Below the pieces are notes generated by a model. It did no database searches. It saw only the letters and a program-made list of their open reading frames with translations, and had not been told where the DNA came from. This document shows positions 1 to 37,753 of a DNA stretch of 37,753 nucleotides, one piece after another. Within the stretch, counting starts at the first letter, position 1; each line of letters begins with the position of its first letter. Position numbers and translations under genes: made by a program. The DNA comes from Lachnospiraceae bacterium (GTDB lineage Bacteria > Bacillota > Clostridia > Lachnospirales > Lachnospiraceae): positions 1-37,753 of the forward strand of contig JAJPXU010000006.1 in assembly GCA_021205305.1 (NCBI GenBank), in the 5' to 3' direction.

Positions 1-17
1 TCATATGTCTGTGGCTT

Positions 18-144
18 GATGGGCGTCTCCGTTTCACTTCGGTCGGCGCTAAGCGGACATCCACTGGATGTCCAGCGCCCGCCCATCCCGAAATGAAAAT
101 ACAGCCTTTAGCAGGTAAACCTGCACAGTCTGTCTTTTCATTTC
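18..144. repeat. Two adjacent complex palindromes in the intergenic region upstream of serC
   Basis: The first palindrome pairs GATGGGCG (18-25) with CGCCCATC (80-87). Inside it, GGCGCT (45-50) pairs with AGCGCC (74-79), and GGACATCC (55-62) pairs with GGATGTCC (66-73) around a 3-nt loop. The second pairs GAAATGAAAA (90-99) with TTTTCATTTC (135-144), ACAG (101-104) with CTGT (130-133), and GCAGGT (111-116) with ACCTGC (119-124). Neither is followed by a clear T-run, so they look more like intergenic repeat or processing elements than simple terminators. No coding sequence was recognised in 1-317. Confidence 0.7.
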
Positions 145-161
145 GATGCTGTTCTGAACTG

Positions 162-190
162 TTACAAAATAATTTGTCGTTCACTATAAT
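162..190 (+). promoter_or_regulatory. Probable sigma-A promoter of the serC operon
   Basis: TTACAA (162-167) and a perfect TATAAT (185-190) are separated by 17 bp. This lies about 130 bp upstream of serC. I saw no T-box signature in the leader between the promoter and the gene. Confidence 0.6.
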
Positions 191-216
191 TTGATGCACA
201 CAGCAACGGCGCAAAG

Positions 217-238
217 GGAAACGACGAATGTCGTTTCC
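217..238 (+). other. Perfect hairpin in the serC leader
   Basis: GGAAACGAC (217-225) and GTCGTTTCC (230-238) form a 9-bp stem with a GAAT loop. No T-run follows, so it is not an obvious terminator. It could be an mRNA-stability or processing element. Confidence 0.5.
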
Positions 239-317
239 TATTAAATGGGCTTCTTCTCGTAGCTGCGAAAGATTTGAACAGTTACGAATCAGGATCTTAA
301 GAGGAGGAAATGAAAAA

Positions 318-1400
318 ATGAGCAGAGTGTACAACTTTTCAGCCGGTCCGGCGGTTTTGCCGGAGGAGGTTCTGCGCGAAGTGCAGGACGAGATGATGGA
401 TTATGGCGGCAGCGGAATGTCCGTGATGGAGATGAGCCACCGCTCAAAGGTGTTTGATAACATCATCCAGGAAGCAGAGCAGGATCTGCGCGACCTGATG
501 GGGATTCCGGACAATTACCGCGTGCTGTTTATGCAGGGCGGCGCGAGCCTGCAGTTCGCGATGATTCCGATGAACCTGATGAAGAACCGGGTAGCAGACT
601 ATGTGATTACCGGCCAGTGGGCGAAGAAAGCATGGCAGGAAGCGCAGAAATACGGCACCGCGAATGCGGTGGCGTCCAGCGCAGACAAGACGTTCTCCTA
701 TATTCCGGATTGCAGTGATCTGCCGATCAGTGAGAATTCTGACTATGTGTACATCTGTGAGAACAATACCATTTATGGGACAAAATACAAAAAGCTTCCG
801 AATACGAAGGGGAAGCTTCTGGTTTCTGACGTGTCGTCCTGCTTTCTTTCGGAGCCGGTGAATGTGACAGATTACGGTATTATTTACGGCGGAGTCCAGA
901 AGAACATCGGACCGGCCGGCATGGTGATCTCTGTGATCCGCGATGACCTGATTACGGATGATGTGATGGAGTGCACGCCGACCATGATGAAATTCAAAAC
1001 GCATGCGGACGCGGGTTCTCTTTACAACACTCCGAACTGCTGGTGCATTTATGTGTGCGGCAAAGTCTTCAAGTGGCTGAAGGCGATGGGCGGACTTTCT
1101 GTGATGAAAGAGCGCAATGAGAAAAAAGCGGCGATTCTTTATGATTTCCTGGATAACAGCAAACTGTTCCACGGTACAGTAGTGAAAGAAGACCGTTCTC
1201 TGATGAATGTTCCTTTCGTGACAGGAGACAAAGATCTGGACGCGAAGTTTGTTAAGGAAGCAGAGGCAGCCGGATTTGTGAATCTCAAAGGACACCGCAC
1301 CGTTGGCGGTATGCGCGCCAGCATCTACAACGCGATGCCGCAGGAGGGTGTGGAGAAGCTTGTGGAGTTTATGAAAGCGTTTGAAGAGAAAACTCTGTGA
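318..1400 (+). CDS. serC: Phosphoserine aminotransferase
   Basis: A PLP-dependent enzyme of serine biosynthesis that converts 3-phosphohydroxypyruvate and glutamate to O-phosphoserine. The protein starts MSRVYNFSAGPAVLPEEV, the classic SerC N-terminus, and is 360 residues long, the normal family length. The lysine in the GGVQKNIGPAG segment is the expected PLP Schiff-base residue. I chose the ATG at 318 because GAGGAGG lies just upstream (301-307). An in-frame ATG at 228 would add about 30 residues unlike the family. It is the first gene of a serC-serA-DUF1015 cluster, so the protein that makes its substrate is encoded directly downstream. Confidence 0.96.
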   Translation: MSRVYNFSAGPAVLPEEVLREVQDEMMDYGGSGMSVMEMSHRSKVFDNIIQEAEQDLRDLMGIPDNYRVLFMQGGASLQFAMIPMNLMKNRVADYVITGQWAKKAWQEAQKYGTANAVASSADKTFSYIPDCSDLPISENSDYVYICENNTIYGTKYKKLPNTKGKLLVSDVSSCFLSEPVNVTDYGIIYGGVQKNIGPAGMVISVIRDDLITDDVMECTPTMMKFKTHADAGSLYNTPNCWCIYVCGKVFKWLKAMGGLSVMKERNEKKAAILYDFLDNSKLFHGTVVKEDRSLMNVPFVTGDKDLDAKFVKEAEAAGFVNLKGHRTVGGMRASIYNAMPQEGVEKLVEFMKAFEEKTL

Positions 1401-1483
1401 GCGCAAGTACGGATAAATTCGCAGGTATCGTATCATACAGGTAATTTGCATGAATGATTGTTATTAAAGAGGCATAAAACAAC

Positions 1484-2647
1484 ATGTATCAGTATAAATG
1501 TTTGAATCCCATCGCAACGGCGGGACTGAATCAGCTTTCTGGTCAGTATGCGCAGGTAGAGAATCTGGAGGAAGCGGATGCTGTGCTGGTGCGCAGCGCG
1601 AATATGCATGAGATGGAGCTGCCGGATACGCTCCAGGCCATTGCGCGCGCGGGCGCGGGTGTAAATAATATCCCGTTGGATCTGTGCGCCGAGAAGGGAA
1701 TTGTGGTATTTAACACACCGGGCGCAAACGCGAATGGTGTGAAGGAACTCGTGATTGCGGGAATGCTGCTTGCGGCGCGCGACATTGTCGGCGGGGTCGG
1801 CTGGGTGGACAGCCAGGCGGGCAACGCAGATGTACAGAAACAGGCGGAAAAAGAGAAGAAACGCTTTGCAGGAACGGAGCTGCGCGGTAAGAAGCTGGGT
1901 ATCATCGGACTTGGTGCGATCGGTGTACAGGTGGCGAACGCAGCGACACATCTTTGCATGGAGGTGTATGGATATGACCCTTATATCTCCGTAGACGCGG
2001 CCTGGAATCTTTCGCGCAGCATTCACCATATCACGGATGTGGAGCAGATTTATGCGCAGTGCGATTATATCACGATCCATGTGCCGCTGATGGATTCCAC
2101 CCGCGGCATGATCGACCAGGCGGCGATTTCCAAAATGAAGCCGAACGCAGTGGTGCTGAATTTTGCGCGGGATCTTCTGGTAGATGAGAAGGCGATTGTT
2201 GCGGCTCTGGAAGAAGGGCATATTCATCGTTATGTATCCGATTTTCCGAATCCGGAGACGGTAGGCAAAAAGGGCGTCATTATCACGCCGCATCTGGGCG
2301 CTTCCACTGCGGAAGCGGAAGAAAATTGTGCAGTGATGGCAGTGAATGAGCTGCGGAATTTCCTGGAAAACGGCAACATCCGCAATTCTGTGAATTATCC
2401 GAATTGTGACATGGGCGTGTGCACGCATGTCGCCCGTGTGGCAATTTACCATAAGAATGTGCCGAAGATGATCAGCCGCTTTACCGATGTTCTCGGGGAT
2501 ATGAACATTCAGAATATGAGCAACACCAGCCGTGGTAATTACGCTTATACGCTGGTCGATCTGGATGCCCCGATTTCGGATGAGATTGTGGCCGGACTCA
2601 GGGAAGTGCAAGATGTCATCAAGGTGCGCGTAGTAAAAAACAGCTGA
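1484..2647 (+). CDS. serA: D-3-phosphoglycerate dehydrogenase with C-terminal ACT domain
   Basis: Catalyses the NAD-dependent oxidation of 3-phosphoglycerate to 3-phosphohydroxypyruvate, the first committed step to serine. A Rossmann motif, GLGAIG, sits near residue 143. The D-2-hydroxyacid dehydrogenase active-site regions follow: the Arg segment NFARD, the Glu segment FPNPE and the His segment PHLGASTAEAE. The last 70 or so residues, beginning near NVPKMISRFTDVLG, fit an ACT domain, which in this family binds serine for feedback control. The length, 387 residues, matches the short form without the extra intervening domain of E. coli or human SerA. It lies 83 bp after serC. Confidence 0.95.
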   Translation: MYQYKCLNPIATAGLNQLSGQYAQVENLEEADAVLVRSANMHEMELPDTLQAIARAGAGVNNIPLDLCAEKGIVVFNTPGANANGVKELVIAGMLLAARDIVGGVGWVDSQAGNADVQKQAEKEKKRFAGTELRGKKLGIIGLGAIGVQVANAATHLCMEVYGYDPYISVDAAWNLSRSIHHITDVEQIYAQCDYITIHVPLMDSTRGMIDQAAISKMKPNAVVLNFARDLLVDEKAIVAALEEGHIHRYVSDFPNPETVGKKGVIITPHLGASTAEAEENCAVMAVNELRNFLENGNIRNSVNYPNCDMGVCTHVARVAIYHKNVPKMISRFTDVLGDMNIQNMSNTSRGNYAYTLVDLDAPISDEIVAGLREVQDVIKVRVVKNS

Positions 2648-2722
2648 ACGAATTGGTGTTTCTATTTTAAAAGTGCCTGCAATACGGGCATATGAATTTA
2701 ACAGAATAAACGGAGAAAATAA

Positions 2723-3964
2723 ATGGCAGAAATTGTTCCATTTTATGGTGTACTTCCGGCAAAAGAGTACGCTTCCCGCGTGGCAGCGCTTCCCTATGAT
2801 GTTTACAGCCGTGAGGAAGCGGCTGTGGCTGCGGCGAAGGATCGGTTGTCCTTTTTAAACATTGACCGTCCGGAGACACAGTTTGATCCTTCACAGGATA
2901 TGTACGCGCCGGAAGTATACTGCAAAGCAGATGAAATGCTTCAGGCGGAGATTGCGGAAAAAATTTTCGTGCAGGATACGGAAAAAAATTATTATATTTA
3001 TGAACTGACCATGAATGGGCGCAGCCAGACTGGACTGGTGGCTTGCGCTTCGATTGACGATTATATCCATAATGTAATCAAGAAGCATGAGAATACCCGT
3101 GCGGAGAAGGAAGAGGACCGTGTTCACCATGTCGATCAGTGCAGCGCGCAGACCGGGCCGATCTTTCTGGCCTATCATCGTGACGAGCGGATTGCTGCGG
3201 TGATTGCCCGCGCAAAGGAACAGGAGCCGATCTTTGATTTTTGTTCAGACGACGGGATCGGGCATCGTGGCTGGCGTATTGGCGATACGTCAGATATTAT
3301 TGAGATTTGCGAAGCCTTTGCAGGGATTGACCACATCTATATTGCGGATGGACATCACCGAGCTGCTTCCGCAGTGCGTGTCGGACTGCAGCGCAGGGCG
3401 GAGCATCCGAATTACGAAGGAGACGAGGAGTTCAATTATTTCCTTTCCGTTCTTTTCCCGGATGATGAGCTGATGATCATGGATTACAATCGGCTGGTGA
3501 AGGATCTGAATGGCCTGTCTGTGCCGGAATTTTTAAAGCGTACGGGTGAGGTGTTTGAAGTTACACCCTGCGAGGAAGGGAAAAAGCCTGAAAAAAAGGG
3601 CTGCGTTACCATGTACCTCGACTCACAGTGGTATCATTTAGAGTTAAAACCACAGTATCGCAGTGCAGATCCGGTTCTGGGGCTTGACGTATCGGCACTT
3701 CAGAACCATCTGATTGCCCCGGTACTGGATATCCAGGATCCCAAACGGAACTGCCGGATTGATTTTGTCGGCGGAATTCGTGGACTGGAAGAACTGAAAC
3801 GACGGGTAGATGAGGACGGATGGGCGGCGGCGTTCGCGATGTACCCGACTTCGATTGGGGAGCTTTTCGCGGTCGCTGATGCAGGGCTTTTGATGCCGCC
3901 GAAATCAACATGGTTTGAACCAAAGCTGCGCAGCGGATTGTTTTTGCATCTTTTTGAAAGATAA
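2723..3964 (+). CDS. DUF1015 family protein
   Basis: A 413-residue protein of the DUF1015 (COG4198) family, recognised by the N-terminal VPFYGVLPAKEYASRVAALP segment and the central motif IYIADGHHRAASAV. The family has no firmly established biochemical role that I can state. It recurrently sits beside serC and serA in Clostridia, as it does here 75 bp after serA. That suggests a link to serine or phosphoserine metabolism, possibly phosphate-ester chemistry, but this is inference from context. No signal peptide or membrane segment is visible. A short GGAG-containing site precedes the ATG. Confidence 0.88.
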   Translation: MAEIVPFYGVLPAKEYASRVAALPYDVYSREEAAVAAAKDRLSFLNIDRPETQFDPSQDMYAPEVYCKADEMLQAEIAEKIFVQDTEKNYYIYELTMNGRSQTGLVACASIDDYIHNVIKKHENTRAEKEEDRVHHVDQCSAQTGPIFLAYHRDERIAAVIARAKEQEPIFDFCSDDGIGHRGWRIGDTSDIIEICEAFAGIDHIYIADGHHRAASAVRVGLQRRAEHPNYEGDEEFNYFLSVLFPDDELMIMDYNRLVKDLNGLSVPEFLKRTGEVFEVTPCEEGKKPEKKGCVTMYLDSQWYHLELKPQYRSADPVLGLDVSALQNHLIAPVLDIQDPKRNCRIDFVGGIRGLEELKRRVDEDGWAAAFAMYPTSIGELFAVADAGLLMPPKSTWFEPKLRSGLFLHLFER

Positions 3965-3965
3965 A

Positions 3966-4025
3966 GCATTGGTCACATCTGTAGTGATTGGAATAAGGTA
4001 AATCTGATCAAGATGTGACCGGTAA
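3966..4025 (-). repeat. 60-bp palindromic intergenic repeat, copy 1 (reverse orientation)
   Basis: The arms GGTCACATCT (3971-3980) and AGATGTGACC (4011-4020) are inverted repeats. When reverse-complemented it aligns along its whole length with the copies at 14701-14762 and 24578-24638, sharing the inner GGTAAATCTG..TC segment. It is the most diverged of the three. It lies between the DUF1015 gene and the glgB-like gene. Confidence 0.75.
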
Positions 4026-4058
4026 TGGCTGCGAAGCGACAGAACAGGAGGATTCTCT

Positions 4059-6698
4059 ATGAATGAAAAACTGTACGATTTAATGGACTGGGCTGGGATT
4101 GAAGCACTTGTTTATTCTGAAGAGGACAACCCTCATCAGAATCTGGGTCCCCATTTGACAGAGGACGGCGTCGTTTTTCTTGCATTTTTCCCGGGCGCTG
4201 CAGAAGCGTCTGTTCGGATTGACGGGCAAAAAGATCCGCTTCCGATGGAGATGGAAGACGAAGCTGGATATTTTGCCGCGATGATGGAAGGGGATGCCAT
4301 TCCTGCTTATTCCTACCAGGTGATATATGAGGACGGAAAAGAGGCAGAATATGGAGATCCTTATGCGTTCGCGCCGCAGCTGACGGAAAAAGATACAAAG
4401 AAATTCAATGCCGGTATTTCCTACGAAGTTTATAAAAAACTGGGAGCGCATCCGATGACGATTGACGGAAAAGCAGGCGTGTATTTTGCCGTCTGGGCAC
4501 CTTATGCGATGCGTGTCAGCGTGGTGGGTGATTTTAACAGTTGGGATGGGCGGATGTACCCGATGCGCAGACTTTGGGACTCGGGTGTTTTTGAACTGTT
4601 TGTGCCGGGGATTGTTTCTGGAGCACTCTATAAGTTTGAGATCAAGGCGAAAGGCGGGCTGACCTACCTGAAGGCAGATCCGTATGCGAATGCGTCCGAG
4701 CTTCGCCCGGGAACGGCTTCCGTTGTGACAGACCTGAGTGGTTTTGCGTGGACCGATGAAAAATGGCTCGCCGCCCGGAGCAGCACGCAGGCAAAAAATG
4801 CCCCAATGGCGGTTTATGAGGTCGACCTTGCAACCTTCCGGAAGCCGGTTACGCAAAATGAGAAGCAGGAAGCTGCCGCTGAGAGTGCGGCTGCAGCGTT
4901 TCCTCAGATTCGGCCTGCAAAGAGTCCGGAGAAAACAGAGGAGGAGGTTTCCGCTTCGAAAAACGCAAAGAAGGCAGATTCCCAGGTTTTGCCGGAACAG
5001 AGGGAAGAAAATGGCAGCGGAAGCGTGGATGAGCCAGATGTTCGCGAATTCTATAATTACCGTGAGCTGGCTCCGATGATTGCGGATTATGTGAAGGAAG
5101 TCGGCTATACGCACATTGAGCTTTTGCCGGTCATGGAGCATTCTTCGGATACCTCGTATGGCTATGAGGTGACGGGGTATTATGCGCCGACCGCACGGTT
5201 TGGTACGCCGGAAGATTTTATGTATTTTATGAATTATATGCACGAGCAGGGGATCGGCGTGATTCTTGACTGGGTACCATCGCAGTTCCCGCGTGACACA
5301 CATGGTCTGGCTGCTTTCGACGGAACATTCCTGTATGAGCACTTGGATCCGCGCAAGGGCGTTCACCCGAAAAATGATACCCTGCTGTATAACTATGGCC
5401 GTCCGGAGGTTTCAAACTTCCTGATTGCAAATGCCCTTTTCTGGAAAAATGTTTACCACGCGGATGGGCTGCGGATGAATGCGGTGGCTTCCATGCTGTA
5501 TCTGGATTATGACCGGAAAGCAGGGGAATGGGTACCGAATATGTACGGTGGCAATGAGAATCTGGAGGCTGTGGAATTCTTCAAGCACCTGAATTCCATT
5601 TTCAGAAAACAGGCGGACGGTGCTCTGCTGATCGCCGAGGATTCCTCCACATGGCCGAAGCTTACCACTCCGGTTGAGGAGGGTGGTCTCGGGTTTGATT
5701 ACAAGTGGAATACCGGCTGGACGAATGATGTGATTGACTATATGCAGCTGGATCCCTTTTTCCGCTCGCACCATCATAACGATTTGACGTTAAGCATGGT
5801 CTACGCCTACAGCGAGGATTTTATTGTCGGTTTCTCGCATGACAATGTTGTGAATGGCCAGGGTTCCATGTTTGATAAAATGCCGGGCAAGCGCAGCATG
5901 AAATTTGCAAATCTTCGCGCCGCGTATGGCTTCATGGTGGCTCATCCAGGCAAAAAGCATCTGTTCATGGGACAGGATATCGGGATACCTTCTCAGTGGG
6001 ACTATAAGACTGCGGTTCTGTGGGAGCTTCTGGAGGAAGAAGACTATTCGCAGATGAAAGCCTATATGCAGGCATTGCTTTCCCTTTACCGTTCACAGCC
6101 GGCTTTGTATCAGAAAGACTATGACCCGGAAGGGTTTGAATGGATTGACACCCTTTCCGCAAATGAGAACACGATTGTATTTCTGCGCAGGGGAGCAGCC
6201 GAAAATGAGGATCTTCTGGTTGTGTGCAACTTCTCACCGTTAGCATATGAGAAATATCAGATTGGTGTGCCTTACAGTGGGAAGTATAAAGAAATCTTCA
6301 ATAGCGACAGCGCCGCATTCGGCGGAACCGGGAAGACAAATCCGCGTGTCAAGGCTTCGAAGAAAGAAATATGCGACGACCGGGAGAATTCCATCCGCAT
6401 CCAGATGCCGCCGATGGGGATTGCGGTTTTTAAATGTACGAAAGAAGAAACAGTGCAAACGGATGCGGTAAAGAAAAGCACCGGGGAATCTGTATCGGAA
6501 AAACCAGCAGCAAAGAAGCCGGCAGCGAAAGCCGCGGCGAAAAAAACAGCGGACAAGCCGGCAACCGTGAAAAAAGCTGCCACGAAGAAAACAGCTGCTT
6601 CGGAAACCACGGTAAAAAAGGAGCCGACGGCAAAAAAAGCAGTTGCGTCGAAAGAAGAAGCAGGCAAAACAACGGCGAAAAAAGGGAAGAAAAAATAG
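4059..6698 (+). CDS. GlgB-like GH13 protein with substituted catalytic residues and Lys/Ala-rich tail (probable pseudoenzyme)
   Basis: The fold is clearly that of glycogen branching enzyme: an N-terminal CBM48-type region (about 1-235), then a GH13 barrel with GlgB-specific stretches such as YTHIELLPVMEH and ASMLYLDYDR. The catalytic positions are altered. The invariant GLRVDAV nucleophile motif reads GLRMNAV (Asn474). The region I motif DWVPAHFP reads DWVPSQFP (Gln409). Region IV SHDEVVHG reads SHDNVVNG (Asn596, Asn599). The acid/base Glu527 (IAED) and Asp595 remain. A charged low-complexity insert of about 70 residues (about 262-331) interrupts the barrel. The last 85 or so residues are Lys/Ala-rich (AAKKPAAKAAAKK type), resembling histone H1 tails. 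Length is 879 against about 640-730 for GlgB. The start at 4059 has an AGGAGG site. I infer that it is not an active branching enzyme; a glucan-binding or scaffold role is possible. Confidence 0.85.
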   Translation: MNEKLYDLMDWAGIEALVYSEEDNPHQNLGPHLTEDGVVFLAFFPGAAEASVRIDGQKDPLPMEMEDEAGYFAAMMEGDAIPAYSYQVIYEDGKEAEYGDPYAFAPQLTEKDTKKFNAGISYEVYKKLGAHPMTIDGKAGVYFAVWAPYAMRVSVVGDFNSWDGRMYPMRRLWDSGVFELFVPGIVSGALYKFEIKAKGGLTYLKADPYANASELRPGTASVVTDLSGFAWTDEKWLAARSSTQAKNAPMAVYEVDLATFRKPVTQNEKQEAAAESAAAAFPQIRPAKSPEKTEEEVSASKNAKKADSQVLPEQREENGSGSVDEPDVREFYNYRELAPMIADYVKEVGYTHIELLPVMEHSSDTSYGYEVTGYYAPTARFGTPEDFMYFMNYMHEQGIGVILDWVPSQFPRDTHGLAAFDGTFLYEHLDPRKGVHPKNDTLLYNYGRPEVSNFLIANALFWKNVYHADGLRMNAVASMLYLDYDRKAGEWVPNMYGGNENLEAVEFFKHLNSIFRKQADGALLIAEDSSTWPKLTTPVEEGGLGFDYKWNTGWTNDVIDYMQLDPFFRSHHHNDLTLSMVYAYSEDFIVGFSHDNVVNGQGSMFDKMPGKRSMKFANLRAAYGFMVAHPGKKHLFMGQDIGIPSQWDYKTAVLWELLEEEDYSQMKAYMQALLSLYRSQPALYQKDYDPEGFEWIDTLSANENTIVFLRRGAAENEDLLVVCNFSPLAYEKYQIGVPYSGKYKEIFNSDSAAFGGTGKTNPRVKASKKEICDDRENSIRIQMPPMGIAVFKCTKEETVQTDAVKKSTGESVSEKPAAKKPAAKAAAKKTADKPATVKKAATKKTAASETTVKKEPTAKKAVASKEEAGKTTAKKGKKK

Positions 6699-6728
6699 TG
6701 AATATCGGGATAATAAAGCGGAGGGCAG

Positions 6729-7085
6729 ATGGATAATAATACGGAATCTGAAAAAAAAGAAGAACAGGGCATGCACACACACGTTCTGGAGGATGGAACT
6801 GTTATCCAGCACAGCCACACGCATACGCATGAGAATACGAAAGCTGTGCTGAACCGGCTTTCCCGGGCGATCGGCCACCTGGAATCGGTCAAGAGAATGG
6901 TCGAGGACGGGCGTGACTGCAGCGAGGTGCTCGTACAGCTCTCAGCAGTGAAGTCGGCGCTGAATAATACCGGAAAGATTATTCTGCAGGATCACATCAA
7001 GCACTGCCTTGTAGATGCGGTACAGACAGGCGATATGCAGGAGATCGAGGAATTGAACAAGGCGATTGACCAGTTTATGAAATGA
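6729..7085 (+). CDS. CsoR/DUF156-family metal-sensing transcriptional repressor with His-rich N-terminus
   Basis: A 118-residue all-helical repressor of the CsoR/RcnR/FrmR family. The metal or thiol site residues are Cys64, His89 and Cys93. This reproduces the C-x24-H-x3-C spacing of copper-sensing CsoR rather than the C-H-H set of RcnR and FrmR, so Cu(I) is the best guess for the ligand. An N-terminal extension contains six histidines between residues 16 and 34 (HTH and HSHTHTH), which could bind extra metal. A GGAGGG site sits just before the ATG at 6729. It starts 30 bp after the glgB-like gene. No copper transporter is next to it in the window, so its regulon is unknown. Confidence 0.88.
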   Translation: MDNNTESEKKEEQGMHTHVLEDGTVIQHSHTHTHENTKAVLNRLSRAIGHLESVKRMVEDGRDCSEVLVQLSAVKSALNNTGKIILQDHIKHCLVDAVQTGDMQEIEELNKAIDQFMK

Positions 7086-7123
7086 GAAGCTGAAATAAAA
7101 ATGGATTTTTTGTAAAAAACCCC

Positions 7124-7152
7124 TTGCCAAATCCGCAAAAGTTTTATATAAT
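7124..7152 (+). promoter_or_regulatory. Promoter of the tRNA-Thr gene
   Basis: TTGCCA (7124-7129) and TATAAT (7147-7152) with a 17-bp spacer. This is a strong sigma-A promoter about 60 bp upstream of the tRNA. Confidence 0.85.
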
Positions 7153-7212
7153 AGCGTGGTCGGTCGGACGATGCAACTGTTTTACTGATCGGCCATGCGA
7201 ATTATATAGTCT

Positions 7213-7285
<73 letters not shown>

Positions 7286-7292
7286 GAATGTG

Positions 7293-7319
7293 AAAAGCCT
7301 TGAGATCCAAGGCTTTTTT
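7293..7319 (+). terminator. Intrinsic terminator of the tRNA gene
   Basis: AAAAGCCTTG (7293-7302) pairs with CAAGGCTTTT (7308-7317) around a 5-nt loop and runs into a T-tract. It lies 8 bp after the tRNA. Confidence 0.9.
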
Positions 7320-7423
7320 GCTTTTATTAGAAGTGAAAAATCCGTCCGAAAGGGGCGGCTGATTTATTCGGTAAGAGATTTCCGAAGAGATGCCAGCTTG
7401 ACATGGAAACAGGAGGAATATTT

Positions 7424-8002
7424 ATGAAGCATCCGATTGCTGTGATTACGATGGAAAATGGAACGGAGATTGAGGTGGAGTTGTATCCGGAGGAAGCTCC
7501 CAATACGGTCAGCAGCTTTCTGTTTCTGGCGGGGAAAGGCTGCTTCGACAATCATGCGATTGAGCGAATCGCTCATGATTTTGTCGCAGACATCAGCTAT
7601 AGTGCTTTTGGAAGGGACGAGGCGAAGTATCTGATCGCGTATGAGACAGCAGACGCGGGCTTTCCGAATCATCTGCCTGCGCTCCCGGGTACGATTGTTA
7701 TGGGAGGCTATGAGGAGGGAATCTCAGGCGGAGAGTTCTTTTTCCCATTTCAGGAGAACGAACGCCTGACCTGGCATTATCCCGCGTTTGGGAAAGTGAC
7801 CAGGGGGATGGAGGAGATTATGCGCTGGAATACGCTTCCGCTGCGGGAGGTGGAGCTTCCGCAGGATCCTTCCATCCGGATTACTGCTCCAGTTGAGCCG
7901 CCGGTGATCCGGTCGGTTCGTGTAGAGACCTTTGGGGTTTCGTATCCGGAGCCGGTTCGCCTGGAAAAAGTGCCGCTTCCGGTGAATTGGTGTGACCTGT
8001 AA
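7424..8002 (+). CDS. Cyclophilin-type peptidyl-prolyl cis-trans isomerase
   Basis: A 192-residue protein of the cyclophilin family, expected to catalyse proline isomerisation in the cytoplasm. The N-terminus (PIAVITMENGTEIEVELYPE followed by EAPNTVSSFLFLAGKGCFDN) is the standard cyclophilin opening of strands plus helix. The central LPGTIVMGG and GEFFFPF segments match the core, although the family's usual Gly-Ser-Gln-Phe-type motif is diverged. The region after about residue 150 is a C-terminal extension typical of clostridial versions. No signal peptide. Start at 7424 chosen because AGGAGGA (7411-7417) lies 6 bp upstream; the in-frame ATG at 7403 lacks such a site. The last codons coincide with a copy of an intergenic repeat arm. 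Confidence 0.85.
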   Translation: MKHPIAVITMENGTEIEVELYPEEAPNTVSSFLFLAGKGCFDNHAIERIAHDFVADISYSAFGRDEAKYLIAYETADAGFPNHLPALPGTIVMGGYEEGISGGEFFFPFQENERLTWHYPAFGKVTRGMEEIMRWNTLPLREVELPQDPSIRITAPVEPPVIRSVRVETFGVSYPEPVRLEKVPLPVNWCDL

Positions 8003-8003
8003 C
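7989..8003 (-). repeat. Half-copy of the 60-bp palindromic repeat overlapping the cyclophilin stop codon
   Basis: GGTGTGACCTGTAAC is a 15-base exact reverse complement of the left arm GTTACAGGTCACACC at 14701 and 24578. It encodes the final residues Cys-Asp-Leu and the TAA of the cyclophilin gene. The rest of the element was not recognised around it. Confidence 0.55.
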
Positions 8004-8035
8004 GATTTCTGGTCACTCTTCCTTTGATTTTATTC

Positions 8036-8064
8036 TGGACATTAACACGTTACTGTGCTATAGT
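8036..8064 (+). promoter_or_regulatory. Promoter of the opp operon
   Basis: TGGACA (8036-8041), a 17-bp spacer and TATAGT (8059-8064), 47 bp before oppB. Confidence 0.65.
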
Positions 8065-8110
8065 GAACGGAGGGTTTACGTAAATTTTACGGCAGAAAAG
8101 AGGAACGAAG

Positions 8111-9031
8111 ATGCCCAGATACATTTTAAAAAGACTGGCGATGATGGTTGTGACACTGTTTGCCATTATGCTGGTGACTTTTCTGATTATGCATGCAATT
8201 CCCGGAGGACCATACAGCGCCGGGAAACGGCTTCCTGAAGATATTCAGGCAGCCCTGGATGAAAAATATCATCTGAATGATCCGCTCTATGTTCAATTCT
8301 TTGATTATGTGAAGGGAGTACTTCAGCTGGACCTGGGGCCTTCCTTCCGATATGAAGGTCTTTCGGTCAATGATCTGATCGCGCAGGGATTTCCGGTTTC
8401 CGCTACGCTCGGAGTGCTTGCCATGCTGTTTACTCTGGTGATAAGCATACCGATGGGGATTATTGCGGCATTGAAGCACGGTAAATGGCAGGATACACTG
8501 ATCAGCGTGGTGACGACGATCGGAGTCACGGTTCCATCTTTTGTCATCGCAACGCTTTTGGAATACTTTCTCGCATACAGGCTGCGATGGTTTCCAATTT
8601 ATGGAGTGGAGAATCCGAAGGGATATATCCTGCCCATGATTGCACTGTCCGGCTATTATCTGGCTTTTGTGACGAGACTTACCCGCTCCAGTCTGATGGA
8701 CGTCATGCGGATGGATTATATCCGTACTGCCCGCGTCAAGGGACTCACGGAGACGCAGGTGGTGGTGCGGCACGGGCTGCGCAATTCTCTGATTCCGGTG
8801 GTGACGGTGTTAGGCCCGACGCTTGCGGGACTTCTGATGGGTTCTTTTGTAGTGGAACAGATCTTTGCTCTGCCGGGGATGGGACGGTTTTTCGTTCAGA
8901 GTATCACGAACCGTGACTACACGGCGATCATGGGATTTACGCTTTTTTACGCGACGGTTCTGGTAGTGCTGGTATTTCTGGTGGATATTCTGTATTGCCT
9001 GATTGATCCGCGAATTAAGCTGGCGGAGTAA
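8111..9031 (+). CDS. oppB: Oligopeptide ABC transporter permease OppB
   Basis: A 306-residue inner-membrane permease of the DppB/OppB family. The N-terminus MPRYILKRLAMMVVTLFAIM is the usual short cytoplasmic lead and first membrane helix, followed by the family sequence HAIPGGPY. About six membrane segments are visible. The EAA-loop that contacts the ATPases is present in the segment DYIRTARVKGLTETQVVVRH. It starts behind GAGGAACGAAG and is the first gene of a five-gene B-C-D-F-A operon. Its substrate is inferred to be short peptides. Confidence 0.94.
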   Translation: MPRYILKRLAMMVVTLFAIMLVTFLIMHAIPGGPYSAGKRLPEDIQAALDEKYHLNDPLYVQFFDYVKGVLQLDLGPSFRYEGLSVNDLIAQGFPVSATLGVLAMLFTLVISIPMGIIAALKHGKWQDTLISVVTTIGVTVPSFVIATLLEYFLAYRLRWFPIYGVENPKGYILPMIALSGYYLAFVTRLTRSSLMDVMRMDYIRTARVKGLTETQVVVRHGLRNSLIPVVTVLGPTLAGLLMGSFVVEQIFALPGMGRFFVQSITNRDYTAIMGFTLFYATVLVVLVFLVDILYCLIDPRIKLAE

Positions 9032-9037
9032 AACCGG

Positions 9038-10216
9038 ATGGAGAGAGATAGCCAAATGATGAGAGATTTTACAGAAAAAGACTGGGAAGCACTGGCTGTG
9101 CAGGACCGTGAGGAAGAAAAAATAGCTGGCGAGAGCGTTTCGCTGGGGCGGGAGGCTTTTTACCAGTTCAGAAAGAAAAAGACGGCAGTTCTTGGTGTGG
9201 TTCTGGTTTTATTCATACTGCTGTTTGCGATCGTAGGTCCTTTTTTTACCACACATTCTTATGATGAACAGACGTTGGTTTATGTGAGTATGTCGCCGGT
9301 TCTGAAGGTTTATGTTATCAATGACAATTATTATTATGTCACCTCCGGAAGCAAGGTGATTGCGATCGATCAGGATGGAACTCTTGGTGAGACGATCCGC
9401 TCGGACAGTGAGGATATGACGAACAAACGGTATGTGTTCACGATTGAGGGGGAGACCTATTATCTGAATTATCGGAACAGTCCATCTACCCTGGAGGATA
9501 CGGATGGAAATATCCTTCCGACGAGCCGCGTGCTCAATAAGACCTATCCGCTTGGCACAGATGACCTGGGGAGAGATATTCTGGTGCGGCTGATGTATGG
9601 CGCGCGTGTATCTTTGACGGTGGCGTTTGTGGCGACACTGGTGACGCTGCTGATCGGGACTCTATATGGGAGTATCTCTGGATACCTTGGCGGAATGGTG
9701 GATAACGTGATGATGCGGATTGTGGATATCATCAGCGCGATTCCTCTGACGATGTATGTGATTCTGATCATGGTGCTTTTCGATAATGGAGGACTGGTCA
9801 GCATCATTATTGCGATTGGGTCTGTTTACTGGGTGGACATGGCCAGAGTGGTAAGAGGAGAAATCCTGACTCTGAAAAAGCGTGAATTTGTGGGGGCGGC
9901 CCGAACGATGGGCAGCAGTACCGGATATATTCTGCGGAAGCATCTGATTCCGAATGCGTTAGGCCCAATCATCGTGACAGCGACAATGCAGATTCCTTCG
10001 GCAATCTTTACAGAAGCATTCATGAGCTTTATCGGACTGGGGGTCTCCGCACCGATGGCTTCGTGGGGCATGATGTGCAATGACGCGCTGGAAACCATGC
10101 AGACCGCGCCGTACCAGCTGGCGTTTCCTGCGATTGCGATTTGTATCGCGATGTTTGCGTTCAATTTTATCGGAGACGGACTGCGGGACGCGTTTGATCC
10201 GCAGATGAGAAAATAA
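9038..10216 (+). CDS. oppC: Oligopeptide ABC transporter permease OppC with long extracytoplasmic insert
   Basis: The partner permease of OppB. A cytoplasmic N-terminus is followed by the first membrane helix at about residues 48-71 and the conserved motif YPLGTDDLGRDIL near residue 170. The EAA loop is EFVGAARTMGSSTGYILRKH and the C-terminus FNFIGDGLRDAFDPQ is diagnostic. The segment between helix 1 and the GTDDLGRD motif is about 100 residues, roughly 50 more than I remember for typical OppC, and rich in Tyr and Asp. It starts 6 bp after oppB. A second in-frame start at 9056, with GGAGAGA upstream, is equally plausible and would give 386 residues. Confidence 0.92.
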   Translation: MERDSQMMRDFTEKDWEALAVQDREEEKIAGESVSLGREAFYQFRKKKTAVLGVVLVLFILLFAIVGPFFTTHSYDEQTLVYVSMSPVLKVYVINDNYYYVTSGSKVIAIDQDGTLGETIRSDSEDMTNKRYVFTIEGETYYLNYRNSPSTLEDTDGNILPTSRVLNKTYPLGTDDLGRDILVRLMYGARVSLTVAFVATLVTLLIGTLYGSISGYLGGMVDNVMMRIVDIISAIPLTMYVILIMVLFDNGGLVSIIIAIGSVYWVDMARVVRGEILTLKKREFVGAARTMGSSTGYILRKHLIPNALGPIIVTATMQIPSAIFTEAFMSFIGLGVSAPMASWGMMCNDALETMQTAPYQLAFPAIAICIAMFAFNFIGDGLRDAFDPQMRK

Positions 10217-10231
10217 GGGAGAGAAAGCGCG

Positions 10232-11254
10232 ATGGAAGAACCGATTTTGCAGATAGAAAATTTACATACCTCTTTTCATACCAGAGCGGGAGAGGTACAG
10301 GCGGTGCGCGGGCTTTCTTTTCAGCTGCAGAAAGGAGAAATTCTGGGCATTGTGGGAGAATCAGGCAGCGGGAAGAGTGTGACGGCTCTCTCCATCCTGG
10401 ATGTGCTCCCGGAGAACGCATTTCATTCGGAAGGCAAAATCCTCTTTGAAGGAAAGGATCTGCTCAAAGCGTCAAAGAAAGAACTCCGCAAGGTGAGAGG
10501 CGGGCAGATTTCTATGGTTTTTCAGGATCCGATGACTTCGTTAAGTCCGCTGATGAAGATCGGAAAGCAGATTGAAGAAGCGATACTGCAGAATGTGCAG
10601 GGTGCAACGAAAGAACAGGCCCGGGTGAAAGCCCTGGAGATGCTGCGCAAGGTTCATATTCCGGATCCGGAGAGCCGCTATGACTGTTATCCGCATGAGC
10701 TTTCCGGCGGTATGCGGCAGAGAGTCATGATTGCGATCGCCCTTTCCTGCGACCCGAAGATTGTGATTGCGGACGAGCCGACGACTGCATTGGATGTGAC
10801 GATTCAGAAGCAGATTTTGCTGCTTTTGAAGGAAATGTGCCGCGAGATGCAGCTTTCTGTGATTTTTATTACACATGATCTCGGCGTGGTAGCGCAGCTT
10901 TGTGATCGTGTGGTTGTACTCTATGGCGGGCTGAAGATGGAAGAAGGGACGGTTTTCGAATTGTTTGAAAATCCCGGACATCCTTATACCATGGGACTGC
11001 TGGAATCTGTGCCCAGAGTAGATCAGGACAAGAATGCCAGGCTGCAGCCAATACCGGGCTCACCTCCGGATTTGCTGTCCCCTCCGCAGGGATGCCCCTT
11101 TTATTCCAGGTGCAGATATGCGCGCAGGCTGTGTGTGAGCGAGCGGCCGGAGAAAATAACGTTATCCCAGACACATAGCAGTGCCTGCTGGCTGAATCAT
11201 CCAGAGGCTCCTGCTGTGGGAAATCCTTTTGCGGAAAGGCAGGTGGGAAGATGA
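10232..11254 (+). CDS. oppD: Oligopeptide ABC transporter ATP-binding protein OppD
   Basis: A 340-residue cytoplasmic ATPase. Walker A is GESGSGKS, the signature is LSGGMRQR, Walker B is [12 protein letters not shown], and the switch histidine lies in ITHDLGVV. The C-terminal oligopeptide-transporter extension contains the Cys-rich segment [15 protein letters not shown], which binds an iron-sulfur cluster in some family members. It pairs with OppF to energise OppBC. Its stop overlaps the oppF start by 4 bp, which implies translational coupling. Confidence 0.95.
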
Positions 11255-12225
11255 CAGAGACAGGAAAGCATCTGCTGGAGGTAAAGGATCTGAAACAATA
11301 TTTCCCGGTGGCAGGAAACCGGCATCTGGCGGTTCGGGCGGTGGATGGCGTCAGCTTTTTTATCGACCGGGGCGAGACATTTGGCCTGGTAGGAGAATCC
11401 GGATGTGGAAAATCCACAGTTGCCAGAGCCATTATACGGCTGAATGAGCCTACGGACGGCCAGGTCATTCTGGACGGCCAGGATATCACGCATTTGAAAG
11501 AAAAGGAACTGGTAACTGCCAGAAAAAAGATGCAGATGGTGTTTCAGGATCCCTATTCTTCTCTCAATGGGCGTATGTCCATTCGGGAGATTCTGGAGGA
11601 GCCCCTGATTGCACAGAGCCGGAAGCTTTCAAAGGAAGAGCGGGCGCTGAAAGCCAGAGAGGCGCTGCTGCGTGTCGGTCTTTCCGCAGATTATCTGAAT
11701 CGGTATCCGCATGAATTTTCCGGCGGACAAAGGCAGCGAATCTGCATCGCCCGGGCTCTGATTGTGAATCCGGAGTTCCTGATCTGTGATGAGGCGATTT
11801 CTGCGCTGGATGTGTCGATTCAGGCACAGGTTGTGAATATGCTCGGCGACTTTCAGAAGGAATACGGTCTGACGTATCTGTTTATCGCGCATGACCTTTC
11901 GATGGTGCGTTATGTTTCTCATCGCGTCGGTGTCATGTATCTCGGACATCTGATGGAGGTGTGTGAGAGCGAGGAGATTTACCGGAATCCGCTGCATCCC
12001 TATACACAAGGGCTTCTCGCATCCATTCCGGTAGCGAATCCCAGAGAGGCCAGGGTGAATGAGACGCCTGCGATTGAAGGCGAGGTGCCAAGTCCTCTTT
12101 CACCGCCGGATGGCTGTGCGTTCCATACCCGGTGTCCGCACGCAAAAGAGATCTGCCGCAGTGTCTGCCCGCAGATGAAGGATATGGGGGACGGACACTT
12201 TGTATGCTGCCATCTGTATGCGTAA
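11251..12225 (+). CDS. oppF: Oligopeptide ABC transporter ATP-binding protein OppF
   Basis: A 324-residue ATPase, the second of the heterodimer. Walker A is GESGCGKS, the signature is FSGGQRQR, Walker B is LICDEAISALD, and the H-loop is IAHDLSMVRY. The C-terminus again carries a Cys cluster, GCAFHTRCPHAKEIC. The start codon overlaps the oppD stop (ATGA). The position directly before the binding protein gene oppA is unusual only in that oppA often comes first in Firmicutes. Confidence 0.95.
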   Translation: MTETGKHLLEVKDLKQYFPVAGNRHLAVRAVDGVSFFIDRGETFGLVGESGCGKSTVARAIIRLNEPTDGQVILDGQDITHLKEKELVTARKKMQMVFQDPYSSLNGRMSIREILEEPLIAQSRKLSKEERALKAREALLRVGLSADYLNRYPHEFSGGQRQRICIARALIVNPEFLICDEAISALDVSIQAQVVNMLGDFQKEYGLTYLFIAHDLSMVRYVSHRVGVMYLGHLMEVCESEEIYRNPLHPYTQGLLASIPVANPREARVNETPAIEGEVPSPLSPPDGCAFHTRCPHAKEICRSVCPQMKDMGDGHFVCCHLYA

Positions 12226-12302
12226 TCTCAGGGTACCGGACCGGATATTTGCGGCTCACATCCTTTGGCCTGGTAAGCCAAATGACAGTGGAACGATACA
12301 GA

Positions 12303-12369
12303 TAGTAAAAGGACAGATGTCTTTACTATAAATGTGCTTACGGTAACTATTCAGAAACTGAACAGTTAT
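12303..12369 (+). other. Two hairpins between oppF and oppA
   Basis: AGTAAA and GACA (from 12304) pair with TGTC and TTTACT (to 12327). Downstream, TAACT and TTCAG (12343-12353) pair with CTGAA and AGTTA (12357-12367) around AAA with one A-C mismatch. Neither has a T-run. A TTTGGC/GCCAAA hairpin lies just upstream near 12263-12281. They may protect the oppA transcript 5' end or be an operator. The second contains the CTGAACAGTTA motif that recurs in other gaps of the window. Confidence 0.5.
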
Positions 12370-12396
12370 GAATTTAAGAATCAGGAGGATAACAAC

Positions 12397-14022
12397 ATGA
12401 AACAGAAAATTTCCAGACGTGCGTTTCTGCAGGGCTCCGCAGCGGCTCTTGCCTCGACTGCTCTTTGCGGAAGCCTTTCCCTTTCTGCGGGAGCGGAAGA
12501 GTCTGAGCAGGTATTCCGCTACGCGATTACGGATGACCCGGACAGCCTTGACCCAGGCTATACACTGAACTCCTTTGCGTCTCCGGTGTTTTATAACTGC
12601 TTTGTCGGACTTGTGCGCTACAATACAGACAGCGAGCTGATCCCGGGAGCGGCAGCGGACTGGACGGTTTCCGATGACGGCCTGGTATGGACCTTCACAC
12701 TCAATGAGGGGATGCAGTGGTCCAACGGGACAGATGTGACGGCGGCTGATTTTGAGTACGCATGGCAGAGAGTCCTGACGGCTGAGTTCGGCGCGTCCGG
12801 TGCGTATATGCTGTACAATTACATTGAAAATGCGCAGAGCTATTATAATGGAGAGTGTGAGTGGGAGGATGTAGGCATTAAGGTGCTCGATGACCTGACG
12901 CTTGAGGTGACGCTTGCTTCTCCGTGCAGCTATTTCACCGCGCTGCTCGCGACCTGGACTTATATGCCGGTCTGCAAGGCAGTGGTATCGGAAAATGAAG
13001 ACTGGGCAACGGATTATGACAATTATGTGTCGAATGGTCCGTTTACGATTGAAAGCTACCGCATGGGCGAGGCAATTTATCTGGTAAAGAACGAGTATTA
13101 CTGGCTGAAAGATGAAGTCAGCCTGGATCGGATCAACCTGATGATTTTCCAGGATCTGACCACTGCACTGAATGCGTATGAGGCGGGCGAACTAGATGGC
13201 ATGACCAAGGTTCCGTCCTCCAGCATTTCCAGCCTGAAAGGCAGAGACGACTTTTACAGCATTTCTCTTTTCAGCAATACTTATTGGATGTTTAATACGA
13301 CGGATGAGTATCTGTCGGATCCGCTGGTACGTGAGGCTCTGACGATTTCCATCGACCGTACGGCTCTGATCGAGGATGTTCTTCAGACGAGCTCTACGCC
13401 GGCTACCGGACATGTTCCGTATGGATATATTCAGTCAGACGGACAGGATTTCCGGGAGGCTGGCGGAGACTATGGCATTACCGCAGACCCGCAGATTGAC
13501 CGTGCGCTGGAGCTGCTCGCAGAGGCCGGTTATGAAGATCCGTCCGAGATCACGATCCGTGTGTGCTATTATACCAGCGATACCGTAAAGAAGGTGGCTG
13601 AGACGCTTGCATCTATGTGGGAGACCAATCTGGGCATCAACTGCGAGATCGAAAGCTCTGAGTGGTCTGTATTTTATGATCAGATTCTGGATCTGGACTA
13701 CGGCGTAGCAGCTATGGGAGATTCTGCGACTTATATGCATCCGATGGCATTTCTACAGACCTATCAGGGCAGCGAGCCGCCGCTTGAGACTGGTTGGAGA
13801 AGTGAGGAATACGATGCGTATCTCGCACAGGCACTCTCCACTACGGATGAGGCCGAGGCAGATGAATGCCTGCATGCAGCCGAGGATCTGTTTATGAATG
13901 ATTACGTGCTGCTGCCGTTATACTATGGTTCTTCTGCGATGATGATGAAGGATTATGTGTCGAATTGGGCAATTACGGCCTGCAGCATCGAAGTGTTCGA
14001 TGGCATCGAGCTGCTGGAGTGA
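12397..14022 (+). CDS. oppA: Oligopeptide-binding protein OppA with twin-arginine-like signal sequence
   Basis: A 541-residue extracytoplasmic solute-binding protein of family 5. The mature part opens with VFRYAITDDPDSLDPGYTLN and contains the family signature around YAWQRVLTAE. It delivers peptides to OppBCDF. The signal sequence reads MKQKISRRAFLQG followed by a hydrophobic stretch and AGA, a near-perfect Tat consensus (SRRxFL). A cysteine occurs in STALCG but the residue before it is Leu, so it is not a standard lipobox. Start at 12397 was chosen for the AGGAGGA site 8 bp upstream; the in-frame ATG at 12334 has none and would disrupt the signal peptide. Confidence 0.93.
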   Translation: MKQKISRRAFLQGSAAALASTALCGSLSLSAGAEESEQVFRYAITDDPDSLDPGYTLNSFASPVFYNCFVGLVRYNTDSELIPGAAADWTVSDDGLVWTFTLNEGMQWSNGTDVTAADFEYAWQRVLTAEFGASGAYMLYNYIENAQSYYNGECEWEDVGIKVLDDLTLEVTLASPCSYFTALLATWTYMPVCKAVVSENEDWATDYDNYVSNGPFTIESYRMGEAIYLVKNEYYWLKDEVSLDRINLMIFQDLTTALNAYEAGELDGMTKVPSSSISSLKGRDDFYSISLFSNTYWMFNTTDEYLSDPLVREALTISIDRTALIEDVLQTSSTPATGHVPYGYIQSDGQDFREAGGDYGITADPQIDRALELLAEAGYEDPSEITIRVCYYTSDTVKKVAETLASMWETNLGINCEIESSEWSVFYDQILDLDYGVAAMGDSATYMHPMAFLQTYQGSEPPLETGWRSEEYDAYLAQALSTTDEAEADECLHAAEDLFMNDYVLLPLYYGSSAMMMKDYVSNWAITACSIEVFDGIELLE

Positions 14023-14039
14023 AACTATTAAGAAAAACT

Positions 14040-14070
14040 TTGCAATTTTTCGATTCCACTGTTGTATAAT
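14040..14070 (+). promoter_or_regulatory. Possible promoter of the 14129 gene
   Basis: TTGCAA (14040-14045) and a perfect TATAAT (14065-14070), with a longish 19-bp spacer. Confidence 0.5.
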
Positions 14071-14128
14071 ACATTCAGATACGGGCATGGAAGAAACGTC
14101 TGATTCTCAAAAGCAGGGGGTGCATTGT

Positions 14129-14572
14129 ATGCGAATGTTGCAGCTTGGGCGGAAAAAGGTGACAGGTTTGCTGCTCCTTGTGGCTGGCATTCTGATACTG
14201 GCTGGCGTTATGATGTATTCGAGGCGTGTGGCGTTGGTTTCGGAGGAGCTTGTTGCGGACAGTGTGAAGATCACATGGACGAATGGGGACATGGAACAGA
14301 TTGATCTGACGGATCAGGCGAGAAAAGAAAAAATCGTGCGGGTACTCGATGAATACAGTCGGGAGAGAACTCCGGCCAAACCCGATGAGGAGGAGTTCCA
14401 GCCGCATGAGGGTGATCTGGAGATCAGCGTGAGTGATAAGAGCGGCGGTTCTCATCAGATTTACCTGTCGAGGGAAGGCGATGATTATTTTTGCTATTCC
14501 CAGGAAGAAGGGAAGGTTTATAAGATTCCGGAGGGCGATAAGCTGTATCAGGAGGTAGCGGCCGCGCTTTGA
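14129..14572 (+). CDS. Small membrane-anchored protein of unknown function
   Basis: A 147-residue protein that I do not recognise. An N-terminal basic segment (RMLQLGRKK) is followed by one membrane helix, about residues 11-30. The rest is a hydrophilic, acidic extracytoplasmic domain with short beta-like stretches (VKITWTNGDMEQIDL, QIYLSREGDDYFCYS). The start at 14129 has AGGGGG 8 bp upstream; an in-frame ATG at 14087 is less well placed. It is followed by a strong terminator, so it seems monocistronic. It sits where gpr is often found upstream of spoIIP, but it is not a GPR protease. Confidence 0.7.
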   Translation: MRMLQLGRKKVTGLLLLVAGILILAGVMMYSRRVALVSEELVADSVKITWTNGDMEQIDLTDQARKEKIVRVLDEYSRERTPAKPDEEEFQPHEGDLEISVSDKSGGSHQIYLSREGDDYFCYSQEEGKVYKIPEGDKLYQEVAAAL

Positions 14573-14634
14573 TCACGGATACAGGTTCTAAAGAAAAGAA
14601 AAACCGCATAGAGTAAATAAGGGAAATAGAAGAG

Positions 14635-14665
14635 CCCCATATCTGCCAGTCAGGTATGGGGTTTT
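14635..14665 (+). terminator. Intrinsic terminator after the 14129 gene
   Basis: CCCCATATCTG (14635-14645) pairs with CAGGTATGGGG (14651-14661) with one G-T pair and a 5-nt loop, followed by TTTT. Confidence 0.9.
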
Positions 14666-14700
14666 CTGCACCCGCCGACATGGCGGACAGGAGAGAGAAT

Positions 14701-14762
14701 GTTACAGGTCACACCATGACCAAATTTCCGTTATTTCAGCCTCTACAGGTGTGACCAGTAAC
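14701..14762 (+). repeat. 60-bp palindromic intergenic repeat, copy 2
   Basis: GTTACAGGTCACACC (14701-14715) is inverted at the other end as GGTGTGACC plus GTAAC (to 14762). The centre contains GACCAAATTTCCGTTATTT. It is closely similar to 24578-24638. It lies between a terminator and the ribosome binding site of spoIIP. Confidence 0.85.
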
Positions 14763-14798
14763 AAGGGAATACTCTGTCTGGTTTTCCCAGGAGGTTCT

Positions 14799-16043
14799 AT
14801 GCGTAAAAACAGCTGGCTGCAAAAAGTGCTCTATGGCGTGATGGCTGTTCTGGGAGCTTATATTGTGTATAAAAGCGGCGCTCTTTTGGCGGCGCGTAAT
14901 CAGGTGCAAAAATCGGTGGAGACAGGGCATGTGCAGCAGTCTGTTGAAGATTCCGCGATGCGTACCTGGTCTCTCGCTTATACGGCGGCAGTCGAGGGAA
15001 AGAAGATGGCTGGCTGGCTTTCCACATGGTTTGGACAAGTGGTGCCAGTTCTGAGCTATGTGGCGGAAGAAGAGACTGTGGCGGAAGAAGAGACTGTGGC
15101 GGAAGAAGAGACTGTGACGGAGAAAGAGACTGTGATGGGGGAAAGCGAAGAAATATACGGCGCGAGCGCGGAATGGTCTGGGGAGGACGAAAATCCCACT
15201 CAAAATGAACCGGAGACGGAAACAGAAACAGAAGCGGATGACGAGAACGTTCGGGAAGTATCTGTGGGCACTATTTTTTCTCAGGCGCTCCCGCAGCTGA
15301 CGGATTTTTCTTATCTTTTGGCAAACTATTATACGGTGGATGAAGATACGATGGCAGACGCAAAGCTCATTGACGCGGAGAAATTGCTCTCAATGGATCT
15401 GACGATAGAGCAGGATTCATCGGTGCCGCAGATCCTGATTTATCACACGCATTCACAGGAAGCGTTTGCAGATTCGGAAGATGGCGAGGTGAGCGATACC
15501 GTAGTCGGGATGGGTGAGATTCTGGCGGACGAGCTGCGCAGCTACGGATACAATGTAATTCACGACACAGGGGTGTATGATCTGGTTGACGGCGTGCTTG
15601 ATCGTAGTGCGGCCTATGAGTATGCCAGAGAGGCGATTGAAGCGATTCTGGAGGAGTATCCGACCATCGAGGTGATCATTGATCTGCATCGTGACGGAGT
15701 AGAGGGCGATGAGGAAGACTTTGTGACTGAGATAGACGGAGAAGCCACCTCTAAAATTATGTTTTTTAATGGGCTTTCCCGTAACGCAAATGGGGATGTG
15801 CTTAGCTGGCTGCCAAATGATTATCTGACAGAAAATCTTGCGTTTTCCCTGCAGCTACAGGTGCTCGCTTATGCGGAATATCCCGGTTTTACCCGCAAAA
15901 TTTATCTACAGGCAGAGCGCTATAATCTGCATCTGCGCGCGCGTTCTCTGCTGATCGAAGCCGGGACACAGCTGAATACGGTAGAGGAAGAAAAAAATGC
16001 GATGGCGCCGATTGCAAATCTGCTATGGCAGATTCTGAACTAA
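14799..16043 (+). CDS. spoIIP: Stage II sporulation protein P
   Basis: A 414-residue membrane-anchored peptidoglycan amidase/endopeptidase. With SpoIID and SpoIIM it drives septal thinning and engulfment. One membrane helix lies at about residues 8-30. A long acidic linker with tandem repeats follows. The catalytic domain begins near residue 211 with ILIYHTHSQEAF, whose histidines and glutamate are the expected zinc ligands, and continues with DLHRDG near 294. Start at 14799 has AGGAGG 4 bp upstream. The order spoIIP-lepA is conserved in sporulating Firmicutes, which supports the call. Expression in the mother cell is expected from the family, but I could not pick out a convincing sporulation promoter. 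Confidence 0.93.
   Translation: MRKNSWLQKVLYGVMAVLGAYIVYKSGALLAARNQVQKSVETGHVQQSVEDSAMRTWSLAYTAAVEGKKMAGWLSTWFGQVVPVLSYVAEEETVAEEETVAEEETVTEKETVMGESEEIYGASAEWSGEDENPTQNEPETETETEADDENVREVSVGTIFSQALPQLTDFSYLLANYYTVDEDTMADAKLIDAEKLLSMDLTIEQDSSVPQILIYHTHSQEAFADSEDGEVSDTVVGMGEILADELRSYGYNVIHDTGVYDLVDGVLDRSAAYEYAREAIEAILEEYPTIEVIIDLHRDGVEGDEEDFVTEIDGEATSKIMFFNGLSRNANGDVLSWLPNDYLTENLAFSLQLQVLAYAEYPGFTRKIYLQAERYNLHLRARSLLIEAGTQLNTVEEEKNAMAPIANLLWQILN
15060..15131 (+). repeat. 18-bp tandem repeat (about 4 units) inside spoIIP
   Basis: Three perfect units of GTGGCGGAAGAAGAGACT start at 15060, 15078 and 15096. A degenerate fourth covers 15114-15131. They encode VAEEET repeats in the acidic linker between the membrane anchor and the catalytic domain. 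Confidence 0.95.
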
Positions 16044-16126
16044 CAGACGACAGCGCTTTTCTTCTGCAAAAAAGTGGATCAGACAGCTATGTTATGAATT
16101 TTTGCGAATTTTCATTATTTTCTGTT

Positions 16127-16154
16127 TTGCCTGGCTGCCGGTTTGTGTTATACT
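16127..16154 (+). promoter_or_regulatory. Promoter of lepA
   Basis: TTGCCT (16127-16132), a 16-bp spacer and TATACT (16149-16154), about 110 bp upstream of lepA. Confidence 0.6.
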
Positions 16155-16265
16155 ATCTTGAAACGTTGCGCCTGCGGATAAAAAGAAAGCAGGTATTGCG
16201 CAGATAACGGATGGAAAAATATAGAATATTTACAAAATCCGGGAGAACCGGGGAGGAATAAAAGA

Positions 16266-18077
16266 GTGACAGTAGATCAGAGCAAAATCAGAAATTTTTG
16301 TATTATTGCGCACATTGACCATGGCAAATCGACACTGGCAGATCGGATCATTGAGATGACCGGCCTTCTGACCAGCCGTGAGATGCAGGATCAGGTGCTG
16401 GACAATATGGATCTGGAGCGAGAGCGCGGTATTACGATTAAATCGCAGGCGGTCCGGATCATTTATCAGGCGGATGATGGGGAGGAATATATTTTTAATC
16501 TCATTGATACGCCGGGGCATGTCGATTTTAATTATGAAGTGTCGCGCTCTCTGGCGGCCTGCGACGGAGCGATTCTTGTCGTGGACGCGGCGCAGGGGAT
16601 CGAGGCGCAGACCCTGGCGAATGTGTATCTGGCGCTTGACCATGACCTGGATGTGATGCCGGTCATTAATAAAATTGATCTTCCCAGTGCCGAACCGGAG
16701 CGTGTGATTCATGAGATTGAAGACGTGATCGGCATTGAGGCAGAGGACGCGCCGCAGATTTCGGCAAAGACCGGGCAGAATGTGCATGAGGTGCTGGAGC
16801 AGGTGGTGGCAAAGATTCCCGCGCCGACCGGAGATGCGGACGCGCCGCTGCAGGCGCTGATTTTTGACTCGGTCTATGATTCCTATAAAGGGGTAATTAT
16901 TTTTATCCGCCTGATGAACGGTTCAGTCAAAAAAGGTACGAGGATTCGTATGATGGCGACCGGTGCGGAGGCCGAAGTCGTAGAGGCAGGTTATTTCGGG
17001 CCGGGACAGTTCATCCCCTGCGAGGAGCTGAGCGCCGGTATGGTTGGCTATCTGACCGCCAGCCTGAAAAATGTGAAGGATACACGGGTCGGCGATACCG
17101 TGACGGATGCGAACCACCCCTGCGCGGAGCCGCTTCCGGGTTATAAAAAGGTCAACCCAATGGTATACTGCGGTATGTATCCGGTAGACGGGGCGAAATA
17201 TCCGGATCTGCGGGACGCACTGGAAAAGCTTCAGCTCAATGACGCATCGCTTCATTTTGAGCCGGAGACTTCGGTAGCGCTGGGCTTTGGCTTCCGCTGC
17301 GGTTTTCTTGGTCTGCTGCATCTGGAGATCATTCAGGAGCGCCTGGAGCGAGAGTATAATCTGGATCTGATTACTACCGCTCCCAGCGTTATTTATAAGG
17401 TCTACAAGACGGACGGGACGATGATTGAGCTGACCAACCCGACCAATCTGCCGGACCCTTCGGAGATTGATTATATGGAAGAGCCGGTCGTGGACGCGGA
17501 GATCATGGTGACGACTGAGTATCTGGGAGCGATCATGGAACTATGCCAGCAGCGCCGCGGTATTTATGAGGGAATGGAATACATGGAAGAGACACGCGCA
17601 AGGCTCAAATATACGCTGCCTCTGAATGAGATTATTTACGACTTTTTCGACGCGCTCAAGTCCCGCTCCCGTGGGTACGCATCCTTTGACTACGAGATGA
17701 AAGGGTATATGCGCTCAGAACTGGTGAAGCTGGACATTCTTGTAAATAAGGAAGAAGTCGACGCGCTTTCTTTCATCGTACATGCCGATACGGCTTACGA
17801 GCGCGGGCGTAAAATGTGCGAGAAGCTGAAGCAGGAGATTCCGCGCCAGCTGTTTGAAATTCCGATTCAGGCAGCGATTGGCAGTAAGATTATTGCGCGC
17901 GAGACGGTGAAAGCCATGCGCAAGGACGTGCTCGCGAAATGCTACGGCGGCGATATTTCCCGTAAAAAGAAGCTGCTGGAAAAGCAGAAGGAAGGCAAAA
18001 AGCGGATGCGCCAGTTTGGCAGCGTAGAGATTCCACAGAAAGCCTTTATGAGTGTGTTGAAGCTGGATGATGACTGA
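16266..18077 (+). CDS. lepA: Elongation factor 4 (translational GTPase LepA)
   Basis: A 603-residue GTPase that acts on ribosomes, with a role in back-translocation or 30S biogenesis. G1 is [10 protein letters not shown]3 is DTPGHVDF and G4 is NKID. The LepA-specific C-terminal domain ends with [20 protein letters not shown], which separates it from EF-G. The start codon is GTG at 16266, supported by GGGGAGG 9 bp upstream and by the N-terminus [20 protein letters not shown]. It is followed 12 bp later by nrdR. Confidence 0.97.
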
Positions 18078-18089
18078 GGAGGATGTATC

Positions 18090-18539
18090 ATGAAATGCCC
18101 ATTTTGCAATCTGGACAATACCCGTGTTGTAGATTCGAGACCGGCGGATGACGGGGCTTCCATCCGCAGACGCAGGATGTGTGACGCCTGCGGCAAGCGA
18201 TTTACGACCTATGAGAAGGTGGAATCGATTCCGCTTATTGTGATTAAGAAAGATCAGAGCCGGGAGCAGTACAATCGAAATAAGCTTGAGGCAGGCATCA
18301 TGCGCGCATGCTACAAGCGCCCGATCCCGATCCGGGAGATCCGGGAGACCGTAGACGCGATCGAGATGGAACTGTTTAATATGGAAGAAAAAGAAATCGC
18401 GAGCAAGCTGGTTGGCGAGATTGTTATGGATAAGCTGAAAGAACTGGACGCGGTAGCATATGTGCGCTTCGCGTCCGTGTATCGGGAATTTAAGGATGTC
18501 AACACGTTTATGGATGAACTGAAGAAATTTCTGGAGTAA
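18090..18539 (+). CDS. nrdR: Transcriptional repressor NrdR
   Basis: A 149-residue regulator of ribonucleotide reductase genes. The N-terminal zinc ribbon has Cys3, Cys6, Cys31 and Cys34 (CPFC and CDAC). The ATP-cone domain follows from about residue 46. It senses dATP/ATP and binds NrdR boxes in nrd promoters in characterised species. An AGGAGG site precedes the ATG. It lies 12 bp after lepA. No nrd genes are in the window. Confidence 0.96.
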
Positions 18540-18564
18540 AAACAGGGAAAGCGGGTTACAGATG

Positions 18565-18612
18565 CTGCTCGGAACGGTTCTTCGCCGCGAAGCAAAGCAG
18601 AGCAGATTTTTT
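18565..18612 (+). terminator. Intrinsic terminator of nrdR
   Basis: CTGCTC (18565-18570) pairs with GAGCAG (18600-18605), with an internal CTTCG/CGAAG hairpin, followed by a T-run. It also lies at the convergent end of sleC. Confidence 0.65.
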
Positions 18613-18613
18613 C

Positions 18614-19891
18614 TTATACACCTTCTGCGATCCTTGTCACCGCAACGTAGATGTCGGATATTTTATACCAGGTGCGGCTGCCGACAATGCCGTCCTGGGT
18701 CAGACCGAAAACGGACTGAAAGACTTTTACCGCCTGTTGTGTGGCTTCTCCGAAGATGCCGTCCGGCACGAGTTTGGGGATCAGCGGGTAATTGTTGGAG
18801 ATGGCGTTGAGCTGTTCCTGTATTTTGAGCACATCCGCGCCGACTGAGCCGACCGACAGCGGGTAGCCCGGATAGGAGGACGGTACGCCGGATACCTGTT
18901 CCGCAAAATTGATATACATATCACTTCCATAGTAATAACGGATAATTTCGGAAACAGTGTATCCCTGTTCACCGAGCGCAGCGCTTCCCCACTGCGAGAG
19001 CCACTGCGGGCAGGTTACGCGGGAGCCGTCACAGTATTGCGTCAGGATGGGCTGTTTTACGTTTGGCCGTGAGAGATAGTTCTGGAACACATCGTCCACC
19101 ACTTCGGAAATACTCTCAAAAATGGTCCTTCCATAGACCCATTTCTGGTCGTAGGCGGTCGAGGATGTGATGGTGAAGTCATACCGTTTATTGCGGTACC
19201 ATTCCGTGTAGACCCGATTCAGAGTGAAAGACTGGATCGCCAGGATATTTGCAGCCAGCGTTGCGTAAGGCCAGGTGGAATAGATTTCGCTGCTCGCGAC
19301 ATTTTTGATGTAGTCCTTGTATTGCACATAATAATCACGCGCGGTAGAGTCCTGCGGCGTTCCATCGTGTACGATAATATATTCCGGCACGACCACCTGA
19401 TCCAGTACAATTTCCCCGTTTCCGCTGATCGGCTTTACTTCCGCTTCTGCGATTTTGGGCGGATAATAGCCGTAAAGGGTGTGTTCCGGGATGACAATGG
19501 TATCCGGCTGTTCATCCGGATGTGACGGGTGCAGAGTTACACTCTGCAAGGAAAGCTGACCGCCAAAAACCTCCGCTCCGCTGACTGTGACCGGCTCGTA
19601 TCCCGGAGCCGATACCCGGATCGTATATTCCGCGTAGGGCTGCTCCTCCGATGGCTCCAGAGAATATTCGACCGGCGGAGCCGCGAGTGTCACCGGCTCT
19701 GTCTGGCCATTCTGGTCTGTGTGTACTTCTTCCAGAATGCTGTCCGGATCTCCGGTAAAAGAAAATTCTACCATGGCATCCGAAAGCGGAAGATTCCTCT
19801 CTGAGATAGCAGTTACTTTTAGCGTTCCGGTATCCGGCAGGTCATTTACCTGGGCGGCATGGATTTTTTGGCTGAAAGCTCTGGAATTCAT
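18614..19891 (-). CDS. sleC: Spore cortex-lytic enzyme SleC
   Basis: A 425-residue germination-specific cortex hydrolase. The order of parts matches clostridial SleC: an N-terminal pre/pro region with a beta-sandwich-like stretch, then the segments GYYPPKIAE and PEYIIVHDGTP. A SpoIID-like lytic domain follows (YIKNVASSEIYSTWP, with the Glu expected to be catalytic, and NRVYTEWYRN). A C-terminal PG_binding_1 domain begins near GYPLSVGSVGADVLKIQEQL. It has no signal peptide, in line with mother-cell synthesis and packing into the cortex; in studied species Csp proteases activate it. Start at 19891 has AGGAGGG upstream. It is convergent with nrdR and divergent from carA. Confidence 0.92.
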   Translation of the reverse strand: MNSRAFSQKIHAAQVNDLPDTGTLKVTAISERNLPLSDAMVEFSFTGDPDSILEEVHTDQNGQTEPVTLAAPPVEYSLEPSEEQPYAEYTIRVSAPGYEPVTVSGAEVFGGQLSLQSVTLHPSHPDEQPDTIVIPEHTLYGYYPPKIAEAEVKPISGNGEIVLDQVVVPEYIIVHDGTPQDSTARDYYVQYKDYIKNVASSEIYSTWPYATLAANILAIQSFTLNRVYTEWYRNKRYDFTITSSTAYDQKWVYGRTIFESISEVVDDVFQNYLSRPNVKQPILTQYCDGSRVTCPQWLSQWGSAALGEQGYTVSEIIRYYYGSDMYINFAEQVSGVPSSYPGYPLSVGSVGADVLKIQEQLNAISNNYPLIPKLVPDGIFGEATQQAVKVFQSVFGLTQDGIVGSRTWYKISDIYVAVTRIAEGV

Positions 19892-20043
19892 ATTTGTAAA
19901 CCCTCCTGTTTCATTCATCCCACGATTTGTCTCGGTTTGCGGTTGCCCAGAGACAAAAAAGGCTGCTACAGTTTAGAATATTCCTGTGATGCAGAATTGT
20001 TGTCGCTTTGCACTGTTCTTTTTTCAAATCAATTTAAAACAAG

Positions 20044-20072
20044 TTGAAATCTAAAAAAAGATATGGTAAAAT
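20044..20072 (+). promoter_or_regulatory. Promoter of carAB
   Basis: TTGAAA (20044-20049), a 17-bp spacer and TAAAAT (20067-20072), 64 bp before carA. No PyrR-type attenuator or arginine operator was recognised in the short leader. Confidence 0.7.
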
Positions 20073-20135
20073 TGAGCGATTTACAGGAAAAGCAGAGATA
20101 TATAATTCGACAGCAGAAAGGAGTGCGGCATTCGT

Positions 20136-21287
20136 ATGAAAGCGTTTCTGATACTCGAGGATGGCACGGTGTTTGCGGGTACCAGTATTGGTTCACCACG
20201 CGAGGTGGTGAGTGAGATTGTATTTAATACATCCATGACTGGTTATCTGGAGGTGTTGACGGATCCGTCTTATGCCGGACAGGCGGTAGTGATGACGTAT
20301 CCGCTGATTGGCAATTATGGAATCTGTTATGAGGACATGGAGTCCGAACGACCCTGGCTTGACGCATTTATTGTCCGGGAGCTTTCCCGCATCCCGAGTA
20401 ATTTCCGTTCCGAAGATACGATTCAGAATTTTCTGTTAAAATATGATATTCCAGGAATCGCCGGTATTGATACCCGCGCTCTTACAAAAATTCTTCGTGA
20501 AAAGGGCACCATGAATGGCTGCATTACCACGAATGAGAATTATCAGTTAGAAGAAATCCTTCCCAGACTTGCCGCTTATACAACCGGAAAAGTAGTTGAA
20601 AAAGTTACCTGCCGGGAGAAGTATGTGTTAAAAGGCGATGGTCCAAGGGTAGCATTGCTTGATCTGGGGACAAAGAGAAATATCGCGCGCTGTCTGAACC
20701 AGCGGGGCTGTGAGGTGACAGTTTATCCGGCACTGACGAAAGCAGAGGAGATTCTCGCGGCAAAGCCGGATGGCATTATGCTTTCCAATGGCCCTGGCGA
20801 TCCGAAGGAATGTGCGGTGATCATTGAAGAGATTAAAAAGCTGTACGCGTCGGATGTTCCGATTTTTGCGATTTGTCTGGGACATCAGCTGATGGCGCTC
20901 GCGAATGGCGCGGATACCTACAAGATGAAGTATGGCCACCGCGGAGGCAACCATCCGGTGCGCGACCTGATGACTGGCCGTGTCTATATTTCCTCTCAGA
21001 ATCACGGCTACGTGGTGGATGCGGAGCATATGGATCCTGCCGTTGCGGTACCGGCTTTTGAAAATGTCAACGATGGGACAAATGAGGGGCTTGCCTATAC
21101 CGGAAAGAATATTTTTACAATCCAGTTCCATCCGGAAGCGTCACCGGGGCCGTTGGATTCCGGGTATCTGTTTGACCGCTTTATGGGGATGATGTACCCG
21201 GAAGCTGTCTCTGAAATGTGTCAGATGAAAGACATAGATGGAAAAGAGAGTTCAAAATCAGATCAAGAGAGGGAGGTACGTTCATAA
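20136..21287 (+). CDS. carA: Carbamoyl-phosphate synthase small (glutaminase) subunit
   Basis: A 383-residue glutamine amidotransferase subunit that releases ammonia from glutamine and passes it to CarB for carbamoyl phosphate synthesis (pyrimidines and arginine). The N-terminal domain opens [19 protein letters not shown]. The class I glutaminase triad is visible: the nucleophile Cys in AICLGHQ, and the His and Glu in [14 protein letters not shown] and SQNHGY are further family motifs. The AAAGGAG site is 12 bp upstream. The TAA stop shares one base with the carB ATG, so the two are translationally coupled. Confidence 0.97.
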
Positions 21288-24200
21288 TGCCAAAGAATCC
21301 GGATATTAAAAAGGTATTGGTGATCGGTTCCGGCCCGATCGTGATCGGTCAGGCTGCGGAGTTTGACTATGCGGGTACGCAGGCCTGCCGTGCCCTGCAC
21401 GAGGAGGGAATTGATGTCGTTCTGCTGAACTCCAATCCGGCAACAATTATGACAGATAAAGATATCGCCGATCATGTGTATATTGAACCGCTGACGGTGG
21501 AAGTGGTGGAACAGCTGATTTTGAAGGAGCGTCCGGACAGCGTACTGCCGACCCTGGGCGGCCAGGCGGGGCTGAACCTGGCGATGGAGCTGGCGGAGCG
21601 TGGATTTCTGGAGAAAAACGGCGTCCGCCTGATCGGTACGACCGCGGAGACGATTAAAAAGGCGGAGGACCGTCAGGAATTTAAAAATACCATGGAAAAA
21701 ATCGGCGAGCCGGTGGCTCCGTCGAAGGTGGTAGAGTCGGTAGAAGAGGGCGTTGCCTTTACGCAGACCATCGGCTATCCGGTTGTGCTACGCCCGGCCT
21801 ATACCCTGGGCGGCAGCGGCGGCGGCATCGCGCATAATTATGAGGAACTGGTAGAGATTCTGGAAAATGGTCTCCGCTTAAGCCGTGTCGGGCAGGTGCT
21901 GGTGGAGCGCTGTATTGCCGGATGGAAGGAGATCGAGTATGAGGTGATGCGCGACGGCGCAGGCAATGTGATCACCGTCTGCAATATGGAAAACATTGAC
22001 CCGGTCGGCGTGCACACGGGCGACAGCATCGTTGTAGCGCCCTCCCAGACGCTGGGGGATAAGGAATACCAGATGCTGCGTACCTCCGCGCTGAATATCA
22101 TCAGCGAGCTGAAAATCACCGGAGGATGTAACGTTCAGTTCGCGCTGCATCCGGAAAGCTTTGAATACTGCGTCATTGAGGTGAATCCGCGTGTGAGCCG
22201 TTCTTCTGCGTTGGCTTCGAAGGCGACTGGTTATCCGATCGCCAAGGTGGCGGCGAAGATTGCGCTGGGCTATACGCTGGATGAGATCAAAAACGCGATC
22301 ACCGGAAAAACCTACGCGAGCTTTGAACCGATGCTGGATTACTGCGTAGTTAAAATGCCGCGCCTGCCGTTTGATAAATTTATCAGCGCGAGCCGCCGTC
22401 TGACGACACAGATGAAGGCGACGGGCGAGGTCATGAGTATCTGCACGAATTTTGAGGGAGCGCTCATGAAAGCGATCCGCTCGCTGGAGCAGCATGTAGA
22501 CTGTCTGCTTTCCTATGATTTCTCCGGATTGGATGACGATGCGCTGCTGCGTCAGCTTGCGGTTGTGGATGACCGCCGGATCTGGGTGATTGCGGAGGCG
22601 CTGCGCCGGAAGATCTCTTATGAAAAAATACATGAGCTGACAAAGATTGATATCTGGTTTATCGACAAGATTGCCATTCTGATCGAGATGGAAGAGCGCC
22701 TGCGCACCGAGGAGCTTACTGTAGAGCTTTTGAAAGAAGCGAAGCGGATCGAATTCCCGGATAACGTGATTGCGCGCCTGACCGGAAAGAGCGAAGAAGA
22801 AATCAAACAGATGCGCTATGCGAACGGGATCATTGCCGCTTACAAGATGGTGGATACCTGCGCGGCGGAATTTGCTGCGACAACGCCTTACTACTACTCG
22901 GTGTTTGGCAGTGAGAACGAGGCGGAAACGTCCTCCGGCAGGAAAAAAGTCCTTGTTCTCGGCTCCGGCCCGATCCGCATCGGGCAGGGAATTGAGTTTG
23001 ACTTCTGCTCGGTACATTGCACCTGGGCCTTTGAAAAAGAGGGCTATGAGACAATTATCATTAATAACAACCCGGAGACGGTCAGCACAGACTTCGATAT
23101 CGCGGACAAGCTGTATTTTGAGCCGCTGACTCCGGAGGATGTAGAGAATGTCGTGCGTCTGGAGCATCCGGACGGCGCGGTGGTGCAGTTTGGCGGGCAG
23201 ACCGCGATTAAGCTGACGGAATCGCTGATGAAGATGGGCGTGCCGATCCTTGGTACTTCTGCAGAAAACGTGGATGCGGCAGAGGATCGGGAACTGTTTG
23301 ACGAGATTCTGGAAAAATGCAATATCCCGCGTCCCGCGGGACATACCGTCTTTACCGCCGAAGAAGCAAAAAAAGCGGCCAACGAGCTGGGCTATCCGGT
23401 GCTGGTGCGCCCGTCCTACGTGCTTGGCGGACAGGGAATGCAGATTGCCATCAACGATGAGGATGTGGAGCAGTACATTGGCGTGATCAACCGGATTGCG
23501 CAGGAGCATCCGATCCTGGTGGATAAATACATGATGGGCAAGGAGATCGAAGTCGACGCCGTGTGTGATGGCACAGACGTCCTGATTCCGGGGATTATGG
23601 AGCATATTGAGCGCGCTGGAATCCATTCCGGAGACAGCATCTCGGTCTATCCGGCACAGAGTATCTCAAAGAAGATCAAACGCGTCATTGAGGATTATAC
23701 GCGCAAGCTCGCCCGTTCTTTGCATGTCATCGGACTGATCAATATCCAGTTCATTGTCAGCAACGATGAGGTGTATGTGATTGAGGTGAACCCGCGCTCC
23801 AGCCGTACGGTGCCGTATATCAGCAAGGTGACGGGGATCCCGATCGTGCCGCTGGCCACCAAGGTCATTCTCGGCGCTACCATCCGGGAACTGGGCTTCG
23901 AACCGGGGCTGCAGCCGGAAGCGGATTATTTCGCGATCAAGATGCCGGTGTTCTCCTTTGAGAAAATCCAGGGCGCGGACATCAGCCTGGGACCGGAGAT
24001 GAAGTCGACGGGAGAATGTCTTGGCATTGCCGCGACGTTCGATGAGGCACTGTACAAGGCGTTCCTTGGCGCGGGCATCAATCTTCCGAAATACAAAAAT
24101 ATGATCATCACCGTGCGCGATTCGGATAAGCTGGATGTAGTCGATATCGCAAAGCGGTTTGAAGCCCTGGGCTACAATATTTTTGCGACGAAAGGAACGG

Positions 24201-24496
24201 CGCGCGCACTGATGGAAGCGGATATACAGGTGCGCATGACCCGCAAGGTGGAGCAGGAGTCTCCGAACATCCTGGATCTGATTCTGGGACATGAAATTGA
24301 CCTGGTTATTGATACGCCTTCACAAGGCGTGGGGCACGCAAAGGATGGTTTCCTCATCCGGCGCAACGCGATTGAGACCGGTGTGAATGTGCTTACCTCG
24401 CTGGATACCGCGAACGCACTGATCACCAGCCTGGAAAACAATAATATCCATGGCCTGACGCTGGTGGATATCGCAAAGATTGATCGGCGGATGTAA
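21287..24496 (+). CDS. carB: Carbamoyl-phosphate synthase large subunit
   Basis: A 1069-residue synthase subunit with two homologous ATP-grasp halves. Each begins with the characteristic loop ([20 protein letters not shown] near residue 8 and [19 protein letters not shown] near residue 555). The first phosphorylates bicarbonate and the second carbamate. The C-terminal MGS-like domain that binds allosteric effectors follows from about residue 930. Start at 21287 follows a GGGAGG site and gives the standard [17 protein letters not shown]-terminus. An in-frame start at 21218 would add residues from within carA and has no family support. Confidence 0.97.
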
Positions 24497-24577
24497 CAGT
24501 AACGGACAGAAACAGGATTTACGAAACATACAAACCGATTTCAGATGGCCGGAGGCTGTTGAAAGTCACAAAATGGC

Positions 24578-24638
24578 GTTACAGGTCACACCCAGACCAG
24601 ATTTACGTTATTTTACCTCTACAGGTGTGACCTATAAC
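24578..24638 (+). repeat. 60-bp palindromic intergenic repeat, copy 3
   Basis: GTTACAGGTCACACC (24578-24592) and GGTGTGACC-TATAAC (24624-24638) are the inverted arms. The centre GACCAGATTTACGTTATTTT matches copy 2 with few changes. It lies 80 bp after carB. Confidence 0.85.
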
Positions 24639-24639
24639 G

Positions 24640-24733
24640 GCATCTGGCCAATTAAAATCGCTGCGCGATGGGGTCAGATGCTTGCAACATCTATGTTTTC
24701 GCCCCTGACCACGCAGCTAGTGCGTGGTCGGGG
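24640..24733 (+). other. Series of strong hairpins between carB and the phospholipase-like gene
   Basis: GCATCTG (24640-24646) pairs with CAGATGC (24675-24681) and encloses a small ATCG/CGAT hairpin. Next, CCCC and GACCACGCA (24702-24715, one bulged T) pair with TGCGTGGTC and GGGG (24721-24733) around GCTAG. No T-run follows. The gap 24497-24973 otherwise holds repeat copy 3 and a promoter; no coding sequence was recognised in it. Confidence 0.65.
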
Positions 24734-24796
24734 TGTAACAGTAACAAAATGGCAACAGTTTCCGGTCTGTTTCACTTGGATTTTACACTATTTTTC

Positions 24797-24825
24797 TTGC
24801 ATAATACCCTTGAAAGCGGTACAAT
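24797..24825 (+). promoter_or_regulatory. Promoter of the phospholipase-like gene and ykuD-type operon
   Basis: TTGCAT (24797-24802), a 17-bp spacer and TACAAT (24820-24825). Confidence 0.65.
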
Positions 24826-24973
24826 GTTCGTAATAATTCAGAACAGCATCAAACGAAAAAGACAGGCTGTCTGCGGCCCGCTGTTCTCTGGATAGGAAAT
24901 GAAAAGAGCCGGGCAGAACCGAACAGGTTTGCCGCGATGGAAAACGATTCCACGGCAGAAAAGGGAGAATGTT

Positions 24974-25585
24974 ATGCGAAAAAAATCACATATAGCTTTA
25001 TCCGTGTTTCTTGTGAGTGAGCTGCGCCTTGCAGAATTGGATATTCACAGAAAAGCGTTTTATTTAGGCTCGATCCAGCCGGACTTGAATCCTAAGATGT
25101 TCTCAGAACCACATCAGTTCGATGAGACGTGGGAAAAGGTTCAGAAGCTGATCTTACAGATCGAGGCCGAGATGCGGGATGGGGATTACAGCAAACGCAC
25201 CATCTGGACACAGACTGGTATAGTCATGCATTATCTGGCGGATTATTTTACATTTCCGCATAATACCTGCTTTGACGGAAGCCTTCGTGATCATTGTATG
25301 CATGAGAGCGAGCTGAAATACCTGTTGCGCGCGTATTTGTGTACCTCAGAGGCGAGAATGGCATTCGAACGCCAGCTGCTGCGGGCAGGGCAGATTCATA
25401 CAGCGGAGCAGTTGTTTACATATATCGAGAGGACGCATGATGCTTATATGCGGGAATCCTATCATTCTGTGCTGAACGATTGCCAGTGGATTACGGAGAT
25501 TTGTTTTTGTGCGGGAATTGTACTTTGTCAGATGGTAAGCGGGGAGGAAAGTCAGGCAGCGTGGTTGCGCAGCTGTGTAGCTTAA
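24974..25585 (+). CDS. Zinc-dependent phospholipase C family protein
   Basis: A 203-residue protein of the zinc-dependent phospholipase C superfamily (Zn_dep_PLPC). Possible metal ligands are the early His in KKSHIALS, the Asp in GSIQPDLN, the HYLADYFTFPHN motif and the HxxxE-like segment HCMHESEL. Unlike secreted bacterial phospholipases it shows no signal peptide, so a cytoplasmic role is more likely, and the substrate is unknown. Start at 24974 has a GGGAGA site; an in-frame start at 24899 lacks one. It is 25 bp upstream of the L,D-transpeptidase gene, so the two are likely co-transcribed. Confidence 0.8.
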   Translation: MRKKSHIALSVFLVSELRLAELDIHRKAFYLGSIQPDLNPKMFSEPHQFDETWEKVQKLILQIEAEMRDGDYSKRTIWTQTGIVMHYLADYFTFPHNTCFDGSLRDHCMHESELKYLLRAYLCTSEARMAFERQLLRAGQIHTAEQLFTYIERTHDAYMRESYHSVLNDCQWITEICFCAGIVLCQMVSGEESQAAWLRSCVA

Positions 25586-25610
25586 TGAACAGCACACCTG
25601 GGTATTACAG

Positions 25611-27116
25611 ATGAATCAGGACAGGCATTCTTATTACAGGAGAGAGCGGGAATATCAGAGACGACAGTCAGAAATTGCGGCAAAACGCAAAAAGACCCTT
25701 ACGAAGCAGGCCGCAGTGCTGGTTCTGGTTCTTTTTGTTGTTTGCGTATTTTTGGGAGATTATCTGTCTGACCAGACCCATATGGCGCATTGGCTTTCTA
25801 TATATGGGGTTAGTGTGTCGGGCATGACGACGGAGAAAGCAGCGCAGAAGCTGGAAAGAAAATTTGGAGAGACCGAGCTGGTTTTTACCGAAAATGGCAT
25901 AGAGCTTTACCGGACAACGCTGGAGGAAGCCGGGTATTACCTGGATGGAGATGCCCTGCGGGAAGAACTCTCTCATGTGCAGTCGGAAATGCTCTCGGAA
26001 AGAGGTCTGATTGAGACATGGAAAGATATTGAAATCGAATACACGGTGCGCGCGGATGAGGAGAAGCTGGCGCAGACGTTTCAGGCAGAACACTTTGAGG
26101 TAGAACTGGAACGGCTGGATTCGACAGACGCCTATCTGGAATATGACAGTGAGGAAGGCGAATTCGTGATCGTACCAAGCTGGCAGGGGGATGCCATCGA
26201 TGCAGACAATCTTCGCGCGGTTGTGGAAGATACGATGAATGAAAGCCTTGAAAGCGGGCTTTTCCAGAAAACAATCACGGTGAAAATTGATGTGAACTCT
26301 TATCAGACGGTGGAAGTAACAGAGAACTCAGAGGAATTAAATGATCGGTTGGAGCAGCTGAACCAGAGCCTTACAAATTATCAGACGACTTCGATTGTGT
26401 ACACGTTTGGTTCTGTGACGGAGGTATTGGATTCCGATACGATCTGCTCCTGGCTGGAAATTACGGACGACGGTGTGGAGCTGGACGAAGCTCTGATCTG
26501 GACATTTATAGATGAACTGGCGTCTGCTTACAATACAAAATACAATACGCGTTATTTTAAGACGACAGCGGGCGATACGGTCACAGTCAGCAACAACGAA
26601 TACGGATACTGGATTGACAAGGATGCGGAATTTGAACAGCTCTGCGAGGACCTGGAGAGCGGCACCACCATTGAACGGGAGCCGGTATACAGTGAGTCCG
26701 GACTGGCGCGGGAAGGTACAGACGATCTGGCGGGCAGTTACATTGAGGTCAGTCTGGATAAACAGCATTTATGGCTTTATGAAGATTACTCCCTGGTGGT
26801 GGAAACCGATATTGTCAGCGGCAAATCCTCAGAGGAAGAGCGGGAGACGCTGCAGGGGGCTTTTTCGATTGCTTACAAGGCCAGCCCCTATACGCTGAGC
26901 AGCGAATACTATGGGTATGAGACGGAAGTCACTTACTGGATGCCGTTTGCGAACGGACAGGGACTTCACGACGCAACCTGGCGCAGCTCCTTTGGCGGGA
27001 ACCTGTATGAGACATACGGCAGCCACGGCTGCATCAATCTTCCGTTGACGGCGGCTGCGACGATCTATAATACCATCACGGCCGGATATCCGATTATTAT
27101 TTATATGCGTGAGTGA
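25611..27116 (+). CDS. Membrane-anchored L,D-transpeptidase (YkuD) with peptidoglycan-binding-like domains
   Basis: A 501-residue cell-wall enzyme. A basic cytoplasmic N-terminus of about 28 residues precedes one membrane helix (about 29-50). Residues about 60-360 fit PG_binding_4/VanW-type repeats. The YkuD domain starts near 380 (YIEVSLDKQHLWLYEDYSL). The catalytic motif SHGCINLP places the nucleophile at Cys474 and the His at 472. It is expected to make 3-3 cross-links or attach proteins to peptidoglycan. It lies 25 bp after the phospholipase-like gene. Confidence 0.93.
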   Translation: MNQDRHSYYRREREYQRRQSEIAAKRKKTLTKQAAVLVLVLFVVCVFLGDYLSDQTHMAHWLSIYGVSVSGMTTEKAAQKLERKFGETELVFTENGIELYRTTLEEAGYYLDGDALREELSHVQSEMLSERGLIETWKDIEIEYTVRADEEKLAQTFQAEHFEVELERLDSTDAYLEYDSEEGEFVIVPSWQGDAIDADNLRAVVEDTMNESLESGLFQKTITVKIDVNSYQTVEVTENSEELNDRLEQLNQSLTNYQTTSIVYTFGSVTEVLDSDTICSWLEITDDGVELDEALIWTFIDELASAYNTKYNTRYFKTTAGDTVTVSNNEYGYWIDKDAEFEQLCEDLESGTTIEREPVYSESGLAREGTDDLAGSYIEVSLDKQHLWLYEDYSLVVETDIVSGKSSEEERETLQGAFSIAYKASPYTLSSEYYGYETEVTYWMPFANGQGLHDATWRSSFGGNLYETYGSHGCINLPLTAAATIYNTITAGYPIIIYMRE

Positions 27117-27120
27117 GCAC

Positions 27121-27149
27121 TTGCCATATCGAAAAAAGTGGTATATAAT
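27121..27149 (+). promoter_or_regulatory. Promoter of the SEC-C/YdcF pair
   Basis: TTGCCA (27121-27126), a 17-bp spacer and TATAAT (27144-27149), starting 4 bp after the ykuD-type gene ends. Confidence 0.85.
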
Positions 27150-27223
27150 GCCCAGAGAAATTCTGACAGTTGATGTCGGGAATTTTTGGCATTCAATGCG
27201 AAGGAAAAGGATGGTAAACAGTT

Positions 27224-27724
27224 ATGGGATTATTAGAAACCTGGAGAAACACGGCATATTCACAGGAAGCAGACAAGAAGACGCTTCAGAAATTCTGGTC
27301 GGATTATTTTTTGAAAGAAAAAGGAATCTATGAGCAGCTTCTGGAAAATCCGGAAGAAGCAGTGACCGGCACCGTGAAGGAACTGGCGGAAAAATATAAT
27401 GTAACCGTGATGGAGATGACCGGTTTCCTGGATGGCATCAATGAGAGTCTGAAACAGCCGAATCCGATTGAAGAGATGGATGAAGACACGGCGGTCAGCC
27501 TGGATTTTGACAATGAGATGCTGTACAAGAATATGGTAGACGCGAAGGCAGACTGGCTGTACAACATCCCGGCGTGGGAGAATATTTTCGATGCGGACAA
27601 GCGCCACTCCCTGTATATTGAAGCGAAGAAGATGAATACTGTCGTGAAAGGGAAAAAGATCGGCCGCAACGATCCCTGCCCTTGCGGAAGCGGGAAAAAG
27701 TACAAATATTGCTGCGGCAGATAA
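27224..27724 (+). CDS. SEC-C metal-binding domain protein
   Basis: A 166-residue protein. The C-terminal 20 residues form a SEC-C zinc motif with Cys152, Cys154, Cys163 and Cys164 ([16 protein letters not shown]), the same module that ends SecA. The N-terminal part is helical, acidic and of unknown function, with a small-protein-like opening ([14 protein letters not shown]). The motif often mediates interactions with SecB or ribosomes, but nothing here shows a partner. Start at 27224 has an AAGG-containing site about 13 bp upstream, which is weak. It is co-directional with the next gene, 8 bp away. Confidence 0.85.
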
Positions 27725-27732
27725 GAGGAATT

Positions 27733-28593
27733 ATGAAACACGTTTTCGAGATAGGATGCTTAAGTTTAGGCATCCTTTGTCTTTTTTATTATGTGGGAAT
27801 CGTCTCTTATGCAGGGCTCACGACGAGCTTTGCCTGGATCTGGATTCTGGGAGGCGCAGTTTTGATCGCACTTGGCGGAGGGCTGCGCTATCTGGAAAAA
27901 CATCCGGAGCGTTTTCTGCGCTTTGTGACGGACGTGGTGCTGGCGTTATTGTTCTTGGCGCTGGTGATTGTTTTGATCATCGGCAGCCGCGTTTTTTCAG
28001 CCATGCGCACGAATGGTCTCTATACGTTTTCTTCTGCGGCCTCAGAAGAGGGACATGGAAAGTTCTTGCCGCAGCTGGTCTGGTCTGACACGGAAGAGAA
28101 TTTGGACTATTTGATTGTACTGGGTGCGCAGGTACGGGGGACGAAGCCCTCCCGCGCACTGAGAAAGCGGCTGGAACGCGCGGCGGCCTACGCAGAAGAG
28201 CATCCGGATACAATTCTCATTCTTTCCGGCGGGCAGGGCGCGGACGAGGACATCTCGGAGGCAGAGTGCATGTATCGCTATCTGGTTGATGCCGGTATAG
28301 CGGAAGACCGCCTGGTCAAAGAGGAGGACTCAACAAGCACGCAGGAGAATCTGAAGGATTCAGCGGCAATCATCTGTGAAATTGACGAAGCTGCCGCTGT
28401 GTCTGAGGGGGAGATCCGCGTTTCTGTCGGTGTCGTTACGAGTAATTTTCATCTTTACCGGGCGCTTTTATATGCTAAAAAACAGGGCTTTGCGGATGTG
28501 AGCGGACTTTCTGCTGCGTCGGATATCGGAATGCTGCCGCACAACGGTCTGCGGGAAATCTGTGCCATTCTGGTAAATCGTCTGTTTTTATGA
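27733..28593 (+). CDS. YdcF/ElyC-like DUF218 membrane protein
   Basis: A 286-residue protein with three or so hydrophobic N-terminal segments (about 1-30, 33-50, 63-86). A soluble DUF218 domain follows. The domain motifs are clear: LIVLGAQVRGTKPS, LILSGGQGADE, SEAECMYRYLVDAGI, EDSTSTQENL and TSNFHLYRA. Homologues such as SanA and ElyC affect envelope integrity and cell-wall precursor supply. Start at 27733 has AGAGGAA upstream and begins with the first membrane segment. No terminator is obvious directly after it. Confidence 0.9.
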   Translation: MKHVFEIGCLSLGILCLFYYVGIVSYAGLTTSFAWIWILGGAVLIALGGGLRYLEKHPERFLRFVTDVVLALLFLALVIVLIIGSRVFSAMRTNGLYTFSSAASEEGHGKFLPQLVWSDTEENLDYLIVLGAQVRGTKPSRALRKRLERAAAYAEEHPDTILILSGGQGADEDISEAECMYRYLVDAGIAEDRLVKEEDSTSTQENLKDSAAIICEIDEAAAVSEGEIRVSVGVVTSNFHLYRALLYAKKQGFADVSGLSAASDIGMLPHNGLREICAILVNRLFL

Positions 28594-28661
28594 GCTTTTG
28601 TATAGGAAATCATGTACGGAAAAAAAACCAAATTGGCATCGAAAAAATATTTGATATTTTC

Positions 28662-28689
28662 TTGACAAAAGATTTTGGTCTGTTATAAT
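28662..28689 (+). promoter_or_regulatory. Promoter of the fhs riboswitch leader
   Basis: TTGACA (28662-28667), a 16-bp spacer and TATAAT (28684-28689), both perfect. Transcription should start near 28696, immediately before the ZTP aptamer. Confidence 0.9.
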
Positions 28690-28699
28690 GGGCGTTAGT

Positions 28700-28781
28700 G
28701 AGAGGTTTTGATTGCTGACGGACCAGTGGAGCACCACAAGGTAATCAAAATAATAATTTTGTCGACCGTCTGGACAGCATA
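28700..28781 (+). promoter_or_regulatory. ZTP (pfl) riboswitch
   Basis: Stem P1 pairs TTTTGATT (28706-28713) with AATCAAAA (28743-28750). Inside it, GTGG (28726-28729) pairs with CCAC (28734-28737). The segment GACGG (28717-28721) can form the class-defining pseudoknot with CCGTC (28766-28770). The 3' subdomain CCGTCTGGACA is close to the conserved CCGCCTGGGCA of pfl RNAs. Position upstream of fhs is a classic one for this class, which senses ZTP/ZMP, alarm signals of 10-formyl-THF shortage. The conserved 3' end overlaps the terminator stem, the expected layout for a genetic ON switch. Confidence 0.82.
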
Positions 28782-28808
28782 GGAACGATTGTTATGCTGT
28801 CTTTTTTT
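28773..28808 (+). terminator. Intrinsic terminator, expression platform of the ZTP riboswitch
   Basis: GACAGCATA (28773-28781) pairs with TATGCTGTC (28793-28801), followed by seven Ts. Its 5' arm starts inside the conserved GGACA of the aptamer, so ligand binding and terminator formation compete. Confidence 0.92.
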
Positions 28809-28887
28809 ATTCGAAACCTCCGCGGACAATTTTATATTGATACGGGTAATTGCCTGACCCTGCTTTTGTGGGTGTCAGAACAGTTAC

Positions 28888-28986
28888 AGGTAGAGTAGAT
28901 ACGGTACGTTAAGTGTCACATGATGGGAAGGTCTTTGTTGTGAACGAAGGAATGATTCCGCGTTACGGTATCGCTTCCGCTACTGC
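28888..28986 (+). promoter_or_regulatory. THF (tetrahydrofolate) riboswitch
   Basis: The core matches the THF aptamer: GTAGAGTAGAT, then CGTTAAGTGT, GATGGGA, GTGAACGAAG and finally CCGCGTTACGGTATCGC and TTCCGCTAC. Pairings fit the known fold. P1 is GTAG (28890-28893) with CTAC (28980-28983), P2 is GATAC (28898-28902) with GTATC (28968-28972), and P3 is TCACA (28916-28920) with TGTGA (28939-28943). It lies downstream of the ZTP riboswitch terminator in the same leader of fhs, whose enzyme uses THF as substrate. Confidence 0.85.
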
Positions 28987-29101
28987 GTTTGGACGGATGC
29001 TGTGTCAGTTATCTTCGGATATTTCTGGCGACTTATTTCCTGCGCAGTTTTTATGTCTATTTGGGTTTTCTTCCCGATTTTCAGGTCAGAAGCCACTTCA
29101 C

Positions 29102-29155
29102 AGACAGGTCGCGGGGATAGCAGAGCAGATGCTCTGGCTGACGTCTTTCTTATTT
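29102..29155 (+). terminator. Possible second terminator in the fhs leader
   Basis: CAGAGCA (29121-29127) pairs with TGCTCTG (29130-29136). Outside it AGAC and GTC (29102-29110) can pair with GAC and GTCT (29140-29146). The tail TTCTTATTT is U-rich but not pure. It may be the expression platform of the THF riboswitch, about 120 nt downstream of the aptamer. Confidence 0.4.
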
Positions 29156-29290
29156 CAACCGTTGCAAAATGATAGGATCCAAGAATAGATGACCATGTTT
29201 TCGCTCATTTGCGCGTGGTTCTGTTTCAGGCGGGTATTCTATCTTTTGTCGGCAAATCATGATAGGATAAAGGAGAGGAGATTTATAGCT

Positions 29291-30976
29291 ATGGGATTCA
29301 AATCTGACATTGAAATCGCACAGGAAACACCGATGTCCCCGATTACGGAGATTGCGGCGAAGGCAGGAATCGACGAGAAATATCTGGAGCAGTATGGCAA
29401 ATATAAGGCAAAAATTGACTACAATCTGCTTCGTGAGACCGATAAGAAGGACGGCAAACTCGTTCTCGTGACAGCGATCAACCCGACCCCGGCAGGCGAA
29501 GGCAAGACCACAACGACTGTTGGTCTGGCTGACGGACTTCAGAAGCTTGGCAAGAACGTTATGGTAGCGCTGCGTGAGCCGTCTTTAGGACCGGTCTTTG
29601 GTGTAAAGGGCGGAGCTGCCGGCGGCGGATATGCACAGGTTGTTCCGATGGAGGACATTAACCTTCATTTCACAGGTGACTTCCATGCGATTGGCGCCGC
29701 AAACAACCTGCTGGCGGCTATGCTGGATAACCATATTTATCAGGGCAATGCGCTGAACATTGACCCGCGCAAGATCACATGGAGACGCTGCGTGGATATG
29801 AATGACCGTCAGCTTCGTTTTGTAGTAGACGGTCTTGGCGGAAAGACCAATGGTGTGCCGAGAGAGGATGGCTATGATATCACAGTTGCTTCTGAGATCA
29901 TGGCAGTGCTTTGCCTGGCAAGCGATATCACAGACCTGAAAGAGCGTCTTTCCAGAATCATCGTTGGCTATACCTATGGCAAGGTTTCCGAGCAGAAGCC
30001 GGTGACCGCTGGCGATCTTCACGCACAGGGCGCTATGGCAGCTCTTCTGAAGGATGCCCTTAAGCCGAACCTGGTACAGACTCTGGAGCATGTACCGGCC
30101 ATCGTTCACGGCGGACCGTTCGCAAACATCGCGCATGGCTGCAACTCTGTAACAGCTACCAAGATTGCTCTGAAGCTCGCGGATTACACGATCACTGAGG
30201 CTGGTTTCGGTGCTGACCTTGGCGCTGAGAAGTTCCTTGACATCAAGTGCCGTATGGCTGGCCTGCATCCGAACGCGGTGGTTATCGTAGCGACCGTTCG
30301 TGCTCTGAAGTACAACGGCGGCGTTCCGAAGGCTGATCTGAACCAGGAGAATCTGGAAGCTCTGGAGAAGGGTCTTCCGAACCTGCTTAAGCATGTCAGC
30401 AACATCAAGAATGTATACAAGCTTCCGTGTGTGGTTGCGATCAATGCGTTCCCGACCGATACAAAGGCGGAGCTGGATCTTGTTGAGAACAAGTGCCGTG
30501 AACTGGGCGTAAACGTTGCTCTGTCTGAAGTATGGGCAAAGGGCGGCGAAGGCGGCATCAAGCTGGCTGAGGAAGTAATCCGTCTGGTAGAAGAGCCGAA
30601 TGACTTCTCCTTCAGCTATGAGCTGGAAGGCAGCATCGAGGATAAGCTGAACACCATCGTTCAGAGAATTTACGGCGGCAAGGGCGTTGTCCTGACTGCA
30701 GAAGCGAAGAAGCAGGCGAAGCAGCTCGAGGATATGGGCTATGGCAATTGCCCGATCTGCGTAGCGAAGACACAGTATTCCCTGACCGACGATCCGACCA
30801 AGCTTGGCGCACCGACCGATTTCGAGGTTACCGTTCGGAACCTGAAGATTTCCGCAGGCGCAGGCTTCATCGTAGCCCTGACTGGCGACATCATGACCAT
30901 GCCTGGTCTGCCGAAGGTACCGGCTGCAGAGCGTATCGATGTAGACGAGACAGGAAAGATTTCCGGACTGTTCTGA
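29291..30976 (+). CDS. fhs: Formate-tetrahydrofolate ligase (10-formyl-THF synthetase)
   Basis: A 561-residue enzyme that makes 10-formyl-THF from THF, formate and ATP, feeding purine synthesis and one-carbon metabolism. Diagnostic sequence includes the ATP-binding segment [14 protein letters not shown], the stretch [20 protein letters not shown] and [15 protein letters not shown]. Start at 29291 has AGGAGAGGAG upstream, and the N-terminus [15 protein letters not shown] is typical. An in-frame ATG at 29189 lies in leader RNA and is not supported. Codon use is noticeably more biased than in neighbouring genes, suggesting high expression. Control by the ZTP and THF riboswitches is inferred from the leader. 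Confidence 0.97.
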
Positions 30977-31078
30977 TTTTCGGCTGAGGGAAATTCATTT
31001 AAAAAGATTTTCTTTGCAAGGATGTGAAAAAATACATCCCCTGTAAGATAATTTGATAGGTAACAGAAAGAATAGCGG

Positions 31079-31134
31079 GCCGCGCTGTGGCAGATGTGCG
31101 ACAGCGTGGCTCACTTTTTCTCTTAAAAGGTGAG
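31079..31134 (+). promoter_or_regulatory. Hairpins upstream of the DUF1576 gene (terminator and SD-masking stem)
   Basis: GCCGCGCTGT (31079-31088) pairs with ACAGCGTGGC (31101-31110), with one G-T pair, and T5 begins 4 nt later. This may terminate fhs. The following CTCAC and TTTT (31110-31118) can pair with AAAA and GTGAG (31125-31134), which would cover the ribosome binding site of the next gene. The two stems share C31110 only, so they could coexist or compete weakly. Confidence 0.55.
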
Positions 31135-31143
31135 TGATTTGAA

Positions 31144-32520
31144 ATGAAGATTAAAGAGGAAGATAACAGCAGCCTGATTTTTAAAGTCCTGCTTGGTTTT
31201 TCCATTGCCTTTATCATCGGCTCTCTTTTTGCCGGGGATATCGGTAACCTGATTCCCGGGTTCATCACAATCAATACCAGGCCGTCCCAGTTTACGATGG
31301 ATTATTTCGTGCTTGGCGGATTAGGGAGTTCCTTTTTAAACACCGGTATGGTAGGGCTGGGGTGCTGTGCGCTCCTTTACTTTACAAAAGCGAAATGCAC
31401 CGGCCTGACAGTGGCTGCTTACTGGCTGAACGTGGGATTTGCTACTTTCGGCATGACGTTTGTCAGCATCTGGCCATTTTTCTTCGGCGTGTGGGTGTAT
31501 TCCAGAATCAAAAAGGTTTCCTTTGGCAGCGTGGCGAACATTGCCATGTTTTCCACCGCTTTGGCACCGTTCGCGATGGAGCTGATGTTCCGCTACCCGA
31601 ACCTGGAGACCAGCGGCTTCAGCTTTGTGGGACTGCTGCTGGCGATTGTGCTTGGTATTGTGGTCGGCTGTGCGATGCCTTCCCTGTGCGCGCACGCACC
31701 GGCTTTTCACAAAGGGTATGATCTCTATAATGCGGGACCGGCGGCCGGATTCCTGGCATTTTTGGTGTATTGCGTGCTGTATCGCTCCCCGGGGGTAGAG
31801 GTGCCATCCAACACCAATCTCGGAGATGGCCACCGGCTGTTTGTCAATGTGTTCTTTATTATTGTATTTTTGCTGTGCTTTGCGGTAGCCTGGATGCTGG
31901 ATCACGACTGTCTGAAAGCGTACAAAAAGCTCTGGGCGAGCGATGGCTATAAGACCGACTATACGTCCGCATTCGGTATGCCTGCAACACTGGTCAATAT
32001 GGCTTTCTATGGCCTGTTTATCCTGCTTTATTACAATGTAGTGCAGGGCATGACCATGACCGACGGGCAGCTCGTCTTTACGGGCGCGAAGTTTACCGGT
32101 GCGACCATGGGCGCGATTATGTGTATGTACGCATTCTGCGCACAGGGAGCCCAGCCGCGGACAGTATTTCCGATTATGGTCGGCTACGCGATCGCTTCAC
32201 TGCTCCCATTCTTCATGTATGTGGGCGGCGTGACCGACACCCAGAACTGGACGCTGACGACACAGGGTATCCTGGTGGGTATGTGCTTCGCCAGCGGCCT
32301 TGCGCCGGTATCCGGAAAATACGGCTTCTGGGGCGGTGTCATTGCCGGAGCACTGCACGCGACGCTCGTTTTGAGTGTTCCTCTGCTGCACGGCGGGTTC
32401 TGCCTGTACAATGGCGGTTTCACCTGCGGCATCGTCGCATTCCTGCTCATTCCGGTCTTCGAGTGCTTTTGGAAAACAAAGGAAGAACGCCTTGCAGCGC
32501 GGAAAGCATCGGGAAAGTAG
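31144..32520 (+). CDS. DUF1576 family multi-pass membrane protein
   Basis: A 458-residue integral membrane protein with about eleven to twelve hydrophobic segments and Gly-rich loops (FVLGGLGSSFLNTGMVGLGCC). I assign it to DUF1576, a family of unknown function found mostly in Firmicutes. The pattern of paired halves and internal Gly motifs is transporter-like, but no substrate can be given. AAAAGGTGAG lies 9 bp before the ATG. Its position directly after fhs may be coincidental since a terminator-like stem lies between. Confidence 0.8.
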   Translation: MKIKEEDNSSLIFKVLLGFSIAFIIGSLFAGDIGNLIPGFITINTRPSQFTMDYFVLGGLGSSFLNTGMVGLGCCALLYFTKAKCTGLTVAAYWLNVGFATFGMTFVSIWPFFFGVWVYSRIKKVSFGSVANIAMFSTALAPFAMELMFRYPNLETSGFSFVGLLLAIVLGIVVGCAMPSLCAHAPAFHKGYDLYNAGPAAGFLAFLVYCVLYRSPGVEVPSNTNLGDGHRLFVNVFFIIVFLLCFAVAWMLDHDCLKAYKKLWASDGYKTDYTSAFGMPATLVNMAFYGLFILLYYNVVQGMTMTDGQLVFTGAKFTGATMGAIMCMYAFCAQGAQPRTVFPIMVGYAIASLLPFFMYVGGVTDTQNWTLTTQGILVGMCFASGLAPVSGKYGFWGGVIAGALHATLVLSVPLLHGGFCLYNGGFTCGIVAFLLIPVFECFWKTKEERLAARKASGK

Positions 32521-32539
32521 TGTAACCGTTCTATGCGAT

Positions 32540-33079
32540 TTATGTGTTTTCTGCTGCTTTGGCGGTGGAGAGTGCTTTTGAAACAGCATTTAACAAAAGC
32601 TGGGAGGTATACCTGGTCTGTGCGGAGCAGGTGATGCCGTCCAGCTTTTGTTTTTCCAGAATCTGGGAAGCGATATTCTCCAGAGCGGATGGTACCAGGG
32701 GATAGGCCGCTTCTGTCGCTTCGCTTAAATTTACCAGTTCAATTGCCAGAATCCGGTCAGAACTCACTGTGACCTGAACATCCACTGCCGAGTCGCCCAG
32801 TGTGACGGAAGAGGTGTAGACGCCGGCGATATAGGTACCGTTGGCGGAGGAAGAAGCGGGATTTGCTTCGGAATCCGTAATTTCAGTTGTGCCTTCTTGC
32901 TCTGTGCCAGTGCTTTGTGTGGAATTTGCGCCCGCCTGAGTCTCATCCGTATGATTGGTACTTTTTTTCGTAAACATCAGGATTAGACAAAGAAGCAGCG
33001 TAATCACAAAAAACGCCAAAATGAGTGTGTAAATAATTTCTCTCAGCTTAAAAACCATGATTTTTGGACTGGAACCCAT
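32540..33079 (-). CDS. Membrane-anchored FMN-binding-domain-like protein
   Basis: A 179-residue protein with one N-terminal membrane helix (about residues 14-36), then a Thr/Ser/Glu-rich linker (about 38-80), then a domain resembling FMN_bind. The match is the opening GTYIAGVYTSSVTLGDSAV with VQVTVSSDRILAIELV and the ending TSQLLLNAVSKAL. In flavinylated members an SGAT-x-T segment carries the modified threonine; here the equivalent reads CSAQTRYTS, so covalent flavin binding is doubtful. Start at 33079 is supported by GGAG 8 bp upstream. It converges with the DUF1576 gene. Confidence 0.75.
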   Translation of the reverse strand: MGSSPKIMVFKLREIIYTLILAFFVITLLLCLILMFTKKSTNHTDETQAGANSTQSTGTEQEGTTEITDSEANPASSSANGTYIAGVYTSSVTLGDSAVDVQVTVSSDRILAIELVNLSEATEAAYPLVPSALENIASQILEKQKLDGITCSAQTRYTSQLLLNAVSKALSTAKAAENT

Positions 33080-33317
33080 AGAATTTCTCCACGTACAGAC
33101 TGTTGGTACAGTATATTTCAGAAAGAACTCATTTTATGCGCCAAATCACAGCAATTGGGAACTGCCGTCTGTAGGTTTACACTTCGCTCCTGAACTGTTA
33201 CAAAAAAAGATCAATGCTTCTTTGTGGAATCAGAATAAAAATTCTTTCAAATGTACATATTATAGTAAACGACGTTAGTTCGTTTGCGTTTATAAAAGTG
33301 TAAAGGAGAAAGAGTAA

Positions 33318-33770
33318 ATGAGACGCTGGAAAAAGTACGTATTATGCATTGCCTGTGTGTGCTGTATGACATTGTTGGCCGGATGCGGCGCGGATGACGC
33401 TGCCGACGATACACCTAGACAAGAGAACGCAAAACCCCAAAACATAAAAAACTAAGATGCCGGAGATGCTGCCGATACAGATGAAGAAATCGATGATGGT
33501 ACGGCAGATGATGCAGCCGATGAGAATGGCCTCGTAAATGACGCGACCGGAGACGATGCAGGCACCAATGGAACTGATGGAGATGCAGGGGACGATGGAA
33601 CGAACAGAACGGATGAAAACAATACGGCGAATGACGATGGAACCATTGCCGACGACCTGGGTGATGCGGGCGACGATATTGTGGATGGCGTCGGCGACGC
33701 GGGCAAAGATGTCATAGATGGGGTAGAAGATGTGGGTGACGCGCTCACTGGGAACGAGACGAATGATTAA
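33318..33770 (+). pseudogene. Asp-rich small lipoprotein with in-frame stop codon
   Basis: The reading frame opens with a lipoprotein signal (MRRWKKYVLC, then LLAGC with Cys23) and an Asp/Ala-rich stretch. It meets TAA at 33453-33455, then continues in the same frame for another 104 codons of Asp/Gly/Ala/Asn-rich sequence (DAGDAADTDEEIDDGTADD, then DDLGDAGDDIVDGVGDAG) to TAA at 33768-33770. The composition before and after the stop is continuous, apart from a short basic patch (TPRQENAKPQNIKN). So this looks like one gene broken by a stop or by a small insertion. GGAG lies 10 bp upstream. Similar Asp-rich lipoproteins are common in Lachnospiraceae; function unknown. Confidence 0.7.
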
Positions 33771-33799
33771 GGAAGGCATCAACTGAATTTTATGAATTT

Positions 33800-33848
33800 A
33801 TGCGTTGCGTATTTACCTGGCATATGCTATGATAGATATGCAACGCAT
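33800..33848 (+). promoter_or_regulatory. Promoter flanked by an inverted repeat (possible autoregulatory operator)
   Basis: TTGCGT (33805-33810), 17 bp, TATGAT (33828-33833). The perfect inverted repeat ATGCGTTGC (33800-33808) and GCAACGCAT (33840-33848) spans the promoter; its left arm overlaps the -35 box. The small HTH gene downstream is a candidate to bind it. Confidence 0.6.
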
Positions 33849-33916
33849 ATTCTGTTTCTACATACCAGGATCATTGCCGATGACAGGCTTTGCAGTGAAG
33901 TTTAAGGGGGAACAAC

Positions 33917-34120
33917 ATGGAAACAAAAAATAGAATCAGAGAGCTGCGGGAAAGTACAGGCATGAACCGAAAGGAGTTTTGTGAGGCCTTTCAAATTCCT
34001 TATAGGACGGTCACGGATTGGGAACTGGGCAATAGACACGCACCGGAGTATGTGATCCGGCTGCTGGCCTATTACATTCAAACGGAAAATATTCGTAAGG
34101 AGGAGGCAAACGGGCAATGA
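33917..34120 (+). CDS. Small XRE-like helix-turn-helix protein
   Basis: A 67-residue protein, essentially one HTH domain. The region RKEFCEAFQIPYRTVTDWELGNRHAPEYVIRLL fits the XRE-type fold, with the recognition helix around YRTVTDWELG. GGGGGA lies just upstream. Its TGA stop overlaps the ATG of the RhuM remnant (ATGA), so the two formed an operon. Such small HTH proteins often accompany mobile or defence genes; a binding site could be the inverted repeat at its promoter. Confidence 0.75.
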   Translation: METKNRIRELRESTGMNRKEFCEAFQIPYRTVTDWELGNRHAPEYVIRLLAYYIQTENIRKEEANGQ

Positions 34121-34275
34121 ACCAATCCAATATTATCATGTATACAACGGAAGATGGGCTGACGAAGATTGAGACTACTTTTAATGAGGGGGAGCTTTTC
34201 AAGCCGGCAGTTGTTGCAAAATTTGCAACAGTTCAAATAGAGGGCGATCGGCAGGTCTCCAGGAATATTGATTAA
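34117..34275 (+). pseudogene. Remnant of a RhuM-family gene
   Basis: A 52-codon frame. The start MNQSNIIMYTTEDGLTKIE is the N-terminus of RhuM/virulence-type proteins, and the second part NEGELFKPAVVAKFATVQIE, then RQVSRNID, is a later segment of the same family. The roughly 30 residues normally in between (the HTH-like part) are missing, and the frame ends at TAA where the family continues with a YYNLD-type sequence. So it is an internal deletion plus truncation. AGGAGG precedes the ATG. Function is presumably lost. Confidence 0.65.
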
Positions 34276-34333
34276 TCTGATTCGTAATGAAATATAGAAC
34301 ATAGCAGTACAATGGAAAGGACAACGGGACATC

Positions 34334-35116
34334 ATGAGATTTCGACCATGCATTGACATACATAACGGAAAAGTAAAACAGATCATAGGCGGCAGCCTGC
34401 GTGATCAGGGAGATAAGGCTAGTGAGAACTTTGTCTCCGGACAGGATGCAGACTATTACGCGAACCTTTATCAAAAAGACGGGCTAAAGGGCGGACATGT
34501 AATTTTGCTCAATCCAGTCACCTCTCCCTACTATGAGGCCACGCGAAAACAGGCACTGCGTGCACTTGCGGCCTATCCGGGCGGACTGCAGCTTGGCGGC
34601 GGCGTCACTGCCGAAAATGCGGCCACATTTCTGGATGCCGGTGCGTCGCACGTGATCGTAACCTCCTATGTCTTTCGGGACGGCCGCATTCAATATGAAA
34701 ACCTGGAGCGCCTCGTCGGCGAGATCGGAAAAGAGCATCTGGTACTGGATCTGAGCTGCCGCAAAAAAGAAGGAGAATATGATATCGTGACCGACCGCTG
34801 GCAGAAATTCACGGACGTTCCACTGAATCGGCAAACGCTCGATGAACTGGCGGGATATTGTGATGAGTTCCTGGTGCATGCGGCGGATGTAGAAGGAAAA
34901 TCCGCCGGGATTGAGCTACCGGTGGCGGAACTGCTCGGAAACTGGGGAAAACGGCCTGTTACCTATGCGGGTGGCGTCGGCAGCTACGAGGATCTGAGCT
35001 TACTGCGTGAAGCGGGCAAAAACCAGGTGGACGTGACAGTTGGAAGCGCCCTTGATCTGTTTGGCGGGTCGCTTTCTTATCGGAAAATTCTGGAAATCTG
35101 TAATAAGTTATTGTAA
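34334..35116 (+). CDS. hisA: Eukaryotic-type HisA (phosphoribosylformimino-AICAR-phosphate isomerase)
   Basis: A 260-residue TIM-barrel isomerase of histidine biosynthesis that opens the ribose of ProFAR to PRFAR. It resembles yeast His6 rather than ordinary bacterial HisA. Diagnostic segments are CIDIHNGKVKQIIGG, DADYYANLYQKDGLKGGHVI, LQLGGGVTAENA, VLDLSCRKKEG, EFLVHAADVEGKSAGI, VTYAGGVGSYEDL and VGSALDLFGG. No other his genes flank it; it stands alone between a decayed HTH/RhuM cluster and hpf. The ribosome binding site is poor (AAAGGA about 14 bp upstream). Confidence 0.9.
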   Translation: MRFRPCIDIHNGKVKQIIGGSLRDQGDKASENFVSGQDADYYANLYQKDGLKGGHVILLNPVTSPYYEATRKQALRALAAYPGGLQLGGGVTAENAATFLDAGASHVIVTSYVFRDGRIQYENLERLVGEIGKEHLVLDLSCRKKEGEYDIVTDRWQKFTDVPLNRQTLDELAGYCDEFLVHAADVEGKSAGIELPVAELLGNWGKRPVTYAGGVGSYEDLSLLREAGKNQVDVTVGSALDLFGGSLSYRKILEICNKLL

Positions 35117-35268
35117 TTGCCAGAGAAAATGAAAAAGTGAAAAGAACTCAGCGAAAAGAAGGGAGCGGCAAGTGCGAAAGACTACGTCTTTTTCATCGGA
35201 TTTTTTCAAAAAATTGTAGAGAATACACAATAAGATTTTGAATTATTTGAAATAATTGGAAATTTTTA

Positions 35269-35296
35269 TTGTAAAATCCGAAAGATATGGTATAAT
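35269..35296 (+). promoter_or_regulatory. Promoter of hpf
   Basis: TTGTAA (35269-35274), 16 bp, TATAAT (35291-35296). The gap 35117-35268 is AT-rich with nothing else recognised. Confidence 0.7.
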
Positions 35297-35328
35297 GACC
35301 CTATCATCAAGTAAAGGAGATGGATCGT

Positions 35329-35856
35329 ATGAAGTTTAGGATTACTGGTAAAAATATTGAGGTATCTGATAATTTACGGATCACCATTCAGGAAAAGCTT
35401 GGAAAACTTGAACGATATTTCACTTCCGACACCGAAATCATCGTCACACTGAGCGTTGAGAAAGAAAGGCAGAAAATAGAGGTAACTATCCCAGTACGGG
35501 GCAATATCATCCGCTCCGAGCAGGTCAGCAACGATATGTATGTTTCCATCGACCTTGTGGAAGAAGTCATCGAGCGTCAGCTCCGCAAATACAAAGAAAA
35601 AATCATTGACCGTCATCAGGGCGGCAACAACTTCCGGCAGGAGTTTATCGAAAAAGAGACGGAGCCGTTAGAAGAAGTAAAGATTATCCGCACCAAGCAC
35701 TTTGGGATGAAACCGATGTATCCGGAGGATGCCTGCATACAGATGGAACTCTTGGGACATAACTTTTACGTATTCCGCAACGCGGAGACAGAAGAGGTGA
35801 ACGTCGTTTATAAGAGAAAAGGCGGCACCTACGGGTTGATCGAGCCGGAGTATTGA
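35329..35856 (+). CDS. hpf: Ribosome hibernation promoting factor (long form)
   Basis: A 175-residue long HPF. The N-terminal RaiA/S30AE domain (MKFRITGKNIEVSDNLRITI to about residue 98) blocks the decoding centre of the 30S subunit. A linker and a C-terminal domain (KIIRTKHFGMKPMYPEDACI, then LLGHNFYVFRNAETEEVNVVYKR) dimerise 70S into 100S particles in stationary phase. Start at 35329 is 10 bp after AAAGGAG; the in-frame ATG at 35320 is too close to that site. Confidence 0.95.
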   Translation: MKFRITGKNIEVSDNLRITIQEKLGKLERYFTSDTEIIVTLSVEKERQKIEVTIPVRGNIIRSEQVSNDMYVSIDLVEEVIERQLRKYKEKIIDRHQGGNNFRQEFIEKETEPLEEVKIIRTKHFGMKPMYPEDACIQMELLGHNFYVFRNAETEEVNVVYKRKGGTYGLIEPEY

Positions 35857-35935
35857 GAACTGAGCGGTGCATGATAAAACAGAATCCGGTAAAACGGAAT
35901 GGAATATAGCATGAAATAAATAGAGAAATAAAGAA

Positions 35936-35969
35936 AGCCGTCCTCCATGACAAGCGGGAGCGGCTTTTC
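35936..35969 (+). terminator. Intrinsic terminator of hpf
   Basis: AGCCG plus TCC (35936-35943) pairs with GGGAGCGGCT (35956-35965) with a small bulge, followed by TTTTCT. It lies about 80 bp after hpf. The rest of the gap to 36130 shows nothing recognisable. Confidence 0.7.
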
Positions 35970-36137
35970 TACAGCTTAATGCGTAGAGTCTGGCAATATG
36001 TGGAGCAAATGTCAATCCTTTTTCCATCATATCATCAAATATTATAGTGTTTTGCATAGCGATTTATAACACAAAAATGAGGGATAAACAGCAGAATGTA
36101 CTTCTCTATAACAGCGTGAATGAGATGTAAAAACGTA

Positions 36138-36166
36138 TTGCATGATGCTATACATTTTGCTATAAT
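36138..36166 (+). promoter_or_regulatory. Promoter of the relB/relE-like module
   Basis: TTGCAT (36138-36143), 17 bp, TATAAT (36161-36166). Two direct repeats of TGCTATA (36146 and 36158) overlap the promoter and could be an operator for the antitoxin. Confidence 0.75.
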
Positions 36167-36190
36167 CACTATCAGAAAGGTGGTGTCATA

Positions 36191-36490
36191 ATGGCAGTAA
36201 AAAGTGCAAACGTAACAGCAAGGGTGGAACCGGAAGTGAAAAGCGAGGCAGAAGCAATTATTTCCGAGTTGGGTCTTTCTGTATCCACGGTTATTAATTC
36301 TCTGTATAAACAAATTATTTTAAGGAGAGGTATTCCCTATACCCTGACATTATCGGCGGAGCCGAAACCAATATCGGAAATGTCAAAAGCAGAATATGAT
36401 CTTATGATGAAAACAGGGCTTGAACAGGCAAAAAATGGGGAATCGTTAGATGCAGATGAAGTGTTTGATGAGCTTTTGAGGGAGATTTAG
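36191..36490 (+). CDS. RelB/DinJ-type antitoxin
   Basis: A 99-residue protein. The N-terminal ribbon-helix-helix (SANVTARVEPEVKSEAEAII, then LGLSVSTVINSLYKQII) is the RelB/DinJ DNA-binding fold, followed by RRGIPYTLTL and an acidic tail that would bind the toxin. It presumably represses its own promoter. AAAGGTGG lies 8 bp before the ATG. The toxin gene starts 4 bp after its TAG. A second, related antitoxin lies convergently at 37057-37359. Confidence 0.9.
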   Translation: MAVKSANVTARVEPEVKSEAEAIISELGLSVSTVINSLYKQIILRRGIPYTLTLSAEPKPISEMSKAEYDLMMKTGLEQAKNGESLDADEVFDELLREI

Positions 36491-36494
36491 TCTG

Positions 36495-36827
36495 GTGAAA
36501 CGATATAATATAAAAATCACCCCTTACGCAAGAGAACAAATGAAAGAGATCAGAGATTATATCGCCTGCCAGCTTTTAAATCCGGACGCTGCCCGAAACA
36601 TCATTAAGGCCATTCGGAAGGAAGTGAACAGTCTTTCTACGATGCCGGATCGTTTACGGACGGTAGATGAGGAACCATGGGGAAGTTTGGGCGTTAGAAA
36701 AATATCTGTAAAAAATTATTATGCCTATTACTGGATTGAGGAAGAAGCACAGGTTGTTCATGTAACGGCAGTAGCCTATGCTATGAGAGATCAGGAAAAT
36801 GTCCTTAAACAAATCAGGGACGAGTGA
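36495..36827 (+). CDS. RelE/ParE-type toxin
   Basis: A 110-residue basic protein of the RelE/ParE superfamily: YNIKITPYAREQMKEIRDYIA, then DAARNIIKAIRKEVNSLSTMPDR, then VRKISVKNYYAYYWIEEEAQVVHVTAVAYAMRD. Members cut ribosome-bound mRNA or poison gyrase; which applies is not clear from sequence alone. The start codon is GTG at 36495, 10 bp after GAGGGAG inside the antitoxin gene. It appears complete, and its end abuts the truncated toxin remnant on the other strand. Confidence 0.88.
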   Translation: MKRYNIKITPYAREQMKEIRDYIACQLLNPDAARNIIKAIRKEVNSLSTMPDRLRTVDEEPWGSLGVRKISVKNYYAYYWIEEEAQVVHVTAVAYAMRDQENVLKQIRDE

Positions 36828-36837
36828 TCCGAATAAT

Positions 36838-37056
36838 TGTCTACCAGTAATTGGCGCATCCCTCGTGAGTGTTCTGGTTCAGAATCCATAACTCTAATGC
36901 GATCCGCCAATTCGTCAAGCGTCAAAATAGCATCTGCAATTCGGTCGTATTGCCTAGCAGCATTTCAGGTGCAAACAGGTGAAATGCAATATAGTTGTAT
37001 ATTTGCTCCATATCCTGCAATGCTTCATCCGTGATTTGAACAACATATTTTTTCTT
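36838..37056 (-). pseudogene. Decayed RelE/ParE-type toxin of the second module
   Basis: Directly after the antitoxin stop the frame reads KKKYVVQITDEALQDMEQIY, then NYIAFHLFAPE, then shifts. In the next frame it continues QYDRIADAILTLDELADRIR, then VMDSEPEHSRGMRQLLVDNYS. The frameshift is explained by one missing A near 36963 (GAAATG for GAAAATG). The expected ATG after the antitoxin TAA reads AAG (37056-37054). The C-terminal 25 or so residues are absent; homology stops at 36838, 10 bp from the end of the neighbouring toxin. It cannot make a functional toxin. Confidence 0.8.
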
Positions 37057-37359
37057 TTAACGGTTCTCCCTGAATTTTTTAAAGGCTTCTTCCGCATTTT
37101 GCACCTTTCCCGCCGCAATGTCATCATAGCCTCTTTGTAATTTTTCATGGATTTCTTCAGCAGTCATTTGATCGGCATTTATTGTATCTGGCGCTTTTGG
37201 CAATGTAACCGTGAATGGAATACCGCCAGTAAGTATGATCTGGTTTAAATACATATCAATCGCGGAGGACATCGAAACTCCTAGCTTAGACAGTATTGAT
37301 TCGGCATTTTGCTTGACTGTTGGGTTTACTCTTAAATTTAATGTAGCTGTTTTTTCCAT
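37057..37359 (-). CDS. RelB/DinJ-type antitoxin, orphaned
   Basis: A 100-residue antitoxin with ribbon-helix-helix N-terminus (ATLNLRVNPTVKQNAESILS, then LGVSMSSAIDMYLNQIILTGGIPF) and an acidic C-terminal part (AEEIHEKLQRGYDDIAAGKV). AGGAGG lies 7-8 bp before the ATG. Its toxin gene downstream is broken, so it is an orphan that could still repress its own promoter or cross-neutralise a related toxin. Identity with the antitoxin at 36191 is limited to the family pattern. Confidence 0.88.
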   Translation of the reverse strand: MEKTATLNLRVNPTVKQNAESILSKLGVSMSSAIDMYLNQIILTGGIPFTVTLPKAPDTINADQMTAEEIHEKLQRGYDDIAAGKVQNAEEAFKKFRENR

Positions 37360-37384
37360 ATGGGAACACCTCCTAATGCACTAC

Positions 37385-37413
37385 ATTGTAACGCTGTTGT
37401 CGTTACCCGTCAA
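37385..37413 (-). promoter_or_regulatory. Promoter and operator of the orphan antitoxin
   Basis: On the minus strand TTGACG (37413-37408), 17 bp, TACAAT (37390-37385). A perfect inverted repeat, GTAACG and CGTTAC separated by 7 bp (37388-37406), lies across the spacer and the -10 box, the typical place for an antitoxin operator. Confidence 0.8.
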
Positions 37414-37424
37414 GATGATTGTTT

Positions 37425-37753
37425 ATGATTATTATATTTGGAATAGGTGCAGCTATGATGCTGCTTACAACACCGACTGCTGTATCATTCGCGAGTGATG
37501 CGTCTGATGTGATCATTGCGGATGATGATATTGTAGAAGCGGAACTTTCTGCTGCTGAAACCTTGGAAACGATTACGGAAGAATTCGGTGAGGACGTTCC
37601 GATGGTCGTGGTGGAAGAGGTAGAAGAGACCACTGAGCCGGAAACTACTGTAGAGACTGAAACGGAAACGTCTCTGATTCAGCTTGCAGCACCAACGAAC
37701 CTTACATGGGGATCTATTCAGGATAAAACAGGGATTGCGTGTTGGGATATAGT
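37425..37753 (+). CDS. Secreted protein, 5' end doubtful, 3' end beyond the window
   Basis: An open frame to the window edge. ATG at 37425 gives a hydrophobic signal-like start (MIIIFGIGAAMMLLTTPTAV after two residues) and an SFASDAS cleavage region. An acidic Glu/Thr-rich stretch follows (EEVEETTEPETTVETETETS), then LAAPTNLTWGSIQ, which resembles the start of a fibronectin-type or Ig-like domain. The usual basic n-region and a ribosome binding site are missing, so the true N-terminus may have been cut off by the adjacent toxin-antitoxin DNA. Function unknown; probably a cell-surface protein. Confidence 0.6.
   Translation, partial: MIIIFGIGAAMMLLTTPTAVSFASDASDVIIADDDIVEAELSAAETLETITEEFGEDVPMVVVEEVEETTEPETTVETETETSLIQLAAPTNLTWGSIQDKTGIACWDI

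Follow-up and report, generated by a model that had tools for sequence, protein, structure and literature searches.

The window analysed here, a stretch of 37,753 nucleotides from a Lachnospiraceae bacterium (contig JAJPXU010000006.1), carries on its forward strand a gene for formate–tetrahydrofolate ligase (Fhs), an enzyme that uses tetrahydrofolate (THF) as substrate and gives 10-formyl-THF as product. In the leader of this gene, a single consensus promoter precedes two riboswitch aptamers, each with its own intrinsic terminator. The leader and the gene comprise the following features:

28662..28689, + strand: sigma-70-type promoter, TTGACA-16-TATAAT, 12/12 match to the consensus, with TG before the second hexamer
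28701..28782, + strand: ZTP (pfl) riboswitch aptamer (RF01750, 53.5 bits, cut-off 39, E 4.1e-6); 3′ strand of P3 at 28773-28777
28773..28808, + strand: intrinsic terminator 1, arms 28773-28781 and 28793-28801, U-run 28802-28808 (U7), -14.6 kcal/mol
28889..28984, + strand: THF-I-type aptamer, fhs variant (RF01831, 58.4 bits, cut-off 36, E 8.5e-11); P1 at 28889-28893/28980-28984
28926-28930/28974-28978, + strand: pseudoknot of the THF-I aptamer, part of 28889..28984
28982..29052, + strand: intrinsic terminator 2, base arms ACUGCG 28982-28987 and CGCAGU 29043-29048, U-run 29048-29052, -22.4 kcal/mol
29270..29280, + strand: Shine-Dalgarno sequence AAGGAGAGGAG, read from the sequence
29291..30976, + strand: fhs, formate–tetrahydrofolate ligase, 561 aa (NF010030, 940.8 bits, cut-off 652)

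The aptamers were identified with Rfam covariance models applied at their curated cut-offs (39 bits for RF01750 and 36 bits for RF01831), and no further riboswitch was found in 28590-29320, spacer to fhs included, where no other Rfam match was better than E 2. An earlier note on this DNA had placed a ZTP and a THF aptamer in one leader, behind one strong promoter and ahead of fhs; the promoter, both aptamers at the places it had given, and the identity of the gene all held. Terminator 2, which directly follows P1 of the THF-type aptamer, was absent from that account. All readings given below are computational, and ligand binding and switching are predictions.

Elsewhere in the same genome, a second ZTP switch (C36) precedes genes for IMP-cyclohydrolase-like and AICAR-transformylase proteins, and a weak THF match of 33.6 bits, below the cut-off, precedes a folT-like gene. 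The spacer between terminator 2 and fhs contains a hairpin-rich stretch followed by a pyrimidine run (29105-29165), which by eye recurs in five closely related genomes, G010, G015, G035, G036 and G040. Further downstream in the window, the HisA encoded at 34334-35116 scores 321.9 bits against TIGR02129, a eukaryote-type model with a cut-off of 229.3 bits, and bacterial models remain below theirs.

In the first arm of the leader, the 5′ arm of terminator 1 includes the entire 3′ strand of ZTP P3. A terminator that takes in this strand is the usual ON design of ZTP riboswitches, and the element, which belongs to RF01750 by its score and by this ON-type platform alike, shows no notable difference from members of the family whose terminator competes for the same strand. 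The whole P3 3′ strand is likewise contained in the terminator in 26 of the 27 tandem leaders examined, a set that excludes five tandems found through a variant model; the remaining leader, that of G070, gave no such terminator. Because P3 and the terminator overlap fully, the sequence supports reading the ZTP arm as an ON switch, and the overlapping terminator and the activating role proposed in the earlier note agree with this. In two genomes of the genus, a ZTP aptamer is immediately followed by a Clostridiales-1 RNA (RF01699; L198, 942-1231; L201, 688-975). As matches to RF01699 occur in 43 of the 47 genus genomes, with up to 44 counted in one of them, this RNA behaves like a dispersed repeat, which may interrupt ZTP-type leaders.

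The association of the two aptamers with fhs is recurrent. A ZTP-THF tandem precedes fhs in 31 leaders in total: in 21 of the 47 genomes of the genus, in five leaders outside these genomes (L142, L156, L161, L163 and L164), and in five of eight additional fhs-type leaders that the variant model recovered from 397 genomes of the family, where 28 loci and 8 regions, a subset of all matches, were inspected. The survey of related fhs leaders that the earlier note had called for thus finds the same order in 30 others, more than chance would give, with the reservation that species and leaders are related and the counts are not independent. The hosts with a name include Parablautia sp., Candidatus Choladousia, Candidatus Merdiplasma, Murimonas intestini and Lachnospiraceae MAGs. 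In 13 more genomes of the genus the THF element stands alone before fhs, the stretches searched there having given no match to ZTP at E 1 or better, and one further tandem, in G070, precedes a folT-like gene. Among the matches listed for 398 phylum-wide genomes, searched for both families with stricter filters, no other tandem was seen by eye. A tree of fhs, in which resolution is poor and 2 of 25 inner branches are starred, shows no more than an intermixing of tandem and THF-only leaders (6 changes); one of its rows (L153, a phosphorylase) is wrong. Two genomes, G622 (L226/L253) and G908 (L230/L254), each have two fhs-type leaders with fhs, one of which is a ZTP-THF tandem, while the second has neither a ZTP match nor a U-run after its hairpin; the sequence CCGUCUGG upstream in L253 may be a remnant of a ZTP aptamer.

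The second arm is where the fhs leaders depart from other THF riboswitches. Terminator 2 of the window begins at A28982, three nucleotides inside the 3′ strand of P1 (28980-28984), and ACU at 28982-28984 is common to both structures. This overlap was scanned in 134 THF leaders, picked by score and by hand among the matches, and then in 8 fhs-type and 16 folT-type leaders; it is present in 43 of 50 fhs-type leaders as compared with 4 of 88 folT/folE leaders. In the first set the P1 3′ strand is overlapped in 37/40 leaders of fhs, 2/2 of the same type without fhs, 3/80 of folT, 1/8 of folE and 0/4 others, and in the further leaders in 4/8 of the fhs type and 0/16 of the folT type over the same range of start positions, with one of these 16 starting at -8. 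The seven fhs-type leaders without a scored overlap are G039, L142, L161, L230, L231, L234 and L253. These counts are those of the terminator overlap scan; a search for helices formed by the P1 3′ strand called a U-run in 33 of 41 fhs rows (among them G076b, a non-fhs leader) and left 21 of 80 folT rows without a helix of six. In the folT/folE platform, P1 lies instead beside the Shine-Dalgarno sequence or the terminator is separate.

The three P1 nucleotides are paired within the terminator in 41, 42 and 42 leaders out of 42, compared with 9 to 37 of 42 for the inner pairs +5 to +10, which drift, and the partner of the P1 nucleotides is AGU in 40 of 42, the other two being GGU and GGC. A scan for the P1 junction yielded 42 stretches, two of which (L129 and L131) lack the context of an fhs gene or an aptamer. 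The 3′ arm varies outside the genus (GGU, GGC, AGA), with at least two of three pairs to the P1 bases kept where a terminator was scored, as ACU/GGU in Murimonas (L164) and CU/GG in L137, L228 and L233. The hairpin that comes first after THF in L142 and L161 has no proper U-run, just UUU before CGCG, and a second, strong terminator lies downstream; by eye, GCAGGGUCUCU of the first hairpin is complementary to the 5′ arm of that terminator (AGAGAUUCUGC), and this hairpin pair is possibly a relay that would preserve ON polarity.

Within the genus the overlapping terminators have predicted energies of -13.5 to -33.9 kcal/mol. In 34 of the 35 leaders computed, the energy model places terminator 2 ahead of P1, with a margin of 1.7-4.5 kcal/mol; the row for G029 (+4.2) stems from a misregistered pattern, and G002, G020 and G070 are without a value. 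In transcripts ending before the 3′ arm, the modelled probability of P1 is at most 0.51 in 40 of 40 fhs leaders. When P1 was forced or forbidden at equilibrium, Shine-Dalgarno accessibility did not differ in any of 71 folT/folE leaders, so this energy model is blunt and cannot by itself show polarity.

As terminator 2 and P1 share ACU, ligand binding should block termination, and as terminator 2 beats P1 in the energy model, a ligand that stabilises P1, which could bridge the modelled gap, should permit readthrough. An overlap of this kind is that of ON switches and predicts the logic ZTP AND THF. We therefore lean, somewhat beyond even chances, towards a serial gate of two terminators in which both arms are ON switches, rather than ZTP AND NOT THF. 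In this gate the polymerase would first reach terminator 1, where ZMP and ZTP, which build up when 10-formyl-THF is short, would keep P3 closed, so that terminator 1 is passed. At terminator 2, whose base requires three of the P1 nucleotides, a reduced folate on the THF-type aptamer would keep P1 closed, leave the terminator base beside the U-run incomplete and allow readthrough into fhs. The gene would thus be expressed when the product of the enzyme is short and its folate substrate is present. The aptamers, the terminators, the two overlaps and their conservation are seen in the sequences, and the sign of the THF arm, its retained THF binding and the combined logic are what we infer here. 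The overlap comprises just three nucleotides, and P1 closure leaves a shortened terminator near the U-run that might still function. The two-input gate put forward in the earlier note is supported, as are its two aptamers, each with its own platform before fhs; its expectation that THF turns the gene off finds no support in a leader where the terminator and P1 share ACU, and that sign is probably wrong.

The opposite polarity has been predicted before. The ZTP/THF-I tandem appears in Table 2 of a published survey of tandem riboswitches as a two-input gate with 10 cases upstream of 10-formyl-THF genes and the predicted logic "A AND NOT B", and the text of that survey states that the tandem was noted when both classes were validated (PMC9481103, citing Kim 2015 and Ames 2010). 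The arrangement itself is accordingly not new, which settles a point on which the earlier note had been unsure. Under this logic ZTP would turn the gene on and THF would turn it off: in the unliganded RNA a small hairpin, CGC[UACU]GCG, would occupy the arm of terminator 2, and closure of P1 upon binding would free GCG for a shortened terminator. Among the 12 truncated transcripts inspected, 7 have this hairpin as the dominant structure, which GCG prefers, and the remainder show different weak partners. Hairpins compatible with OFF control also occur in folT and folE leaders of the family: by eye, many folT leaders engage the P1 3′ strand in a hairpin close to the anti-Shine-Dalgarno, and in several folE leaders a hairpin runs from P1 into the 5′ arm of the terminator. 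However, the mini-hairpin has only about 3 to 6 pairs to set against the terminators of the genus, whose energies are given above, and an antiterminator of this kind leaves the conservation of the AGU partner unexplained. OFF control is kept as a rival that we consider improbable and do not prefer over ZTP AND THF.

A second question concerns what the THF-type aptamer binds. The fhs-type aptamers (42 sequences) were aligned with 82 of folT/folE, with G036b and all aptamers above 125 nt excluded; the position numbers are based on a single sequence, and those beyond about 45 are shifted and were not used. U42 is present in 82/82 folT/folE aptamers and is a purine in 50/50 of the fhs type (42 aligned, of which 38 have G and 4 have A, and 8 by eye). 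Position 44 is G in 80/82 of the former and C or U in 40/42 of the latter, position 17 is G in 81/82 and A in 38/42, and position 7 is U in 81/82, with A in 19 and no base in 1 of the 42 fhs-type aptamers. The window aptamer has G28931 at position 42 and retains U7 at 28896. It exceeds the RF01831 cut-off by its score and departs from the family at U42, one of the pterin-contacting uracils U7 and U42, a difference that had gone unnoticed in the earlier note. The fold, with P1 to P4, is kept: of 725 pair cells in 25 fhs-type sequences, 99.4% are paired, with six pairs changed on both sides, and a pseudoknot of five pairs between L3 and J2/1 is present in 25/25. J2/1 reads CUUCC in 42/42 and pairs with GGAAG or GGGAG of L3. 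The likeness to folT/folE members of RF01831 thus lies in fold, core sequence and score, and the difference in U42, G44, G17 and often U7. Since near-invariant positions are changed, the fhs-type aptamer looks like a distinct THF-I-like variant with a rebuilt regulatory ligand site, in which THF binding is at most predicted. A further THF-like variant, the third, has AUUGAAUGGUG in L3 and is seen in L240 (G076) and L238 (G860); the gene that follows it encodes a protein that we take to resemble a trigger-factor-type folding catalyst.

Some of the altered positions contact the ligand. U7, U35 and U42 belong to the regulatory pseudoknot site (PMC11477058; PMC6614920), where they contact folate; the U7C change weakens the response to folinic acid (PMC6614920), and THF in this site affects the stability of P1 (PMC11477058). 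With U42, G44 and U7 altered, the variant may bind THF poorly, which counts against the ZTP AND THF gate. It may have kept the THF-I fold to sense another folate or pterin, or use only the site at the three-way junction, while still acting as an ON switch. The replacement of U42 in all 50 aptamers, with G44, U7 and G17 also altered, favours this view, as does one copy with a terminator (L096, G034:C46) ahead of a formate/nitrite transporter gene (ORF at +277, PF01226, 222 bits), a placement that hints at control of formate assimilation by the variant. Another fhs-type leader (G009, L088) precedes a carbohydrate phosphorylase gene. Against a changed ligand stand the intact core and fold and the scores above the Rfam cut-off, and U35 is variable even in folT/folE aptamers (U in 40/82). 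Moreover, if a one-base insertion in L3 is assumed, a U can be read near position 42 in the genus, which does not hold for L137, L163, L164, L228, L231 to L234 and L254. We give a changed ligand a minor share of the probability. That the THF-type arm is a relic, binding nothing useful beside a ZTP arm that alone regulates and a constitutive terminator 2, fits the altered contact positions and is very improbable, as the spacers diverge widely within the genus, both in sequence and in length, but the aptamer stays near-identical, and the 13 THF-only leaders retain it where ZTP has no match.

The serial ZTP AND THF gate can thus be set beside known systems. The published ZTP/THF-I tandems share with it the classes, their order, the proximity to 10-formyl-THF genes and the ON action of ZTP, and differ in the logic assigned to them (PMC9481103), as the terminator/P1 overlap in the present leaders points to AND. 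Two serial ON switches also make up the AND-gate tandems of ppGpp with T box-Leu and of glycine with c-di-GMP listed in the same survey, which respond to other ligands. The fhsA motif WRC-63-1 is likewise an fhs leader element with a terminator that a fold could prevent in the view of its authors, who speculate that THF or a derivative is its ligand (PMC11109978). By its description it is set apart, occurring in Leptotrichia and environmental DNA and consisting of a pair of hairpins with a possible pseudoknot and no THF-I aptamer. The apparent novelty lies in the second arm, in the overlap of P1 with the terminator together with the fhs-type aptamer variant. No description of an ON-type THF-I riboswitch or of an fhs variant was found in the accessible portions of the open PMC literature, and Kim 2015 and Ames 2010 may contain one.

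Taken together, it is a tentative proposal, put less firmly than the gate alone, that fhs leaders of the Lachnospiraceae contain an unrecognised ON variant of THF-I in which the ligand site at the pseudoknot is rebuilt, perhaps to a new specificity linked to formate assimilation, in a serial AND gate with ZTP. If true, a change of platform would have turned one riboswitch class from OFF to ON, the regulatory site for its ligand having changed as well, and the published logic assignment would be reversed for the fhs cases. The variant would be a candidate for a new ligand specificity, and the leader a natural AND gate made of RNA, with one input signalling that the product of an enzyme is short and the other that its substrate is present.
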